Source: Candidatus Saccharimonadota bacterium (lineage in GTDB: Bacteria > Patescibacteriota > Saccharimonadia > Saccharimonadales > Saccharimonadaceae). Taken from it: a stretch of 62,607 bases of DNA. The notes under the pieces are model-generated. The model saw only the letters and a program-made list of their open reading frames with translations. It was not told where the DNA came from and made no database searches. The translations under genes and the position numbers were made by a program. The DNA lies in assembly GCA_027312225.1 (NCBI GenBank), contig DAICXK010000005.1, forward strand, positions 1 to 62,607. The letters run 5' to 3'. Shown here one piece after another: positions 1-62,607 of the stretch. The first letter of the stretch is position 1. Every line of letters starts with the position of its first letter.

Positions 1-455
1 GCCGTAGCACGCTGAACGGTAAGTTTCTCGAAGTGAATCCGAATCTTGTTCGCGAACTAAAGCGACTTGATTTGTGGGAAAGCGTCAAAGAGGAAGTGTT
101 TGCCAATCAGGGCGACATCCAAAACATCGATGGTATTCCTGATGAAGTGAAGGCGGTCTATCGCACCAGCTTCCAACTATCGCCATACGCATTCATCGAG
201 GTTGCAGCCCGAGCGCAAAAATGGGTTGATCAGGCAATCAGCCGCAATATGTACCTTGAGACACGTGATATTGATGAATACGTCAAGATTTACAGCGAGG
301 CATGGAAGCGTGGTCTGAAGACGACCTACTATCTCCACGTGAAGCCACGCCACCAGTCAGAGCAGACGACGGTGTCGGTCGAAAAGACTGCAGAGACGAA
401 GATCAAGCGACAGGGCGGCGCACGCGGCTTTGGCTTTGCTAAGAGGAGCGCGTAA
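1..455 (+). CDS. nrdA: Ribonucleoside-diphosphate reductase alpha subunit, C-terminal part
   Basis: Open at the 5' edge: frame 3 reads through from base 3 without a stop, so this is the last ~150 residues of a class I ribonucleotide reductase large subunit. Seen: the NPNL...LW...G.I..IDGIP block, the WVDQAISRN.YL block and the KTTYYLH motif, whose paired Tyr belong to the radical-transfer path to NrdB. The protein stops 40 residues after that motif with GFGFAKRSA and contains no cysteine there. Class I alpha subunits normally end in a flexible linker with a CxxC-type pair that re-reduces the active site; it is missing here. The stop overlaps the next ATG by one base, and nrdB lies 259 bp further on, so the three form an operon. 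Identification certain; the missing tail is a direct observation. Confidence 0.95.
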   Translation, partial: RSTLNGKFLEVNPNLVRELKRLDLWESVKEEVFANQGDIQNIDGIPDEVKAVYRTSFQLSPYAFIEVAARAQKWVDQAISRNMYLETRDIDEYVKIYSEAWKRGLKTTYYLHVKPRHQSEQTTVSVEKTAETKIKRQGGARGFGFAKRSA

Positions 456-712
456 TGGTTGATACAAAAAAGCACCTCTCAGGCCAGCTGCTTGACGAAA
501 CATTTGGCGACAAAGACCGCAGCGAAATTCATGGAATGATTGCGACACTTCGTCGGTCATATACTGATCGCCTGAGCGAGGCAGCGCTGGAATTTCATCG
601 TGCCCAGCGTGCCGTGAACCGAGCAAGTCACGAGATTACTCGCCTTGAGCGACATATCGAACGGATCGATGGATTTATTGCAAAACACAACATAATAATG
701 GAGGAGAAGTAA
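455..712 (+). CDS. 85-aa helical protein between nrdA and nrdB
   Basis: I do not recognise this protein. Its ATG shares one base with the nrdA stop and is preceded by an AGAGGAG Shine-Dalgarno site; nrdB starts 2 bp after its stop, so it is translated within the nrd operon. The sequence is charged and helix-prone, with heptad-like runs (SEAALEFHRAQRAV..., ITRLERHIERIDGFI) suggesting a short coiled coil. It has no Cys and no resemblance to NrdI, NrdH or NrdX-type redox partners that I can see. Its position suggests a role in assembly or regulation of the reductase, but that is inference from context only. Confidence 0.85.
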   Translation: MVDTKKHLSGQLLDETFGDKDRSEIHGMIATLRRSYTDRLSEAALEFHRAQRAVNRASHEITRLERHIERIDGFIAKHNIIMEEK

Positions 713-713
713 T

Positions 714-1715
714 ATGTCAGACTATCAACATCCACAGGGAGGCATCTTAGGATCGGGTCTTCGTGACGGGCTCAGCCTGCACCCTATCCGTTACCCATGG
801 GCAATGGATTTATATAACCAAGCGGTAGCCAACACTTGGTTTCCAAACGAGGTACAGTTAGTGCAAGATCTACAGGACTTTGAAAAGCTGACTGATGATG
901 AAAGGCACGCGCTGAAGACGGTCATTAGCTATCTCAATCCGAACGAGCTATTGATTAATAAGTCACTCGCCTTTGGTATTTACCCATATGTTAACGCGGC
1001 TGAAGCGCAGTTGTACCTATCCAAGCAGATGTGGGAAGAGGCCAATCACTTTATGACCTTTGAATACATCATCGAGACCTTTCCGTTTGACCGTGAAGAG
1101 ATTTACGCCGCCGGATTTGGCAAAAAGTCATTGGCTGACAAGGCGGACTTCCAAAACAAGCATCTTGATGTGATGCTTGATCCGAACCTTGATATCTACA
1201 GCCTCGAAGGTAAGAAACAATTTGTGCGCAGCCTGGTTGCCTATAACATCGTGCTTGAGGGTATCTGGTTCTATAGCGGCTTTATGGTAGGTATGAGTTT
1301 CCGCCAGCGCAATTTGCTCCGTAATGTCGGATCACTTCTTGACTGGATTACTAAGGATGAGAATCTTCATCTGACATTCGGCATCAACTTGCTACTGACG
1401 ATTTTGGATGAAAACCCAGAACTACAAACGCAAGAGTTTGCTGATGAGATTCGTGCGCTGATCTTGCAAGCGGTCGAACTGGAGAAGGCATATAACGAGG
1501 ATATGTTGCCAAAGGGTATCCTTGGCCTCAATGCTGATTATGTCAACCAGTACGTCATGCACATGACCGACCGACGCCTTGTCGAGCTTGGATTCGAACC
1601 TGAATATAACGTACCGAACCCTGCCAAATGGATGGCGACGGCTAACGACACGCTAGAGCTCGTGAACTTCTTTGAAAGCACCAACACCAGTTACGAAGTA
1701 AACAGCGGAAACTAA
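714..1715 (+). CDS. nrdB: Ribonucleotide reductase beta subunit, class Ic-like (no radical Tyr)
   Basis: 333-aa ferritin-like R2 subunit that generates the radical used by NrdA. Metal ligands can be placed: Glu78, Glu109, His112, Glu182, Glu216 and His219. The first ligand is Glu, not the Asp of Escherichia coli R2. The residue four after the first ligand His (E. coli Tyr122) is Phe116, in the context EANHFMTFEYI. Ligand spacings of 31, 73 and 34 residues match those I recall for Chlamydia trachomatis R2 (E89/E120/E193/E227), the class Ic prototype with a Mn/Fe cofactor. A Tyr near the C-terminus (TSYEV) could be the last step of radical transfer. GAGGAG lies just upstream of the ATG. The family call is certain; the Mn/Fe cofactor is inferred. 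Confidence 0.96.
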   Translation: MSDYQHPQGGILGSGLRDGLSLHPIRYPWAMDLYNQAVANTWFPNEVQLVQDLQDFEKLTDDERHALKTVISYLNPNELLINKSLAFGIYPYVNAAEAQLYLSKQMWEEANHFMTFEYIIETFPFDREEIYAAGFGKKSLADKADFQNKHLDVMLDPNLDIYSLEGKKQFVRSLVAYNIVLEGIWFYSGFMVGMSFRQRNLLRNVGSLLDWITKDENLHLTFGINLLLTILDENPELQTQEFADEIRALILQAVELEKAYNEDMLPKGILGLNADYVNQYVMHMTDRRLVELGFEPEYNVPNPAKWMATANDTLELVNFFESTNTSYEVNSGN

Positions 1716-1718
1716 GCC

Positions 1719-2300
1719 ATGAAGACGGAAATCGAGGTAAAGTTCGTCGATGTCGATATTTCCGAAATACAGAGGCAGCTAAGGCGAGCCGGGGCACACT
1801 GCGAATACCCAATGAGGCTCATGCGGCGACAAGTGTTCTACCTTGTTGATCGCAATAAGGATGCCTATGTGCGGGTACGTGACGAGGGTGACAAGGCAAC
1901 TATGACGTACAAGCAGTTCGATGAGATCGGGCTGCACGGCGCAAAAGAGGTTGAGGTGGTGGTCAGTCACTTTGAGGATGCACGCAGTATTTTGCAGAAC
2001 TCTGGACTGATACCGAAAAGTTACCAAGAAACAAAGCGTGAAACATGGAAACTTGGCGAGGTCGAAGTGGTTATTGATGAGTGGCCATGGCTACGACCGT
2101 TTATCGAGATCGAGGGATACAGTGAACAGGCTGTTCGTGATACCGCCGCAGCGTTGGGATTCAGTTGGGACGACGCGGTGTTTGGCGCGGCAACCGAGGC
2201 GTACCGGCAACAGTACACTGACTTGCCACCAGATTTCATCATGGATGACGTGCCAGAGATAAGATTTGACGCACCATTACCGGAGAGATTAAAGGGCTAA
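1719..2300 (+). CDS. CYTH domain protein (triphosphate tunnel fold)
   Basis: 193 aa opening with the ExExK signature (EIEVKF) that defines the CYTH superfamily (class IV adenylyl cyclases, thiamine triphosphatases, inorganic triphosphatases). Alternating charged beta-strand segments follow (YVRVRDEGDKATMTYKQF, HGAKEVEVVV, ETWKLGEVEVVIDEWPWLRPFIEIEG), typical of the eight-stranded tunnel that binds a triphosphate and metal. It begins 3 bp after nrdB and is probably cotranscribed. The layout resembles class IV cyclase/ThTPase-like members with the EIEG strand, but substrate cannot be assigned from sequence. Confidence 0.85.
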   Translation: MKTEIEVKFVDVDISEIQRQLRRAGAHCEYPMRLMRRQVFYLVDRNKDAYVRVRDEGDKATMTYKQFDEIGLHGAKEVEVVVSHFEDARSILQNSGLIPKSYQETKRETWKLGEVEVVIDEWPWLRPFIEIEGYSEQAVRDTAAALGFSWDDAVFGAATEAYRQQYTDLPPDFIMDDVPEIRFDAPLPERLKG

Positions 2301-2326
2301 GTATAGCCACAAGCAAAGGAGGGGGT

Positions 2327-2734
2327 ATGACAGAGCAAGCACAATTAGTATTTGACGAGAATGTGATCGGAACAGTCGCTACAATTAATGAAGATGGGTC
2401 TCCGTGGTCGTCGCCGCTCCATATGGTCACAGATGGCGAGTACGTGTACTGGTTTTCAAAGGAAACGACGACGCATTCACAGAATATCGCACGCGATAGC
2501 AGGGTAAGTATTTCACTCGTCTCGTCCGATATGAGTAAGGGTCCAAAAGGTGTGTATGTGAATGGTAGTGCAGAGAAATTGACGGGTGATGATGACGCGC
2601 ACGCACGCACGGTTGCGGCGAATCGTCTTGGATCGCTACCGCCAGTGTTTGACGTGGCCAGCGCCTATCGGCTACCTCTGGGGCAGTTTAATGACCAGAA
2701 ATCCACAGGCAATTGTTGGTATTTTTACAGCTAA
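2327..2734 (+). CDS. Pyridoxamine 5'-phosphate oxidase-fold (FMN-binding) protein
   Basis: 135 aa with the split-barrel flavin-binding layout: GTVATINEDGSPWSSPLHM strand pair, YVYWFSKETTTHSQNI, and a VYVNGSAEKL strand. These match the general PNPOx-like family, which includes F420- or FMN-dependent reductases and many uncharacterised members. A strong AAGGAGGGGG Shine-Dalgarno site precedes the ATG. It is the last gene of the nrd-proximal run before a new promoter at about 2750. Substrate unknown; true pyridoxal phosphate synthesis is unlikely without the rest of the PdxH signature. Confidence 0.8.
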   Translation: MTEQAQLVFDENVIGTVATINEDGSPWSSPLHMVTDGEYVYWFSKETTTHSQNIARDSRVSISLVSSDMSKGPKGVYVNGSAEKLTGDDDAHARTVAANRLGSLPPVFDVASAYRLPLGQFNDQKSTGNCWYFYS

Positions 2735-2751
2735 AAAAGCTTGCAAAATGC

Positions 2752-2779
2752 TTGTGTTACGCTATATGTGGCGTATAAT
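2752..2779 (+). promoter_or_regulatory. Promoter with NrdR-box-like palindrome in its spacer
   Basis: A -35-like TTGTGT (2752-2757) and a perfect -10 TATAAT (2774-2779) are 16 bp apart. The spacer is filled by the 16-mer ACGCTATATGTGGCGT (2759-2774), whose ACGC/GCGT arms are inverted repeats around TATATGTG. This resembles the NrdR box (consensus of the ACACwATATnTwGTGT type) in length, symmetry and ATAT core. A repressor bound here would block RNA polymerase. It drives the 57-aa CxxC peptide gene. The promoter is firm; the NrdR identity is inference. Confidence 0.65.
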
Positions 2780-2833
2780 CAGACATAGAAACCACCACAA
2801 AAAGAATATAAGGGTAATAGGGGACAACACAAA

Positions 2834-3007
2834 ATGAACGCATCACAAATCATTTCAGACGACATGACTTTGGAGGAAAAGCTTGCTGCTATTGATCAGG
2901 CAATGGCAAATGCAAACGCATCCGCCCAGGCATCAGCAGCTGCAAACGGCACTGCCTTTGCGCCGCTTGATCCAGCTGATTTGACGATGTGTGAAGGCTG
3001 CCAGTAG
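2834..3007 (+). CDS. 57-aa peptide ending in CEGCQ, candidate detached NrdA redox tail
   Basis: ATG at 2834, 57 codons, TAG at 3005-3007, with its own promoter and terminator. Three parts are visible: an N-terminal amphipathic-looking helix (IISDDMTLEEKLAAIDQAM), a low-complexity Ala/Asn/Ser/Gln linker (about residues 25-40), and the tail AFAPLDPADLTMCEGCQ. The ending, acidic residues then C-E-x-C-Q, is the form I know from the redox-active C-termini of class I ribonucleotide reductase alpha subunits, which is exactly what NrdA in this window lacks. I infer that it docks on NrdA and passes electrons from thioredoxin/glutaredoxin to the active site. An alternative is a RiPP-type precursor with a Cys core, but no modification enzyme is nearby. 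The ORF is well supported by its signals; its function is a hypothesis. Confidence 0.8.
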   Translation: MNASQIISDDMTLEEKLAAIDQAMANANASAQASAAANGTAFAPLDPADLTMCEGCQ

Positions 3008-3029
3008 GCATCGTGACCGCGAAAGGGAG

Positions 3030-3057
3030 GGCTCGTACATAGTGCGAGCCTTTATTT
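3030..3057 (+). terminator. Rho-independent terminator of the 57-aa peptide gene
   Basis: GGCTCGTAC / GTGCGAGCC (3030-3038 with 3042-3050, ATA loop, one G-U pair) followed by TTTATTT. It closes a monocistronic transcript that begins near 2786. Confidence 0.9.
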
Positions 3058-3064
3058 AACTACC

Positions 3065-3847
3065 ATGATAACTGCATTCCTTATCACCCTCCTTGCCGGA
3101 CTTGCCACAAGTATCGGCGGGTTGTTGGCGACACATAAAAAGGTGCTCGATCGGCCAATGCTTGCCGTGGCACTGGCATTTGCTGCCGGGGCAATGTTGT
3201 TTGTGTCGTTTGTGGAGATATTACCGCTGGGGCTCGAGGGGGCGGACGGGGCAATGGAATGGCTGGTGTACGGGGCATTCTTTGCTGGTATTGCGGTGGT
3301 GCTGATGATTGATAGGATCTTGCCAAAATCGCTAAATCCCAATGAACTAGAGGGTAGCGAGGACGGGCTGAGCGGCCACGACACCAAGGCAAACAAGAAG
3401 CTCCTACGTAGCGGGCTGTTGGTGGCGTTAGTATTGGCACTGCACAACTTTCCCGAAGGCATATCGACCTTTTTGGCATCGTACCAAGATTTGACCGTTG
3501 GTATTGCACTGGCTATCGCGATTGCGATTCATAACATTCCTGAAGGCATCGCGGTGGCAGCACCGGTGTATGCGGCGACCAAGAGCCGCAAGAAGGCGTT
3601 TTGGTGGGCGACGGCATCGGGCTTGGCAGAGCTACTGGGGGCGCTGGTTGGTATCGCGCTACTGCAACTCATCATCCCAGCCGAATTAATGGGGCTGTTG
3701 TTTGGATTCGTCGCTGGCATGATGGTGTTTGTTGCCATTGATGAACTGTTACCAGCAGCACGACGCTATCAGACAGATAAACACCAGGTGGTCTACGGAT
3801 TGATAGCAGGATTTACGGTGGTGGCACTGAGCCTTTTATTACTGTAA
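3065..3847 (+). CDS. zupT: ZIP family divalent metal transporter, ZupT-like
   Basis: 260 aa, eight predicted membrane segments, a normal size for ZupT. The two signature helices are intact: HNFPEGISTFLASYQD and HNIPEGIAVAAPVYAAT, with the His, Asn, Pro and Glu residues that form the metal path in TM4 and TM5. Segments open with a GGLLATHKK turn and a His-poor cytoplasmic loop (about residues 90-118, charged). It imports Zn2+ and possibly Fe2+ or Mn2+ into the cytoplasm. Mn import would be relevant beside a class Ic-like reductase, but that link is conjecture. No obvious Shine-Dalgarno site; zwf follows after 12 bp. Confidence 0.93.
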   Translation: MITAFLITLLAGLATSIGGLLATHKKVLDRPMLAVALAFAAGAMLFVSFVEILPLGLEGADGAMEWLVYGAFFAGIAVVLMIDRILPKSLNPNELEGSEDGLSGHDTKANKKLLRSGLLVALVLALHNFPEGISTFLASYQDLTVGIALAIAIAIHNIPEGIAVAAPVYAATKSRKKAFWWATASGLAELLGALVGIALLQLIIPAELMGLLFGFVAGMMVFVAIDELLPAARRYQTDKHQVVYGLIAGFTVVALSLLLL

Positions 3848-3859
3848 AATAGAGATAGT

Positions 3860-5152
3860 ATGAAGACAAAACTCCTTATTTTTGGTATCACGGGCGACCT
3901 CAGTACGCGCAAGTTGCTTCCGGCTCTGCGCGCAATTGTAAAGACGGGTGATTTTGATGACGTGTCCATTATTGGTGTGTCGCGCCGGGAAGTGGATGTA
4001 GCGGAACTGTTGCAGCGCTCGCTTGGCAGTACTGACCTCTTGGATCGTATTTCAATCGTGACAATGAATGTGGCGGACGTACAGGATTACCAGCGGCTGA
4101 AAGAGCAGCTTGCTTTGGGCGACGACGAGCAGCTGGTTGTGTATCTTTCCGTACCTCCAATGGCTGCGACGCAGATCGTTGACTTTATGGGTGAGGCAGG
4201 AATCAATACGCCAAACGTCAAGATATTGTTTGAAAAACCATTTGGCGTTGACCTGGTATCGGCGCAGGATATTATCACACGCACAGCCCGATATTATACA
4301 GAGGATCAGTTGTACCGAATTGACCACTATCTTGCCAAAGAGATGGCACAGGATATCGTGGCGTTTCGTGGCCGTAATGCCCTGTTTAGCCATATTTGGA
4401 ACAATAACTTTATTCAGTCGATCGAGATTATTGCCAGTGAGACAATTGGCATCGAGGGCAGGGCACAATTTTACGAACAAACGGGTGCCTTGCGTGACGT
4501 GGTGCAGGGGCATTTGATGCAATTATTGGCACTAACACTGATGGATATTCCTCATGAGTTCGACTGGCAAGAGTTGCCCGAACTCCGTTTTAAGGCACTA
4601 GAGCTGCTGCGTCCGGTGGACCCAGCTGCAGCGATCCGAGCACAGTACGAGGGATATCAGGAAGAGGTTGAAAATCCAGGTAGCCAGACCGAGACATTTG
4701 TCAGCCTCGAGCTGCAATCAACCCAGCCGCGCTGGCTTGATGTGCCAATTCGTCTGATTGCAGGAAAGGCGCTACACGAGAAGACAACAGAAGTACGTAT
4801 TCATCTTAAGAAGCTGCACGAAGCGCAGAGCAACTGTATTGTCTTCAGAATTCAGCCTGACGAAGGTATTCATATTGAGCTGTTTGTGAAAAAACCAGGC
4901 TATGCCCGTGAGTTCGAGACACGTACGCTGGGATTTAATTTTCCCGAGGATGAAAAGCTCCCTGATGCCTATGAACAGGTGATTGTTGACGCTATCCACA
5001 GCCGCAAGAGCCTGTTTACTGGTAGCAACGAAGTGCTGCGCAGTTGGCAGCTGCTCGGCGCGGTGCAGCATGCCTGGGATATGGAGACAGGTCCAATCCT
5101 ACGGTATAAAAAGGGTTCAGATATCACGTCTATTATTGACGGCGCAGCATAA
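3860..5152 (+). CDS. zwf: Glucose-6-phosphate 1-dehydrogenase
   Basis: 430 aa, somewhat short for the family (about 480-510). N-terminal NAD(P) motif GITGDLSTRKLLPAL, then EKPFGVDL, and the substrate-binding/catalytic RIDHYLAKEMAQDI. The C-terminal half keeps GALRDVVQGHLMQLLAL and AGKAL..K.TEVRI blocks. It oxidises glucose 6-phosphate to 6-phosphogluconolactone with NADP+, entering the oxidative pentose phosphate pathway, a plausible NADPH source for ribonucleotide reduction. TAAAAT (3845-3850) ends 9 bp before the ATG, so a short-leader or leaderless transcript is likely. The last 20 bp overlap a convergent membrane-protein gene. Confidence 0.96.
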   Translation: MKTKLLIFGITGDLSTRKLLPALRAIVKTGDFDDVSIIGVSRREVDVAELLQRSLGSTDLLDRISIVTMNVADVQDYQRLKEQLALGDDEQLVVYLSVPPMAATQIVDFMGEAGINTPNVKILFEKPFGVDLVSAQDIITRTARYYTEDQLYRIDHYLAKEMAQDIVAFRGRNALFSHIWNNNFIQSIEIIASETIGIEGRAQFYEQTGALRDVVQGHLMQLLALTLMDIPHEFDWQELPELRFKALELLRPVDPAAAIRAQYEGYQEEVENPGSQTETFVSLELQSTQPRWLDVPIRLIAGKALHEKTTEVRIHLKKLHEAQSNCIVFRIQPDEGIHIELFVKKPGYAREFETRTLGFNFPEDEKLPDAYEQVIVDAIHSRKSLFTGSNEVLRSWQLLGAVQHAWDMETGPILRYKKGSDITSIIDGAA

Positions 5153-5615
5153 AGCAAAGCATGGTAAATGACAGAGCAGCAAAGATACCGCTGAGGGATA
5201 GCGCGGTGAGTGGCGTAGGCATGCCCGTCAGCCAGCCGAATTGGTGCGCAATCATAAGGATAATAATGAACAAGCCACAGAGCACAAGGAACAGTCCTAT
5301 AGTCCTGGCGAACATCTCGAAAATACGTGCTGTGTATGACAGGACAAACTTTCCGCCAATTCCAACACCGATCATAATGAGGAATGAGGCCGAGATACCC
5401 GATAGCCCCATCGACCAAAAGTATTCAAGGTTGAACATGAGAAGTAGCAATAGAAAGCAGATGAATCCCAGAAGCAACGCTACTTTTGTGCGAGCAAATG
5501 AGGGTGGTGTCGGTAGGCGTCGCCTCCGTTCGAGATTTTTCTCGTATATTTGACCTTGTGTGAGGGCGGTTGGATAGAGGGTTTGAAGGTCAACTTTTTT
5601 GTTTTTATTGTCCAT
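5133..5615 (-). CDS. Four-helix membrane protein, unknown function
   Basis: 160 aa. A basic cytoplasmic N-terminus (about 40 residues, NLERRRRLPTPPS) is followed by four hydrophobic segments near residues 43-65, 68-92, 100-126 and 134-155. I recognise no family. On the minus strand TATAAT (5630-5625) stands 9 bp before the ATG with AAGGAAT between, so the leader is very short. The 3' end overlaps the end of zwf by 20 bp on the opposite strand. Confidence 0.75.
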   Translation of the reverse strand: MDNKNKKVDLQTLYPTALTQGQIYEKNLERRRRLPTPPSFARTKVALLLGFICFLLLLLMFNLEYFWSMGLSGISASFLIMIGVGIGGKFVLSYTARIFEMFARTIGLFLVLCGLFIIILMIAHQFGWLTGMPTPLTALSLSGIFAALSFTMLCFMLRRQ

Positions 5616-5651
5616 AATTCCTTTATTATAGCACGATAACGACTGTACTTA

Positions 5652-5700
5652 TCCACACATATAGCGTAGTGTAACTACTACAACATCCTACATATAGCGT
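5652..5700 (+). promoter_or_regulatory. Tandem ACATATAGCGT repeats upstream of pyrG (NrdR-box-like)
   Basis: The 11-mer ACATATAGCGT occurs at 5657-5667 and again at 5690-5700, 33 bp apart, about three helical turns, on the same face of the DNA. Its reverse complement is part of the palindrome in the promoter of the 57-aa CxxC peptide (2759-2769). Paired boxes about three turns apart are the usual NrdR arrangement. The second copy lies where the -35 of the pyrG promoter (-10 TATAAT at 5719-5724) would be. Identity of the binding protein is inferred. Confidence 0.55.
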
Positions 5701-5732
5701 GCCATAATAAAAGAATGCTATAATGAAACCCC

Positions 5733-7331
5733 ATGGAAGAGCAATCAAACATGGGAGCGAAAAAATACATATTTGTAACTGGGGGTGTACTCTCGGGGGT
5801 AGGAAAAGGCATTACCGCGGCCAGCGTGGGTGCCGTCTTGCAGGCCAAAGGTCTTGCCGTTTCAATTCAAAAATGCGACCCGTATCTTAATGTAGATGCG
5901 GGTTTGCTTAATCCTGCGGAGCATGGCGAATGTTTCGTGACCAAGGACGGAGCGGAAACTGATCTTGATCTTGGACATTACGAGAGGTTTCTCGATATTG
6001 AACTGACGCAGAAGAATGCGACTCTAAGTGGGCGTTTACTATTAGATCTTATTCAGAAAGAGCGCGATGGCGGCTTTGGTGGCAAAACGGTCCAATTGGT
6101 ACCACATCTGACGGGTGCAATCCAGGACAAGATTGCCGAGGCTGGCGATGGTAGCGATGTGCATATTGTCGAAATCGGCGGCACGGTTGGCGACTACGAA
6201 GGCTTGTCATTTGTGGAGGCAATCCGTGAGTTTGCCTGGCGTGTTGGACGCGAGAATTGTTTGTTTGTTCATGTTGTGTATGTGCCGTTTATTGGCACAA
6301 GCAAAGAGTTTAAGACTAAACCGGCTCAGAATGCATTAAATGATCTTCGTGGTTTTGGTATTGTGCCTGACGCCGTGATTGTCCGTACGGACGAACCAGC
6401 GCCCGAGAGCGTGGCGAAAAAGATTGCACTGTTTGGCGGCGTACCAGAAAAGCAGGTGCAGTTGATGCCCAATGTTGATACGGTATTTCGCATCCCATCG
6501 ATTGTCGCCAGCAATGGTCTGAACGATTTACTGTCGACGTTTACTGGTGTAACGAAGAAGCCACAGCTCGATAAATGGGACGATATTATTGCACGCCAAA
6601 GCGCGATGCCGATCAAGCGAGTTACTGTCGGATTAGTGGCAAAATACATGGATAATGAAGATACCTATATTTCAGTGATCGAGGCGCTGAAGGCGGCAGC
6701 GTGGAACCTGCGAATTGGCCTTAATATTAAATGGATCAACGCAGAGGATGCGACTGATGAAGATTTTGATAAGGTCGATGCGTTGTTAGTGCCTGGTGGC
6801 TTTGGCACGCGTGGCGCCGAGGGCAAGATCGCCGCTGCCAAATATGCGCTTGAGTATGATATTCCATATCTTGGTATTTGTCTTGGCCTTCAAGCTGCAG
6901 TGATTGCTGCTGCACGCCGTGGTGGGTTGAAGCAAGCCAATAGTGCCGAGTTTGATCCCGAAACGCCTGAAAACGTGGTGTATATTATGGAGGGCCAACA
7001 GGGTAAAGAGTCAACGGGCGGTACCTTGCGCCTTGGTGATTACACGGCGGAGCTACAGAAAGGTTCGACAGTAGCAAAGTTGTACGGTCAGACAACAGTC
7101 ACCGAACGACACCGCCACCGGTACGAGGTGAACCAGACGTTTATGAAGGCGATTGAGAGGGGCGGATTGACGGTGAGCGGTACCAGTCCTGATGGCAAGC
7201 TTGTCGAATATATAGAAGCACCAGGACACCCATACTTTGTGGCTACCCAAGCACATCCCGAGTTCCGCAGCCGTCCGTTTCGTGCACATCCATTGTTTGT
7301 TGGATTGCTGGAGAGCGCTCTACGGACGTAG
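5733..7331 (+). CDS. pyrG: CTP synthase
   Basis: 532 aa, full length. N-terminal amidoligase: TGGVLSGVGKGITAASVG P-loop, KCDPYLNVDAG, EHGECFVTKDGAETDLDLGHYERF. C-terminal glutamine amidotransferase: PGGFGTRG, GICLGLQ nucleophile region, AHPEF with catalytic His-Glu. It converts UTP, ATP and glutamine to CTP. Two starts are possible: ATG 5733, which sits 8 bp after the -10 TATAAT (leaderless), or ATG 5751, preceded by GAAGAG. The conserved family sequence begins near the second Met (MGAKKYIFVTGG), so both may be used. The upstream ACATATAGCGT repeats suggest coordination with nucleotide-pool genes. Confidence 0.97.
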   Translation: MEEQSNMGAKKYIFVTGGVLSGVGKGITAASVGAVLQAKGLAVSIQKCDPYLNVDAGLLNPAEHGECFVTKDGAETDLDLGHYERFLDIELTQKNATLSGRLLLDLIQKERDGGFGGKTVQLVPHLTGAIQDKIAEAGDGSDVHIVEIGGTVGDYEGLSFVEAIREFAWRVGRENCLFVHVVYVPFIGTSKEFKTKPAQNALNDLRGFGIVPDAVIVRTDEPAPESVAKKIALFGGVPEKQVQLMPNVDTVFRIPSIVASNGLNDLLSTFTGVTKKPQLDKWDDIIARQSAMPIKRVTVGLVAKYMDNEDTYISVIEALKAAAWNLRIGLNIKWINAEDATDEDFDKVDALLVPGGFGTRGAEGKIAAAKYALEYDIPYLGICLGLQAAVIAAARRGGLKQANSAEFDPETPENVVYIMEGQQGKESTGGTLRLGDYTAELQKGSTVAKLYGQTTVTERHRHRYEVNQTFMKAIERGGLTVSGTSPDGKLVEYIEAPGHPYFVATQAHPEFRSRPFRAHPLFVGLLESALRT

Positions 7332-7377
7332 CGTCAAAATTCTTGCAGTACAAGCATAAGTGTGATAAAACATTGAT

Positions 7378-7527
7378 ATGAACACTCAAAATAAACATCA
7401 TCTTTTTGAAGACGAGCATGTCGATGATTACAGCGTGCTGAACTTTTTGCTCGAGCATGTCAAAGGCTTGAGTCCGTCTTCATTTACTCCTGAATTTGTG
7501 GTGTACGAAGAAAACGAAATCGAATAG
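7378..7527 (+). CDS. 49-aa acidic hypothetical peptide
   Basis: ATG 7378 to TAG 7527, 49 aa, in the gap between pyrG and argS. Sequence features: His-rich start (NKHHLFEDEHVDDY), a short hydrophobic helix (SVLNFLLEHV) and an acidic end (VVYEENEIE). GATAAA lies about 9 bp before the ATG, compatible with the short-leader promoters seen elsewhere here. No family recognised. It fills most of the 217-bp gap, which otherwise carries only the argS promoter. Confidence 0.55.
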   Translation: MNTQNKHHLFEDEHVDDYSVLNFLLEHVKGLSPSSFTPEFVVYEENEIE

Positions 7528-7551
7528 TCGTCATCTGTTACAATAGATGTG

Positions 7552-9180
7552 ATGAATGAGACAATTGCTGAGGCTGTAAAAAAGTTATTCGACCAGGATG
7601 TCGAAGTTGTAATGACTCGCCCCGATCCTCAATTTGGTGATTGGGCGACTAATGTCGCCTTGCAGCTCGCCAAGCCACTCGGACGTAGTCCCCGTGAGAT
7701 TGCTGAAGAACTGGCTTCCGAACTGCGCCGTATTGAAGATTTTGCAGAGGTGACAGTCGCAGGACCTGGTTTTATTAATATCCGTTTGAACGGGACGGCG
7801 TTACTCGCGGCAATCCGCGAAGAACCGATGGCGACGCGTAAAGAACAGACTATTGTCATTGAGACAAACAATCCTAATCCATTCAAGGCGATGCATATCG
7901 GACATGCCTTCAATGCCATACTGGGTGACACCATTGCTAATCTTTTGGCGGTGAGTGGTGCGCATGTGCACCGTGTCAGTTACCATGGCGATGTTGGGTT
8001 GCACGTGGGCAAAAGCATGTATAGCTTGTTACGGTACGCAGATGGTGACTTCTCTAGAATTGAGGCAATCCCTGAGGACGAGCGTAATACTTTTATGAGC
8101 AAAATGTACGCCGAAGGATCAAGAGCATACAAAGGGGATGAGGCAGCAAAAGCGGAAATCCAAGACCTGGCCGAACAGTCGTTCGAGCCAAAATCGGCGC
8201 TATATATCCAAATCTATGATCTTTGTAAGGCGTGGAGTTTTGAGCAAATCGACCGCACGGTTGCACGTCTGGGCAACGTACCAACCGAACGAAGATTCCT
8301 TGAGAGCGATGCCGATTATCGCGGCGTGTTAACGGTCCAAAAGCATGTCCCTGATGTGTTTCAGGAGTCAGACGGTGCGCTGATTTTTAAGGGCAGTGAA
8401 CATGGCGCATTTGATAATGCGTTTGTGTCATCGAACGGCCGTGGGCTATATGCTGCCCGTGACCTCGGATTGATGCAGCTCAAAGACGAACAGTATCACC
8501 CCGATCATAGCTATATCGTCACAGCCGAAGAGCAACGCGATTATTTTAAGGGTGTGATTGCAGCAGCTGAACTCGTTTGGCCAGATAAGAAGGGCGTGAC
8601 AGTGAACATTTCAACCGGTACGGTCAAGCTGAGTACGGGTAAAATGAGCAGCCGCGATGGCGATGTCATCGAGATCGCTTGGTTGTTTGACCAGTTTGGT
8701 GAGGCAATCGTGGGGCGCGGCGGCGAGCCGACCGACGCAATCGTTGCCGGCGCGCTGCGCTATCAGTTTTTGAAGGTAAAAATCGGTAGTGATGTTGTCT
8801 TTGATATTGGTGAGGCGGTCAGTCTGACCGGTAACACGGGTAGCTATCTCCAGTATGCCCATGCTCGCGCACGCAGTATCCTTGATAAAGTAACTGCCCA
8901 GGTGCAGCCACTCACTGAGGTGAAGGGCGAGGATCGAACGCTGGTGCGGAAGCTTGGCGAATATCACGAAGTAGTAGACCAGGCGTCCAAGTTACTAGAG
9001 CCACATCATATCTGTAATTACTTATTTGAGTTGGCACAAGAATTTAACCGATACTATGAGAAAAACCAGGTGGTGGGATCGGACCAGGAAGCGCATCGCG
9101 CTGGTCTGGTGATGACCTACGCCGATACACTAAAGGCTGGTCTGGCAATTCTGGGTATCCACGCTCCAGAGCGAATGTAA
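7552..9180 (+). CDS. argS: Arginyl-tRNA synthetase
   Basis: 542 aa class I synthetase. N-terminal add-domain (QFGDWATNVALQLAK), HIGH motif as HIGHAFNAILGD preceded by ETNNPNPFKAM, and KMSS motif as GKMSSRDGDVI. The C-terminal DALR-type anticodon-binding domain is present (SYLQYAHARARSIL... HHICNYLFELAQEFNRYYE). It charges tRNA-Arg in the cytoplasm. TACAAT (7539-7544) ends 7 bp before ATG 7552, so a leaderless start is favoured over the GTG at 7549. Confidence 0.97.
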   Translation: MNETIAEAVKKLFDQDVEVVMTRPDPQFGDWATNVALQLAKPLGRSPREIAEELASELRRIEDFAEVTVAGPGFINIRLNGTALLAAIREEPMATRKEQTIVIETNNPNPFKAMHIGHAFNAILGDTIANLLAVSGAHVHRVSYHGDVGLHVGKSMYSLLRYADGDFSRIEAIPEDERNTFMSKMYAEGSRAYKGDEAAKAEIQDLAEQSFEPKSALYIQIYDLCKAWSFEQIDRTVARLGNVPTERRFLESDADYRGVLTVQKHVPDVFQESDGALIFKGSEHGAFDNAFVSSNGRGLYAARDLGLMQLKDEQYHPDHSYIVTAEEQRDYFKGVIAAAELVWPDKKGVTVNISTGTVKLSTGKMSSRDGDVIEIAWLFDQFGEAIVGRGGEPTDAIVAGALRYQFLKVKIGSDVVFDIGEAVSLTGNTGSYLQYAHARARSILDKVTAQVQPLTEVKGEDRTLVRKLGEYHEVVDQASKLLEPHHICNYLFELAQEFNRYYEKNQVVGSDQEAHRAGLVMTYADTLKAGLAILGIHAPERM

Positions 9181-9289
9181 GCGAAACATACTTGCGCATC
9201 AGCCATGTTTACTGTACGTTAAGAAGTGAACTATGGTAGTTACGAATCATATCAACACATGTATTCTTCTCGGACTCATGTTTGATGTG

Positions 9290-9359
9290 CCCTCGGCGCC
9301 GTAGTTTGCACGCATCTGCATCCGAAAACGACCGCCGAGGGAAAACCTCGGCGTTTTTT
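9290..9359 (+). promoter_or_regulatory. Putative transcription attenuator with alternative hairpins
   Basis: Three mutually complementary blocks lie in order: A CCCTCGGCG (9290-9298), B CGCCGAGGG (9333-9341), C CCTCGGCG (9346-9353), then six T (9354-9359). B with C makes a perfect intrinsic terminator with a GAAAA-type loop; A with B makes a 9-bp competing hairpin that would free C and allow readthrough. Two further hairpins follow, at 9364-9380 and 9384-9396, before the Shine-Dalgarno site of the 82-aa gene. The pattern is that of a riboswitch or leader attenuator, but no known class is recognised. The rest of 9181-9289 shows nothing else. Confidence 0.55.
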
Positions 9360-9419
9360 GTCGGGTCAGAGCATCTGACCTTGGGGACCGTCCCCGAGGC
9401 AAAACATTTTGGAGGAGAG

Positions 9420-9668
9420 ATGACACTCTCAGGAACGCGGCATACTGGCGGGAGCCAGGACTGCCGACATGTGACGGCTGCGCTCAAGAAGGTTGGCGGT
9501 TCCGTACGGGCTGCCAACTGGTCTGAGGTGCGGTCAAAACTGAAGCTGGGTCGGTGCATGACAACACAGACGCTCAAGTCGACAGTCATGTCGATGAAGA
9601 CGACTGACGACCTTGAGGTCCGAGTTGTGCCCGACAAGGGCATCATCTCCATCAAGCTGTCCCGTTAG
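9420..9668 (+). CDS. 82-aa GC-rich gene, unknown function
   Basis: ATG 9420 directly follows a near-perfect GGAGGAGAG Shine-Dalgarno site; an in-frame ATG at 9282 is less likely because it lies within the attenuator hairpins. The product is basic and small, with a Cys at each end of a helical middle (SQDCRHVTAALKKVGG... KLKLGRCMTTQTLK) and a C-terminal two-strand segment (DLEVRVVPDKGIISIKL). No family recognised. Codons are clearly GC-richer than argS or the next gene. It is flanked by a terminator-like hairpin on each side and so forms an autonomous cassette. Confidence 0.7.
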   Translation: MTLSGTRHTGGSQDCRHVTAALKKVGGSVRAANWSEVRSKLKLGRCMTTQTLKSTVMSMKTTDDLEVRVVPDKGIISIKLSR

Positions 9669-9693
9669 CCCTACAGGGCCGACGGGGCGTTCC

Positions 9694-9735
9694 CCGGCTG
9701 GCACCACGACACACCCCGTCGTTGGTGTCAGCCGG
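9694..9735 (+). terminator. Long GC-rich hairpin after the 82-aa gene
   Basis: CCGGCTGGCACCA (9694-9706) pairs with TGGTGTCAGCCGG (9723-9735), one G-U pair; CGAC/GTCG extends the stem inward past a bulged T, leaving an ACACCCC loop. CCCCTTCTTTTCT follows. GACGGGG at 9681 could compete for the loop CCCCGTC, giving an alternative fold. Confidence 0.75.
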
Positions 9736-9812
9736 CCCCTTCTTTTCTCCTCAGTCCTCTTTGTTATAATGATTGATAAATAATTAAAATTATGGTATAA
9801 TTATAAAATACT

Positions 9813-10892
9813 ATGTATGCAGATCATTTGATTACTCCACGGCCCGAAATGATAAAAGCTGGCGTTGCGCCAGAAGCTCTTCTGGAGTCGACTCGACTGC
9901 GCACGATCAAGGCGGCATATGAGACGTCGGACCAGACCTATGATGATCGGGTTGAAGCCGCGTATGCGACTGCCAACCTTGTTCGGCAAACGTTACGGTT
10001 TGAACCGCATACTCCGCTTCATCCGCCGTTTAGCCCTGAAGCCATCGCCGAAACTCATCGGACAAATTGTCATGGCCATTCAATTGTGGCATCAGAATGT
10101 TTGGACGCGGTAGGGATTAATCACTGGATTAGTTTTGCGAATCAACACTCGTTTTTGTTACTTGAAGATGAGGGGTCGCATCGAGTCAATCTGATCGATA
10201 CGGCGGTAAAGCCTCTGTATATCGACATTACGCCGGCGTTTGGTGGTACACCACTTGCCGATCAGGATAACGAGTATGGGGCAGTCAATAGACTACGGGG
10301 CGATATAGTATTAGGACGTTCACATTTTCCCGACAAAGAACAAGCGCTAGCTGAGCGGCCGTGGATGAGCTTTACGGTGGGGCGGGACTATCGATTCAAG
10401 GGCGAGGCAGCAGTTCGACAGGCTAGTACATTAGTGATGCGGTCATATCGACCCGAACAAGGGCGTGCGCTGCTGGAATCATATGCTAATTTTACTCATG
10501 CAGTGACACGAAAAGATTTTTCTACCGCCCATCAAGCGTTTAGCACGCTTGATGGGGTATACCCCGATATTGATCGGCGCAACCGATTGTATGGACCGAC
10601 TCAGCTTGTACGGGAACTAGCCCATGCAGGTAATGTTGCAATGGCACTCGATGATATTCGGATCGTCGAAGAAAGTCTATGGCCAACACAGGACCTCGTG
10701 CTAAGGTTATGGCCGGCCGACCAGCGCCGACGGCTAGGGATATTGGCCGGGAAAGCTGACTTGCTCGACGATGCAATTGAGGCGTACGAAGCAATGATTG
10801 AAGAGCGTGCACGGCAGAAGAAATCGACGGCTGCGGTTCGGGGACGACTAAGGAAGACGCAAGATCAGCGCAAACGGTTGTTTACACCGTAA
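9813..10892 (+). CDS. Transglutaminase-like cysteine protein with helical-repeat C-terminus
   Basis: 359 aa. The N-terminal half has a transglutaminase-like arrangement: Cys86 at a helix start (THRTNCHGHSIVASECLDAVGI), His112 on the next strand (NQHSFLLLED) and Asp129 (VNLIDT), fitting a Cys-His-Asp triad. The C-terminal ~160 residues are helical with TPR-like pairs (ALLESYANFTHAVTRKDFSTAHQAF, LVRELAHAGNVAMALDDI, LGILAGKADLLDDAIEAYEA). Proteins of this fold act as peptidases, amidases or transferases; the substrate is unknown. No signal peptide, so probably cytoplasmic. TATAAT (9796-9801) lies 11 bp before the ATG with no Shine-Dalgarno site. Confidence 0.75.
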   Translation: MYADHLITPRPEMIKAGVAPEALLESTRLRTIKAAYETSDQTYDDRVEAAYATANLVRQTLRFEPHTPLHPPFSPEAIAETHRTNCHGHSIVASECLDAVGINHWISFANQHSFLLLEDEGSHRVNLIDTAVKPLYIDITPAFGGTPLADQDNEYGAVNRLRGDIVLGRSHFPDKEQALAERPWMSFTVGRDYRFKGEAAVRQASTLVMRSYRPEQGRALLESYANFTHAVTRKDFSTAHQAFSTLDGVYPDIDRRNRLYGPTQLVRELAHAGNVAMALDDIRIVEESLWPTQDLVLRLWPADQRRRLGILAGKADLLDDAIEAYEAMIEERARQKKSTAAVRGRLRKTQDQRKRLFTP

Positions 10893-10940
10893 CAAGTGGT
10901 GTATGCTATGCCTATAAATAGTAAAAGTGGAGAGAATACT

Positions 10941-11351
10941 ATGGCAGAAGCTAAAAAAACGAAACGACCATCGGTGAAGAGCGTTGCGGCAAAGACAAAG
11001 GCGGGAGCGGCCTCGGCCGTAAAAGGCGGTGCGAGCCATGGCAATGGATTTATTGAATTTATCCGCACACAAGGCGTGATTGGCCTAGCGGTTGGTTTGG
11101 CAATTGGTACTGCAGCAGGCGATACAGTAGCAAAACTGGTTGAAGGATTCATTAATCCAATCGTACAGTTTGTGGTTGGTTCACAAGCAGGACTGCAGGC
11201 AGCAGTTTGGCATGTCGAGCTATGGGGACGTAATGCGGACTTTGCATGGGGGGCATTTGTGTCATCGGCGATTACGCTGCTTGCGACAGCACTCGTGATT
11301 TACTGGATTATCCATATCATGAAGCTTGATAAACTCGACAAAAGCAAATAA
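10941..11351 (+). CDS. mscL: MscL-family large-conductance mechanosensitive channel
   Basis: 136 aa from ATG 10941, preceded by GGAGAG; upstream in-frame starts would add an unlikely N-terminus. A Lys/Ala-rich soluble stretch (residues 1-38) precedes the amphipathic/first transmembrane block FIEFIRTQGVIGLAVGLAIGTAAG, which mirrors the FREF...NVVDLAVGVIIGAAFG block of MscL, and a second transmembrane helix (AFVSSAITLLATALVIYWIIHIM). The family forms a homopentameric pore that releases solutes on hypoosmotic shock. The long basic N-terminus is unusual. Confidence 0.82.
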   Translation: MAEAKKTKRPSVKSVAAKTKAGAASAVKGGASHGNGFIEFIRTQGVIGLAVGLAIGTAAGDTVAKLVEGFINPIVQFVVGSQAGLQAAVWHVELWGRNADFAWGAFVSSAITLLATALVIYWIIHIMKLDKLDKSK

Positions 11352-11370
11352 GATTTACGTGCTACCTCAC

Positions 11371-11409
11371 AATAAATAAGAGATTGCCTGAGGCAATCTC
11401 TTATTTATT
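11371..11409. terminator. Bidirectional terminator after mscL
   Basis: A perfect 18-bp inverted repeat (11371-11388 with 11392-11409, TGA loop). The core is AGAGATTGCC/GGCAATCTCT and the ends are A/T-rich (AATAAATA...TATTTATT), so it can stop transcription from mscL and from the convergent gene. Confidence 0.9.
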
Positions 11410-11423
11410 GATCGATGTAGGTG

Positions 11424-11456
11424 GGGTGAGCGCGGGCGTGATGCCCGCACTCACCC
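11424..11456 (-). terminator. GC-rich hairpin at the 3' end of the 85-aa minus-strand gene
   Basis: GGGTGAG-C-GCGGGC with GCCCGC-A-CTCACCC around a short loop. It has no T-tract of its own, but the A/T-ended hairpin at 11371-11409 lies just downstream on this strand. Confidence 0.6.
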
Positions 11457-11498
11457 GGTGGGATAGCTCAGCCGAAACGACTACCCCGTGAGGGGCGA

Positions 11499-11756
11499 TC
11501 AGTTGTCGGCGAGCACGTAGCCCTGACTACCGTGGGCGAAGACGCCACGAGCCACCAGCTCACGCAGTGCCGTGTCCAGCTTCTCGGGGGAAGCCTTGAT
11601 GGCACGCACGAACGAGTCGGTCGCCTTGTTGCGACTCCAGTTCCGCACGTAGTGCGGAATGACGAGGTGCTTCTGGCAGAGCTCGACGAGCTCTGCCATC
11701 AGGTCCCCCACGGTGGAGTCGTGGTGTGTCAGGTTGAGGGTTGCTGAAGTGGTCAT
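11499..11756 (-). CDS. 85-aa GC-rich hypothetical protein, possible winged-helix
   Basis: 85 aa, GC-rich codons (CTC, CTG, GTC, ACC) in contrast to the flanking genes. The middle is helical (VGDLMAELVELCQKHL, ASPEKLDTALRELVARG) and ends with a beta-hairpin-like VFAHGSQGYVLADN, as in small winged-helix domains, but no family match is clear. A Shine-Dalgarno-like AGAAAGGG precedes the ATG. Upstream on the minus strand TTGTAA and TATAGT are 17 bp apart, with a leader of several tens of bases. It belongs to the set of GC-rich cassettes. Confidence 0.7.
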   Translation of the reverse strand: MTTSATLNLTHHDSTVGDLMAELVELCQKHLVIPHYVRNWSRNKATDSFVRAIKASPEKLDTALRELVARGVFAHGSQGYVLADN

Positions 11757-11870
11757 TACTGACCCTTTCTCTTGTGGGTATCCAAGGCAGGTGCCAAGAA
11801 CACTGTTACTATATCATGAAATATAAACTATTACAAACAACCACCCTGATCCATATGATACACTGTACGT

Positions 11871-12407
11871 ATGACACAGCGCGCAAAACTACTTTGGATT
11901 GATCTTGAGATGACGGGACTTAGTCCTACTGACGACAGAATCATGGAGATAGCAGCGATTGCAACCGATTGGGATTTTATTGAAGTTGCGACGTACGAAG
12001 CAGTAAAAAAGGTCGGCACTAATCTTATGAAACAACGTATGGTGGGTGAGTTCTGGGACAAGTATTCGGGCGTGCGTGATGCTTTGCAGGCACAGAACGA
12101 GACCGGCAAGAATGGTCGTACGGTAGAAAATGAATTACTGGCATTTCTTGATAAGCATTTTGCCAAGGGCGACCAGGTGATTCTGGCGGGAAATTCAATT
12201 CATCAAGATCGTAAGTTTATCGAAAACGAATGGCCTAGGCTGAATGCACGTTTACACTATCGGATGCTCGACGTTAGTGCTTGGAAAGTGGTTTTTGATG
12301 GCAAATACAAAAAGAAGTTCGCTAAACCCGAAGCTCACCGCGCGATGGAAGACATCCGAGGCAGTATTCAGGAGCTCAAGTATTATCTTGGCAAAGTTCG
12401 TGCCTAG
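11871..12407 (+). CDS. orn: Oligoribonuclease
   Basis: 178 aa DEDDh-family 3'-5' exonuclease. Exo I is LLWIDLEMTGL (Asp, Glu), Exo II is the ILAGNSIHQDRKFI region (Asp), and Exo III is KPEAHRAMEDI (His and Asp); length matches the family. It degrades the 2-5-nt RNAs left by RNase J and PNPase, both encoded in this window, and diribonucleotides such as pGpG. TACACT (11859-11864) ends exactly 6 bp before the ATG, so transcription should start at the A of the ATG. Confidence 0.97.
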   Translation: MTQRAKLLWIDLEMTGLSPTDDRIMEIAAIATDWDFIEVATYEAVKKVGTNLMKQRMVGEFWDKYSGVRDALQAQNETGKNGRTVENELLAFLDKHFAKGDQVILAGNSIHQDRKFIENEWPRLNARLHYRMLDVSAWKVVFDGKYKKKFAKPEAHRAMEDIRGSIQELKYYLGKVRA

Positions 12408-12422
12408 CCGTACACTGTAGGT

Positions 12423-13637
12423 ATGACTATCCAGGTGAGGGGGCGGAGGCGTATATGGCCGTTTGTAGTTGGCGGAGTGATTATTCTTGTTGGCACTTGT
12501 TTGATTGCATGGACAGTATGGCCGCGGGACGAGCTATCGACGCCAGCACCTGATGTATCGACACCGGCGCCTTCACCTGTGGCGGTGACATCTGATGTTC
12601 TCTTTCTGGGCAATACATTTTGGGGTCGTTATACACACGAATATGCAATGAAGAGCCCGTTAGGGCATGCATATCCCTTCTCTCGTTTACATGAGCTGCA
12701 GCGCGATGATTACGATGCCTGGATATCGGGTCTCGAGTGCCCCATGAAGGCAAGCGTTCATATGACAGCCGCCGAGCAAGAAGAGAATCTCCAGTTTAAT
12801 TGCTCCCCGGATTTCTTACCCGAGGCGAAGAAATGGTTCACGGCATTTAGCCTGGCAAACAATCATACTGACAATCAGGGAGTCGATGGCTTTGAGGAGA
12901 CGAAGGAGCATCTTGATGAACAGGGGATTCAGTATTTCGGACATTATGACCCCAACAAACTTGATGACATATGCGAGGTTGTTGCACTTCCGGTGACGGT
13001 ACAGTACAGCGATGACAGTACAAAAAAAGAATTTCTGCTAGTAGCAATATGTGCATATCACGGGGTGTTCCGTATTCCATCACAGGCGGCGGTCGATGAG
13101 ATCTCGCGCTACAGCAAGATGATGCCAGTATTTGCAATGCCGCATATGGGTGCGGAGTACAAGCCAGTGCCTGACCAAATCAAGACTGACTTTTATCGTC
13201 GCCTGATTGATGCAGGAGTAGATGTAGTGTTGGGGGACCACCCTCACTGGGTGCAGTCAACCGAAGCTTACAAAGGTAAACTGATTGTATACTCGATGGG
13301 AAATTTCATGTTTGATCAAAACTGGAACCCCGAACTGATGCGGTCGGCAGCGATTCATACGCGTGTCACAATCAACGAGGGATCTCTTGCGGAGTGGCTC
13401 GCGTTAGGTGAGACATGCCGTGCGTATCACGACGATTGCCTTGAGACGGCAGAGAGCAAAGGCTTGTCACGGCTAAGTCCTTCCTATCAATTTGACGCTG
13501 TTATCACACAGACCGATCGGCGGGCGTTGACGGGACTTGCAGAGCCAAGTGTGGAGCAGTCAGTCCGCGACCGGCTGGGCTGGGATCGTACGATGAGTGC
13601 GCTTGATGCGCCGTATGGGCTATTGCAAACCCGCTAG
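12423..13637 (+). CDS. CapA-family membrane-anchored protein (metallophosphatase fold)
   Basis: 404 aa. One N-terminal membrane anchor (about residues 11-34), then a Thr/Pro/Ser/Ala linker, then a CapA/PgsA-type domain: DVLFLGNTFWGR (usual GDxxxGR, with Asp replaced by Asn), a SGLECPM segment, SLANNHTDNQG, MPHMGAEYKP, LGDHPHWVQ and YSMGNFMFDQ. Such domains occur in poly-gamma-glutamate synthesis proteins and many surface proteins of unknown role; the active side faces outside. TACACT (12411-12416) ends 6 bp before the ATG (leaderless). The altered first motif makes catalysis uncertain. Confidence 0.88.
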   Translation: MTIQVRGRRRIWPFVVGGVIILVGTCLIAWTVWPRDELSTPAPDVSTPAPSPVAVTSDVLFLGNTFWGRYTHEYAMKSPLGHAYPFSRLHELQRDDYDAWISGLECPMKASVHMTAAEQEENLQFNCSPDFLPEAKKWFTAFSLANNHTDNQGVDGFEETKEHLDEQGIQYFGHYDPNKLDDICEVVALPVTVQYSDDSTKKEFLLVAICAYHGVFRIPSQAAVDEISRYSKMMPVFAMPHMGAEYKPVPDQIKTDFYRRLIDAGVDVVLGDHPHWVQSTEAYKGKLIVYSMGNFMFDQNWNPELMRSAAIHTRVTINEGSLAEWLALGETCRAYHDDCLETAESKGLSRLSPSYQFDAVITQTDRRALTGLAEPSVEQSVRDRLGWDRTMSALDAPYGLLQTR

Positions 13638-13672
13638 TTCTTTTTATTGCATATGCATGGTATATTGAGGAC

Positions 13673-14062
13673 ATGCATACCACTTATGCCTATCGAAAAT
13701 TGTCAGGTTTTACACTCGTAGAACTAGCGGTAACGATAATCATAATCGGTGTTCTTATTTCAGTCTCCGTATTCGCATGGGGATCGTGGCAGCGGACAAC
13801 GGCAGCGAATGTGCTGAAGAATGATTTGTCGCAAGCGGCTGCCCAGCTCAAGAGCGATCTCAACTGGAAGAATGCCTATCCTGTAACCGAGCACGAGGCA
13901 AATGATGGCAAGGGCTTGCCAAAAAGTAAAGGAACGAGCTACTTGTATGACAGGCCTGCAGCGAATGAGTATTGCCTGACTGCGTATAGTGACCGAGATG
14001 GAGTGCCGGCATTTCATGTGACGAGCGGTAATACCGTACCAAAGGAAGGTGCTTGTGCTTGA
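13673..14062 (+). CDS. Type IV pilin-like protein
   Basis: 129 aa. After a 10-residue leader comes the prepilin processing motif SGFTLVELAVTIIIIGVLIS, cleaved after Gly by PilD with Phe as the new N-terminus and Glu5 conserved. The globular part has a C-terminal Cys pair that could form a disulfide loop (NEYCLTAYS... KEGACA), as in many pilins. TATATT (13661-13666) ends 6 bp before the ATG. The stop TGA at 14060 is followed, in the same frame, by LamG-like sequence, suggesting the ancestral protein was longer. Assembly genes are not in the window. Confidence 0.88.
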   Translation: MHTTYAYRKLSGFTLVELAVTIIIIGVLISVSVFAWGSWQRTTAANVLKNDLSQAAAQLKSDLNWKNAYPVTEHEANDGKGLPKSKGTSYLYDRPAANEYCLTAYSDRDGVPAFHVTSGNTVPKEGACA

Positions 14063-14555
14063 CACTATGATCCTGCTGTGGCTGTCGTCACCGGCACCTT
14101 TGAGGAAGAAGTGGCAGCAGACAATCCATATCAGTGGTTCCGTTTTCAGGATCCATCTGGTAATAACCGCCACGGCTCTTTGATTGGATCGCCAAGCCGT
14201 GTGAGTGGACCAGTTGATCGGGCTATTTCTCTCAACGGTTCATCCCAGGCAGTTAACGGTAATATCACGGCGCTTGGCGCAAATATTGCTGCGGCAACAT
14301 TTGAAGTAACCATTGCTACTACTGATACGCGCCAGCAATCAGGTGTCACTTTATATTGACGGTCCACTGAGGGGTGCGGTAGCTAGCGAGTCTGACAGTG
14401 ATTCATTTGGCGAGTGGACAGCTTCGCCCTATATAGGAGCCCGTAATGACTCGGCCGTCGATGGTCCGTTGACAGTTCGACTGGCGGAGATAGCGTGGTA
14501 CGATCATCAGTTAAGCTCAGCCCGTATCATAACGCATTATCACGCGCTGCCGTAA
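14063..14555 (+). pseudogene. Broken LamG/concanavalin-like domain downstream of the pilin
   Basis: Reading on in frame after the pilin TGA gives NPYQWFRFQDPSGNNRHGSL and GPVDRAISLNGSSQAVNG, a typical LamG opening, ending at a stop at 14357-14359. The domain resumes in the next frame with QVSLYIDGPLRG, YIGARNDSA and VRLAEIAWYDHQLS, the usual LamG C-terminal half. About 40-60 residues between are missing, so an internal deletion with frameshift best explains it. It is a relic of a pilin-LamG adhesin-like protein; neither part has a convincing start of its own. Confidence 0.75.
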
Positions 14556-14581
14556 TAACCGCAGTATGCTACAGTGGTACT

Positions 14582-14926
14582 ATGACGCACAAAGAACTTG
14601 AAGCATATATACTTAGTTTTCCGAACACTTGGTTAGATTATCCCTTTGGCGAGGGTACCAGCGTCTATAAAGTGGGTCACAAAGAAACGGGCGAGGGGAA
14701 GTTGTTTGCTATTATTGCCGACGGGTCAAAGCCGCTTCGTGTCAGTCTTAAATGTGACCCGCTGCTAGCCGCGAACCTGCGAGAAAAATACGAGTCGGTG
14801 TTGCCTGGGTACCATCTTAATAAAAAGCACTGGAACACCATTATATGCACAGGCCAACTAACCGACGACGAAATCTACGACCTCGTTCGTCTTAGCTATA
14901 ATCTTGTCACAAACACGTCGTCTTAG
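14582..14926 (+). CDS. YjbR/MmcQ-family protein
   Basis: 114 aa. The family pattern is clear: a helical start (HKELEAYILSFP), a WLDYPFGEGTSVYKV strand, KLFAIIAD, a RVSLKCDP strand and PGYHLNKKHWNTI, then the C-terminal helix. YjbR proteins have a CyaY-like DNA-binding fold of unknown precise role. TACAGT (14570-14575) ends 6 bp before ATG 14582, so I use that start and not the in-frame one at 14495. Its stop overlaps that of the convergent gene. Confidence 0.88.
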   Translation: MTHKELEAYILSFPNTWLDYPFGEGTSVYKVGHKETGEGKLFAIIADGSKPLRVSLKCDPLLAANLREKYESVLPGYHLNKKHWNTIICTGQLTDDEIYDLVRLSYNLVTNTSS

Positions 14927-15792
14927 CTTGTTGTTGCGCTGTACTCTTCAAGTTGCTTTTGAAGGGGTTGAAGGTTCTTGTAGGTTGACTCTAGATACTC
15001 CCGCAACTCTGCGCTATTCGTCGATCTATGGATAGAGTCGAGCTGTGCCATGATGGTTGCTAGTCTAAACGACATCTCTCTCGCGTAAACACGGTCAAAG
15101 ACTCCATTGAGCCTGGCATCGTCAAGCTTCTTCGTTGTATCAGCGCTCGTGTCGTCTTCTTTGGAGTTTCCTATCTCACCAACAATCACGCCGGCACTTG
15201 TAAAGGCACTTGTCAACCCTGTATTGGTGTTTGCGAGCTGGATAGTCAGACTACTATTGAGGGCGTCGAGCTCGCGACTGCGAAGGTGCTCTTGAGAGTC
15301 CTTGGAAATAGCACCCGTCGCGCCAACTTTCATGAGGACTTGCTGGCTGAGTGCGCTGATATTTGGTTTGCTTCCTTGTAAGACGGCAGCAATGGCAAAA
15401 CCAAGAAAAGCCAGGAGGATGACGCCGCCAACGATAGCAACTTGCTTGCGAGAGAATCCAAAAGAGGCCTTCTCCTTGGGTGCAATCTGTTCAAGATAGT
15501 CAATTGGTGCAATTCCATCTGGTGTCAGTGGTACGTCAGGTTCGTTATAGGTACCGGTCGGATGCTGCTGCCATGATGATTGAACGGGTTGCGACGCCGG
15601 TTGCGCTAATGGCTGCCCAGGTTGTGGCTGCGGAGTCGCCTGAGGCTGCTGTAGCTGCCACGGGTCTGCAGGGGCGGTAGCACCTTGTGACTGCTGAGCG
15701 GGCTGCACGGGGTACGGTTGCCCAGGCTGCTGAGGTTGCGGTGGAGTAGGGGTGGTGCCTTGTGGCTGCTGGCCAGGTTGTTGCGGATACAT
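14923..15792 (-). CDS. Single-pass membrane protein with Pro/Gln-rich N-terminus
   Basis: 289 aa. Residues 1-80 are a disordered cytoplasmic tail of PQQPGQ-like repeats; a linker leads to one membrane helix (about residues 117-139, VAIVGGVILLAFLGFAIAAVL), then a ~150-residue outer domain of helices without Cys, ending in SATTS. No family recognised beyond general resemblance to CPR membrane proteins with such tails. The minus-strand start lies 11 bp after a TATGCT, and a perfect hairpin (15818-15835) stands in its promoter region. Confidence 0.75.
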   Translation of the reverse strand: MYPQQPGQQPQGTTPTPPQPQQPGQPYPVQPAQQSQGATAPADPWQLQQPQATPQPQPGQPLAQPASQPVQSSWQQHPTGTYNEPDVPLTPDGIAPIDYLEQIAPKEKASFGFSRKQVAIVGGVILLAFLGFAIAAVLQGSKPNISALSQQVLMKVGATGAISKDSQEHLRSRELDALNSSLTIQLANTNTGLTSAFTSAGVIVGEIGNSKEDDTSADTTKKLDDARLNGVFDRVYAREMSFRLATIMAQLDSIHRSTNSAELREYLESTYKNLQPLQKQLEEYSATTS

Positions 15793-15817
15793 GCGTCCAT
15801 TTAAGCATAGTTACCAA

Positions 15818-15861
15818 GGAGGGGTCTACCCCTCCGTCTTGTTTTGGAAGTAAATTCCAAA
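15818..15861. other. Two hairpins in the divergent region before dnaG
   Basis: GGAGGGG-TCTA-CCCCTCC (15818-15835) and TTTTGGAA-GTAAA-TTCCAAAA (about 15841-15861) lie between the divergent starts at 15792 and 15939. Either could insulate the promoters or bind a regulator; neither has a strong T-tract. Confidence 0.45.
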
Positions 15862-15938
15862 ACTTTACTTTTTCACCTAAAGTCCGGGCATAGTCCTCGT
15901 GCTAGCACCTTAGGGGGTATAAGGGGTATACTAGGGGC

Positions 15939-17684
15939 ATGCAAGATGCCAAGGAAGAGGTACGTGCGCGGCTGAACATCGAGGACGTTATTGGAGAATA
16001 CGTCCAGCTCAAGCGTGCTGGACGTAACTTTAAAGGTCTTAGTCCATTTAGCGGCGAAAGGACGCCAAGCTTTATGGTCAGTCCCGACAAACATATTTGG
16101 CATGATTTCTCGAGTGGCAAGGGTGGCGACGTCTTTAGCTTTGTGATGGAGGTTGAGGGAATGGATTTTCGTCAGGCACTGGAATATTTGGCCAGGCGGG
16201 CAGGGGTTGACCTTTCAATGTATCAATCCGCCCGGAGTGGCGAAATCGCAAAAAAGAAGAAGCGATTGCTGACGGCACACACACTGGCTGCGCACTACTA
16301 CCAGCAGAGTCTGCTTCGTAATCAGCATGCACTCGAGTATGTGTTTAAAAAACGAGGCCTGAGTAAAGATATTGTTCGTGACTTTCAGATTGGCTATGCT
16401 CCATCAACGGGCGATGCATTGGTGCAGTTTTTAACCAAAAAAGGTTTTTCGGGAAAAGAATTGTCCGATGCTGGCCTGACGAACCGTTTTGGTGGTGACT
16501 TATTTCGCGGCCGCATGATGGTTCCATTGATGGATAGCACGGGACAGGTAATTGGATTTACAGCTCGGATTATCGATGACGATCCATCCGCACCGAAGTA
16601 TCTCAACACACCACAAACATTGCTATATGACAAAGGCCGTCATGTGTTTGGCCTAAGTCTGGCAAAAGAGGCGATCCGAGCCCATGACTATGCGGTGATC
16701 GTTGAGGGAAATCTCGATGTTATCAGTAGTCATCAGGCGGGTGAGACGATGGTAGTAGCAACTGCGGGCACAGCGATGACCGAACATCATTTGAAAGCAT
16801 TGTCGCGTCTTAGTGCTCAGGTACGTCTGGCGTTTGATGGTGATAAGGCTGGCGTGGCTGCGACTGAACGGGCAATTCCTATTGCGCAGGCTGTGGGTGT
16901 GGAGCTCACGATTATTACGCTTCCAGGAGATGCCAAGGACCCCGACGAGCTTATTCAGCAGGATGTTGCCTTGTGGCGCACGGCAATTGATATGGCCGAG
17001 CCGGCGGTTGATTGGTTGCTGGGCCAATATGAACAACGTGTTGACATGAAAACGGCAGCGGGTAAACGACAGTACACGTCGGCAGGACTGAACGTGATAC
17101 GGACATTATCGGATCCGGTCGATCAAGATCACTATGTACAATTAATGGCGCGAACGACAGGAGCCTCACTTGAGGCGCTCAGAGAAAAGATGTCGCAAGG
17201 AAAATCTGAGGCACCCTCACGACTTCGCCCCGTATCAAATAACCTACGCGTGAACGATTCAGTAGCCGACTCATCACGTCAAGATGATTTGCTTGCCGTG
17301 CTTCTTATCGATCCATCAGTGCGCCAGCAGCTTACATCAGCGCATGTCGGACTATTTGAGGGCGAGGCTCGTCAGGATATTGCGAGATATCTTATCGAAC
17401 ACCAGGAGGTGATTGAAGATACGCCACCGTTATTGCAAAAACATGATACGTATGTCAAAATATTACTATTACGTGCCGACACTCGGTATGCTGCATGGGA
17501 TACGAAAGATCGTTCCCTCGAAGTGGCTCGATTGCTCCGCCTTGGTATAACTGAACACAACAAACTAAAAAGAGAACAATTAATTGCCGAACTCCGCGAC
17601 GCCGAAGATCAACAGAATGACGAACGGTCGAGCGCGATTCGTGCTGAGCTGAATACACTCATAAAGGAGATAAAGCATGGCTGA
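15939..17684 (+). CDS. dnaG: DNA primase with ligand-free zinc-finger domain
   Basis: 581 aa, usual length. N-terminal CHC2-like domain, TOPRIM catalytic core ([21 protein letters not shown] with the DxD metal pair) and a C-terminal helicase-binding-like region. In the N-terminal domain the fold-defining residues remain (GxPFxxERTPSF, GKGGD) but all four zinc ligands are changed: the CPFH pair is Ser35 and Ser38, and the CFGC pair is Asp56 and Ser59. The domain therefore probably folds without zinc. DnaG makes RNA primers at the fork. TATACT (15927-15932) ends 6 bp before the ATG. The 3' end overlaps rpoD by 8 bp, the classical dnaG-rpoD order. Confidence 0.96.
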
Positions 17685-18777
17685 TGATACAACCCAAGAT
17701 CAAACTATCGATGATGAGGCTTCAGATATCATTGACGCAAGTGGGGGATTTGTTTCAAGTCTCACGGATATCGATGGTCCAGCGATCGATGAGCTTGAGG
17801 AGGAAGAGGAGGATATCGACCTTCTTAACCAAGGTCAGTACTTTGACGATGCGAGTGATGACTCTGTCCGTCTGTACCTACGCGAAATTGGTAAAATTCC
17901 ACTATTAAATGGTGAAGAAGAGCTCGAGCTTGCCCAGAAGGTCGTCGCAAACCGCGACGAGCTTGCTGAAGCACAAAAAAGGCTTGCCGATGATGACGTC
18001 AAGCCGGCTGAGCGTCAGAAGCTTGAATCAAAGATTACCAAACTGAGTCGTCCAAAAGACAAGATGGCCGAGGCGAATATGCGCCTCGTGGTATCGATCG
18101 CGAAACGTTACAGCGGCCGTGGACTTGATCTGCTTGACCTCATCCAAGAAGGTAACACGGGGCTGCTTCGTGCTGTCGAAAAGTTTGATCCAGACAAGGG
18201 GTTCAAATTTAGCACCTATGCCACGTGGTGGATCCGTCAGGCGATCACCCGCGCGATTGCTGATCAGGCACGTACGATTCGTATTCCAGTTCACATGGTA
18301 GAGACAATCAACAAGCTGCTTCGTACTCAGCGCCGTATGACGCAGGAGCTCAACCGCGAGCCAACCATTGAAGAGCTAGCGGTCGAGCTGGAGATGGAGC
18401 CTGAAAAAGTCGAATACGTTATTAAGATCAAGCAAGATATCACGAGTCTTGACGCTGGCGTTGGTCGCGACGAGGGCGAAGATGACAGTGTGCTTGGTGA
18501 TTTTATTGAAGACGAGGACACGGCAACTCCAGAAGAGTCGGCTGCGAACCAGTTACTGAAAGAGCAGGTTCAGGGTGTTCTTTCGAGCCTCTCCGAGCGC
18601 GAGCAGAAGATTATCAAAATGCGATTTGGCCTTGAAAATGGCAAAAGCCATACTCTAGAGGAAGTGGGCCAAGAATTTGCAGTGACACGTGAACGTATTC
18701 GCCAAATCGAGGCGAAGGCACTGGCAAAATTGCGCAAGCACAAAGATGCTAAGAAGCTTCACGAATATCTTGGGTAA
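17677..18777 (+). CDS. rpoD: Housekeeping RNA polymerase sigma factor (sigma-70/SigA)
   Basis: 366 aa. An acidic N-terminus ([12 protein letters not shown]) stands in place of a full region 1.1, then region 1.2 ([17 protein letters not shown]), regions 2.1-2.4 ([46 protein letters not shown]), region 3 and region 4.2 ([24 protein letters not shown]) with the -35-binding helix-turn-helix. It directs RNA polymerase to the TTGACA/TATAAT-type promoters seen here. It is translated from AAAGGAGATAAAGC just inside the dnaG end. The intact region 2.4 agrees with the many plain -10 elements in the window. Confidence 0.97.
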
Positions 18778-18813
18778 GTTGTAAAAGTCCCCCCAACCAG
18801 TAAACTTAACGGC

Positions 18814-19229
18814 ATGAGGTATTATGCTCGTGGTTTTACGATAGTTGAATTGTTAGTAGTGATTATAATTATTGCTATCTTGACGACGACGAGCCGGCGC
18901 TTGCTACTCTTATAGAGGGCACAAATCTCAAGAACTTCATGTCGGAGGTGCCAAAGGTGGGCGGCATGACCGAAGATAATTCATTTTGGATGTATGACAA
19001 CGACGGTCCCGAGGACGATGATGACATATATGACCCCGCTGTGTGCCCGCAATCACACCGGAGCGGTGGCGTGAACATTCAGATAGAGCTACGGAATAAT
19101 CGACACCTGGCTCAGCGAATCGATGACGTCCTTGACGATGGTAACCTAGAGTGTGGAAAGTTTCGCGAGCATCATAGTAATGAAGGCGAGTTCTTGTGGC
19201 TTTTGTCTGCCAATTGGCGAGAAATCTAA
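18814..19229 (+). pseudogene. Frameshifted type IV pilin-like gene
   Basis: ATG 18814 opens a clear prepilin N-terminus (ARGFTIVELLVVIIIIAIL) that runs into a TAG at 18913 after 33 codons. A second frame continues to TAA with NFMSEVPKVGG..., a Cys-containing acidic part (YDPAVCPQSHRSGG) and LDDGNLECGKFR, matching the globular end of such pilins. A deletion around 18880 with a frameshift has removed the middle. TAAACT ends about 7 bp before the ATG, so the promoter survives. This is the second broken pilin locus within 5 kb. Confidence 0.8.
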
Positions 19230-19260
19230 TGGCCGAATAATGCCACAGACAAATGGCGAT

Positions 19261-19827
19261 TTAGAAGTCTAGTTCTTTCAATATTTTCTCGAGATTAGCA
19301 TCGTAGGCCTCGATATCGTGGTCATTAATAACAAAGTATTCAGCCATAGCGATAGGGCCGCCTTTGTTGAGCATTTCAATTTCATTCCAGTCGCGCTGTT
19401 TCGCCTCTTCGGCATTTAGCGGCCGTTCGGGGCGGTTTGCGAGACGGTGATGCCGGATGTGTCGTGGTGCCAACACGGCAATGAGTGATAGCTCGCCGGG
19501 GAAGGCATGCTTGAGCGTCTTGTATTCGGTCCACGAATAAAGCCCATCGGCGATAATGCGATGCTGTCCCGCTGCGATAAGGTCATTAATTTGACCCGCG
19601 ATACGCTTGGCAATAAAATCATCACCTTCTTCGGCGCGGAGTTTGTTACGGATAGTCATTTCGTTTTCCGGGGTGATATCAAGTCCAGCCTCTTTTACGG
19701 CTGCGAGAACGACACCACCGAAGTAGACTTTTGGATATCCTTTTTCGGTGAGATAATCAACGGCAGTACTCTTGCCACTGCCTGGCATGCCGACAAAGGC
19801 AATGATCTGAGTTTTTGAATGAGTCAT
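19261..19827 (-). CDS. P-loop nucleotide/dephospho-CoA kinase-like protein
   Basis: 188 aa from ATG 19827; a longer ORF start is rejected because TACAAT ends exactly 6 bp before this ATG on the minus strand. Walker A is FVGMPGSGKSTAVDYL. The lid-like basic stretch is RHIRHHRLANRPERPLNAEE, and the nucleotide-binding C-terminal portion includes FVINDHDIEAYDANLEKIL. It resembles the archaeal/CPR dephospho-CoA kinase and cytidylate kinase-like group. CoaE is possible but the substrate is not proven. Divergent from polA, sharing a 52-bp promoter gap. Confidence 0.8.
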   Translation of the reverse strand: MTHSKTQIIAFVGMPGSGKSTAVDYLTEKGYPKVYFGGVVLAAVKEAGLDITPENEMTIRNKLRAEEGDDFIAKRIAGQINDLIAAGQHRIIADGLYSWTEYKTLKHAFPGELSLIAVLAPRHIRHHRLANRPERPLNAEEAKQRDWNEIEMLNKGGPIAMAEYFVINDHDIEAYDANLEKILKELDF

Positions 19828-19879
19828 ATATCCATTGTAACAGAGATTACCAGGGTGAAGACGTGGTACACTAAAGTAT

Positions 19880-22408
19880 ATGAAGCGGTTGGCAGTCATT
19901 GATGGAAAGTCGGTATTTTACCGCGGGTATTATGCAATGCCGGGGCTTAGCCTGTCTGACGGCACACCCACGGGTGGTGTGTTTGGATTTGCATCACTTG
20001 CCATCGAACTGATTAAAAAGCTCGAACCCGACTATGTGGCGGTAGCCTGGGACAAAAAGGGGACCAATATCCGCAAGCGCCGCGAGATATACCCTGAATA
20101 TAAAGCGGGACGCAAAAAGGCACCTGACGACTTTTACGCACAACTGCCGATACTGTTTGAATTACTAGAGGCGTTTGGTTGGCCTCTGTATGAGCTGGAT
20201 GATTACGAGGCTGACGATATTATGGCGACCTTCGCAGTTGAGGCGGCAGGCAAAGACATAGAGACATGCCTTATTACCAGTGACCTTGACGCTCTCCAGG
20301 CAATTAGCCCAACCACCAAGGTGTACGCACTGAAGAATGGCCTGTCTAATATTGAAGAGTTCGATGTGACGGCGTTTGAGACAAAGTATGGCATTCGTGT
20401 TGACCAGTTTCTCGACCTTAAGAGCCTCAAAGGCGACGGTTCAGATAATCTACCAGGCGTTCCGGGTGTAGGTGAAAAGACGGCAGTAGCTTTGTTGCAA
20501 GAGTTTGATACACTCGAGAACATCTACGATCACCTGGAGGATATCAAGCCCACTGTGGCTAAAAAGCTTGAGGCGGGCAAGGACTTGGCATTTATCACGA
20601 AAGAAGTTGGTCGTTTATGGACTGATGCACCCGTCACGGTAGATTGGGATATTGCGGATGTTGATGATACTGACCTTGAAAAGGTGGCGAGCATCCTGAA
20701 GCGTCTCGAGTTTCATTCATTGGTACGGCGTCTACCAAAGCACATGCAGCAGGCTGCCGACGTTGGTTTGCATTTTGAGGCGGCGCATGAGTCGCAATTA
20801 ACTGAAGCCCAGTGGCCCGATACGTTGTCACTGGAGGGTCCAGTTATGTTACATCTGCATGAAGACGAGCTGTGGGTAGCGCCGAATAATCAGACAGTGT
20901 ACAAACGGGCAGTGAATGCCATTGATGATAGCTTGTGGCGTGCCTTAGAATTTGGGACGATCGTTGCCTACGACGTGAAGGCACTGTATCACCAATTGTC
21001 CGACAAGGGCGTGTCAGTAAGATTCGACCAAGTTCATGACGTTAGCCAGGCAGCGTTCCTCATTGATCCGCTTCGTCGTGACCGCAGCCTCATGGCATTA
21101 TCGGGCGATCCGGTTGATACGCCCCTGCAGCACTGCGATGCACTATGGAAGGTCTATGCCTGGCAGGTAGCAAGTTTCGAGCATATGCCCCGAGTCGCTG
21201 AAATAGCCCGCCAACTTGATTTCCCCGTCATATATCCGCTGTTTTTGATGGAACGCCGCGGCGTCAGAATTGACGCAGCATTCTTGGGGAAAATGAGTAA
21301 AGAACTTGGCGATGAGCATGCCAAGCTTGAACAGGAAATGTATAAAATGGCGGGCATCGAGTTCAATATTGGCAGCCCGGCACAGTTGTCGGAGGTTCTA
21401 TTTGCAAAGCTGCAACTACCAACAGCTGGAATTAAGAAGGGAAGGACAGGGTACAGTACCGACCAAAAGACACTCGATAAGCTGCGAGGACTCCATCCGA
21501 TGATTGAACTGATTGAACGGACGCGCGAGCTTGCCAAGCTAAAGAATACCTATGTCGATACATTACCAAAATTGGCAGACGAGAATGGACGCGTTCATAC
21601 GACGTTTGCTCAAGATGTAGCGGCGACAGGACGCCTGTCGAGTAATCACCCGAACTTACAAAATATCCCCGTTCGAACCGAAATCGGCCGACGTATTCGT
21701 GCGGCATTTGTTCCATCGGAAGGCAATGTATTTGTCAGCGCCGACTACAGCCAGTTTGAGCTGCGCTTGGCCGCAGTACTGGCGGGCGACACCCAGATGA
21801 TTGATGACTTTAATAGTAGCATTGATATCCATGCCAAGACCGCCAGTGATGTCTATGGCATTCCGCTTGACGAGGTAACAAAAGATCAGCGACGCGACGC
21901 CAAGGTGATTAATTTTGGCGTGCTCTACGGCATGAGTCCGCACGGGCTTGCGGCAGCCACGGGAATGAGCTTCACGGAGGCAAAGCAATTTATTGATCAG
22001 TATTTTGCTGTGCGTGCGCCAATTCGCCAATATATTGACGCGACCCTGCAGCAGGCACGGAGTGAGGGATATGTTGAGACGTACTATGGCCGCCGCCGTC
22101 CAACACCTGATATTCACAGTAGTAACTTTATGGTTCGTCAGTCGGCTGAACGGGCGGCGGCTAACATGCCGATTCAGGGTACCGAGGCGGATCTCATGAA
22201 GCGGGCCATGCTGGCGGTTGAAGAGCGCTTGACGGGCAAGGCGGATCAGCTGTTGCAGATTCATGATAGTATTTTGGTTGAATGTGCGCCGAACGATGCC
22301 GACGACGTCGCAGAGATTCTGAAGAGAACCATGGAAGGGATTGCACCCGAGCTCGACATAAGCCTTAACGTTGATGTGTCAATTGGAAAAAATTGGGGAG
22401 AACTATAA
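19880..22408 (+). CDS. polA: DNA polymerase I
   Basis: 842 aa with three regions. The 5'-3' exonuclease (residues 1-290) has DGKSVFYRGYYA, DDYEADDIMATFA, GDGSDNLPGVPGVGEKTA. The 3'-5' exonuclease region has lost its DxE motif (the strand reads PVMLHLHEDELWV), so proofreading is probably absent. The polymerase domain is complete: motif A DYSQFELRLAAVLAGD, O-helix RRDAKVINFGVLYGMS, motif C QIHDSILVE. It fills gaps after primer removal and in repair, here beside mutM and a UDG. TACACT (19867-19872) ends 7 bp before the ATG. One-base overlap with the Nudix gene. Confidence 0.97.
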   Translation: MKRLAVIDGKSVFYRGYYAMPGLSLSDGTPTGGVFGFASLAIELIKKLEPDYVAVAWDKKGTNIRKRREIYPEYKAGRKKAPDDFYAQLPILFELLEAFGWPLYELDDYEADDIMATFAVEAAGKDIETCLITSDLDALQAISPTTKVYALKNGLSNIEEFDVTAFETKYGIRVDQFLDLKSLKGDGSDNLPGVPGVGEKTAVALLQEFDTLENIYDHLEDIKPTVAKKLEAGKDLAFITKEVGRLWTDAPVTVDWDIADVDDTDLEKVASILKRLEFHSLVRRLPKHMQQAADVGLHFEAAHESQLTEAQWPDTLSLEGPVMLHLHEDELWVAPNNQTVYKRAVNAIDDSLWRALEFGTIVAYDVKALYHQLSDKGVSVRFDQVHDVSQAAFLIDPLRRDRSLMALSGDPVDTPLQHCDALWKVYAWQVASFEHMPRVAEIARQLDFPVIYPLFLMERRGVRIDAAFLGKMSKELGDEHAKLEQEMYKMAGIEFNIGSPAQLSEVLFAKLQLPTAGIKKGRTGYSTDQKTLDKLRGLHPMIELIERTRELAKLKNTYVDTLPKLADENGRVHTTFAQDVAATGRLSSNHPNLQNIPVRTEIGRRIRAAFVPSEGNVFVSADYSQFELRLAAVLAGDTQMIDDFNSSIDIHAKTASDVYGIPLDEVTKDQRRDAKVINFGVLYGMSPHGLAAATGMSFTEAKQFIDQYFAVRAPIRQYIDATLQQARSEGYVETYYGRRRPTPDIHSSNFMVRQSAERAAANMPIQGTEADLMKRAMLAVEERLTGKADQLLQIHDSILVECAPNDADDVAEILKRTMEGIAPELDISLNVDVSIGKNWGEL

Positions 22409-22818
22409 TGACAAAACTACAGGTAGGCGTAAAAGCCCTTATCGAAAGAAATGGATCGTATCTCTTTTTACGCCGAAGTGCTGCATTCAAGGCTGGCCCG
22501 CAGAAATGGGATATTCCTGGCGGAAGGATCGAACCAGACGAAGCGTTAGAAGCAGCATTGACGCGTGAAGTACGCGAGGAGACAGGCTTGAATCTTTCGA
22601 GGGTTGATACATTGCTTGCGGCGCAGGATATTTTTGTCGCGGATGCTGACGTGCATGTTGTCAGGCTGACGTATAGAGGCGTAGCAGAGGGTGAAGTAGT
22701 CATTAGCAGTGAACATGATGACTATCGCTGGATGACGCTTGAAGAAGTCCAGGGCGAGCCGCACGTTGATTCTTATTTAAAGGAGGTGCTCCGAGCACAA
22801 GGGCAGAGCAATGGTTGA
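22408..22818 (+). CDS. Nudix hydrolase (MutT-like)
   Basis: 136 aa, ATG sharing one base with the polA stop (TAATG) after GGGGAG. The Nudix box is complete: GGRIEPDEALEAALTREVREETGL (G, E, REVREE, G), with the usual preceding KWDIPGGR. Such enzymes hydrolyse nucleoside diphosphates linked to a moiety X; coupling to polA suggests sanitising of oxidised dNTPs, which is inference. The 3' end overlaps the HIT gene by 8 bp, and polA-nudix-HIT-dut read as one operon. Confidence 0.92.
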   Translation: MTKLQVGVKALIERNGSYLFLRRSAAFKAGPQKWDIPGGRIEPDEALEAALTREVREETGLNLSRVDTLLAAQDIFVADADVHVVRLTYRGVAEGEVVISSEHDDYRWMTLEEVQGEPHVDSYLKEVLRAQGQSNG

Positions 22819-23296
22819 ACAATGCGTTTTTTGTGAAGAATATGGACAGGGCAGGAATACACTTGCCGAGACTGACCTGTGGAGGGCACGGTGGGATTTG
22901 TATCCAGCAACACCTGGGCATGTAGAAATACTGCCCAAACGTCATGTGCAGTACCTTGAACAGCTCAGTGATGATGAACTGAACGCGATGATGTGGTTCG
23001 CGCGCTATGTCATGGGGCAAGTTCGTGCCACCAATCTTATCGGCCTTTATACGGCCTTGCTACCGGAGAGCACCGAAAAGAACCAGCCGCTCTTATCGTC
23101 GGCACTCTTGGCGGCTCAGTATCATGGCAGGCAACCAGATGCCTTTAACTTTGGCCTCAATGATGGGCCGATTGCTGGGCAAAGTGTCCACCATCTTCAC
23201 CTGCACCTCATGCCACGCTGGGAGGGTGATGTCGCAGATCCAAAGGGCGGCGTGCGCAATTTATTTCCAAATGATACCTATGGGAGGATACGATAA
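22811..23296 (+). CDS. HIT family protein
   Basis: 161 aa. N-terminal Cys pair context (EQCVFCEEYGQGRN), a PGHVEILPKRHV strand and the histidine triad SVHHLHLHLMPRW, characteristic of HIT nucleotide hydrolases/transferases such as Hint or Ap4A-type enzymes. Only CVFC is seen as a possible zinc half-site. It sits between the Nudix gene and dut in a nucleotide-housekeeping operon. Overlaps the preceding gene; dut starts directly after its stop. Confidence 0.92.
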   Translation: MVEQCVFCEEYGQGRNTLAETDLWRARWDLYPATPGHVEILPKRHVQYLEQLSDDELNAMMWFARYVMGQVRATNLIGLYTALLPESTEKNQPLLSSALLAAQYHGRQPDAFNFGLNDGPIAGQSVHHLHLHLMPRWEGDVADPKGGVRNLFPNDTYGRIR

Positions 23297-23743
23297 ATGA
23301 ACATTAAAATTGTGAAACTCAAAGATACTGCCTTGTTGCCTGAGTATCAAACGAAAGGGGCGGCCGGTGCGGACATCCATGCATGCATTGACGAACCAGT
23401 GGTACTTCAGCCAATGGAACGCCGTATGATTCCGACGGGTCTTGCGATGGCAATCCCCGAGGGTTTTGAGGTACAGGTCCGGGCGCGAAGTGGTATGAGC
23501 ATCAAACACGGCATTACGATGGTGAACGGTGTAGGTACCATCGACGCGGATTATCGTGGTGAAGTGGGTGTACTTCTCATAAACCTGAGTCAAGACGCTT
23601 TCATGATCGAGCCTGGCATGCGAATTGCCCAGATGGTGGTAGCGAAGTACGAAGTGGCCGAATGGGACAGTGTGGATACACTTGATACGACCGAACGTGG
23701 AGCTGGCGGCTATGGCAGCACAGGCCACGCGGGTGCTCACTAA
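23297..23743 (+). CDS. dut: dUTP diphosphatase
   Basis: 148 aa trimeric dUTPase with the five motifs: GAAGADIHA (1), RARSGMS (2), NGVGTIDADYRGEV (3), RIAQMVV (4) and the C-terminal ERGAGGYGSTG arm (5). The Tyr in motif 3 context stacks on deoxyuridine and the Asp activates water. It hydrolyses dUTP to dUMP and lowers uracil in DNA, complementing the UDG at 48.2 kb. It begins 1 bp after the HIT stop with GGGAGGATACG upstream. Confidence 0.97.
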   Translation: MNIKIVKLKDTALLPEYQTKGAAGADIHACIDEPVVLQPMERRMIPTGLAMAIPEGFEVQVRARSGMSIKHGITMVNGVGTIDADYRGEVGVLLINLSQDAFMIEPGMRIAQMVVAKYEVAEWDSVDTLDTTERGAGGYGSTGHAGAH

Positions 23744-23790
23744 CAGATCACCTGATTGACTAAAGCCTCGCCTTGTACTACTGTGGTGGT

Positions 23791-24399
23791 ATGTCACGTT
23801 ATTCACGATCACGGTTTCTTCCAATATTACTTGTCGTCGTTGTTATGATCATCGCCATTGTGGCGCTGGTTAGTTTAGCGCGGGCGATTTTCTTTTCGGG
23901 CGATCAATCGTCGGAAACAACGCAGCAGATTGATGTCAGCCGAGAGGCGTTACTCAACACTTCAGAAGGGCACCGTGTCCAGATGACAATCAGAGGTCCT
24001 ATTGTTGCTGACGAGACATTCAACTCGTACCGTATAACAGTGACTCCGTCTTCTCGATCACTGGTGACATATACCGGCTATCTTGGTGGTCAGATTGACG
24101 AAATTCGGCTTGGTAATAACATTCCCGCCTACGAAGAGTTTGTTCACGCCTTGGACAAGGCTAATCTCCCTGTTGGGACGCAGTTTCCTGAGGACAAGGA
24201 TGATACGCGTGGTATCTGCGCGACAGGTCGTATTTATGAATATGAAATTATTAACGGCGATGACGTCGTAAAGCGCCTCTGGACCTCAACATGTAAAGGC
24301 TCTCCTGGATCACTGCAGGCAAGTGCCGAGCAGTTGACCAACTTGTTCACAGTTCAGATCCCTAACGCAAGGGAAGCACTAAATAAGATCCGCATTTAA
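23791..24399 (+). CDS. Membrane-anchored extracytoplasmic protein, unknown
   Basis: 202 aa from ATG 23791; TACTGT (23779-23784) ends 6 bp before it. One membrane anchor (residues 9-38) after SRYSRSR, then a mainly beta domain of about 160 residues with two Cys (GICATGRIYEYEI, WTSTCKGSPG) that probably form a disulfide outside the cell. No family recognised; similar single-pass proteins with one disulfide are common in CPR genomes. The next gene starts 3 bp after its stop. Confidence 0.78.
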   Translation: MSRYSRSRFLPILLVVVVMIIAIVALVSLARAIFFSGDQSSETTQQIDVSREALLNTSEGHRVQMTIRGPIVADETFNSYRITVTPSSRSLVTYTGYLGGQIDEIRLGNNIPAYEEFVHALDKANLPVGTQFPEDKDDTRGICATGRIYEYEIINGDDVVKRLWTSTCKGSPGSLQASAEQLTNLFTVQIPNAREALNKIRI

Positions 24400-24402
24400 C
24401 CT

Positions 24403-24972
24403 ATGGCGGTAAAAGCGATTATATTTGATTGTTTCGGGGTACTGTACACCGACGGCAAAAGTCGGATTGTCGAGCTGTGTCCTCCTGAGAACCGCCAGGC
24501 ACTCGATGATGTCTTTTTGCAGGCCGATTATGGATTTATTTCAAGTGACGAGTTTTCGGAGGCTGCCGCTGATTTGCTGGGCATTAGTCGGGCGGATCTT
24601 GCGGCCGCAACCGAAGGGCTCTATAGGCGCAACGAGCCACTGATACAGAAGGTCCGGGAGTACAGGCAACAGTACAAAATTGGGCTGCTTAGTAATGTGA
24701 ACGAGAGCTTTGTTGATGATCTATTTAGCTCTGAAGAACAGGCAGCATTATTCGATACGGTTGTTCTGTCGAGTAAAGTTGGCATGGTCAAGCCATCAAC
24801 CGACATCTACCTACTGACGGCTGAACGGCTAGGCGTAGAGCCGTCAGAATGTATTATGACCGATGACCTAGAGAAGAATGTTGCTGGGGCAGAATCGGCT
24901 GGCATGAAAGGGGTGTTGTTCACCTCTACGGGTGAGCTGGACGTGCGTATCAAGGAACTGCTTGATGCCTGA
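24403..24972 (+). CDS. HAD-superfamily hydrolase
   Basis: 189 aa. Motif I is IIFDCFGVLY with the Asp nucleophile (the second acidic residue is replaced, as in many haloacid-dehalogenase-type members); motif II is GLLSNVN; motif III is the Lys in SSKVGMVKPS; motif IV is CIMTDDLEKNVAGAESAGM. The helical cap between residues 20 and 85 places it in the C1 cap group. Probably a small phosphatase of sugar phosphates or nucleotides. Its stop region overlaps the mutM start by 8 bp. Confidence 0.92.
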   Translation: MAVKAIIFDCFGVLYTDGKSRIVELCPPENRQALDDVFLQADYGFISSDEFSEAAADLLGISRADLAAATEGLYRRNEPLIQKVREYRQQYKIGLLSNVNESFVDDLFSSEEQAALFDTVVLSSKVGMVKPSTDIYLLTAERLGVEPSECIMTDDLEKNVAGAESAGMKGVLFTSTGELDVRIKELLDA

Positions 24973-25840
24973 GCTTCCCGAGGTAGAGACCGTCCGGCGG
25001 GGGCTCCATCGTTTGATTATTGGCCGTACGATTAGCAAGGTAACACATGATACAGGGAAGAGTTTTCCCAATAGCGAGGCGGATGTTCTGCAATTTGTTG
25101 TCGGTGCGAATGTCACGGATGTACGTCGGCGTGCAAAGGTGCTGCTGGTCGATCTTGGTACAGAATATACATTGGTGATTCATTTAAAAATGACGGGGCA
25201 GTTAGTGTTTGTGGGTGCCGAGCGGTTTGGGGCAGGACATCCTACGGACAGTCTTGTCGGTGAATTACCGGACCGTAGCACGCGCGTGACCATCGATTTT
25301 CAAGATGGAACACATCTTTACTTTAACGATCAGCGTAAGTTTGGCTGGGTGAAATTATATCCGACTGTCGAGGTGCCGAACATTAATTTTATGCAAAAAG
25401 TTGGGCCAGAACCGCTTGAAGATCATTTTACGGCGCAGACGCTCTATGATCGATTGCAACGTCGAAAAAATACGACGATCAAAGCGGCCATCTTAGACCA
25501 GACGGTCCTGGCGGGCGTTGGCAATATCTATGCCGACGAGGGACTGTGGGGTGCGTGTATTCATCCGGCGACGCGTGTCAAAGATGTGTCGCGAGACCAG
25601 GTGAACGATTTATGGCGTGAAATTCGCGAGGTGATGACGCTGGCAATCGAAAAAGGTGGCAGCAGTAACCACACCTATATCAACGCCGAAGGTAAAAAGG
25701 GAAGCTACATGGACTTTGCACGTGCATTTCGTCGCGAAGGTCTCGGTTGTCCGCGCCACCCTGAAACTATGATTGAGAAAATCAAAGTTGCTGGTCGCGG
25801 GACACACATATGTCCCATCTGCCAGGTACAGATACGATAA
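24965..25840 (+). CDS. mutM: Formamidopyrimidine-DNA glycosylase
   Basis: 291 aa from ATG 24965, chosen because MPELPEVETVRRGL gives the catalytic N-terminal Pro and Glu after Met removal. Helix-two-turn-helix with Lys (ILDQTVLAGVGNIYADEGLW) and a C-terminal zinc finger GLGCPRHPET...GTHICPICQ. The first half of the finger is C-x-x-H instead of C-x-x-C, so zinc would be held by three Cys and one His. It removes 8-oxoguanine and FapyG and nicks the strand. Its 3' end overlaps a 58-aa ORF in another frame. Confidence 0.96.
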   Translation: MPELPEVETVRRGLHRLIIGRTISKVTHDTGKSFPNSEADVLQFVVGANVTDVRRRAKVLLVDLGTEYTLVIHLKMTGQLVFVGAERFGAGHPTDSLVGELPDRSTRVTIDFQDGTHLYFNDQRKFGWVKLYPTVEVPNINFMQKVGPEPLEDHFTAQTLYDRLQRRKNTTIKAAILDQTVLAGVGNIYADEGLWGACIHPATRVKDVSRDQVNDLWREIREVMTLAIEKGGSSNHTYINAEGKKGSYMDFARAFRREGLGCPRHPETMIEKIKVAGRGTHICPICQVQIR

Positions 25841-25986
25841 CGTCGAGTCTTGCGAAAATACTTCGCAATACCGAGATCTTCAGCGGCGACATTCCCAAGA
25901 CAACGGTCTTCCGTGTCGATGGCAAGCTGCTGTTGGTGTACCGGGCGGACTACACGGCCTACGACTCGGATCTGCTCGACGGGTAG
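25810..25986 (+). CDS. 58-aa small ORF overlapping the mutM 3' end
   Basis: ATG 25810, TAG 25984-25986, 58 aa: SLAKILRNTEIFSGDIPKTT then VFRVDGKLLLVYRADYTAYD. The part beyond mutM is GC-richer and shows a plausible small alpha/beta pattern. The transcript ends in a perfect hairpin with T-rich tail (26011-26048), which argues that this stretch is expressed, though it could merely be the mutM 3' UTR. No family recognised; the start could be a downstream alternative codon. Confidence 0.5.
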   Translation: MSHLPGTDTITSSLAKILRNTEIFSGDIPKTTVFRVDGKLLLVYRADYTAYDSDLLDG

Positions 25987-26010
25987 CTGTTTCTCCTCAC
26001 CTGCGGTAAC

Positions 26011-26048
26011 GGCCGGAGTACATAGGGGATCCCCTATGTACTCCGGCC
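26011..26048 (+). terminator. Terminator downstream of mutM/58-aa ORF
   Basis: Perfect inverted repeat GGCCGGAGTACATAGGG / CCCTATGTACTCCGGCC around a GATC centre, followed by TGTTGTTCTTT. It ends the long polA-to-mutM transcription unit before holA. Confidence 0.9.
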
Positions 26049-26091
26049 TGTTGTTCTTTAAGGGCATAATTGCTGGTATAGTGGGAGAAGT

Positions 26092-27021
26092 ATGATCACA
26101 CTTCTCACGGGAGAGAACAGCTACGAAATTCATCAACGGCTTCGGCAGCTTGAGGCTGAGTTTCAGGACACGGTCGAGAGAATCGATGGCGCAGAGCTTG
26201 AACTGCATAATCTTTCGGATTTAATTTCAGGAACGAGCCTCTTTCATCAGAAAAGGATGATAGTAATCCGTGATTTATCAAGCAATAAGACGATCTGGGA
26301 GAAATTGCCTGATTGGCTAGATCGAACCAGCGACGATATTCATCTTGTCATTGTTGAACCAAAACCTGACAAGCGCACCAAAACGTACAAGGCGTTGCAG
26401 AAGTCCTCAAGCGTACTTGAGTATAAACCATGGAGTGAGCGCGATGACGCGCAGGCAGCAAAATGGATAATGAGCGAGGCCGAGGCACGCGAGCTAGCTC
26501 TGACGCCTGCTTTGGCGCGGCTACTTGTCGCACGGGTTGGTGTTGACCAGTGGCAGCTCACTCAGGCGCTCGATAAGCTTCTGGCTGCTGGTGAGGTCAC
26601 GGAAGATGTCATTACTAATGTTATTGATGCGCGACCCTCTGAAAATGTATTTGATTTACTTGAAACGGCACTGAAGGGCGACGTGAATCGGCTACGTGAA
26701 CTGCTCGCGGTCCTGAGTGCGACAGAAGATCCGTATATGCTATTTGGCCTGTTGTCGGGGCAGGCATTCCAGCTAATGGCACTTGCGCTTGCACGGGACG
26801 AGCAAGATGTCGCAAAGAATTTTGGCGTGCATCCCTACGCGCTGTCTCGCATGCGGCCGTATGCGAGACAGCGTGGTTCGGCGGGGGCACGAGAAGTGCT
26901 TCTTGCGTTCAACCAGGCAGACGAGGCGATGAAAACATCATACGTTGATCCGTGGGCGGTGATTGAACAGGTGCTCTTTACGGTTGCAGCACCCAGCAAA
27001 ATAAATCCGCCCTCACAGTAA
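26092..27021 (+). CDS. holA: DNA polymerase III delta subunit
   Basis: 309 aa, AAA+-like clamp-loader wrench. N-terminal TLLTGENSYEIHQRLRQLE (family LxGxxxxxI), LIVIRDL-type strand (MIVIRDLSSNK), HLVIVEPKPDKRTKTYK and the C-terminal collar with RPSENVFDLLETALKGD and VEPWAVIEQVLF-like end (SYVDPWAVIEQVLF). It opens and loads the beta clamp. TATAGT (26077-26082) ends 9 bp before the ATG and GGGAGA overlaps this gap. Its 3' end contains the terminator of the convergent rpsT. Confidence 0.93.
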   Translation: MITLLTGENSYEIHQRLRQLEAEFQDTVERIDGAELELHNLSDLISGTSLFHQKRMIVIRDLSSNKTIWEKLPDWLDRTSDDIHLVIVEPKPDKRTKTYKALQKSSSVLEYKPWSERDDAQAAKWIMSEAEARELALTPALARLLVARVGVDQWQLTQALDKLLAAGEVTEDVITNVIDARPSENVFDLLETALKGDVNRLRELLAVLSATEDPYMLFGLLSGQAFQLMALALARDEQDVAKNFGVHPYALSRMRPYARQRGSAGAREVLLAFNQADEAMKTSYVDPWAVIEQVLFTVAAPSKINPPSQ

Positions 27022-27027
27022 GGGCGG
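27006..27027 (-). terminator. Terminator of rpsT, inside the holA 3' end
   Basis: CCGCCCT-(7 nt)-AGGGCGG; on the minus strand it is followed by ATTTATTTT. It lies across the holA stop codon region. Confidence 0.85.
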
Positions 27028-27050
27028 AGATAGTCATCTGAAACGATAGA

Positions 27051-27464
27051 TTACGCAGCTTTTTTAGCGGCTGGCTTTTTGGCTGGAGCCTTCTTAGTAG
27101 CTGGCTTCTTTGCAGCGGTTGTTGCTGGCTTTTTAGCAGCGGTCTTTGTTGCAGCAGGAGCTTTAGTGGCTGTCTTTGGTGCGGTAGCCTTTGCAGCCGT
27201 CTTTTTAGCTGGAGAAAGCTTGACACCGGCTTCCTTCGCAACACGTGCGAGCTGGCTTTTGCGGCGAGCAACAGTGTTTTTCTTTAGCAAGCCCTTCTTG
27301 ACGGCGGTATCAAGCTCGCTGTGAGCAGCTGACAAGGTAATAGCACTTGGCTTGGCGTGGAATGCCTTCACGGCACTCTTGATATCACGCTTGATACCAA
27401 CGTTGCGTTCACGTCGCTTGATAGTTTGCTTAGCTCGCTTGATAGCGGATTTGATGATTGGCAT
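27051..27464 (-). CDS. rpsT: 30S ribosomal protein S20 with long Lys/Ala/Pro tail
   Basis: 137 aa, about 50 longer than usual (~87). Residues 1-85 are normal S20: MPIIKSAIKRAKQT, ERNVGIKRDIKSAVKAF, LDTAVKKGLLKKNTVARRKSQLAR. The extra C-terminus is repetitive (KKPATTAAKKPATKKAPAKK and similar), like histone-H1 tails, and would lie on the ribosome surface or bind nucleic acid. AAAGGAAA precedes the ATG at good distance, so this gene uses a Shine-Dalgarno site. Confidence 0.95.
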   Translation of the reverse strand: MPIIKSAIKRAKQTIKRRERNVGIKRDIKSAVKAFHAKPSAITLSAAHSELDTAVKKGLLKKNTVARRKSQLARVAKEAGVKLSPAKKTAAKATAPKTATKAPAATKTAAKKPATTAAKKPATKKAPAKKPAAKKAA

Positions 27465-27577
27465 GTAGTTTCCTTTACGTTAACAGATTTATATATACAA
27501 TCAAGGAGTGATTATAAGTGAAAACAGCCAAAATGTAAAGAGGTGACACGGAACCTGCATGATACAATGACAACCAG

Positions 27578-27925
27578 ATGAATGTGCTGATTTGGGGAAT
27601 GATTATTGTCGTTGTAATGCGCTCGTATGCGAAGCAATGGCTCCATTGGTCTGCCGCAGCCGTACTTGTCGTGGCAGTACCCTACATTGTTGAGGTGGGT
27701 GCTTGGGCGATTGCGCAGAAAGTATGGGATAAGGATCCAGCCGAAGCGTTTGCACTTGCTATGTTTCATCCGGTGACAGCCATCCTGCAGCTTTGCATCG
27801 CATTCGGAGTATTCTATTGGCTGGAGCGTCGCGAAGAATCGTTAACTGCTTGGGCAGTTGGTATTGGTATGATTTTCATCGGGATGGTGTATGTCGCGCC
27901 GTATATCGGGACGCATTGGCTATAG
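27578..27925 (+). CDS. Small four-helix membrane protein
   Basis: 115 aa, four predicted membrane helices (about residues 2-19, 24-46, 62-83, 90-112) with short loops and a basic/acidic WLERREESL turn. No family recognised. TACAAT (27563-27568) ends 9 bp before the ATG and there is no Shine-Dalgarno site. It stands alone between rpsT (divergent) and the DHH-fold gene. Confidence 0.72.
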   Translation: MNVLIWGMIIVVVMRSYAKQWLHWSAAAVLVVAVPYIVEVGAWAIAQKVWDKDPAEAFALAMFHPVTAILQLCIAFGVFYWLERREESLTAWAVGIGMIFIGMVYVAPYIGTHWL

Positions 27926-28009
27926 CCGTCATAATTCCATTGACGCGTCGATTTCGCTTGTGCTATAGTGGTGGCAAAGTATAGCTAATACAAACAAAAA
28001 AAGGATGTC

Positions 28010-29890
28010 ATGAACGATCCAAAAGTAAAACAACAGATAGCAGAGAAGATACGAGATGCTTCTAATATCTTGGTAACGGTCAGTAAAGACCCGTCGGTTG
28101 ATGAGCTGTCGGCGGCACTTGGCCTTACATTGTTGTTGAACAAAATGGACAAACACGCCACGGCAATCTTTAGCGGCCAGACGCCACCTGCCATTACGTT
28201 TTTGGAGCCTGACAAGACCTTCGAGGGGACGACGGATAGTCTGCGAGATTTCATCATCGCTCTCGATAAGGAAAAGGCTGATCACCTACGGTACAAACTA
28301 GAGGGAGATTTGGTAAAAATCTACATCACGCCGTACCGCACCACGATTACCAGTGATGATCTCGAGTTCAGCCAAGGCGATTACAACGTCGAGTTGGTCA
28401 TTGCGCTTGGCATCGAAGACAAAGATCATCTTGATGCGGCCCTTGATGGCCATGGCAAGATTCTTCATGATGCGACGGTTATTACGCTCACCGCTGGGGA
28501 CCAAACCAGTAACCTCGGCAGTATTGATTGGCATGATGGCAACGCCAGTAGTCTTAGTGAAATGCTGACATCGCTTCATGAATCAATGAAGTTAGACAAA
28601 AAGCTGCTTGATCAGTCGATCGCGACAGCGTTCTTGACCGGCATTGTGTCGGCAACCGAACGATTCAGTAACCCGCGCACGACTTCTAAGGTAATGACAA
28701 TCGCGGCGACGTTAATGGCGGCTGGTGCTGACCAACAGTTGATTGCGGCGCAACTTGAAGAAGCAGAGGCAGAGCCTGAGGTGGATGATGAGGGGCCAAG
28801 CAGCTCTGGGGCAGCTCCTGAATCAAAGAACGGTGAAGTCGTACTGACAGAGGGCCAGGCGACAAAGCTACAGGAAGAAAAGCAAGCTCCGCCCAAGAAA
28901 AGGGGCAATGGCGAATTGGTCATCAACCACCAAAAAGAAGGAACGCTTGAAGAGGTTGCCGAAGAGACAAATCGCGAACGGTTAGAGGAGTCGGCGCGGG
29001 CGGCCGAGCGAGCACTCGAAAAGCAAGAAGAAGCCGCGGCAGCAGCAACCGAACAAGTACCTGTCGAACCAAAAGCTCCAGCGGGCGCTGTTGACTTTGC
29101 GCCAAGCGCGAGCCAACCAGCCACGCAGATACAAGAAGGACCGCTGCTTGGCGGAACGTTGAATGCAACGTCCGAGCAAGCTGAAGAGGACAAACGACGA
29201 GAGATTGAAAGTGACAAGAACAAAGTTATCCTGTCGCATAGCTATCTTGGCGGTGGCGGACAGCCAACGTACGATTCTCCGATAAATAGTGCTAGTGCTG
29301 GCGTACCTAACGAAGAGGCACCAGTCGATATATTCAAGGATGCTTCAACTCCTAACACATCAGCAGCAATGGAACCGTCATCGGCACCAACCTTTACGGC
29401 ACCATCGATAACTCCGCCATCTGAAAGCAGCGCTACATTGCCCGAGCCCGTTATTCCAGAACCAGAGCCTGCAGTTGTGCCACCGCCACCACAAGTACCG
29501 TCAGCTCCGACCTTGGCTGATATTGATGCGCAGAACCGTGCACCTCAGGCAGTGCCTGACATGTCGCATGACGAAGCCCGTGCGGCGATTGACGCAGCGT
29601 TTGCTGCTTCACCAGCGCCAGAAGCTCCTCAGATACCGGTAACGCCTGCTCCTGAGGCACCAGCTTTGCCCGATCTCGCTTCGATTGGGTTGCCACTACC
29701 GCCGCCGCTACCAACCGATTTTTCAGCAGGCATGCCGCCAATGCCACCAACTGGTGAGCCAGAGATATTGGGCGATATTCTGGCTCCCGAGCCAGTAGCA
29801 TCTCCGCAGGTAGGCGCTCTCGACATGCCAGCACCGCAGCCAGTGGTACCAAGCGATCCAGGCCAGTTCCGTATTCCTGGTCAAGGTTAA
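28010..29890 (+). CDS. DHH-like N-terminal domain with long Pro/Ala-rich C-terminus
   Basis: 626 aa. Residues 1-250 resemble the DHH phosphoesterase fold (NILVTVSKDPSVDELSAALGL in place of the usual DPDxDA, LVKIYITPYRT, YNVELVIALGIEDKDHL, SIATAFLTGIVSATERF) but the catalytic Asp/His sets are not evident, so it is probably not a phosphodiesterase. Residues 250-330 are charged and helical (EETNRERLEESARAAERALEK). The remaining ~300 residues are disordered Pro/Ala/Glu-rich sequence without Cys. TATAGT (27964-27969) and AAAAGGATG precede the ATG. A scaffold role is possible, but nothing proves it. Confidence 0.78.
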   Translation: MNDPKVKQQIAEKIRDASNILVTVSKDPSVDELSAALGLTLLLNKMDKHATAIFSGQTPPAITFLEPDKTFEGTTDSLRDFIIALDKEKADHLRYKLEGDLVKIYITPYRTTITSDDLEFSQGDYNVELVIALGIEDKDHLDAALDGHGKILHDATVITLTAGDQTSNLGSIDWHDGNASSLSEMLTSLHESMKLDKKLLDQSIATAFLTGIVSATERFSNPRTTSKVMTIAATLMAAGADQQLIAAQLEEAEAEPEVDDEGPSSSGAAPESKNGEVVLTEGQATKLQEEKQAPPKKRGNGELVINHQKEGTLEEVAEETNRERLEESARAAERALEKQEEAAAAATEQVPVEPKAPAGAVDFAPSASQPATQIQEGPLLGGTLNATSEQAEEDKRREIESDKNKVILSHSYLGGGGQPTYDSPINSASAGVPNEEAPVDIFKDASTPNTSAAMEPSSAPTFTAPSITPPSESSATLPEPVIPEPEPAVVPPPPQVPSAPTLADIDAQNRAPQAVPDMSHDEARAAIDAAFAASPAPEAPQIPVTPAPEAPALPDLASIGLPLPPPLPTDFSAGMPPMPPTGEPEILGDILAPEPVASPQVGALDMPAPQPVVPSDPGQFRIPGQG

Positions 29891-30549
29891 AACTGATCAA
29901 TATGAAAGCACTCGGTTGTTCCGCCGAGTTTTTTCATAGTAGCGGCATCGACTCGTTGTGAGACATGAGCATCCATGATTTGATGCTTGAGGGTAAGATA
30001 TTGCGAAACGTCGACGCGGTCAGTAATATAGGCGTCTTCGCGGGCGCGCGGCTCGTAATATGCGGTGCCTGTCAGTGGTGCTTGGGTGCTGTCGAGGCAA
30101 AAATACCAAACGGTCACTCCTTCGTCCTGCTCGGCTATTTTTGTCGTAAGGCGCGAAGCAACGATATGATCATGGTGGCCAGTCAGGCCGTCGGGCTCAA
30201 ACGTCATGTAGGCATAGTCTATGGGTTTGGTGTAGGTGGCAACTATGTCGCCGATAATGCGCTGCATTTCTTCGCCAATTTCTCGACGGGGGATTGTGTC
30301 AAGTTTGCCATCAGGGTAGTGAAGAGCATGTGTAGAGGCTGCACCCATTATGTTCGCTGCCGCCTGCCATTCAGTGAGGCGCGTGCTTCCCAAAGAGGGC
30401 AAATCGCCGGGGTTGCTGCCTGCCTCACCGTCAGTTAATAGTATGAGGTGAATATCATATCCCTCGTCGTGCAATTTCAACAATGTGCCACTGGGACCGA
30501 AGGCTTCGTCGTCGGGATGGGCAAAGATGCCAATCATCAGCTTTTTCAT
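29887..30549 (-). CDS. PIG-L/LmbE-family deacetylase
   Basis: 220 aa from ATG 30549 (TACTAT ends exactly 6 bp before it). Zinc site motifs: IGIFAHPDDEAFGPSGTL (His, Asp, Asp) and GLTGHHDHIVASRL (His). LILLTDGEAGSNPG is the usual third block. Family members remove N-acetyl groups from GlcNAc-linked substrates (mycothiol, bacillithiol, teichoic or GPI precursors); the substrate here is unknown. Overlaps the convergent gene by 4 bp and shares overlapping -10 elements with divergent truB. Confidence 0.92.
   Translation of the reverse strand: MKKLMIGIFAHPDDEAFGPSGTLLKLHDEGYDIHLILLTDGEAGSNPGDLPSLGSTRLTEWQAAANIMGAASTHALHYPDGKLDTIPRREIGEEMQRIIGDIVATYTKPIDYAYMTFEPDGLTGHHDHIVASRLTTKIAEQDEGVTVWYFCLDSTQAPLTGTAYYEPRAREDAYITDRVDVSQYLTLKHQIMDAHVSQRVDAATMKKLGGTTECFHIDQF
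29910..29934 (+). terminator. Terminator of the DHH-like gene, antisense to the PIG-L 3' end
   Basis: ACTCGG-(8 nt)-CCGAGT followed by TTTTTT, just after the stop of the 626-aa gene. Confidence 0.9.
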
Positions 30550-30555
30550 GTGTCT

Positions 30556-30565
30556 ATAGTACACT
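30556..30565. promoter_or_regulatory. Overlapping divergent -10 elements of PIG-L gene and truB
   Basis: TACTAT on the minus strand (30561-30556) and TACACT on the plus strand (30560-30565) share two bases inside a 25-bp gap between the start codons 30549 and 30575. The two promoters can hardly be occupied together. Confidence 0.75.
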
Positions 30566-30574
30566 AGAAACTAT

Positions 30575-31258
30575 ATGGAGTTTGATCTTACGAAGGCCCA
30601 AGATGGCATTCTTCTTGTCGACAAGCCGGCAGGCTGGACGAGCTTTGACGTGGTGGCGAAGATTCGTGCCCAAATTCGTGCAGAGTATCGAGCACGCGGC
30701 GAAAAGCCAACCAAGCGGCAACTGAAGGTGGGTCATGCCGGCACGTTGGATCCGTTTGCAACCGGGTTGCTGGTGATTCTGCTTGGTGATGCGACCAAAA
30801 AAGCGGGGGAGCTCCTAAAGCTCGACAAGGTGTACGAAGCAGCCTTTCGATTAGGGCAAACCAGTACGACGGGCGATCCTGAAGGTGAGATGACTAATGT
30901 ATCAGACAAAGTGCCAACGCGAGAAGAAGTCGAAGCGGTTTTGCGGCAATTTATAGGTGAGATTACCCAAACCCCGCCGGCCTACAGCGCTATCAAGATT
31001 AATGGCCAACGCGCCTACAAACTAGCGCGCGAAGGTAAGGAAGTCGATGTGCCTGAGCGTATTGTGACGATTCATTCGATCGAACTCATCGATTATACTT
31101 ATCCCAATCTAAAAATCCGCGCCCATGTTGGTAGCGGTACGTATATTCGCACGCTGTGCGAGGATATCGGTGTTGCGCTGGGGGTGGGGGCGTATTGTAG
31201 TCAGTTAAGAAGAGTGACTGTGGGGCAATGGAGGCTGGGCAGAGAGCCGTGTGGATAA
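30575..31258 (+). CDS. truB: tRNA pseudouridine-55 synthase
   Basis: 227 aa, short form ending without a C-terminal PUA-like domain. The catalytic motif is KVGHAGTLDPFATGLL, preceded by LLVDKPAGWTSFDVV; TPPAYSAIKINGQRAYKLAR and GSGTYIRTLCEDIG are the other family blocks. It makes pseudouridine 55 in the T-loop of tRNAs. TACACT (30560-30565) ends 9 bp before the ATG. Confidence 0.96.
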   Translation: MEFDLTKAQDGILLVDKPAGWTSFDVVAKIRAQIRAEYRARGEKPTKRQLKVGHAGTLDPFATGLLVILLGDATKKAGELLKLDKVYEAAFRLGQTSTTGDPEGEMTNVSDKVPTREEVEAVLRQFIGEITQTPPAYSAIKINGQRAYKLAREGKEVDVPERIVTIHSIELIDYTYPNLKIRAHVGSGTYIRTLCEDIGVALGVGAYCSQLRRVTVGQWRLGREPCG

Positions 31259-31276
31259 GCAATCTATAAAATATAC

Positions 31277-31305
31277 TTGACACTTAAAGTAATACAATTT
31301 ATAGT
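31277..31305 (+). promoter_or_regulatory. Consensus sigma-70 promoter
   Basis: TTGACA (31277-31282), 17-bp spacer, TATAGT (31300-31305), the best promoter match in the window. It drives the 70-aa GC-rich gene through a leader of about 40 nt. Confidence 0.9.
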
Positions 31306-31352
31306 ATTCATAGTCAAAGCACAGGGCTTTGATCCGACAGAAAGGGGTAGCC

Positions 31353-31565
31353 ATGAGTGGCTATCGCGATGGAGACCAGTGGACCGACGCCGATGGCACG
31401 GCTCACACGGTGAACTCCACGAACGACCCCAACGTCCCGGCTGGTGGGTACTACTACAACCAGCACGGTCCGGGTGGGCATGCAACCGCCGTCTACAACC
31501 CCGACGGCACCCTCGCCGACGTTCCGGCCAACCGGGACTGGCGGGATTCCCCGCGTCAGGACTGA
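31353..31565 (+). CDS. 70-aa GC-rich polar protein
   Basis: ATG 31353 after GAAAGGGG. The product is polar and Gly/Asp/Tyr/Asn-rich without hydrophobic core (WTDADGTAHTVNSTNDPN, GGYYYNQHGPGGHATAVYNP), with tyrosine-glycine turns reminiscent of structural or surface-exposed repeats, but no signal peptide. Codons are strongly GC-biased (AACGACCCCAACGTCCCGG). Strong promoter, tight terminator and atypical composition make it a transferred or highly expressed cassette. Function unknown. Confidence 0.7.
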   Translation: MSGYRDGDQWTDADGTAHTVNSTNDPNVPAGGYYYNQHGPGGHATAVYNPDGTLADVPANRDWRDSPRQD

Positions 31566-31589
31566 TCACTACGGTGGTCTTCTGACGCC

Positions 31590-31628
31590 GCGCAGACCTG
31601 GAGTATGTCTGCGCTCGCCCTACGGGCG
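31590..31628 (+). terminator. Tandem hairpins after the 70-aa gene
   Basis: GCGCAGAC-(9 nt)-GTCTGCGC (31590-31614) followed by a CGCCC-TA-CGGGCG hairpin; only a weak T-tract follows. Confidence 0.65.
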
Positions 31629-31674
31629 TAAATCAAAAAAGGCTCCCTTTTCTTTGGTATAATGTGTAATAAGT

Positions 31675-32085
31675 ATGAGAAAAATCGCCGATGCTATACG
31701 AAAAAATGATGTGCCTGCGTATCAACAGGCAAGATACCCTTTGGTACCCGATGGCGAACCTCTTGTCTTCCAAGATGAAGATTTTTCTGGTGTAAACTTT
31801 GAAGGATTCTCGTTGGGATTCTCCGAGTTTCATTATTGCAATCTTGATGATGCTGAGCATCTTCATGGTCAGCCTATTACATTTGAAGACACCACCGCAA
31901 GACGGATAGATTTGCGTGGGGTTAGTATGATTTTGCGCGCAACAAATAGTAACTTTGAGGGAATGTTATACGATGAGAATACGCGACTCTCGTATGATGA
32001 CACGACTTTCTCGCAATTTAAAGACTGTACCGTGGACGACGATACTAAACAGTATTTCACGGAACGGGGTGTCGAGTTTAGCTAA
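31675..32085 (+). CDS. 136-aa protein with pentapeptide-like strands
   Basis: 136 aa. After a charged N-terminus (MRKIADAIRKNDVPAYQQAR) come alternating short strands of the form DFSGVNFEGFSLGFSEFHYCNLDD and ATNSNFEGMLYDENTRLSYDDTTFSQFKDCTVDD, which resemble irregular pentapeptide repeats (xN/DFxx). Too few units for a certain call. TATAAT (31658-31663) lies 11 bp before the ATG; no Shine-Dalgarno site. The codon use is AT-richer than its GC-rich neighbour. Confidence 0.65.
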   Translation: MRKIADAIRKNDVPAYQQARYPLVPDGEPLVFQDEDFSGVNFEGFSLGFSEFHYCNLDDAEHLHGQPITFEDTTARRIDLRGVSMILRATNSNFEGMLYDENTRLSYDDTTFSQFKDCTVDDDTKQYFTERGVEFS

Positions 32086-32132
32086 GACGCACGGCCATTG
32101 CAAACTATTTAAATTTATTGTATAATTATAGT

Positions 32133-32711
32133 ATGGTAAATCCACTCGACCGTGTAAAGGCGAATATCCACAACGAGAAGATACAAGCAAATGAGCTAAG
32201 AGAGCAAGACTCGCTGGCGCAGTTGCGTGACTTTTATGCTGCTTGTGACGAGTATTTCAATCATGTTGTCGAGAGCGACTTTAGTGCCAATGGGCTAGAA
32301 GTTATTACGTTTGATGCCACTATCGGACAGAGAGAATACGAATATGTAGGGAGGGTATTTAATTCTAGCTTTCCGTCTCCATCGAATATTGCGATGATCT
32401 TTCAAGACAGTGAATCATATACACTACTTAACGATGGGGGAGCTGGCGGGGTTATCACTCCTGCAGGAGGAAGGCATGGCCTTCCTCTCAGAGTCTTACC
32501 CATTGACCAGGGCGGGGAGGAGCTGTCGAAACCATATCTTCCGAGCGGACTTCGAAGGTCTCGTTGGGCAGAGTTTGATGAGCGTACATATCTTGCCAAT
32601 AATACACCTCTAAGTATCAGGAACACAGCGATGCAGATTCGCGCAGACATGGTTGAGCCAGGTCGTACACCAATGGCGGCGTACAGGGTTCTCGGTAGGA
32701 AATACGAGTAA
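32133..32711 (+). CDS. 192-aa hypothetical protein
   Basis: 192 aa from ATG 32133, because TATAAT (32121-32126) ends 6 bp before it. Helical N-terminus (RVKANIHNEKIQANELREQD), a strand-rich middle with a Gly loop (NDGGAGGVITPAGGRHGLPL) and a basic C-terminus. I do not recognise a family and see no signal peptide or Cys motif apart from one YAACDEY. The following 190 bp contain only the promoter of the next gene. Confidence 0.65.
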   Translation: MVNPLDRVKANIHNEKIQANELREQDSLAQLRDFYAACDEYFNHVVESDFSANGLEVITFDATIGQREYEYVGRVFNSSFPSPSNIAMIFQDSESYTLLNDGGAGGVITPAGGRHGLPLRVLPIDQGGEELSKPYLPSGLRRSRWAEFDERTYLANNTPLSIRNTAMQIRADMVEPGRTPMAAYRVLGRKYE

Positions 32712-32781
32712 GCATTGCGTATTACGCCTCAATAATGAAGTTTGATATTGTGGAGCGACATGACGCAACAATACAACATTA

Positions 32782-32810
32782 TTGATATTATATGAATAAT
32801 ATAGTATTAT
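32782..32810 (+). promoter_or_regulatory. Promoter with palindromic -10 region
   Basis: TTGATA (32782-32787), 17 bp, TATTAT (32805-32810). The -10 lies in the palindrome AATAATA-TAG-TATTATT, a possible operator. It precedes the 282-aa coiled-coil gene with a leader of about 85 nt. Confidence 0.7.
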
Positions 32811-32901
32811 TACATGAATCTTAGTCGAGCGAGAAAGGAAATAGACATCCAATCGTCAAGCTCCTGAGAAGTTGCTTGACACTATTTAGAGGAGGCTCAT
32901 T

Positions 32902-33750
32902 GTGGGCATAAACAATCGTTCGCCTGCAGTGCAGGTTGACGAGATGAGAGTTGTTTCTCTCTTGGAGCAAATTCGGAGAGAGCGACTCGTAATTGATCCT
33001 GGGCTTTCGGTGTATCCAGTCAGGCAGCTTGTGCTTGATCCCAGAATTACGATGTCTCCGGCTGAATTGCTCGAACGGACAGGCGAAAGCATTCCGACGT
33101 GGCGCTTTCCTGTTCTAATGAACAACAAGTCGAGTACTGAATATGACAGAGATAACGTCATCCAGGTGCTCGTCGGCGCCTATAGTGGCGAGCTTTTCAC
33201 GGAACACGTAACCTTGCTGAGAAATCAGCGCACCGTGACTAGACTCGAAAATGGGCTGGGGCATCACCTCAACAGGCCATCTGAAGTTGACCTTTCGTTG
33301 ACCATACGCAAGCTCGAGGTCGAGGTCTCTAGCTTGCGGCAGCAGGTCAATGCTATAGAGTCGACGGCCGATGCTAGGCAGAGGCGTGAGTATATTGCCC
33401 AGATCGGTCGACGGGAGATGATGCGTGATCTCTACAAGGAGACCATAGATCTGTTGCATGAAGATCGTCTCAGAGAAGCTCTTGAGCGGCAGTGGACTAT
33501 AATCCAGGTCAAGAGGGAGCAGCGAGCGGCTCGTCGTGCGACTATGTTGCGCGGTGACGCGATGCTCGACGATGCAGAGGAGAACTTCGAGGAATGGACC
33601 GCAATCCATAATCGGACCGTGATAGCATTGGGGGTTTCGGATGCCGAAGCGGAGCAGCGCCTGATAAGGGCGAGGCGGGAACTTGAGGATGCGCGCAGCT
33701 CTCGAGCATGGCGCAATCTCCGACATCGACTGAGGCAACTCTTTCTGTAG
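32902..33750 (+). CDS. 282-aa coiled-coil protein, unknown
   Basis: GTG start at 32902 after GAGGAGG, a textbook Shine-Dalgarno site. N-terminal ~100 residues are mixed (LVIDPGLSVYPVRQLVLDPR..., a possible small beta domain), then a long heptad-rich stretch (residues 125-282: LTIRKLEVEVSSLRQQVNAIE, REALERQWTIIQVKREQRAARR, AEQRLIRARRELEDARSSR). No Cys, no signal peptide. It has its own promoter and a perfect terminator, so it is monocistronic. No family recognised. Confidence 0.68.
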   Translation: MGINNRSPAVQVDEMRVVSLLEQIRRERLVIDPGLSVYPVRQLVLDPRITMSPAELLERTGESIPTWRFPVLMNNKSSTEYDRDNVIQVLVGAYSGELFTEHVTLLRNQRTVTRLENGLGHHLNRPSEVDLSLTIRKLEVEVSSLRQQVNAIESTADARQRREYIAQIGRREMMRDLYKETIDLLHEDRLREALERQWTIIQVKREQRAARRATMLRGDAMLDDAEENFEEWTAIHNRTVIALGVSDAEAEQRLIRARRELEDARSSRAWRNLRHRLRQLFL

Positions 33751-33758
33751 TGGCAGGC

Positions 33759-33795
33759 AACGACCCTGCTCTGGCAAAGCCAGAGCAGGGTCGTT
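33759..33795. terminator. Perfect 17-bp terminator hairpin
   Basis: AACGACCCTGCTCTGGC-AAA-GCCAGAGCAGGGTCGTT lies between two convergent genes and can serve both; TTTGCATTC follows on the plus strand. Confidence 0.85.
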
Positions 33796-33821
33796 TGCAT
33801 TCTAGGGGTATATACTATCTT

Positions 33822-36548
33822 CTATGGACGGGGAGTTGGAATCTTACCCAACTTGATAGCCAAGGCAGCCTCAATATCCCTAATGTGGTCTTCGCGGTCA
33901 CCGATGGTTGCAAGAACGTCGGGGTTATTAAGTGCCTGGTAGACGTTATTGTATGCTTTTTGAAGATCCTGGGTAGAGCCATTATTAAGCATACCATGTA
34001 GGTGTACATCAGCTAGATCCTTAACCCAGCCATACTTAAGGTTGGCAAGGAGGTTCGCACTTGTGTCACCAAGGGTCGCGATACGGTTAGCGTTCATGAC
34101 GTCATCGCTTGCGTTCGCCAGGTCAGGCTTGAGTTGGAGGTGGAATCCACCTTTTGCCTTGAGGTTCGGTACATTACGAGAGAAGACTTCTGAAAGCATA
34201 GACTGATCTATGTTGGCACTTTGGCGAGCCGCTTCAAGAAGAGATATATCGCTTTCTGTTGATGCTTGGAACTCAAGGGCTGCTTCAATGATGTGCTTAT
34301 CATGCTGCCTTGCGCCACTGATCGTCTCATTAATGATATCTTTAGTGTAGAATTTAACGGTCGTTCCTTTAGCCTGCGCCTGCTGGTTGAGTAGGACGAT
34401 TTGATTATCAATAGCTTCCTTATCGATTTTCTTCAGTTCAGAAACGGCACCAGCCTCTGCACGCAGAGCTCCGTATGGATCAATAATTTGTGCACCAGCG
34501 ACCTCCCGGAGTGTTTGACTTGCTTCAAGAGCTCGGGCAATGTCACCCTTCTTAACATTCTTTGCTGATTGGCTACGTATTCCCTGAATAGCAAGGTTCT
34601 CTGCGGTGACGCGTGAATCGTCAACGAGTGATCGCATTGTTGAAGAAAGCGCTCTATACTCTGTTGTATTTTGGTAAGCGTCAGATTTCTGGACATCATA
34701 TTCAGCATCATGAGCAGCGTGAAGAGCAGACTGTGTATCCTTCAAGACTCGCTGACGTAGTTTACTCTCCATGACTGGCGCCGTATGATTGCGTTCCCAG
34801 TTCTCAATTTCAGCATTCAATTGTGCATTCTCAAGATTCAACTTGACCTGCCGCACATCAACATCAAGTTGCTGCAAGGAGGCATTCGTTACCTTGGCGC
34901 GGTCATAACGGAGGGCTGATTGGTTCTCACCGACCGTCTTGCGGTCAGCCGCTTCGCGGGTGCGTTGATCAAGGTCGCTAAAGTCGCGGCTGTTTGCCCA
35001 ACTGGCATCAGCCATCGCATTGTGCGCGTTGCGCCAGCCCTCACGGCGACGACGATTGTGGTCGAGGCGCTGACCAGCGCGCTTTGCTATCTGCCATCGG
35101 CTAGTAGCGGGTGTGCCAAGACGGCGTGCCTTGATGTTATCGGCGCGATCTTTAGCAAAGTTGCGGGTACGGTCGATGATGCCCTTGTTTGGGTTGTTGA
35201 CCATGCCGGCGATGCGTCCCAATAGTGATCCGCTGAACTTGATGAGGAATGGAGTAACGAACAGAGGTGCCACCTGAACAATCATACCGAGGATAATAAG
35301 GTTGATGCTGTCGGCATTCTGAATAATAAGGATACCAGCCAGCTGTGAACCACCAAAGATAACCGAGAAAGCAGGGAAGAGAATCAGCATCGTCATAAAG
35401 AGACCACGCCATTTATCGAACCATTTTTCGGTATTTGGCAGCAGATATGCCACGAAGGCGAGCGGTGCCAGGATTGTCAGAATGGTAATGATGGCCTGTC
35501 GACCAGCCATCACGAGCAGGGCAACCAAGACGGCAACGAGCAGTGTTACGAGCGCAGGTAGCAGCAAGGCGATGGAGCCGATGACGCCGTAGGTTGCGAT
35601 GCTGCTAAAGGCAGCGATACTACCGGCTGTCAGCAAGGTTCCGCCTGATAAGATGAATGACGCCATGCTCTCCCAGCTGAGAACATCCCAGGTATTACCC
35701 TCGGTGCCAACTAGCCCATTACGCATCTGGATGAATAGATTCTGGATACTGTGACCAAGAACGTTCGAGATATCTATTGCCAGTGCACAGATAATGAACG
35801 AGAGGTTCACTAGGAGTGCGGCGATGATAATACGAGGCAGCAGCTTTTTGATACCGTAGTTACTGACACCAAAGCTTGTGAGCTGAGAGTAGATAATAAT
35901 GAGGAATGCGATAACAAAGGCGATATTTGCAAAGGTGCGCATAAAGCCCCATGCCCGGTACATGGCGTTTTCTTGACTGGTATCGATAGGGCGTACTGTC
36001 AGGAAACCGACAAGGACGTCAAAGATCCAGTCCATGAATCCAGCAAGTGTGTTTGTGACGGGGCAGATAATCCAGCCAAGGCCGCCCTCAACCACACAAG
36101 AATTCGTACCGACATTTGCCGTCGAGGGGTCGAGTGTTAGCGCCTGCGCTGAAGAAGGGCTGCCGAAGTTGTTCGGCCCGCTATAGGGGTGTGTACGGTA
36201 GTTGACACCATCTGCGGTGCCGGGGTCGACCCCTGGTGCAAAGTAAAGAATATGGATTTTTCGGTTTGTTGTTCCTGTCGGCTCGACATAGGTGTAGACA
36301 TTGGTGTCCTTTGGTAGGTTGAGGGCTGTGACAGTTTGCTCAGAGGCAGGGCCCGCATAGAGGTTACCATCGTAGGTGATCGAAGATCCTGTCCATTCGA
36401 CGTCAGCTGCAAACGTATCTTGAGGAGATGCGACTATCCATAAAAATGCCGCAATGAGTGCCGCGAGCGCATAGGTAATGATACTGCGTACAGAGAACCC
36501 CCCGTGCGCAGTGGATAGTCGTTGCTCCCACATATCACTGTTAATCAT
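33822..36548 (-). CDS. VirB6/TrbL-like membrane protein of a type IV secretion-like system
   Basis: 908 aa. N-terminal helix (RSIITYALAALIAAFLWIVA), then ~110 outer residues with a Cys pair (GTNSCVVEGGLGWIICPVTNT), then a run of about seven membrane helices to residue ~460 with TLLVAVLVALLVMAGRQAIITILTILAPLAFVAYLLPNT and FDKWRGLFMTMLILFP, the typical polytopic VirB6/TrbL core. The last ~440 residues are a cytoplasmic helical domain without recognised motif. In the families it resembles, this is the inner-membrane channel component of DNA or protein secretion. No VirB4, VirD4 or other parts occur here, so it is an orphan in this window. Confidence 0.82.
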   Translation of the reverse strand: MINSDMWEQRLSTAHGGFSVRSIITYALAALIAAFLWIVASPQDTFAADVEWTGSSITYDGNLYAGPASEQTVTALNLPKDTNVYTYVEPTGTTNRKIHILYFAPGVDPGTADGVNYRTHPYSGPNNFGSPSSAQALTLDPSTANVGTNSCVVEGGLGWIICPVTNTLAGFMDWIFDVLVGFLTVRPIDTSQENAMYRAWGFMRTFANIAFVIAFLIIIYSQLTSFGVSNYGIKKLLPRIIIAALLVNLSFIICALAIDISNVLGHSIQNLFIQMRNGLVGTEGNTWDVLSWESMASFILSGGTLLTAGSIAAFSSIATYGVIGSIALLLPALVTLLVAVLVALLVMAGRQAIITILTILAPLAFVAYLLPNTEKWFDKWRGLFMTMLILFPAFSVIFGGSQLAGILIIQNADSINLIILGMIVQVAPLFVTPFLIKFSGSLLGRIAGMVNNPNKGIIDRTRNFAKDRADNIKARRLGTPATSRWQIAKRAGQRLDHNRRRREGWRNAHNAMADASWANSRDFSDLDQRTREAADRKTVGENQSALRYDRAKVTNASLQQLDVDVRQVKLNLENAQLNAEIENWERNHTAPVMESKLRQRVLKDTQSALHAAHDAEYDVQKSDAYQNTTEYRALSSTMRSLVDDSRVTAENLAIQGIRSQSAKNVKKGDIARALEASQTLREVAGAQIIDPYGALRAEAGAVSELKKIDKEAIDNQIVLLNQQAQAKGTTVKFYTKDIINETISGARQHDKHIIEAALEFQASTESDISLLEAARQSANIDQSMLSEVFSRNVPNLKAKGGFHLQLKPDLANASDDVMNANRIATLGDTSANLLANLKYGWVKDLADVHLHGMLNNGSTQDLQKAYNNVYQALNNPDVLATIGDREDHIRDIEAALAIKLGKIPTPRP

Positions 36549-36680
36549 ATCACTTTAGTCATAAAAAGTCAATGGTTAGACGCTACTTTTACAGAGATAG
36601 CAAATATAGCGCATGAAAATAAAAAATACCACCAAATGTGGTGAGAGATTCAGAAAAGACGGAGTAGGCGTATTCGGGGT

Positions 36681-36716
36681 GTTCGGGGGTCGTAGCGGGC
36701 GCTACGACCCCCGAAC
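36681..36716 (-). terminator. Perfect 16-bp GC-rich hairpin
   Basis: GTTCGGGGGTCGTAGC-(GGGC)-GCTACGACCCCCGAAC just after the stop of the 203-aa membrane protein gene; no immediate T-tract on the minus strand. The remaining 36549-36680 holds the weak promoter region of the VirB6-like gene. Confidence 0.75.
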
Positions 36717-36727
36717 GTGATGACGCC

Positions 36728-37339
36728 TCAGCGGCAGTCCGCCGGAAACTCGTCGGCCTGCTGGGAGGTGCACGTTTCCTTGAGTTTCTCGAACGGCGTC
36801 TCGCTGCTGGTCACGCTCTGCTGAGCCATGAAAACCACGACGATGCCGAGTGCCACCAGGCAGACGACCGTTGCCCGGGTCGCCCCGTAGGCGGTCGCCC
36901 ACAGCAGAGCCGTGGATGCCAGACCCAGCAGGACGAACGCCAGCAAAGGCGCCAGGGCTCCCGTCCAGCTTGCCAGCCAGGTCATCAGGCTAACCAGCGG
37001 GGTCAGGCCGGTCAGGGCACTGAAGCCCCAGCTGATGAGCCCTGCGATCAGGCCAACAACGGCGATCCAGAGCGCGACCTTCAGGCCGTTCCGTGCCGGC
37101 AGATCCGCCAGCAGCTGGACACCATTGGCGCGACCGTAGCAGTGCAGGAACCACAGAATGGCGGCTCCCAGCATCAGCAGGGCCACGAACACGATCGGCC
37201 AGGCCGATGCGGCCATCCCGATGACCCCCGCGAGGGCACCGTAGATGATTCCGTACCACCATCCCCAGGAGGGGCGCTGGTCCGTGTTGTACTTCTTGTT
37301 GTTGCCCGGAGCGGGCGGGTGTGAAGTGTGAGTGGCCAT
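36728..37339 (-). CDS. GC-rich multipass membrane protein
   Basis: 203 aa from ATG 37339, chosen for the GGAGGGG Shine-Dalgarno site just upstream (an in-frame ATG at 37381 has none). A Pro/His-rich cytoplasmic start leads to about six membrane helices with Trp/Ala-rich sequence (YGIIYGALAGVIGMAASAWP...), and a soluble tail with two Cys (EKLKETCTSQQ, FPADCR). No family recognised. By eye the coding sequence is well above 60% GC (CTG, GCC, GTC, ATC), unlike the VirB6-like gene beside it. Confidence 0.72.
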   Translation of the reverse strand: MATHTSHPPAPGNNKKYNTDQRPSWGWWYGIIYGALAGVIGMAASAWPIVFVALLMLGAAILWFLHCYGRANGVQLLADLPARNGLKVALWIAVVGLIAGLISWGFSALTGLTPLVSLMTWLASWTGALAPLLAFVLLGLASTALLWATAYGATRATVVCLVALGIVVVFMAQQSVTSSETPFEKLKETCTSQQADEFPADCR

Positions 37340-37445
37340 AACGACCCCTCCTTTCGTGTGAGAGTTGTCGTTGATGGTCAATCCGTCTTTTCTGAATGAG
37401 CGTCTCTCGACGTCAAAACACTATCTGACGGAGAAACTGACTAGC

Positions 37446-37474
37446 ATACTACCATAAAAATATAAAAAAGTCAA
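37446..37474 (-). promoter_or_regulatory. Promoter of the 203-aa membrane protein gene
   Basis: On the minus strand TTGACT (37474-37469), 17 bp, TAGTAT (37451-37446), giving a leader of about 100 nt before the start codon. Confidence 0.75.
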
Positions 37475-37520
37475 TGTACCTCTTGATTAATACCTCAAGA
37501 GCTGGTACAATCTACCCTTG

Positions 37521-37787
37521 ATGATTACTAAAGAGAACAAATCACAGGCAATTGCTTTGACTCAGGTTTCAAAGAATGATGTCGGGAGCCCACAGGCTCA
37601 GGTATCAATCTTGACGGCTCGTATCAAAGAGGTGACAGAGCATCTCAAGGGTAACAAGCACGACCACATGGCTCGTCGCGGACTTATCCAAATGGTTGGG
37701 AAGCGAAAGCGCCTTTTGAAATATCTCGAGCGTAAAGACTTCGAAGCATACAAAGACGTTGTCGCAAAACTAGGCCTCCGCAAATAG
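37521..37787 (+). CDS. rpsO: 30S ribosomal protein S15
   Basis: 88 aa. ITKENKSQAIAL then the conserved GSPQAQVSILTARI and HLKGNKHDHMARRGLIQMVGKRKRLLKYL blocks that bind the three-way junction of 16S rRNA; length normal. TACAAT (37506-37511) ends 9 bp before ATG 37521, so translation initiates without a Shine-Dalgarno site. pnp, which often follows rpsO, is 7.3 kb away. Confidence 0.97.
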   Translation: MITKENKSQAIALTQVSKNDVGSPQAQVSILTARIKEVTEHLKGNKHDHMARRGLIQMVGKRKRLLKYLERKDFEAYKDVVAKLGLRK

Positions 37788-37821
37788 CGGGGGTCAGTTT
37801 TTATATGGTAAACTGTAGGAA

Positions 37822-37869
37822 ATGAAGACGAATTATCAAACATCCCGATGGTGGCACCGATCACGGTAA
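37822..37869 (+). CDS. 15-aa leader peptide with tandem Trp codons
   Basis: ORF MKTNYQTSRWWHRSR. Trp codons are at 37849-37854. TAAACT (37809-37814) ends 7 bp before the ATG, the same leaderless spacing as real genes here. It stands directly upstream of alternative hairpins and a terminator, then a Shine-Dalgarno-led gene at 37968. That is the layout of a Trp-sensing ribosome-mediated attenuator. A chance ORF cannot be excluded. Confidence 0.5.
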   Translation: MKTNYQTSRWWHRSR

Positions 37870-37936
37870 TGTGACGGTTTGTTTGATGTACTAGAATATT
37901 TCGAGAACGAAAAAGAGGCCGGCACGGTCTCTTTTT
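37835..37936 (+). promoter_or_regulatory. Attenuator hairpins downstream of the Trp leader ORF
   Basis: Segments: 1 ATCAAACA (37835-37842), 2 GGTTTGTTTGAT (37876-37887), 3 AAAAAGAGGCC (37910-37920), 4 GGTCTCTTTTT (37926-37936). 1:2 pair over 8 bp; 3:4 form the terminator (11 bp, one G-U, T-run). Segment 2 can also pair with segment 3 (GGTTTGTTT with AAAGAGGCC, one mismatch, two G-U). A ribosome stalled on the Trp codons covers segment 1, which would favour 2:3 and readthrough. Confidence 0.5.
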
Positions 37937-37967
37937 ATTATCACTTCATCCCGTGAAAGGAGCGGAT

Positions 37968-38583
37968 ATGAAATATTCTATCAAAACACCAGATCAAATG
38001 AGTGGTCATGATATTGATCAGCTGGCACATCTAGCCGGTATTGGGTTTGGTCAGGGCGATACACCAGCTATGCGGCAGGATACACTTGACCATGTCATGG
38101 CTAGTGAGCAGACTCAGTTCGTGCATGAGGGAGGCGACTTAGTGGCATTTGCCATGACCCGGGAGTGTCTTTGGCGGCCAAGCCGTTGAACTTGCTGGGC
38201 GCGTTGTTCATCCACGGCTTCAGGGCCAGGGTATTGCTAGTGGAATGCTGCAGCACTTTGTCATGGAAGCGAGGCCTGCATACTTGACGACATATACCCG
38301 TAATCCACGAATCTTACGTATGATAGGGCGGGTCAGCGGTGCCATCTATCCGCTGGTTGACGATCCGATGCTCCGTGATATGGCAGCAGGCATGAATGGC
38401 GCTAGTATGCGCGATGTGGCGTATCACCTCGATCGCTATGGTGAAGATGGGCTGTTTCATGGCGGTGATCCCGCTGATGGTTCGGTTGAGGCAAATGGAG
38501 TATCATTGAGACAACGGTATCAAGAGCTAGCTAGTGTTCGTAACGCATTAGTCATTGCGGCCCGTGTAAGGAGGAATGGATGA
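37968..38583 (+). pseudogene. GNAT acetyltransferase gene with a frameshift
   Basis: ATG 37968 after GAAAGGAGCGG. The first frame (to 38189) gives MKYSIKTPDQMSGHDIDQLA... EGGDLVAFAMTRE; the next frame continues with VFGGQAVELAGRVVHPRLQGQGIASGML, which contains the acetyl-CoA binding QGQGIA motif, and runs to TGA 38583. One base has been gained or lost near 38155-38170. Total would be about 205 aa. It could be a real pseudogene or a sequencing error. Its end overlaps the next start by ATGA, as in an intact operon. Confidence 0.8.
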
Positions 38584-39287
38584 AAATATTGGTTATTGGT
38601 GCCACGCACGGCAATGAGCTACTGGGTGTAAAGTTATACGAACGACTCATCAAACAGCGGTCACGACTCCTTGAACATGTCGATTTTATCGTTGGCAACC
38701 CACGTGCGTACGCGGCCAGGCAGCGGTACATCGACAGCGACTTAAACCGAAGCTACGGCAAAAAAGGCCATGCGTACGAAGAAGGGCGCGCCCAGGAAAT
38801 CACACAATACATCAGGCGAACCAAGCCAGACCTTGTGCTGGACATGCATACTACCACTTGCGACCAGCCAGTATGCTTGATTGTTGGTAGCACCAAGGGC
38901 AAGGCCAAGCGTCGCTTTTTGCGCGCCAGTCATGTCAAGGCGATCTTGCAGGTGCACCCGATGGATAGCATTGTTACGTTAGGTGATAATGTTGCCGCCT
39001 ATGAAGTGCCAAATGACCAAATCACGACAGAGTTGTTGGATAGCATTATTGCTGACCTGCAGCGATGTATTGACGACGCAGGTGGTCATGAACGCAAAAA
39101 ATTGTTTGCAATGAGCGACAAGATATTCAAGCGTGATGTGACCCCTGAACAAGCTGCATCATTTGTTAACTTTGAACTCAGCCCATTGGGCTTTGTGCCA
39201 ATCATGACCGGCGAGAACTCGTACAAAAAACAAACTGACTATCTTGGGTTCAAGTCACCTGCGCCCAAAGACATCAGGATTCGTTAA
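38580..39287 (+). CDS. Succinylglutamate desuccinylase/aspartoacylase-family deacylase
   Basis: 235 aa. Zinc site motif ATHGNELLG (His, Glu) near the N-terminus and LVLDMHTT (His) further on; RYIDSDLNRSYG supplies the substrate carboxylate-binding Asn-Arg. Family enzymes hydrolyse N-acyl amino acids (N-acetylaspartate, N-succinylglutamate). It overlaps the frameshifted GNAT by 4 bp, so an acylation/deacylation pair is suggested but unproven. Its 3' end overlaps the convergent Nudix gene by 14 bp. Confidence 0.88.
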   Translation: MKILVIGATHGNELLGVKLYERLIKQRSRLLEHVDFIVGNPRAYAARQRYIDSDLNRSYGKKGHAYEEGRAQEITQYIRRTKPDLVLDMHTTTCDQPVCLIVGSTKGKAKRRFLRASHVKAILQVHPMDSIVTLGDNVAAYEVPNDQITTELLDSIIADLQRCIDDAGGHERKKLFAMSDKIFKRDVTPEQAASFVNFELSPLGFVPIMTGENSYKKQTDYLGFKSPAPKDIRIR

Positions 39288-39738
39288 AATTGTCAGCAAT
39301 GTAGACTGGCTGATGCTGCCTCGTATGGGCGGCGATATCAACATCCGATAAGAATCGTGGATATATCAACACTTCTTTCGGATTAACAAACTCAATACGA
39401 GCAATTTCTTCATCGCCGTGCGTAGTGAGCGAGAGGTTGATATCGACAAAGTCCTCTGGATTATCAATCTGGAAGAAGAATTCCAATTCTTCGGTATGGT
39501 CGCGGCGTTTTGAGTTGAACTGCTGGATAAACAACAGTTTGCCCACCTGAGCCGTAATGGCTGTTTCTTCCATCAATTCACGTGCGACACCGTCATACAA
39601 CGATTCGTGGGGGTCAAGCCCTCCGCCAGGGATAGCCCAATAATCTACCTCGCTGCCATCACTATTTTTGTGTTTGACGGCGAGTAATTTTCCATCTCGC
39701 CAGATAATACCACGTACGTTGACGCGTCGCTTTGTCAT
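39274..39738 (-). CDS. Nudix hydrolase
   Basis: 154 aa. Nudix box GGGLDPHESLYDGVARELMEETAI is complete, preceded by YWAIPGGGL. A strand with NVRGIIWRDGKLLAVKHK opens the fold. AAGGAGCAG stands 3 bp before the ATG. The substrate is unknown; the N-terminal RGIIWRDGKLL pattern is common among ADP-ribose/CDP-type Nudix enzymes. Confidence 0.92.
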   Translation of the reverse strand: MTKRRVNVRGIIWRDGKLLAVKHKNSDGSEVDYWAIPGGGLDPHESLYDGVARELMEETAITAQVGKLLFIQQFNSKRRDHTEELEFFFQIDNPEDFVDINLSLTTHGDEEIARIEFVNPKEVLIYPRFLSDVDIAAHTRQHQPVYIADNFNES

Positions 39739-39850
39739 TACTGCTCCTTATAATTATTAGTTACTGGAGCGCCAGCGGTCCGGCTCGTCCGTACATTCCG
39801 CGCATAGAGGAACCGCGCTGGTTCATAGTATTCTCAAGTATACTATAGCT

Positions 39851-40225
39851 ATGACAGTATGGGAATCAGGAAGAGAGTCAGCGTTGCTGGATGAGATTAT
39901 CGCTGGCCGTAAGACGATTGAGGGACGGCTAAACAGGGGGAAGTTCGCCGAGTATCGCCCAGGTGACATTGTAAAGCTACGCCGGGATTATCGTGATGAG
40001 GCGGGAACTCTTCAGGACGGAGAGCCAGATGCCGTACGGGTAGAAGTGGTGGCGATTCGCCAGTATCACGACTTTTTGTCGATGATAGAGGCTGAGGGGT
40101 ATCAGCGTGTCATTCCTTATGCTTGTAGCGCACGCGCAGCAGCGGATGAGTACAACAACTATTACTCTGCCAAGGATCAGGCCACGCATGGCGTTTTAGC
40201 AGTCGAAGTAAAGGTGGTTGACTAA
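39851..40225 (+). CDS. ASCH domain protein
   Basis: 124 aa. IIAGRKTIEGRLNRGKFAEYRPGDIVKLRRD matches the ASCH signature (GxKxxExR-type helix-strand), a beta-barrel related to PUA that binds RNA or nucleotides. TATACT (39839-39844) ends exactly 6 bp before the ATG. The following ABC gene begins 1 bp after its stop, so they are cotranscribed. Confidence 0.9.
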   Translation: MTVWESGRESALLDEIIAGRKTIEGRLNRGKFAEYRPGDIVKLRRDYRDEAGTLQDGEPDAVRVEVVAIRQYHDFLSMIEAEGYQRVIPYACSARAAADEYNNYYSAKDQATHGVLAVEVKVVD

Positions 40226-40226
40226 G

Positions 40227-42026
40227 ATGGCTAGAGATACGCGCAAGCTATCCACTCGCGAACGTGCCGTCGGCATTGCTCGCGTGGCCCGTATTTCGTT
40301 TAAAGCATCGCCACTCGCCGTACTTATGAAAGCGGCTGGCGCAATTATCACTGCAGTGCTGCCGCTCGTGACCACCTATTTTGCTGCCTTGACTACCACA
40401 GCACTTGCCGAAGCGTATGCAGGTGATGAAGCGGCTGGTGGTCGGGCGATCATGTACGTGCTAGTTACGGCGCTACTCGGTGTCCTTATGACGGCGTGGT
40501 CCAGCTTTGAACGCTATGTTAACGAGCTGGTTGGATACAAGATTAATGCAGCTATTAGTGATCAAATGTATGAACACTTTTTGAAACTAGAATTCTGGCG
40601 CTATGATGACAAGCACACCGCCGACCTGTTTGATAAGTCCAAACAATTTGCGCAGTTCTTTGGCTATGCTTTTGATAGCTTGGCGCGCATTGCAGCTGCC
40701 CTGATTGCTCTGATTGCAGCGGTGGCGGCTTTGGTGTTGGCTAGTTGGTGGCTGGGGCTGATTGTACTGATTGCTGTCGTGCCAGGAGTCATCATTCAAT
40801 TTAGCTTGTCGCGCTTTCGGGTGCGCCATTGGAATGAGAATGTCGAGACACGCCGTAAATTGGCGCGCATTGAATGGGATATGTTGCAGCCGCAGCGCAT
40901 CGCTGAGCTACGCCTGTATGGGCTGGTGCGGAACCTACTGAACCTTCGCATGAAGCTGCGCGACACCGATGAGAGGACGCGCATCGAGTTTGAGCGCAAG
41001 GTAATATGGAAACAACTGGGTTCGGATATACTCGAGGCGGCAGCGGAGGTGGTGGCACTGATTTATACAACGTTGCAAATTATTGCGCAAGCACAGCCAA
41101 TTGGACAATTCTTGTATGTGCAACAGATTGTTTCACGGGCGATGGGGGCCGTCAGGCAGTTCACGAATGGTATTAGTTCGGTTGACGAGGACATTGCGAA
41201 CCTGTTTGACTATAACGAGTTTATGGGTCTTGAGGCGGGGCAGGACCGAACCGTCAAACTGCGGCATCAGCCAGATAGTATTGTATTTGAAGACGTGTCG
41301 TTTCATTATCCAAGTACTGATGTGGCCGTGCTAGAGGATATTTCGCTTAGGATTAAAAGAGGTCAGAATGTTGCAATTGTTGGTGAGAACGGTGCGGGTA
41401 AGTCAACACTGATCAAGCTCATTTTGGGACTTTACGAACCGACAGCCGGTAGCGTACTTGTTGATGGTATTAATCTTAAGGACGTCGAACATGAAAGCTG
41501 GCATCAGTATATTGGCGTACTACGCCAAGACTACGGCGTGTATTCATTTGCGACGGCCCGCGAGAATGTCATGTACGGTGATGTCTCGAAACGCGGGACA
41601 AAGCAACGCTTTGATACGGCAGTTCATGACGCTGAGGCAACGAATTTCTTGGAAAAGCTGCCAAAAGGCTATGACACCTTTGTGCACCAATGGATGGAGC
41701 ATGACGACGGTACGTCGGGTGTTGAGTTATCTGGCGGTCAGCAGCAGCGGCTTAGCTTGGCGCGCAATTTCTATCGTGACAGTCCAATTATTATTTTGGA
41801 TGAACCGACCAGTGCCATCGACGCCTTAGCAGAGTCGCGCATTTTTAAGCGTCTCTTCGCTGAAAAAGCCAAGACGATTATTACTGTTAGTCACCGATTG
41901 ACAACAATTCAGAAAGCAGACGTGATCTATGTGATCGAGCATGGAAAAATTGTTGAACAAGGAACACATACAGAATTAGTAGGAAAGAAAGGCGTGTATT
42001 ATACGCTTTTCGAAAGTCAATTATGA
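40227..42026 (+). CDS. ABC exporter, fused permease and ATPase
   Basis: 599 aa from ATG 40227. N-terminal six-helix transmembrane domain (about residues 30-320), then one ATPase domain: Walker A VGENGAGKSTLIKL, Q-loop VLRQDYG, signature ELSGGQQQRLSLAR, Walker B IIILDEPTSAID, H-loop VSHRLTT. A half-size exporter that would act as a homodimer (MsbA/MdlB-like). The substrate (lipid, peptide or drug) cannot be told. Overlaps the convergent hpt-like gene by 6 bp. Confidence 0.95.
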   Translation: MARDTRKLSTRERAVGIARVARISFKASPLAVLMKAAGAIITAVLPLVTTYFAALTTTALAEAYAGDEAAGGRAIMYVLVTALLGVLMTAWSSFERYVNELVGYKINAAISDQMYEHFLKLEFWRYDDKHTADLFDKSKQFAQFFGYAFDSLARIAAALIALIAAVAALVLASWWLGLIVLIAVVPGVIIQFSLSRFRVRHWNENVETRRKLARIEWDMLQPQRIAELRLYGLVRNLLNLRMKLRDTDERTRIEFERKVIWKQLGSDILEAAAEVVALIYTTLQIIAQAQPIGQFLYVQQIVSRAMGAVRQFTNGISSVDEDIANLFDYNEFMGLEAGQDRTVKLRHQPDSIVFEDVSFHYPSTDVAVLEDISLRIKRGQNVAIVGENGAGKSTLIKLILGLYEPTAGSVLVDGINLKDVEHESWHQYIGVLRQDYGVYSFATARENVMYGDVSKRGTKQRFDTAVHDAEATNFLEKLPKGYDTFVHQWMEHDDGTSGVELSGGQQQRLSLARNFYRDSPIIILDEPTSAIDALAESRIFKRLFAEKAKTIITVSHRLTTIQKADVIYVIEHGKIVEQGTHTELVGKKGVYYTLFESQL

Positions 42027-42566
42027 TTGTTCGGGTGATACATGCCCGATATAGCTAGCCCACCGCTCGGCCTCCGGTGCATGGGCTGCATCATCCATAC
42101 CCATGCCAACAAGCCAGACGTCGGGGGTGTCAAAGCCCACGAGAAATGGTGTCTCGCGGCCAGGTTCACCAGTTTGCTTGTGCGCGAGAACGACAAGTTT
42201 AACTGATACGGCCCCTTGATCGAGAAGTTGCCGTTTTGCGTCTTGATAGGTAAACCCTCTGTCGAGACAGTCGTCGAGTACAATAACGTCTCGTCCACGC
42301 ACAACATTTTCGGCGATGCTACTGTATGTTGTCGCGTCTGAGGCTTCGCGTTTATCACCGTAAGCGCTGACGTGCATATATTCGACTTCTGGGTAAAATG
42401 CAGGATTTATTTCAGTGATGGCAGTGAGCAACTGGCTAGCAAAAGGAACGGCACCTTTGAGCAGGCAGACGAACAGAGGTTTATCGGTGGGGTAGGTGTT
42501 AATGATCTCTTGGGCCATATCCTTGACCCGCTGCGTCACCTGATCAGAGGTATAAAGTATCTTCAT
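42021..42566 (-). CDS. Hypoxanthine phosphoribosyltransferase-like protein
   Basis: 181 aa. The PRPP-binding loop is RDVIVLDDCLDRGFTYQ, with the usual acidic pair; CLLKGAVPFA is the pyrophosphate loop and PDVWLVGMGMDD a flexible-lid-like end. This is the layout of Hpt/Gpt purine salvage enzymes. TATACT on the minus strand ends 6 bp before the ATG and shares a palindrome with the divergent epimerase gene. Confidence 0.9.
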   Translation of the reverse strand: MKILYTSDQVTQRVKDMAQEIINTYPTDKPLFVCLLKGAVPFASQLLTAITEINPAFYPEVEYMHVSAYGDKREASDATTYSSIAENVVRGRDVIVLDDCLDRGFTYQDAKRQLLDQGAVSVKLVVLAHKQTGEPGRETPFLVGFDTPDVWLVGMGMDDAAHAPEAERWASYIGHVSPEQS

Positions 42567-42572
42567 GGGTTT

Positions 42573-42580
42573 AGTATACT
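42573..42580. promoter_or_regulatory. Palindromic shared -10 of a 20-bp divergent promoter
   Basis: AGTATACT (42573-42580) contains TATACT on both strands. The start codons at 42566 (minus) and 42587 (plus) are each exactly 6 bp from their TATACT, and the whole gap is 20 bp, so both transcripts should be leaderless. Confidence 0.8.
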
Positions 42581-42586
42581 GGACCT

Positions 42587-43282
42587 ATGACATTGATAAC
42601 AGCAAAGCAATTCTCGGTCGATGAAACCGGAGCGTATATCACCGAACTGTATGACGTGGACGGCAATCAGGTATTATTTCCTCGTACAATGATAGGAGAA
42701 AAGCTTCGAGGTGGTAGTCACGTGTGTTTTCCTTATTTTGGCCCTGACGGGGCAGGCGTACTACCCCAGCACGGGTTTGGCCGTACTGTCCTGTGGCATG
42801 CCGAGGTCTCTCCTGACGGACGGACGGTGACCTGTACTTATGAAAGGAATGATGATGAGATATTCGGTGGCCTTGACGCGGAACTACGATATGAGCTGAA
42901 CGAAGCAGGAGATGAACTAGTGACGACGCTGACTGTCACAAACAATAGCGACCAGCCTCTGCCCGTCACGCCCGGCTTCCACCCCTATTTCACTATTGAT
43001 CCAACAGACACTGTTCTGAACGGCCAGCGAATTGTCGTGGCGGACTTTGAGCCCTTCCAGTCGTTTCCCGACATGACACAGATGAGGCTAGAGACAGCTG
43101 GGCGGACAGTCGCGATTTCGTCCAAGGACCTGACACATATGATCGTCTGGACCGACAGCAAGGGCAACTATCTTTGCATCGAACCAACTATCCAGGGTAA
43201 TGGTTTTGATTCGGGACGGTCCCTACAGGGGGGCGTGTTGCCGGGAGACACTGTATCGTACAACTTTTCAATTAACTGGTAA
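42587..43282 (+). CDS. Aldose 1-epimerase/glucose-6-phosphate epimerase-like protein
   Basis: 231 aa beta-sandwich of the galactose-mutarotase fold. Blocks: GVLPQHGFGRTVLWH (His-Gly-Phe-Gly-Arg), PLPVTPGFHPYFTI (catalytic His-like) and YLCIEPTIQG (catalytic Glu). The HGFGR and PxxHxYF spacing resembles YeaD-type hexose-6-phosphate epimerases, which would supply the beta-anomer to the zwf product in this window. That link is inference. Confidence 0.86.
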   Translation: MTLITAKQFSVDETGAYITELYDVDGNQVLFPRTMIGEKLRGGSHVCFPYFGPDGAGVLPQHGFGRTVLWHAEVSPDGRTVTCTYERNDDEIFGGLDAELRYELNEAGDELVTTLTVTNNSDQPLPVTPGFHPYFTIDPTDTVLNGQRIVVADFEPFQSFPDMTQMRLETAGRTVAISSKDLTHMIVWTDSKGNYLCIEPTIQGNGFDSGRSLQGGVLPGDTVSYNFSINW

Positions 43283-43292
43283 GAGGTGATAC

Positions 43293-43321
43293 TTGCAAAA
43301 ATAGTGATTTTATGCTAAAAT
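43293..43321 (+). promoter_or_regulatory. Promoter of the CPBP protease gene
   Basis: TTGCAA (43293-43298), 17 bp, TAAAAT (43316-43321); a TATAAT at 43321-43326 overlaps. A leader of about 45 nt follows. Confidence 0.65.
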
Positions 43322-43375
43322 ATAATATGAGTCTTGCTCATTCACATTACTAGTTCAGAGAGAGGTGTATCTGCG

Positions 43376-44110
43376 ATGGCCCACGAGAACAACAGATTCA
43401 ACCTGTCAGGTGTGCTTGAAGGTGGCGGTGTCCGTCAGTTTCGGCGACCGGACAAGGGAGTATCGGGGGTTCTCAGCCGTCTGCTCCCACCACTGCCGGG
43501 GTTCGTCCCCGTGTGGTATCCGACTCCGGCTGTACTGCGTCGGTTGCCGTCATACCGGCTGGCCGCCTTTGGGTTGCTGGTCGGGGCGGTGACACTGCTT
43601 ATCATGCTGGTCCTGACCATCCCATGGATGCGCACCAGTCCCGCGACGCTCGTGTTCACCACAACGGGCCATTTGTTTGGCGACTTGTGGGGGACGGTTG
43701 CGGGTGTGCCGATCATCATTCTGCTGTTCGTCATGGTCAGCAAGGCCGGAGGCACGACGATTCTGCACTACAAGGCACACGGCGTCAAGTTCTGGGACGG
43801 GGCTGCTATGTATGAAGAGCAGTGGTTTCGGACTGGCGCGGAGAAGTGGTCGCCTGGACAGCGTGTCTACTCGACGATTGCCTTTGGGGCGGTGCATGTT
43901 GTCAACATCATCTACCCGATCGGCAGCCTGATCGTCGTGACGTTGGTCGGCGGTGTCTTCATGGCCTGCTACCTGCGCGTCTATCGACGGACGGGTGACA
44001 CCCAGGCAGCCACGCTGGCATCCACCAAGCTGCACGCCACCTACAATCGATTTGCGATTGTCTACATGGCGGTCGCACTGCTGATTGTAGCGGCGACCAG
44101 CTTCATCTGA
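43376..44110 (+). CDS. CPBP-family intramembrane metalloprotease, GC-rich
   Basis: 244 aa from ATG 43376 (AGAGAGGTG upstream). Membrane helices follow a ~60-residue cytoplasmic part. The family motifs are present: MYEEQWFR (Glu147-Glu148-xxx-Arg152), FGAVH (Phe170...His174) and KLHATYN (His220...Asn224). CPBP/Abi proteases process prenylated or bacteriocin peptides, or give self-immunity. By eye the gene is well above the background in GC and uses CTG, GTC and ACC codons. No partner peptide gene is adjacent. Confidence 0.85.
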   Translation: MAHENNRFNLSGVLEGGGVRQFRRPDKGVSGVLSRLLPPLPGFVPVWYPTPAVLRRLPSYRLAAFGLLVGAVTLLIMLVLTIPWMRTSPATLVFTTTGHLFGDLWGTVAGVPIIILLFVMVSKAGGTTILHYKAHGVKFWDGAAMYEEQWFRTGAEKWSPGQRVYSTIAFGAVHVVNIIYPIGSLIVVTLVGGVFMACYLRVYRRTGDTQAATLASTKLHATYNRFAIVYMAVALLIVAATSFI

Positions 44111-44122
44111 GAACAAGGCTCG

Positions 44123-44173
44123 CCCCCGAGCCACCAAGGAGAGCCTCTGGCCCCTTTGGTGGCTGGGGGTTTT
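44123..44173 (+). terminator. Long terminator after the CPBP gene
   Basis: CCCCC-(G)-AGCCACCAA...TTGGTGGCT-GGGGG followed by TTTTCTCCTTTTT. Confidence 0.85.
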
Positions 44174-44201
44174 CTCCTTTTTGACCCTTATGTATGAAGC
44201 G

Positions 44202-44224
44202 AGCCCCGTCATGACGACGGGGCT
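44202..44224. terminator. Hairpin between convergent GC-rich genes
   Basis: AGCCCCGTC-ATGAC-GACGGGGCT, perfect 9-bp stem, between the CPBP gene and the phosphatidyltransferase gene. Confidence 0.7.
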
Positions 44225-44254
44225 TTGCCTCACTCTTCCTTTCTTTTTCAGGCC

Positions 44255-44827
44255 CTACAAAGGGCTGTTTGGTAGTCGGGCATATGCCCATCCAGCGGCA
44301 CATGAAGCGCCCAGTCCGAAGACAGTTGCTCCGAACAGAAGCAGGAATGGCAGTGTGACGGGCATTAGCAGCAGCGAAATTGCCACCACCAGTGCCGCCA
44401 TAGCGAACCGACCTGCCTCTGTGGCGGACGTCAGCGGTTGCCGGCTCTTCGCCCAAAAGACGACTGCCTCGCGGACAAGGATGACGGCTGTCGCGATGAT
44501 GACCAGCCACCAAAGCGCGTCGTCATCGAGTCGGGCGATGAGAGCACCGAGCGCGGCCAGGTTGATGACCTTATCGGCCAGCGGGTCGAGAATCTGACCG
44601 AGTTCGGTCTTCCAGCGCCCGTTGTTTCGCTTTGCCAGGTACCCGTCGAGCCAGTCGGTACTGACGGCCACGACGTAGCAGCCAAAGCCGATCCAGCTCT
44701 GTACGCCAGGTACGAGTGCGAAGAGCACGACTGGCAACGCCAGCCCGATACGGAACATCGTGACGATGTTTGGCGGTTTGCGCCAGTCACGCCTCACAAT
44801 GGCCGTGAGACTTTCCGATTGTGGCAC
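44255..44827 (-). CDS. CDP-alcohol phosphatidyltransferase, GC-rich
   Basis: 190 aa with a GTG start at 44827, 5 nt after AAGGAGG. The signature is DWLDGYLAKRNNGRWKTELGQILDPLADKV (DGxxAK/R-x8-G-x3-D-x3-D), in a multi-helix membrane protein (NIVTMFRIGLALPVVLFALVP...). Closest to PgsA-type phosphatidylglycerophosphate synthases, which attach glycerol 3-phosphate to CDP-diacylglycerol. Convergent to the CPBP gene; both have the same GC-rich style, so they may have been acquired together. Confidence 0.88.
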   Translation of the reverse strand: MPQSESLTAIVRRDWRKPPNIVTMFRIGLALPVVLFALVPGVQSWIGFGCYVVAVSTDWLDGYLAKRNNGRWKTELGQILDPLADKVINLAALGALIARLDDDALWWLVIIATAVILVREAVVFWAKSRQPLTSATEAGRFAMAALVVAISLLLMPVTLPFLLLFGATVFGLGASCAAGWAYARLPNSPL

Positions 44828-44961
44828 GGGTGCCTCCTTAATAGGGAAGGGAGAGTGAGGTACGAACACCCCACCCTGAGTGTCGTAAAGTATATAATAT
44901 CATCAAATGCCATAATAACAAATCATGATTCAAGAGAGTGTCACTATGGGGACGGATGTGA

Positions 44962-45057
44962 TACAATGAATACGTAATTTAACACGGATGGTGATAGCGA
45001 CAAAAGCTTGCAGCGAGGAAGCTTTTACCCCTGTTACTCTCCGTGAAAAAAAGGAGG
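44962..45057 (+). promoter_or_regulatory. pnp promoter and structured leader
   Basis: TACAAT (44962-44967), then a leader with hairpin AAAAGCTT-(9 nt)-AAGCTTTT (45002-45026) nested in CACGGA/TCCGTG (44983-44988 with 45040-45045), ending at AAGGAGG (45051-45057). pnp leaders in other bacteria carry a hairpin used for autoregulation; a similar role is plausible here. Confidence 0.65.
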
Positions 45058-45063
45058 ACAATT

Positions 45064-47184
45064 ATGTCTATTATCAACCCTCATGGCAAAGAGATTGTTT
45101 CTGTTACCCGTGATTTTTTGGGTAAGCCGCTGACGCTTGAGGTGAATCGTGTTGGTTTTCGTAGCACCGCCAGTGTGTTGGTAACGTACGGTGATACCGT
45201 GGTGCTTGGTACCGCACAGGTGGGTAGCCGCCCGGTGCAGTTGGATTATTTCCCGCTATCAATCGACTATGAAGAAAAGTTTTATGCAGCTGGCAAAATT
45301 AGTGGCAGTCGCTTTATCAAGCGCGAGGGACGCCCATCTGACGAAGCAATCCTGATTGGTCGCCTGATCGATCGCCCGATTCGCCCACTGTTCCCGAAGG
45401 GCTATCGCCAAGAAGTGCAGGTGGTCGCCAGTGTCCTCTCAATGGATCCGAATTTCCGTCCCGACAGTGTGGCGATGATCGCCGCTAGCGCAGCACTCTC
45501 TCTTACTGGTACGCCATTTGACGGTCCAGTAGCAGGTTTACGTGTTGGTCGGGTCAACGGCGAATTTAAGGCCTTTTTGACGGCTGAAGAGCGCGCCGAG
45601 AGTGACCTTGACCTAGTGGTCGCCGGTATTGAATCTGGCATTACCATGGTTGAGGCTGGTGCGAATGAAGTATCTGAAGATCTGATCGGTGAAGCATTGG
45701 AATGGGCCTTTGCTGCTTACCAGCCAGCCATCGAGCTACAGAAAGAGCTGGTCGCCAAGGTCCAGCCTGCCGCTCAAGAATACGAGCTTGTACTACCAAA
45801 CGAAGCTATTCAAACTGAAGTTGATGCGTGGATTGCCGACAAGCTGGGCGAGAAGCTCCGCGCGCCATATCCAGAGCGCAACGAGATGGTGAACGAGCTG
45901 CGCTGGGCGTTTCACGAGGCATTTACCGAAAAGCTCGGGGAAGAGGAATACACCAAGGAAGTTCGCGACGAATACGACGAGGCCTTCACGATGGCACTCC
46001 ATAAAGACGTACGTCGCGGCATTGTCGAAGAACAACTGCGTCCAGATGGTCGCAAGCTTGATGAAGTCCGCGTCCTCAGCTCTGAGGTTGGTGTCTTGCC
46101 ACGCACGCACGGTTCGTCCATCTTTACGCGTGGCGTCACCCAAGGTCTTAATATTGTGACGCTGGCACCGCTAAGCTATGCGCAGCTGGTTGATACGATG
46201 GAAGTTAACGACGGCGAACGCCGATATATGCATCACTACAACGCACCGGGATATACCGTGGGTGAAGTGCGCCGCCTCGGCTCCCCAGGTCGTCGTGAGA
46301 TTGGTCATGGCTATCTCGCGGAACGTGCGCTGATTCCAGTACTCCCAACCGCCGAAGAGTTCCCGTACGCTATCCGTAGTGTGACAGAAATCATGAGCCA
46401 AAACGGTTCGACCAGCATGGCCGCGACGTGTTCAAGCTGTCTTGCCTTGATGGATGCCGGCGTGCCAATCAAGCGCCCAGTATCAGGGATTGCCATGGGA
46501 TTGATGATGGACGGTGATACACCATATGTCTTGACTGACATTGCTGACGCTGAAGACTTTGCTGGTGATATGGACTTTAAGGTAACAGGAACCAGCGAAG
46601 GTATTACTGCCATTCAGATGGACATGAAACTGCATGGCCTTCCGGTTGAAATCCTCAAGCAGGCAATCTCTGGCGCCAAGAGCGGCCGCGCCCATATTCT
46701 CGAACACATGCTGACGACAATTGCCGCGCCACGCACCGCATTGTCGCCATTTGCGCCGCGCATCGAGAAGATCAAGATTAATCCAGACAAGATTGGCGCA
46801 GTTATTGGTAAGGGTGGCGAAGTCATCAACAAGATTACTGCCGAGACTGGGGCCGAGATTGACATCAAGGAAGATGGCTTAATTACCGTTGCCGCCAGCG
46901 ATACTAAGAATATCGAAAAGGCTATCAACTGGATCAAGAGCTTGACTGAAGAGCCTGAAGTTGGCCGTGTTTATGAAGGCAAGGTTGTCAGCATCAAAGA
47001 CTTTGGTGCCTTCGTCAACATCCTACCCGGTATTGATGGCATGGTTCATATCAGCCAACTTTCAAACGAACGCGTCGAGAATGTGACGGATGTCTTGTCT
47101 GACGGTCAAATCGTCAAGGTTAAACTGACTGGCATCGATGAACGCGGACGCCTCAGCCTGAGCATCAAGGCAGTTGAGGAATAG
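45064..47184 (+). CDS. pnp: Polyribonucleotide nucleotidyltransferase (PNPase)
   Basis: 706 aa from ATG 45064, 6 bp after AAGGAGG. Two RNase PH-like cores (the first begins IINPHGKEIVSVTRDFLGKPLTLE; the second has the catalytic DGRKLDEVR..., ERRYMHHYNAPGYTVGEVRR and GDTPYVLTDIADAEDFAGDMDFKVTGT blocks), a KH domain (KIGAVIGKGGEVINKITAETG) and an S1 domain (GRVYEGKVVSIKDFGAFVNILPG). Phosphorolytic 3'-5' RNA degradation; works with RNase J and Orn, both encoded here. Followed after a 7-bp gap by a kinase gene. Confidence 0.97.
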   Translation: MSIINPHGKEIVSVTRDFLGKPLTLEVNRVGFRSTASVLVTYGDTVVLGTAQVGSRPVQLDYFPLSIDYEEKFYAAGKISGSRFIKREGRPSDEAILIGRLIDRPIRPLFPKGYRQEVQVVASVLSMDPNFRPDSVAMIAASAALSLTGTPFDGPVAGLRVGRVNGEFKAFLTAEERAESDLDLVVAGIESGITMVEAGANEVSEDLIGEALEWAFAAYQPAIELQKELVAKVQPAAQEYELVLPNEAIQTEVDAWIADKLGEKLRAPYPERNEMVNELRWAFHEAFTEKLGEEEYTKEVRDEYDEAFTMALHKDVRRGIVEEQLRPDGRKLDEVRVLSSEVGVLPRTHGSSIFTRGVTQGLNIVTLAPLSYAQLVDTMEVNDGERRYMHHYNAPGYTVGEVRRLGSPGRREIGHGYLAERALIPVLPTAEEFPYAIRSVTEIMSQNGSTSMAATCSSCLALMDAGVPIKRPVSGIAMGLMMDGDTPYVLTDIADAEDFAGDMDFKVTGTSEGITAIQMDMKLHGLPVEILKQAISGAKSGRAHILEHMLTTIAAPRTALSPFAPRIEKIKINPDKIGAVIGKGGEVINKITAETGAEIDIKEDGLITVAASDTKNIEKAINWIKSLTEEPEVGRVYEGKVVSIKDFGAFVNILPGIDGMVHISQLSNERVENVTDVLSDGQIVKVKLTGIDERGRLSLSIKAVEE

Positions 47185-47191
47185 CCCCGGC

Positions 47192-47716
47192 ATGCCCGGC
47201 CGCTATTTGATTACCGGTGTGGCCGGGTCGGGCAAGTCGACGCTGGAAAAATTATTCCGTCAGGATGGGTACGTCACGATTGATATCGACGATGGTTTTA
47301 CGGAGTGGCGACACGCTGAGACTGATGAAGTGCTGCCTTATACGCCAGACGAAGAAGGCTGGCATGAGGTCGCCGAGTGGGTGGTGAAAACAGATAAATT
47401 GCAGGTGTTTTTTGATGAGCATCCGACCGATGATGTGTTTGTATTTGGCAGTTTTGCCAGGTTAACAGCTGTGGTTGGCATGTTTACGAAAATAATCTTG
47501 CTGGAATATCCCAGTGAAACGACGGTCCGTCAGCGTATTGCTAACCGCGATGGTGGCTATGGCAAACATACGCATGAACTGACGCGAATTCTTAGTTACG
47601 TGCAGCCCTATCAAGACAAGATGAAAGCGGCCGGGGCGCTGGCGATTGACTGTACGCTACCGATTGATGAAGTTACCCAGTGGATTAAGAGACAACTTTG
47701 CTATAATACAGACTGA
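47192..47716 (+). CDS. P-loop nucleoside/shikimate-type kinase
   Basis: 174 aa from ATG 47192. Walker A YLITGVAGSGKSTLEKLF right at the N-terminus; an acidic DIDDGFTEW segment, a Walker B-like FVFGSFARL strand and a lid-type RIANRDGGYGKHTHELTRIL. General resemblance to AAA_33/gluconate kinase-like proteins; substrate unknown. It follows pnp closely and has no obvious promoter of its own. Confidence 0.8.
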   Translation: MPGRYLITGVAGSGKSTLEKLFRQDGYVTIDIDDGFTEWRHAETDEVLPYTPDEEGWHEVAEWVVKTDKLQVFFDEHPTDDVFVFGSFARLTAVVGMFTKIILLEYPSETTVRQRIANRDGGYGKHTHELTRILSYVQPYQDKMKAAGALAIDCTLPIDEVTQWIKRQLCYNTD

Positions 47717-47718
47717 TT

Positions 47719-48156
47719 ATGACTGCACAGCGCTCCACAAAAGAAGAACATTTATATCGAAAAAAACGAACAGACGATAAGGGCAAGGAAGATTGTGACT
47801 TTTGCGCCATGACTGAAGGCCATCCGCAGCACGTCCGTGAAACTGCACATCTAAGGGTAATTAGGAACCGCACGCCATACTCGTTGTGGGATGACCAGCG
47901 AGTATTGGATCATTTGATGGTCATTCCAACGCGTCACACCGCGAAACTCGGCGATTTTGACAACGACGAGGCACGCGAGTTAATCAGTCTGATTGATGAA
48001 TACGAAGAGCAGGGGTACTGCTTATACGCACGAGCGCTTCATTCGAAGGTCCGCAGTGTTGTCCATCAGCATACGCACCTGATGAAACTCGACGGCAAAA
48101 AACGCAACTTCTTGTTGATGGCGCGAAAGCCATGGTATTTTCGCATCAGCAAATAA
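47719..48156 (+). CDS. HIT-like protein
   Basis: 145 aa. Cys pair DCDFCAM near the N-terminus, then a DHLMVIPTRHTAKLGD strand and the triad VVHQHTHLMKL (HxHxH). A shortened histidine-triad protein with nucleotide hydrolase potential. TATAAT (47702-47707) stands 11 bp before the ATG, so it may have its own promoter inside the kinase 3' end. Confidence 0.83.
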   Translation: MTAQRSTKEEHLYRKKRTDDKGKEDCDFCAMTEGHPQHVRETAHLRVIRNRTPYSLWDDQRVLDHLMVIPTRHTAKLGDFDNDEARELISLIDEYEEQGYCLYARALHSKVRSVVHQHTHLMKLDGKKRNFLLMARKPWYFRISK

Positions 48157-48174
48157 GTTCCAAGGAGGCCTACT

Positions 48175-48765
48175 ATGACACAAGACAAACTGGACGCCCT
48201 AAAGGCAGAGATCATAGCAAAGAATATTTGCCCTGAATTGGCTGCAACAGCGACACAATTGGTGATGGGCGACGGCAATCCTGATGCCGACATCGTGTTT
48301 ATTGGTGAGGCGCCGGGTAAAAATGAAGACGAACAGGGTCTGCCGTTTGTGGGGGCAGCAGGGAAGTTCTTGAATGAAATGTTGGCCGCGGCTGGTATGA
48401 CACGCGGCGATGTCTATATCACCAATATCGTCAAATACCGCCCGCCAAATAATCGCGATCCCAGCCTAGAGGAGAAGGCAGCGTTTTTGCCGTACCTTTT
48501 GCGCCAACTGGAGATTATCAACCCCAAGGCAATTATCACGTTGGGGCGGCACAGCATGGAGTATTTTCTGCCCGATGCAAGGATTAGCCAGATTCATGGT
48601 CATGCCGTACGCAAAAAGGTCATTTACCATGACAAAGCGCCGCATGAATTGTTAATTATTCCGCTATATCATCCGGCGGCTGCACTGTATAACGGTAGTA
48701 TGCGTACGGTCTTGATCGACGACTTTTTGCAAGTGCCAAAAATTATTGCCACATCTAAACCGTAG
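48175..48765 (+). CDS. Family-4 uracil-DNA glycosylase lacking most Fe-S ligands
   Basis: 196 aa with GEAPGKNEDEQGLPFVGAAG (motif 1), TNIVKYRPPNNRDPS and the YHPAAALYN motif 3, all diagnostic of family 4. These enzymes hold a 4Fe-4S cluster with four Cys. Here only Cys19 aligns with a ligand; the others are Lys16, Tyr in VKYRPP (usual KCRPP) and Phe in KAAFLPYL. The cluster is therefore probably absent. The enzyme should excise uracil from DNA, complementing dut. AAGGAGG lies 6 bp before the ATG. Confidence 0.92.
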   Translation: MTQDKLDALKAEIIAKNICPELAATATQLVMGDGNPDADIVFIGEAPGKNEDEQGLPFVGAAGKFLNEMLAAAGMTRGDVYITNIVKYRPPNNRDPSLEEKAAFLPYLLRQLEIINPKAIITLGRHSMEYFLPDARISQIHGHAVRKKVIYHDKAPHELLIIPLYHPAAALYNGSMRTVLIDDFLQVPKIIATSKP

Positions 48766-48782
48766 TATTGGTGTATCTGTCA

Positions 48783-48812
48783 TTGACATATAATACCCCC
48801 ACGGGGTATTAT
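48783..48812 (+). promoter_or_regulatory. csoR promoter with copper operator
   Basis: TTGACA (48783-48788), 18 bp, TATTAT (48807-48812), ATG 6 bp later. A perfect palindrome ATAATACCCC-CAC-GGGGTATTAT (48790-48812) fills the spacer and the -10. This has the G/C-tract form of CsoR-type operators, so CsoR most likely represses its own operon until copper binds. Confidence 0.85.
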
Positions 48813-48818
48813 ATTGTT

Positions 48819-49088
48819 ATGGATAACGACGTAAAAAAGAGAGCGTTGAGGCGCCTAAAAATTGCCGAAGGCCAAATCAGGGGTCTACAAAAAATGGTTG
48901 AAGATGATGTCTACTGTATTGATATTATTACGCAAGCTTCAGCGGTCAAAGAGGCACTGTCCGGGGTAGAGGATGTGCTGCTGGAAAATCATCTCAGTAC
49001 GCACGTCATTCATCAGGTCAAACACGGCAAGGAAGACCAGGCGATCGAAGAGATCCTCAAAGTGTATAAGCTAAAGCGGAAGAAATAG
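48819..49088 (+). CDS. csoR: CsoR-family copper-sensing repressor
   Basis: 89 aa all-helical repressor of the DUF156 fold. Start ATG 48819 from the leaderless promoter. Cu(I) ligand positions: Cys33 (VYCIDII), His58 (ENHLS) and His62 in place of the second Cys (H-x3-H instead of H-x3-C), the C-H-H type known from Thermus CsoR, which may accept more metals. It represses the operon with the cupredoxin and copA. Confidence 0.93.
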   Translation: MDNDVKKRALRRLKIAEGQIRGLQKMVEDDVYCIDIITQASAVKEALSGVEDVLLENHLSTHVIHQVKHGKEDQAIEEILKVYKLKRKK

Positions 49089-49097
49089 GAGGAGTAT

Positions 49098-49469
49098 ATG
49101 GAAAAGCTTTTGGTACTGATCGGTGCAGCTTTACTGATTGGCTTCATTGTATGGTGGTTCTTTAGTAAACGAGACAATCAATCAACGGAGGCAACGATGT
49201 CAGACGATAAACAACAGGCAGAGGTAACCGTAAATGGCGGCTATGTGCCAAACACGGTTGTATTAAAGCAAGGCGTCCCAGCCAGTCTCGTGTTTGATCG
49301 CAAAGACCCCTCGGGTTGCTTTAACGAGGTAGTGTTTCCAGATCTTGGTATTCACGAAACGTTACCGGTGAATGAAAAATTTGCTGTTGAAATCGACACA
49401 AGTAAGGCTGGTGAGTACCAGTATAGTTGTGGCATGAACATGTTCCACGGAAAGGTCGTCATCAAGTAA
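49098..49469 (+). CDS. Membrane-anchored cupredoxin-like protein
   Basis: 123 aa. One membrane helix (residues 4-21) then about 30 linker residues and a cupredoxin domain: YVPNTVVLKQGVPASLVFDR, KDPSGCFNEVVFPDLGIHETLP and EYQYSCGMNMFHGKVVIK. Possible ligands are the Cys and His of GCFNEVVFPDLGIH and the Cys, Met and His of SCGMNMFH. It should bind copper on the outer face and may hand it to or from CopA. It overlaps copA by one base (TAATG). Confidence 0.9.
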   Translation: MEKLLVLIGAALLIGFIVWWFFSKRDNQSTEATMSDDKQQAEVTVNGGYVPNTVVLKQGVPASLVFDRKDPSGCFNEVVFPDLGIHETLPVNEKFAVEIDTSKAGEYQYSCGMNMFHGKVVIK

Positions 49470-51379
49470 TGAGTGTGAAGGCACGCTTTATTGTCTCGCT
49501 GATTCTCTCACTGCCGATGTTGGCGGAGATGATGACAAAGCCACTGTTTGGCATTGGCTTGCCGGGGCACACCTGGACAATGTTCACACTCACGACCGGT
49601 GTCATGGCTGTCGCGGCGTGGCCGTTTATTCACACTGCCTGGGCGGCGTTTCGTAATCATCACGCCAATATGGATACACTGGTTGCTATCGGCACTCTGG
49701 CGGCGTATATCTACAGTATTTACGCCATGCTGAATCATCAGCCGGTGTTCTTTGAGGTTGCGGCGTTTGTGATTACGTTTGTTCTGTTGGGGCAGGTGCT
49801 AGAAGAGACGATAAAGGGGCGAGCCAGCGGCGCAATTGAAAAGTTACTTGGCTTGCAGGCAAAGGATGCAGAGGTATTACGCGGGGGCACAGTCGTTCGC
49901 GTACCATTTGCCGAGATAGTTATCGGTGATATCCTGCGTGTCAAACCAGGGCAGAAAATTGCTGTCGACGGCGTCATTACCGAGGGATCGTCAGCCATCG
50001 ACGAAGCTATGGTGACGGGTGAAGGTATGCCAGTGAGTAAAAAGACAGGCGACGCAGTGATTGGTTCGACCATCAACACGTCTGGCACGTTCATGTTCAG
50101 GGCTACCAAAGTCGGCAATGACACACTACTGGCGCAGATCGTTGACATGGTCAAGCGCGCACAGGTCAGTCGTGCACCGATTCAAAAGACTGTCGATACG
50201 ATTTCAAACATCTTTGTACCTACTGTGCTTATCGTCGCGATTTTGACGTTTGTCGTTTGGTTTGTGTTACTTGGTGCTGATGCTGCGACCGCGATGCTGT
50301 TCGCTGTTGCTGTGCTGATTATCGCTTGTCCGTGTGCACTAGGGCTGGCGACGCCGACTGCGTTGATGGTTGGCACTGGCCGTGGGGCAAAAATGGGGAT
50401 TTTGATCAAGAACGGCGAAGTATTAGAGGCGGCGAATGACATTCAGACGGTCGTATTTGATAAAACGGGCACGATTACGCTTGGCAAACCAGTTGTGACT
50501 GATATAGTTGGCGATGAAAATGCCGTGCTGGCGCTGGCAGCCAGCCTAGAACACGTGTCAGAGCATCCACTGGCGGCGGCGATTGTCGAAAAGGCCGAGA
50601 GTTTAGAGATTGCACCGCAAGATGTGACTGATTTTCAGGCGATTGAAGGCAAGGGTGTCACGGCACATATAAATGGCTCATCGGCCTTTGTTGGTAACGC
50701 AAAACTGCTTGGCAATAATGTACTTGACGTGAAACTTGAACGTGAAATGCAGCGCCTGCAAGACGAGGCAAAAACGGTTGTCATCGTCGGGCGTAACGAC
50801 CGGGCAATCGGTCTCATTGCCATTCAAGACACACCAAAAGACACAGCTGTCGCCGCCATAACAGCGCTCAAAAAACGTGGCCTGCGCACCATCATGATAA
50901 CTGGCGATAACGAACGCGTGGCACGCGCTATCGCCGATGCGGTTGGTATCGATGAAGTGATTGCCGAGGTCTTGCCTGGCGACAAAGCCGATCACGTGAA
51001 GTTGCTGCAGCAAAAGGGTAAAGTCGCCTTTGTCGGCGACGGTATCAACGACGCGCCCGCCTTGGCCGCGGCGGATCTTGGTATCGCCATGGGATCAGGT
51101 ACCGATATCGCTATCGAATCAGGCGGCATTGTACTGGTCAAAAACAACTTGCAAGATGTCGTGCGTGCCCTGGCTCTCAGTCAAAAAACCTTCAACCGCA
51201 TCAAACTCAATCTCTTCTGGGCGTTCATCTACAACACCGCAGGCATCCCGATTGCCGCTGGGCTCTTCGTGTGGGCAGGTCTTACCCTTAGCCCAGAACT
51301 CGCGGGCCTTGCGATGGCGTTCAGTTCGGTATCTGTTGTCATTAGCTCGCTGTTATTAAATCGTTCAAAACTCGTATAA
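49469..51379 (+). CDS. copA: Copper-exporting P1B-type ATPase without N-terminal metal-binding domain
   Basis: 636 aa from ATG 49469. It begins directly in the first membrane helix; the usual CxxC heavy-metal-binding domain is absent. Core motifs: TGEGMPVSKK, the IACPCALGLATP metal gate, VFDKTGTITLGKP phosphorylation site, SEHPLA (HP locus) and GDGINDAPALAAADLGIAMGSGTD. It pumps Cu(I) out of the cytoplasm. The cupredoxin encoded before it may replace the lost domain; that is inference. Confidence 0.95.
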   Translation: MSVKARFIVSLILSLPMLAEMMTKPLFGIGLPGHTWTMFTLTTGVMAVAAWPFIHTAWAAFRNHHANMDTLVAIGTLAAYIYSIYAMLNHQPVFFEVAAFVITFVLLGQVLEETIKGRASGAIEKLLGLQAKDAEVLRGGTVVRVPFAEIVIGDILRVKPGQKIAVDGVITEGSSAIDEAMVTGEGMPVSKKTGDAVIGSTINTSGTFMFRATKVGNDTLLAQIVDMVKRAQVSRAPIQKTVDTISNIFVPTVLIVAILTFVVWFVLLGADAATAMLFAVAVLIIACPCALGLATPTALMVGTGRGAKMGILIKNGEVLEAANDIQTVVFDKTGTITLGKPVVTDIVGDENAVLALAASLEHVSEHPLAAAIVEKAESLEIAPQDVTDFQAIEGKGVTAHINGSSAFVGNAKLLGNNVLDVKLEREMQRLQDEAKTVVIVGRNDRAIGLIAIQDTPKDTAVAAITALKKRGLRTIMITGDNERVARAIADAVGIDEVIAEVLPGDKADHVKLLQQKGKVAFVGDGINDAPALAAADLGIAMGSGTDIAIESGGIVLVKNNLQDVVRALALSQKTFNRIKLNLFWAFIYNTAGIPIAAGLFVWAGLTLSPELAGLAMAFSSVSVVISSLLLNRSKLV

Positions 51380-51391
51380 TGTAGGCACTAC

Positions 51392-51528
51392 TTGCCAAAA
51401 CACGAGAAGTTTGCTATACTAAGAGGTACTTACAAGGGGAAACTACTGAAAATCTGACCGCATCCCACCTCTCGTATACCTTATTTTTTTAAGCAAACAA
51501 TTATTTTATAAACAGGAGTAATAACCTT
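51392..51528 (+). promoter_or_regulatory. rnj promoter and leader
   Basis: TTGCCA (51392-51397), 17 bp, TATACT (51415-51420), then a leader of about 100 nt with a T-rich run (51483-51490). No convincing terminator stem. AGGAG lies 11 bp before the ATG. Confidence 0.75.
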
Positions 51529-53667
51529 ATGGGTCAACGACGACTCGCTAAGACTCAGTCAGATGACATGAGCAAACGCCCTCAAGGGGCACCAAAAAAA
51601 TCTAATATCGCGGCACTGAACCAAACCAACACTCGCAAGGGTGAGGTTTTCAGGGCTCAACGTCGTACCAGCGAAAACGTTAATCTACGTGCCAGCCAGC
51701 ACATGATTAATGTGCCGGTAAACAAATCTATTTATAACGGCTATGGGGGCAAACAATTCAGCCTTGCCGAGTTTAAGAAGCAGCCGCGCTCTAACGCACC
51801 AAAGCTAAAGATTATCCCAATCGGTGGTCTTGGCGAAATGGGTATCGGTAAGAACATGATGGCCATCGAATACGAAGATGATATTATCGTGATCGACTGC
51901 GGCTTCCTCTTCCCAGGCAGCGACTATCCGGGTATTAATTACATTATCCCCGATACGACCTATCTTGAAGAACGCAAAGATAAGATTCGTGCGATTGTCT
52001 TTACGCACGGCCACCTTGACCACATCGGTGCGTTCCGCCACGTGGCTAAAAAGATTCCAGCACCGGTCTATGGTAGTAAGTTCACGCTCGGTATGGTAAA
52101 GCGCACCATGGAAGAGTCCCCCGATGAATACGAGCCAGAATACATCGAGATGAATCCTGAAGCGCATGAACGAGTGGTGGTTACTGACAACTTCAGTATT
52201 GAACTCGTACGTGTTAACCACTCGATTCCAGACGCAACGGCAGTTGTTATCCGTACACCGCTGGGTGTTTTGGTTGATACAGGTGACTGGCGTTTTGAGG
52301 ACGAACCGGTAGACGGTAAAAAATTCGACCTTGAACGTCTGACTGAGATTGCCTCAAAAGAAGGCATTTTGATGCTGATGAATGAATCAACCAACTGTGA
52401 ATCTGATGGTTCTCATACGCACGGCGAACCGGACATCCAGGCGAGCATTGGCCAAGTGATGGAAAAGCATGCAAATAGCCGCTTGATTCTTAGCTGCTTT
52501 TCTAGCCAGATTCACCGTATGCAGGGCATCTTGGATGAAGCCAAAAAACACGATCGCAAGGTTGCGTTTGCGGGGTATAGCATGATCCAAAACCTCGAGA
52601 TTGCACTTCGCACAGGTGAGATCAGGATTCCAAAAGACGTTGTCGTCAAAATGGAAGATGTTGTGAAACTGCCCGACAGCAAGGTGACGATCGTTTGTAC
52701 GGGCTCGCAAGGCGAGTTCAACGCGGTGCTGAACCGTATGGCCAGTGGTAGTCACAAGTTTATCAAGATCAAGAACAGTGACATTATTGTCTTTAGCTCT
52801 AACCCGATTCCAGGTAACGAGAAGTACGTGGTACGTACCGTTGACGGTCTCATGCGTGAGGGCTCTGAAGTCATCCAGAACGGCAAAACACACCTGACAG
52901 GCATTGGTCCATTGCACCTTTCAGGACATGGCTATTACGACGATCACGTGAAGCTAATCAGCGCGCTGAATCCAAAGTACTATCTTCCAATCCACGGTGA
53001 GTTCCACATGCTGGTACACAATGCTAAGTTGGCCGAGAAGGAATGCGCAATTCCGCGTCAGAACATCTTTGTTGCCGATAGCGGCGATGTGATTGAAATT
53101 ACGACAGAGGGTGCCAAGAAGAACGGCCGCGTCCAGGCCGGTGGCATCATGTACGACGACAGCGGCGCTATCGTAAGCGAGGTTGTGCTAAAGGATCGTA
53201 TTCATATGGCAACCGAAGGTATGTTTGTGGTGGTCCTGACAGTACAGCGCGGCACGGGTCGTTTGATGACGAGCCCGGATATTATTAGCCGTGGCTTTAT
53301 CTACCTTCGTGATAGTGAAGAACTAATGAACCTCATGCGCCAGTACCTCAAACAGAAGGTTGCCCGCAGCTTTGGTGGCAAAAAGATCGATATGGACCAG
53401 CTCAAGAAAGAGCTCAAAGACGAAATTACCCATCTTTTGTATGACCAGACCCGTCGCACACCAATTGTTATCCCAGTGATTAACGAGATTGGTGGCGGTG
53501 GTGGCCAGGGCCGCGATAACCGCGGCGATAAGTCGTCCCAACCTGGTGGCCGTCAAGGTGGTGAGTTCAAGCGACCTGCTGCCAAGAAGTTCCCAGCACC
53601 AGCCACGCCAGATACTGAGGCAACTGACACTCGTGCGCGCGAGGTTCGTGAGGCGCGTTCGTACTAA
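51529..53667 (+). CDS. rnj: Ribonuclease J
   Basis: 712 aa, longer than usual (~555) because of an N-terminal extension of about 85 residues (basic, SKRPQGAPKKSNIAALNQ) and a Gly/Arg-rich C-terminus (GGGGGQGRDNRGDKSSQPGG). The catalytic core begins KIIPIGGLGEMGIGKN and has the metallo-beta-lactamase HGHLDHIGAF, then beta-CASP and the C-terminal domain (LHLSGHGYYDDHVKL...). Bifunctional 5'-3' exo- and endonuclease of RNA decay and rRNA processing. Confidence 0.96.
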   Translation: MGQRRLAKTQSDDMSKRPQGAPKKSNIAALNQTNTRKGEVFRAQRRTSENVNLRASQHMINVPVNKSIYNGYGGKQFSLAEFKKQPRSNAPKLKIIPIGGLGEMGIGKNMMAIEYEDDIIVIDCGFLFPGSDYPGINYIIPDTTYLEERKDKIRAIVFTHGHLDHIGAFRHVAKKIPAPVYGSKFTLGMVKRTMEESPDEYEPEYIEMNPEAHERVVVTDNFSIELVRVNHSIPDATAVVIRTPLGVLVDTGDWRFEDEPVDGKKFDLERLTEIASKEGILMLMNESTNCESDGSHTHGEPDIQASIGQVMEKHANSRLILSCFSSQIHRMQGILDEAKKHDRKVAFAGYSMIQNLEIALRTGEIRIPKDVVVKMEDVVKLPDSKVTIVCTGSQGEFNAVLNRMASGSHKFIKIKNSDIIVFSSNPIPGNEKYVVRTVDGLMREGSEVIQNGKTHLTGIGPLHLSGHGYYDDHVKLISALNPKYYLPIHGEFHMLVHNAKLAEKECAIPRQNIFVADSGDVIEITTEGAKKNGRVQAGGIMYDDSGAIVSEVVLKDRIHMATEGMFVVVLTVQRGTGRLMTSPDIISRGFIYLRDSEELMNLMRQYLKQKVARSFGGKKIDMDQLKKELKDEITHLLYDQTRRTPIVIPVINEIGGGGGQGRDNRGDKSSQPGGRQGGEFKRPAAKKFPAPATPDTEATDTRAREVREARSY

Positions 53668-53685
53668 TCAGTACAGGGGTACCAC

Positions 53686-54177
53686 ATGCCTGTCCATGCC
53701 TTTCGTGACCATGACTCAACTATCCCCGCAGAGATTGTATCTGCGGGGTTTGCTGACATCGAGAAAGTCATTCTGATGGGTGGAGGCGTGCTCGAGCTGC
53801 ATGGTTTACGACGAGCTACTGATATCGATCTTGTGACAACGCCAGCCAATTCCGAGGGTCTTATTACCGTGGACCCTGATCGTTGGCGCAAGGTGGTGAG
53901 GCAGTTTACGGCCATTACTGACGGGCATCCCTTTACGCGTACCAGCATCAGCGATGCGGACGGGCGTTTTGACATATGGAACCAATGGTATGACGTCCGT
54001 CGTCCAGTGGGAGATAGGCAGTTGTATCCACTACGTGATCTCCGTGAGCGTTCGGTGCAGCATCCAATGGGATTTTACGTAATGCGGCTTGACGAGATGA
54101 TTGATATGAAGCGTGCCGCGGCGCGTGATAAAGATCTTCAGGACGTCGCCCTGTACCAGACCCAACAAAAAGCATAA
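53686..54177 (+). CDS. Nucleotidyltransferase-fold protein (AbiEii/MNT-like)
   Basis: 163 aa. LMGGGVLELHGLRRATDIDLVTTPAN fits the nucleotidyltransferase pattern GG..LxL.G..RxTxDxDL seen in AbiEii-type and MNT proteins. The C-terminal ARDKDLQDVALYQ (KDxxD) helix is the usual third element. Such proteins often occur as toxins with partners, but there is no adjacent antitoxin gene, so the role is open. Confidence 0.75.
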   Translation: MPVHAFRDHDSTIPAEIVSAGFADIEKVILMGGGVLELHGLRRATDIDLVTTPANSEGLITVDPDRWRKVVRQFTAITDGHPFTRTSISDADGRFDIWNQWYDVRRPVGDRQLYPLRDLRERSVQHPMGFYVMRLDEMIDMKRAAARDKDLQDVALYQTQQKA

Positions 54178-54184
54178 GAGATAC

Positions 54185-54213
54185 TTGCAAAACGTTGCAA
54201 AATATGCTACAAT
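54185..54213 (+). promoter_or_regulatory. ftsK promoter
   Basis: TTGCAA (54185-54190), 17 bp, TACAAT (54208-54213). TTGCAAAA is repeated at 54185 and 54195. A second TATACT lies 10 bp before the ATG. Confidence 0.7.
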
Positions 54214-54258
54214 ACAAGCATACAATCATAACAGATATGGCGTATACTAAATAAGGTT

Positions 54259-56499
54259 ATGGCACAAAAGAAAAAATCATCACGAAAGAAGGCTCCAGCG
54301 AAAAAGCCGCAGGCACCAAAGCACTCGTTGCCGAGTGGTTTTTGGATGCAAGTCGGGGCAGTCTGTTTGATTGCAATCTCTGTGCTATTTGTGGCAGCTT
54401 GGCTAGGCGCGGGCGGCCCTGTCCTTGAGTGGGTAAACACGGCTGCATTGAATACGATCGGCTATGGGGTATATGTCATTCCGTTTCTTTTTGTCTATCT
54501 TGCGGTGGCAACTTTCAGGGCCGAGGAAAACCGTATTCCATTTGTCGTGAAAGCCGCGGGCTTCATGACGGTCGTCTGGTTTGCGGGCATTTTTGGCTTG
54601 ATGCAGACGAGTACGGGTGACGGGGCCGGTGGGTTCGTCGGCACAACCGTCAACAGTGCAATGAGCGCGCTCGTCGAGGCCAGCTGGGTCGCAGCACTCA
54701 TTTATACCCTCCTTATCGTTATCACGGTGCTGTTTGTCGTGCAAGTAACACCGATGGCATTGTTCCGTAAGATTGCTGATATGGTGCGCACTGACCGTAG
54801 CGAGCAAGAGGCGAATGTCAAGGTGATGCGCAAGGCAGCTGCTGAAGACGCACCAAAGCCAAGCGGTGAGATCAAGCTTAATGCAGGCGTCCCTATCTTG
54901 GATCACAAACAAGAGGAGAAGAAAAAGCGCGCCAAGACAGGACTGAAAACTGACGAGCCTCGTGACAAGGTGGCTGAGAGCGGCGCAGCGCTCGTAGTGG
55001 TGACTGACCCTAACTGGAAAGCCCCTGATGTCGAGTTCTTGGAGAAGAAGCAGAATCCTGCTGATGCTGGTGATGTCCAGCAGAATGCCCAAATTATTAA
55101 AGATACATTGAGCGAGTTTAATATCGAGGTTGAAATGGAGGGCGCCAACGTAGGACCAAAGGTGACACAGTATACGCTCCGTCCGCCAAGCGGTGTCAAG
55201 CTGACACGCATCACGCAGCTCGAAACCAATATCGCTCTCAATCTGGCAGCACAGAGCCTTCGTATTGAGGCACCAATCCCTGGACAAAAGGCGGTGGGCA
55301 TCGAGGTGCCGAACCGCCGTGCTGCCGATGTACGCCTGTACGGTATTATGAACAGCAAGCAGTGGAAATCAACGCGTGAGCCTTTGCCATTTGCGATTGG
55401 TAAAGATATATCAGGTGAAGCAGTCATCGGTGAGCTTAACAAGATGCCACACTTGCTGGTTGCTGGTCAGACGGGCAGTGGTAAGTCAGTGATGATCAAT
55501 ACACTTCTGACGAGTCTTCTGTATCGCAACAGTCCTAGCGAGCTGAAATTAATCTTGGTTGACCCAAAGCAAGTTGAAATGGCACCGTACGAGGACATTC
55601 CGCATCTCCTAACGCCAATTATTACCGAGCCAGAAAAGACGGTCAGTGCTCTCAAGTGGGCAGTCAACGAGATGGAGCGCCGTTACAAGCAAATGGCCGA
55701 GCTGAAGATTAAAAACATCAAGGACTACAACGCCAGGATCAAATCGGGCGGGCATAAGATTGCAGTTGAAGACGAAGATGGAAATATGCAGCAGCACGAA
55801 GATGGCGCTATGCCATATATTGTCATCGTCATTGACGAGATGGCTGATTTGATGATGGTGGCAAAGCGTGATGTTGAGGCGCTGATCGTTCGTATCGCTC
55901 AGAAGGCACGTGCGGTTGGTATTCACTTGGTCCTAGCGACGCAGCGTCCGTCAGTTGACGTTATTACGGGTCTTATTAAGGCTAACGTACCAGCGCGTAT
56001 CGCTTTTACCGTGGCCAGTCAGATTGATAGTATGACAATCCTCGACCAAGCGGGTGCCGAGAAACTGCTTGGACAAGGTGACATGTTACTCAAGACCGTG
56101 TCGATGCCAAAGCCAAAGCGTATTCAAGGCGCCTGGGTAACGGATGAAGAAGTGGCCAAGATCACTGATCATCTGCGTATGCAATCAGCACCACAATACA
56201 ATGACGAGATTATCAGCCAACCGGTCCAGTTGAACGGCAAGGGCGGCATCGTGATGGGCGACTTTGATGGCGGCAGCAGTGACGATGACATGTATCAGCG
56301 GGCCGTGCAGGCGGTTGTTGAGGGCCGCAAGGCCAGCACGAGTTATTTACAGCGTCGCCTGCGCATCGGCTACAGTCGCGCAGCACGCATCATCGAAGAA
56401 ATGGAAGAACAGGGCATTATTGGACCAGCCGACGGCTCACGCCCGCGTGAAGTGTTGATTACGAGCATGGACGAGTTATCATCGAGTGACACCGAATAA
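54259..56499 (+). CDS. ftsK: DNA translocase FtsK
   Basis: 746 aa. Lys-rich start, four membrane helices (about residues 30-170), a short linker, then the RecA-like motor: AGQTGSGKSVMINTLLTSLL (Walker A), YIVIVIDEMADLMM (Walker B), RPSVDVITGLIKANVPARIAF and a C-terminal winged-helix gamma domain (RRLRIGYSRAARIIEEMEEQGIIG) that reads polar KOPS-like sites. It pumps chromosome DNA to daughter cells at the septum. Confidence 0.96.
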   Translation: MAQKKKSSRKKAPAKKPQAPKHSLPSGFWMQVGAVCLIAISVLFVAAWLGAGGPVLEWVNTAALNTIGYGVYVIPFLFVYLAVATFRAEENRIPFVVKAAGFMTVVWFAGIFGLMQTSTGDGAGGFVGTTVNSAMSALVEASWVAALIYTLLIVITVLFVVQVTPMALFRKIADMVRTDRSEQEANVKVMRKAAAEDAPKPSGEIKLNAGVPILDHKQEEKKKRAKTGLKTDEPRDKVAESGAALVVVTDPNWKAPDVEFLEKKQNPADAGDVQQNAQIIKDTLSEFNIEVEMEGANVGPKVTQYTLRPPSGVKLTRITQLETNIALNLAAQSLRIEAPIPGQKAVGIEVPNRRAADVRLYGIMNSKQWKSTREPLPFAIGKDISGEAVIGELNKMPHLLVAGQTGSGKSVMINTLLTSLLYRNSPSELKLILVDPKQVEMAPYEDIPHLLTPIITEPEKTVSALKWAVNEMERRYKQMAELKIKNIKDYNARIKSGGHKIAVEDEDGNMQQHEDGAMPYIVIVIDEMADLMMVAKRDVEALIVRIAQKARAVGIHLVLATQRPSVDVITGLIKANVPARIAFTVASQIDSMTILDQAGAEKLLGQGDMLLKTVSMPKPKRIQGAWVTDEEVAKITDHLRMQSAPQYNDEIISQPVQLNGKGGIVMGDFDGGSSDDDMYQRAVQAVVEGRKASTSYLQRRLRIGYSRAARIIEEMEEQGIIGPADGSRPREVLITSMDELSSSDTE

Positions 56500-56970
56500 A
56501 TACCGGTGTTGTCGTTGCATTTTTACCACCAACGGTGGTTCTAATGGCTGTTGATCAGTGGGAGAAATCTATAAGGCTTGGAATTTACCTATGGCATGGA
56601 CCTCTCTTTTCTGGATGGCGTTACTAGTTATTGCCTTGGTAGGATTGAAGACTTTACTGCTAGGGACGGTTTTGCAGAGGGTGAGTGTCTTGTTGGTAGT
56701 AACGGAACTGTCGTCTCGGCCAGCGCTACACTTCCCGAAGCCTTCACGGTACCCTCGGACATGCCTTCGGGCGACCTGCCGGTTACTACTCTCAGTGAGA
56801 GTAGCGTAACGTGGCGTTCGCGGGGTATTTTTATCTGGCAATAATACGACTGCCTGGTTGAACTATATTCCTCAGGTCGCTGGTCAATGTGGTCGTGGCG
56901 TTGCGGTGGGGGCTGGCACCGGTGGTCAACTTGCCGGTGATATATGTAGGCTACCGATATCACGCTAGCT
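56500..56970 (+). pseudogene. Degenerate surface-protein relic between ftsK and rpsF
   Basis: No intact gene fits this 580-bp gap. Short coherent pieces appear in different frames: SYCLGRIEDFTARDGFAEGE plus CLVGSNGTVVSASATLPEAF (from 56578), then GVFLSGNNTTAWLNYIPQV plus AGQCGRGVAVGAGTGGQLAG (from about 56822). Both look like Gly/Thr/Asn-rich, Cys-containing secreted-protein sequence. Frameshifts and stops separate them. A hairpin ACCACC-AAC-GGTGGT (about 56526) follows ftsK, and GCTTATA-CCAGA-TATAAGC (57032-57050) is in the rpsF leader. Confidence 0.55.
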
Positions 56971-57079
56971 CTGGAGGCAGCCTATGGATTTTTTCTTACT
57001 AATCTGTTAAAATAAAGAGGTTATTAACTCGGCTTATACCAGATATAAGCATCCATAAGGATTCCAGAGGAGGAAATCT

Positions 57080-57439
57080 ATGACTAAGGCATATGAACTG
57101 ACCGTTCTTATCCACCCAGATCTTGAAACAGATCTCGAGACTCCGCTTGGCAAAGTTCGCGATATCGTGAAGGCTGCTGGCGGTACTATTACCACCGAAG
57201 ATAACTGGGGCAAAAAGCGCCTGCAGTATCGCATTAAGGGCGAGGATTTTGCCGTGTATGTCTACCTCGAGGTAGAGTTGCCAGCTGATGCGCCGCTGAA
57301 GATCAGCAATACGCTGAATATCACCGACGAAGTGCTGCGCTATCTGTTGGTAACGGTTGACGAGAAGGGCCGTACATTGTTGGCCGAAGCTGCAGCCAAG
57401 AAGCAAGACGACGATTCGAACGAAGACGCTGAAGCGTAA
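57080..57439 (+). CDS. rpsF: 30S ribosomal protein S6
   Basis: 119 aa. YELTVLIHPDLETDLETPLG, GKKRLQYRIKGEDFAVYVYLEVEL and NITDEVLRYLLVTVDE are the S6 strands and helices; an acidic C-terminal tail (DDDSNEDAEA) follows, where glutamate residues are added in some bacteria. GAGGAGG lies before the ATG. First gene of the rpsF-ssb-rpsR operon; a hairpin at 57032-57050 in the leader could bind the S6:S18 complex for feedback, which I cannot verify. Confidence 0.97.
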   Translation: MTKAYELTVLIHPDLETDLETPLGKVRDIVKAAGGTITTEDNWGKKRLQYRIKGEDFAVYVYLEVELPADAPLKISNTLNITDEVLRYLLVTVDEKGRTLLAEAAAKKQDDDSNEDAEA

Positions 57440-57460
57440 TAAACAAGGAGGAGTAGGGAG

Positions 57461-57898
57461 ATGGCTAGGGGTATAAATCAGGTAATTTTGATGGGGCGCC
57501 TGACGCGTGATCCAGAGACACGCACAACTACCAGTGGTAAAAGTGTGACGAGCTTTTCGCTCGCGGTTGACCGACAGGGTCAAGACGACCAAGCAGACTT
57601 CTTTGATGTAACTGCATGGGAGAAGACGGGTGAGTTAGTTGCGCAGTACCTTTCAAAAGGCCGACGCTGTCTTGTACAGGGACGTCTGCGCCAAGATAGC
57701 TGGGACGATAAAGAAACCGGCAAAAAGCGCAGCCGTGTCGAAGTAGTTGCGTTTGATGTCACCTTCCTTGATGGCCCATCTGGTGATAATCAGGGTGGCG
57801 GTGTGCCTCGCACAAATCAATCAAGCAACAATAGTAAAGATGTAGTAATTGAGGATATCGATGACAAGCCAATCGACTTGTCTGAGATTCCATTCTAG
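57461..57898 (+). CDS. ssb: Single-stranded DNA-binding protein
   Basis: 145 aa. OB fold with NQVILMGRLTRDPETR, SFSLAVDRQGQDDQADFFDVTAW and YLSKGRRCLVQGRLRQDSW; a Gly/Asn linker and the C-terminal acidic tip DLSEIPF that binds partner proteins. It protects single-stranded DNA. AAGGAGGAG lies just before the ATG. Sits between rpsF and rpsR as in most bacteria. Confidence 0.97.
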   Translation: MARGINQVILMGRLTRDPETRTTTSGKSVTSFSLAVDRQGQDDQADFFDVTAWEKTGELVAQYLSKGRRCLVQGRLRQDSWDDKETGKKRSRVEVVAFDVTFLDGPSGDNQGGGVPRTNQSSNNSKDVVIEDIDDKPIDLSEIPF

Positions 57899-57910
57899 GA
57901 GAATTAACTA

Positions 57911-58111
57911 ATGGCAAAACGATTCAAAAAAGATACACCAGTGTATTTTGATTATAAAGACCCAAAGACATTGATGCGATTCATCAATATTTATGGTCAG
58001 ATTGAACCAATCGCAAAGACTGGTTTGTCTGCAAAACAACAGCGCCAACTGGCTGTTGCAATCAAGCGCGCACGTCACTTGGCACTATTGCCATTCGTCG
58101 CACAAGGCTAG
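57911..58111 (+). CDS. rpsR: 30S ribosomal protein S18
   Basis: 66 aa. [21 protein letters not shown] and [27 protein letters not shown] are the conserved S18 blocks; length is on the short side. No Cys zinc site. AGGAGAATTA precedes the ATG. Last gene of the cluster; rplI, often next, is absent. Confidence 0.97.
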
Positions 58112-58126
58112 TCCTTGGAGTATCCC

Positions 58127-58173
58127 GCGACGTATATCTGTGCTTTTCTCTTAAGCACTTTGATCTACGTCGC
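58127..58173 (+). terminator. Two-part hairpin between rpsR and efp
   Basis: GCGACGTA (58127-58134) with TACGTCGC (58166-58173) encloses GTGCTT-(7 nt)-AAGCAC (58140-58158). No T-run follows, so it may be a terminator or a leader structure of efp. efp then has AATATTGAGGAG before its ATG. Confidence 0.55.
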
Positions 58174-58216
58174 ACGATAACCCCAATGAATCCACACATA
58201 ATATTGAGGAGAAACT

Positions 58217-58780
58217 ATGTACCAACCAACTGATCTTAAAAAAGGAACTGTCTGTCAAATCGATGGCAAGCCCTACCGTGTGATCGAATACGGTCAAAAA
58301 GTAATGGGTCGTGGCGGTTCAATTGTGAATGTGAAGCTGAAGAACCTGATCGATGGCAGTGTTATCCCTAAGACGTTCAAGGGCCAAGACAAGATTGAAA
58401 TGGCTGAGGTGAGTAATAAAACAGTTCAATATCTTTATAATGACGGCGAGCTGTTCTACTTTATGGACCCTGCTAGTTTTGAGCAATTTGAATTGAACGC
58501 AGATATCGTTGACAGCGCATCGAGCTATCTGAAAGAGGGCGACGAGTTGACACTACAATTCTTTGACGGCAAAGTGATTAATGTAGAATTGCCGAAGAAC
58601 CTCTACCTTGAGGTGACGTATGCGGAAGATGTCGTAAAGGGTGATACTACCAGCAGTGTACTAAAAGATGCAACACTTGAGACGGGACTTGTTATCAAAG
58701 TGCCTGCGTTCATCAAGGTTGGTGACGTCGTATCGGTTAGCACCGAAGACGGTAGTTACCGCGAACGCAAGAAAGACTAG
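58217..58780 (+). CDS. efp: Elongation factor P, Arg-type tip
   Basis: 187 aa, three beta-barrel domains as usual. The domain I loop that touches the P-site tRNA reads KVMGRGGSIVNVK: Arg32 stands where E. coli has the beta-lysylated Lys34. Arg at this position occurs in EF-P rhamnosylated by EarP; no earP is in this window, and it may be unmodified. The factor rescues ribosomes at polyproline runs, and Pro-rich proteins are present here (14.9 kb and 28.0 kb). TTGAGGAGAAA before the ATG gives a good Shine-Dalgarno site. Confidence 0.96.
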   Translation: MYQPTDLKKGTVCQIDGKPYRVIEYGQKVMGRGGSIVNVKLKNLIDGSVIPKTFKGQDKIEMAEVSNKTVQYLYNDGELFYFMDPASFEQFELNADIVDSASSYLKEGDELTLQFFDGKVINVELPKNLYLEVTYAEDVVKGDTTSSVLKDATLETGLVIKVPAFIKVGDVVSVSTEDGSYRERKKD

Positions 58781-58801
58781 TGGATGATATACTAGGTCTA
58801 T

Positions 58802-60577
58802 ATGCCGGCCGAAACAGAAACAGAAAATCAGCATAAAGATCGATTTCATATACGCTTTCATAGAAAGGCGAAGCATCACTACTACCGAGTGATGCCAGAT
58901 AAAAAACACCACCGTGTACTAATATGGGTGGTGTTTTTTGTTGTGTCGGGAATTATTGCCGCGCAGCTACTGTATCCGCCCGATCGAGCCCTGCCATTTG
59001 CTCATATCGACGGCCAACGTGTGTCGTGGCAGCAAGAGAATGAAATCATGGCGCATGCCGAAGAGCGGTTTCAGGCAACGAAACTCAAGCTGACTATTGA
59101 GGGGGGCGTCTCTCGTGAGTATCCACTGGCGACTGCAGGTGCCCATATAGAAGCAGACCAGATTGCAAAAGCAGTAACGGACTATCCATTTTGGCAACGA
59201 TATATACCATTTTCCGTTCTGATGCCTCGCAGCTACCACTCACATGAAAGCGTGAGTTTTACACCGTCAGTGCTGAAGACTTTTTCCGACAAAGCAGGAA
59301 ACGAGCTGGGGTATGCGCCAGAGGATGCGAGGCTGCAGATAAAAGACGGTGTACTGGAGGCGCATCGTGAAAAGTCGGGGCGTACGGTTGAAAGGACGCA
59401 ACTCGCGGAGAGGATAAAAGAAATCGCGACTGCTGACGGCCGGACGACGACGCTTACCGTGCCGTCGCGTCTCGTTGCCCCTGCAACCACGGCTGATAGC
59501 TTGCAGGAGGTACGGGTTCAGGCCGAACGAGCATTGGCAATTCCTCTGACGCTGACGGCTGATGGCAAGACTTTTACTCCTAGCAGTGCCGAGCGTGCAT
59601 CGTGGTTACTGCTGGGTGAGGGTGAGGGTGGCAAAACTGAGCTTCGTTTTGACCCTGACAAGCTGAATGAGTACTTGGCGAACCTTGATAAAGAGGTCGG
59701 CGTGCCTGCGGGGCAGACGCGTATTACGTTGGTTGACGGCAAAGAGACCACGCGTCAGACAGGTGAGAGTGGGCGGACAATTGACACATCGGCGGTGCTC
59801 GCAGCCGTTCAAGGCCATCTTCTAGAAGGCGCAGGTGACAATGCCGTTGAATTACCGTTTCGATCGACCGCACCCCAAATAATCTATAACGAATCATATA
59901 CGGCAACGCAGGCGGGGTTGCAAGCGTACGCCAATGATGCAGCGCATCGGTACAACGCGGCAATTGCCATCCAGCAGGTCGGAGGCGGTGGATGGTCAGC
60001 AGAAGGCCGAGCGACTGTGAGTATGCCAAGTGCGAGTACCTATAAGCTCTATATTGCAAAAATGTTGTTTGACAAAATAAATCGAGGGGAAACAAGGTGG
60101 GATGATCGTATACAGGATACAACGGTATCGGGTTGTTTTGACCGTATGATTATTGCCAGTACGAATGCATGCGCTGAAGAGTGGATACGCCAATTCGGAC
60201 GGACAAATATTAACAATACATTGTACGGGCTCGGTATTAGCGGAGGAACAACCTTTACGCATCCTGTTGCAACGCACACCACGGCTCGCGATTTGAGAAC
60301 ATTCTTGCTAGGGGTGAACGACGGTTCTTTAGTAAGCGGCGCCGAGAGGGACAGACTGCTTAGCTCTTTGTCGCGCCACACATTCCGCCAAGGTATTCCT
60401 GCTGGCAGCAAGGGCAGCGTTCAGGATAAGGTCGGGTTCCTGTGGGATTATACGCATGATGCAGCCATCGTCCATCATCCACGGGGGACATACGTGATGG
60501 TGATTATGACGAAGGGGCAGTCGTATGCCCGGATTGCCGCCATCACGCGCGAAGTCGAACGGATTATGTATCCATAA
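58802..60577 (+). CDS. Secreted serine hydrolase, class A beta-lactamase-like with YkuD-type N-terminal domains
   Basis: 591 aa. A basic cytoplasmic start (residues 1-40), one membrane helix (VLIWVVFFVVSGIIAAQLL), then tandem peptidoglycan-binding-type (PG_binding_4-like) regions to about residue 360. The C-terminal serine hydrolase has SASTYK with Ser412 and Lys415 (SxxK), STNACAEEW (SxN) and DKVGFLW (KxG). It is likely a beta-lactamase-fold DD-peptidase or cell-wall hydrolase acting outside. TATACT (58788-58793) ends 8 bp before the ATG. Confidence 0.87.
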   Translation: MPAETETENQHKDRFHIRFHRKAKHHYYRVMPDKKHHRVLIWVVFFVVSGIIAAQLLYPPDRALPFAHIDGQRVSWQQENEIMAHAEERFQATKLKLTIEGGVSREYPLATAGAHIEADQIAKAVTDYPFWQRYIPFSVLMPRSYHSHESVSFTPSVLKTFSDKAGNELGYAPEDARLQIKDGVLEAHREKSGRTVERTQLAERIKEIATADGRTTTLTVPSRLVAPATTADSLQEVRVQAERALAIPLTLTADGKTFTPSSAERASWLLLGEGEGGKTELRFDPDKLNEYLANLDKEVGVPAGQTRITLVDGKETTRQTGESGRTIDTSAVLAAVQGHLLEGAGDNAVELPFRSTAPQIIYNESYTATQAGLQAYANDAAHRYNAAIAIQQVGGGGWSAEGRATVSMPSASTYKLYIAKMLFDKINRGETRWDDRIQDTTVSGCFDRMIIASTNACAEEWIRQFGRTNINNTLYGLGISGGTTFTHPVATHTTARDLRTFLLGVNDGSLVSGAERDRLLSSLSRHTFRQGIPAGSKGSVQDKVGFLWDYTHDAAIVHHPRGTYVMVIMTKGQSYARIAAITREVERIMYP

Positions 60578-60598
60578 TAACAGTGGTACAATGGAGAT

Positions 60599-61318
60599 AT
60601 GAAACAACGACTTGATCAATTGGTACTGGCTCGTGGTTTTGCGCCGACTCGGTCGCAGGCCGAGAGCTGGATTCGGTTGGGTGAGGTGACGGTGAACGGT
60701 CAGATCGTGACAAAGCCGGGGTATTTTGTTGATGATACGGCAGATGTCCGCATGACCGCCAAAGAGCAGTATGTCAGTCGTGCGGGGTTAAAACTTGCGA
60801 GCGTCGCTGCCACGTTTAAGGCTGACTTTGCTGATGCGATTGTCCTTGATGTCGGATCATCGACGGGCGGGTTTACTGATTATGCCTTGCGCCACGGCGC
60901 CCGAAAAGTATTCGCGGTGGATGTAGGTACTGACCAGCTTCATCCAAGCCTGCGTGGCGATGTGCGTATTGAACTACACGAGAAGACAGATATTCGTGAT
61001 TTCGTACCAAGCGAAACACCAGATATCGTGGTGATTGATGTATCGTTTATCAGCTTACGTCAGATTTTACCTCATGTGGCCAGTGTATCAGGGCCTCAGA
61101 CGCAGATTTATGCCATGGTGAAACCGCAGTTTGAAGCGTCAAAACAGCAGATTACGAGTAGCGGTGTCATCAAGAATGACAGCGTGCGCCGGACGATTTT
61201 GAAAGACTTTGAGGATTGGGCGAAAGGGTATTTTGTCATTAAAGGCAAGGCCGACAGTCACGTCAAGGGCGCGCGCGGCAACCTCGAACGATTCTACCTA
61301 CTGCAGACTATACGTTGA
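60599..61318 (+). CDS. tlyA: TlyA-family rRNA 2'-O-methyltransferase
   Basis: 239 aa. N-terminal S4 RNA-binding domain (RLDQLVLARGFAPTRSQAESWIRLGEVTVNGQIV), then an FtsJ-like methyltransferase (VLDVGSSTGGFTDYALRHGA, with PDIVVIDVSFISLRQILP and MVKPQFEASK). TlyA methylates 16S and 23S rRNA in other bacteria and affects capreomycin sensitivity. TACAAT (60587-60592) ends exactly 6 bp before the ATG. It overlaps convergent ychF by 11 bp. Confidence 0.94.
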   Translation: MKQRLDQLVLARGFAPTRSQAESWIRLGEVTVNGQIVTKPGYFVDDTADVRMTAKEQYVSRAGLKLASVAATFKADFADAIVLDVGSSTGGFTDYALRHGARKVFAVDVGTDQLHPSLRGDVRIELHEKTDIRDFVPSETPDIVVIDVSFISLRQILPHVASVSGPQTQIYAMVKPQFEASKQQITSSGVIKNDSVRRTILKDFEDWAKGYFVIKGKADSHVKGARGNLERFYLLQTIR

Positions 61319-62387
61319 ATCGGAATTCAACCACATCATTTGGCTGCATGATATAGTCTTTGCCTTCGGTGCGCATTTTGCCGGCTGATCGTGCAGCTGC
61401 TTCGGATCCAGCGGCAATAAGGTCGGGATAACTGACGATTTGTGCGGCAATGAAACCGCGCTCGAAGTCAGTGTGAATAACGCCAGCAGCTTGTGGGGCA
61501 GTGGCTCCTTGGTGAATCGTCCAGGCACGGACTTCTTTTGGTCCGGCAGTCAGATAACTTTGCAACCCCAGTGTATTGTAGGCGGCATGAATCATTTGTT
61601 GCAGGCCGGTTTCGGTGACACCATAACTCTCCAGCAGCTCTTTAGCATCATCAAGGTCAAGGCCCTTCAGCTCCTCCTCCAGTTTGGCCGATACAAACAG
61701 CGAGGCAGCCGGGGCGACAAGGCTGGACAACTCTTTTTTGCGCGCATCGTTGGTCAGCGTATCCTCGTCAACATTAAATGCATAAATCACCGGCTTTGCG
61801 GTCAAAAGATGCAGATCAGCAATATGATCTTCGTCGAGACTTGGCAAGGCGGAGAGGGGAGTGCCGGCTTCAAGGTGGCGCAGCAGGCTTTCGAGGTAGC
61901 TCATGGCAGTTTTTGCCGCAGGCTTGGCTTTGGCCTCTTTTTGTAGTTTTGGCAGGCGGTTCTCAATCGTTTGGATATCGGCCAAGATAAGTTCGGTATT
62001 AATAATCTCGATGTCGGCCTTAGGGTCAACGACGCCGTTGTCGTGGCGCAGGATTTCACTGTTCTCGAATGCGCGCACAATATGTACGATGGCATTGCAT
62101 TGGCGAATGTTGGCGAGGAATTTGTTGCCCAGACCTTCACCCTTTGATGCACCAGCAACCAAACCTGCAATATCGACAAAGGTGACAGTGGCGGGGAGGA
62201 GCTTCGTTGATCCATAAAGGTTGCCAAGTGCTTGGAGGCGTTCATCTGGTACAGGAACAATGCCAGTGTTCGGCTCGATAGTTGCAAATGGGTAATTGGC
62301 AGCTAGAATATCGTTGTTAGTGAGCGCATTAAAAAGCGTCGATTTACCGACGTTTGGCAGTCCAACAATTCCGATTGACACGCTCAT
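61308..62387 (-). CDS. ychF: YchF/OLA1-family ATPase
   Basis: 359 aa from ATG 62387 (an ATG at 62399 is possible; TACAAT ends 10 bp before 62387). GIVGLPNVGKSTLFNAL (P-loop), FVDIAGLVAGASKGEGLGN (G2-G3), and the YAFNVDED motif (NxxE in place of NKxD, giving ATP specificity). C-terminal TGS domain ends FRFNV. It binds ribosomes and responds to redox stress in other bacteria. Confidence 0.95.
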   Translation of the reverse strand: MSVSIGIVGLPNVGKSTLFNALTNNDILAANYPFATIEPNTGIVPVPDERLQALGNLYGSTKLLPATVTFVDIAGLVAGASKGEGLGNKFLANIRQCNAIVHIVRAFENSEILRHDNGVVDPKADIEIINTELILADIQTIENRLPKLQKEAKAKPAAKTAMSYLESLLRHLEAGTPLSALPSLDEDHIADLHLLTAKPVIYAFNVDEDTLTNDARKKELSSLVAPAASLFVSAKLEEELKGLDLDDAKELLESYGVTETGLQQMIHAAYNTLGLQSYLTAGPKEVRAWTIHQGATAPQAAGVIHTDFERGFIAAQIVSYPDLIAAGSEAAARSAGKMRTEGKDYIMQPNDVVEFRFNV

Positions 62388-62607
62388 ACTACATCCCATT
62401 GTACAGGGGTAAGGGTCGATTAGTAAAGTGATTGTAGGAGTTTGACCCAGGTTTTTGTTGAGTATACTGGCGGATGGGGGTATGATAAAAGCATAAGTAT
62501 GAAAAATATGGTGATTATCGGGGGAGTTGTAGTTATACTAGCGGCCAATGGGTGGTCGTCAATGCCGTCCAGCATAACGTGACGATCACCAGCAACATTG
62601 AGTACGC
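62388..62607 (+). pseudogene. Edge fragment: truncated secreted protein
   Basis: After the ychF promoter the gap holds mostly AT-rich sequence with TATACT near 62463. ATG 62499 begins KNMVIIGGVVVILAA, a signal-anchor-like segment, but reaches TGA after 27 codons. Another frame continues from about 62530 to the window edge as YTSGQWVVVNAVQHNVTITS, a plausible exported beta-strand sequence. A frameshift in a secreted-protein gene or an unrelated ORF cannot be separated because the window ends. Confidence 0.4.

Follow-up and report, generated by a model that had tools for sequence, protein, structure and literature searches.

The DNA analysed in this work very probably encodes a split class I ribonucleotide reductase (RNR), in which the redox arm of the large subunit would be a separate protein of 57 aa working in trans. 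An earlier note had put forward such an enzyme, and the checks made here support it insofar as small ORFs of this kind track tail-less NrdA and align with the tail which other NrdA proteins carry in cis; the enzyme is biochemically untested. What is observed is an NrdA without a tail, a conserved small protein with a tail-like, homologous ending, which is inherited with it and whose gene has its operon or its type of operator in common with nrdA, the recurrence of this arrangement, and copies of the small gene in phages. Nearly all cells and many viruses cannot do without RNR, whose swinging redox tail moves too freely for structures to show it well; in a natural two-piece enzyme the tail becomes a reagent which one can supply, withhold, mutate or dose.

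Gene organization of the window

The window, by which we mean the whole stretch of 62,607 nucleotides, comes from a Saccharibacterium and carries on its plus strand, in this order, the 3' end of nrdA, an 85-aa ORF, nrdB, a CYTH-domain gene, a PPOX-type gene, the 57-aa gene and a ZIP transporter. The features on which the analysis rests are the following.

3 to 455, plus strand: 3' part of nrdA, class I RNR large subunit (PF02867, E = 1.1e-26; NF005101, E = 6.8e-67)
714 to 1715, plus strand: nrdB, class I RNR small subunit, class Ic-like (PF00268, E = 6.2e-72)
2759 to 2774, plus strand: operator-like palindrome ACGCTATATGTGGCGT, NrdR-box-like, overlapping the tail-gene promoter, 75 bp before the ATG
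2774 to 2779, plus strand: -10 element TATAAT of the tail gene, identified by eye and conserved across relocated loci
2819 to 2824, plus strand: Shine-Dalgarno-like AGGGGA; similar purine-rich sites precede most homologues
2834 to 3007, plus strand: putative free redox tail gene, 57 aa, with homologues in about 100 further genomes and low dN/dS; the peptide consists of a helix (residues 13-38), an Ala-rich linker and the tail D46-Q57 with C53 and C56
2969 to 3004, plus strand: redox tail DPADLTMCEGCQ, homologous by alignment to the cis tail (C)PIDPQERLxCDSCQ of related NrdA
3027 to 3057, plus strand: intrinsic terminator, composed of a hairpin (3027-3053) and a U-rich run (3051-3057), from RNA folding

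The window opens inside nrdA because the contig ends there, and residues 1-112 of NrdA were found on a separate contig of the same 760-kb genome (C6:7-342, minus strand). The best solved match of NrdB is the Chlamydia R2c protein 1syy (E = 3.7e-71), and the window protein has Phe at the position of the radical Tyr (EEANHFMTF aligned with EEAVHTHTF of 1syy). By this residue NrdB is class Ic-like, and a Mn/Fe cofactor can at most be inferred. Between nrdA and nrdB sits a coiled-coil-like ORF of 85 aa (455-712) which overlaps the nrdA stop. It was considered as a component of the system and rejected, as it was not detected at the locus of the same genus; ORFs resembling it are present in a few other genomes.

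A large subunit without its cysteine tail

The C-terminus of NrdA in the window reads ...KTTYYLHVKPRHQSEQTTVSVEKTAETKIKRQGGARGFGFAKRSA, with RGFGFAKRSA as its final residues, and contains no Cys (translation of frame 3-455). Its PF02867 match covers positions 412-523 of the Pfam model, and its NF005101 match covers model positions 648-788 of 822, with the final 34 positions absent. The C-terminal Cys pair which class I NrdA carries in cis is missing from this protein and is carried by a separate gene. The absence of the tail had been claimed before, together with the caveat that an error at the 3' end of nrdA might hide it. The absence is real: the intact NrdA of G001, a genome of the same genus, is 803 aa long and equally Cys-less at its C-terminus, and therefore the end seen in the window is not a 3' sequencing error.

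Residues C229, C443, C458, Y759 and Y760 of NrdA, which we take to be the equivalents of C225, C439, C462, Y730 and Y731 of Escherichia coli, are invariant in 77 sequences, tail-less ones included. The active-site region of the window's own nrdA is partly missing from the assembly, and the same-genus orthologue is included in the 77. As the active-site cysteines are kept in tail-less NrdA, the enzyme still needs re-reduction. A GFG-like stretch ahead of the linker is common to the tail-less and the cis-tailed versions of NrdA, and the break therefore falls in the flexible linker.

The tail gene and its peptide

The small gene had been described as coding for a helix, a low-complexity linker and a CxxC ending, and this ending recurs throughout the homologues. 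In all 98 extracted peptides the C-terminus is formed by CxxC and one further residue (Q, E or S), with no other Cys in the protein; the presence of both Cys in every peptide excludes chance. Residues I20, D46, P47, C53 and C56 are invariant in an alignment of 49 rows, and AlphaFold predicts for the window peptide a single long helix of residues 13-38 (pLDDT about 84) followed by a loose end. No significant family was found for it in Pfam or NCBIfam, and PHROGs gave only phrog_14482 (E = 0.0011), a family of unknown function, over the helix. The peptides of the window and of G001 are 98% identical (dN 0.015, dS 0.67), and the median dN/dS over 43 independent pairs of tail peptides is 0.33.

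These data bear on the suspicion that the 57-aa gene is a chance ORF, or that an assembly or frameshift artefact has removed a real tail from NrdA, which the position of the window nrdA at a contig end could invite. The comparative data refute it, and we give it practically no credence: the same arrangement is seen in more than 100 genomes, single-contig ones included, dN/dS is well below 1, and the peptide has its own Shine-Dalgarno site and start codon and is often out of frame with nrdA.

The peptide could be aligned without gaps to the C-terminal end of cis-tailed NrdA homologues, as the earlier note had anticipated. The closest tailed NrdA proteins (G758, G803, G690, G795 and G500), which are 54-58% identical, carry (A/V)CP(I/V)DPQxRxxC(D/E)SCQ in cis. 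This outgroup ending can also be written CPIDPQERLxCDSCQ; the trans peptides APLDPQDLLMCDSCQ (L104) and VPIDPQEFLMCEGCQ (L120) align gaplessly with it, and both position and final Gln match. One alignment of peptide-only rows with NrdA seemed misaligned and was replaced by another.

We propose the following mechanism. The tail-less NrdA keeps the catalytic barrel and the active-site cysteines which form a disulfide in each turnover; it has lost the flexible C-terminal arm which re-reduces them, and the 57-aa protein would supply this arm. A redoxin would reduce the CxxC pair at the C-terminus of the peptide, and the reduced pair would then enter the NrdA active site, exchange its dithiol for the disulfide and leave. 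The N-terminal helix would probably be a docking element substituting for the covalent link. Binding to NrdA, docking of the helix, electron transfer in trans and dependence on a redoxin are all inferred. When NrdA and peptide were modelled with AlphaFold as a read-through fusion (L124, in which the stop is read as Gly as a modelling device only), the NrdA body was predicted with high confidence, the helix with a pLDDT of 71-76 and the CxxC end with lower values; given this low confidence, a docking site is neither supported nor excluded. Read-through of the stop codon as a natural source of a fused NrdA was rejected, since the relative frame varies from genome to genome and the peptide comes with a Shine-Dalgarno site and a start of its own.

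Distribution in Saccharibacteria

Both the 57-aa protein and the C-terminus of NrdA were sought in 295 genomes of the family. A tail-less class I NrdA of the window type is present in 103 of them (a count taken from two search tables), and 102 of these 103 also have the peptide. In 98 it was found at E<=1e-4; in four others (G034, G035, G078 and G211) a diverged peptide lies behind nrdA and still ends in DPxxxxxCxxCQ; and in the single NrdA genome without peptide (G178) the contig breaks off within nrdA. The peptide occurs without NrdA in G015, which is 67% complete. A truncated helix remnant (MGQIISNTMTLEEKLSAINQAIASLS, followed by a stop; L162, reverse strand near 3208-3379) was noted in G087, a genome 96% complete in which no window-type NrdA was found. 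Genomes which have only a distant class II-like RNR showed no peptide, the tail profile giving no match below E = 0.1. A normal tail alongside the peptide, which the earlier note had named as a ground for refutation, is seen in no genome with the window type of NrdA and in one genome of a sister lineage, G832, which is described below.

The same pair of NrdA and peptide is present in three further families of the order (G305/G336, G427/G469 and G346). In a scan of named genomes the matches were mostly to Saccharibacteria or Patescibacteria, some being labelled only as "bacterium" and one as "Chloroflexi", and the near relatives of the window were Saccharibacteria. The tail gene lies less than 320 nt behind nrdA, in or out of frame, in 69 of 98 loci. 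It should be noted that the genomes are a sample and mostly metagenome assemblies, and that all of the evidence is comparative.

Promoter, operator and terminator

The 57-aa gene had been credited with its own promoter and terminator, and both can be made out, even if automated scans called neither. A consensus promoter scan gave no promoter for the tail gene, although a good TATAAT is visible by eye at 2774-2779; a simple terminator scan missed the hairpin at 3027-3053 which RNA folding gives with -20.3 kcal/mol (z = -4.55) and UUUAUUU at its 3' side.

The palindrome over the -10 element of the tail gene is conserved across genera, and 2759-2774 is the sole zero-mismatch match within the window. 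With up to two mismatches accepted, the palindrome RCGCTAYATNTRGCGY was found about 100 bp or less upstream of the start in 23 of the 29 tail genes which are not directly behind nrdA. It stands directly before the tail gene in none of the 69 loci where this gene directly follows nrdA; 57 of these loci have enough upstream sequence, and in 31 of them the palindrome precedes nrdA. It resembles NrdR boxes, with one strong copy and only a weak signal of a second box at +33; known NrdR sites are composed of two 16-bp boxes 14-17 bp apart (PMC12051234). The palindrome common to the promoters of nrdA and of the relocated tail genes is a possible NrdR-type operator, for which no pair of boxes has been shown. 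As it often precedes nrdA or the relocated tail gene, and as the tail gene lies mostly behind nrdA, the hosts appear to co-express tail and enzyme.

The earlier note had further supposed that separate regulation lets the cell dose the tail. The peptide would then be, in addition to the redox arm, an independently dosed throttle, and the cell would tune reductase turnover through how much free tail it makes. That the gene stands apart and has a promoter of its own, both in the window and in some two dozen further genomes, is compatible with this, as are the phage copies without operator and the second, apparently phage-borne copies in a few host genomes (see below). We consider it unlikely, and for the host the supposition is unsupported, because 69 of 98 loci have the gene directly behind nrdA and 23 of the 29 others have an operator like that of nrdA, so that the hosts seem to co-express the two.

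Recurrent detachment in other Patescibacteria

On a tree of 58 NrdA proteins, calculated with the tail left out, the presence or absence of a cis Cys tail has to change four times, each change being forced by starred branches. We infer from it that, within Patescibacteria, NrdA lost its tail and a free tail appeared on at least three occasions. The NrdA of G600 ends in AAPTA and a small ORF behind its nrdB ends in GDPNLNVCESCQ, while its four nearest relatives carry the ending GDPNLNICESCQ in cis. In the family of G695, which belongs to the same class as the window, NrdA is just 39% identical and mostly tail-less. Free-tail loci of the G695 type are L338, L370, L371, L375, L377-L379, L382-L384 and L386; in three genomes of this family with tail-less NrdA (G831, G838 and G842) the tail search found no free tail. 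The free tails of this lineage form a second family of 30-37 aa, M...(D/E)WDKPM(V/T)CPIDPKELAECEACQ, preceded by a strong GGAGGG site, and their gene lies away from nrdA, often beside a LOG/lysine-decarboxylase-like gene.

The sister-lineage genome G832 carries a cis-tailed NrdA plus two free tails (L361, L370, L386), and may represent an intermediate stage or a reversion, or else a chimeric assembly. Both G832 and the three genomes without a detected free tail count against the proposed split enzyme. One of its free tails adjoins endolysin-like and HNH genes.

This recurrence, together with the homology to the cis tail, has to be weighed against the idea that the peptide regulates RNR or helps to assemble it, for instance as an inhibitor or as a metal or cofactor chaperone of the class Ic-like NrdB. 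Its CxxC would then bind metal or sense the redox state, and NrdA would be re-reduced otherwise, e.g., directly by a small thiol. CxxC motifs are often metal-binding, and the tail gene keeps company with nrdA and nrdB and seems to be co-regulated with them. However, the ending of the peptide corresponds by homology to the redox tail which related NrdA proteins carry in cis, position and final Gln included, and free tails are found where NrdA lost its tail in separate lineages, which would not be expected of a chaperone. A regulator or assembly factor is therefore improbable, and a redox arm in trans remains the reading which we prefer.

Tail genes in phages

Tail genes of the window type were identified in 23 IMG/VR contigs (48-72% identity; L417-L439) and of the G695 type in two (L450, L451). 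These contigs were each read in part, and their viral status in IMG/VR is predicted. The host operator is absent from the 23 window-type phage genes, and a profile search did not find NrdA or NrdB in the 255 kb read around the 25 viral tail genes. Their neighbours include terminase, portal protein, endolysins, a DNA polymerase exonuclease subunit and polynucleotide kinase. Named phage genomes gave no peptide match. Second copies of the tail gene in the host genomes G145, G193 and G832 sit among phage-like genes, which suggests a phage origin for those of G145 and G193. By eye, these two copies (L238 and L239, respectively) lie on other contigs near integrase/terminase-like or GroEL-like ORFs.

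A cis tail is present in 75 of the best 80 viral NrdA loci; three others are tail-less and two run off the contig. A free tail is present within the locus in all three of the tail-less cases and in none of the 75 tailed ones, and some phages carry what is predicted to be a split class I RNR of their own. Viral tail-less NrdA and/or NrdB together with a short free tail whose end reads DPM(D/E)LLxC(D/E)SCQ were observed in L452, L453 and L459 (also L440, L443, L445 and L447).

A small, soluble-looking peptide with a CxxC end might also be a miniature electron carrier which serves other disulfide enzymes in general and merely happens to be inherited with RNR. Its near-perfect co-occurrence with tail-less NrdA, the gene order and the operator type in common leave very little room for such a carrier, as does its absence from the 75 tailed viral NrdA loci and from the genomes with class II RNR only. 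Returning to the redox arm of NrdA, we lean, with some reserve, towards regarding it as a free-standing mobile gene, which would have separated from NrdA on three or more occasions in Patescibacteria and which phages would carry alone, without the host operator, keeping the host reductase turning over during infection. It would be a minimal phage auxiliary gene of about 50 residues which may influence the deoxynucleotide supply of the host.

Comparison with known systems

The remark in the earlier note that no system of this kind had been described was too strong, since in the split class II RNR NrdJa/NrdJb of Pseudomonas aeruginosa, called by its authors the only split RNR in a non-viral organism, NrdJb mediates dithiol exchange in trans and so passes electrons (PMC4520616). 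Here, as in that system, which is the nearest precedent and is found in other Proteobacteria as well, a catalytic subunit without redox C-terminus is paired with a separate, here putative, dithiol-exchange protein, and the redox cysteines reside on a separate polypeptide (CxxC plus one residue in 98 of 98 peptides). The two parts of NrdJa/NrdJb come from the same operon and are both needed for a functional enzyme. NrdJa/NrdJb is a class II enzyme which uses B12, has no NrdB and contains a folded NrdJb of about 229 aa, whereas the enzyme proposed here is a class I NrdA/NrdB with a helix and tail of 57 aa. Only an arm of 30-70 aa is separate here, its detachment is recurrent, its gene is sometimes far from nrdA, and copies are phage-borne. 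This would be a split class I RNR common to many cellular species, and would mean that, in bacteria with reduced genomes, gene fission has split off one and the same arm repeatedly. No free tail for class I RNR is described in the literature searched, in which most subscription journals were not covered.

In the Aeromonas phage Aeh1 a class I NrdA is split by insertion of the homing endonuclease mobE and is still functional (PMC2988022). There the cut lies inside nrdA and concerns one phage, whereas here only the terminal redox arm is separate, and in many species. No homing endonuclease was found between nrdA and the tail gene: the intervening genes in the window are nrdB and those of the CYTH and PPOX types, and in 69 of 98 loci the gap is shorter than 320 nt.

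The class Ic RNR of Chlamydia (R2c, 1syy) is closest to the window NrdB and has the Phe at the radical-Tyr position in common with it; Chlamydia NrdA keeps its tail in cis. NrdH and glutaredoxin are small CxxC electron carriers for RNR with a thioredoxin fold. The peptide does not meet this description, having no Pfam match and one long predicted helix, and with its flexible CxxC end it would replace the NrdA arm and not the redoxin. The cis-tailed class I NrdA proteins belong to the same catalytic family, have the same active-site Cys and carry the same motif, (C)PxDPxxxxxCxxCQ; the difference is that here the motif is encoded by a separate gene, with a helix added.
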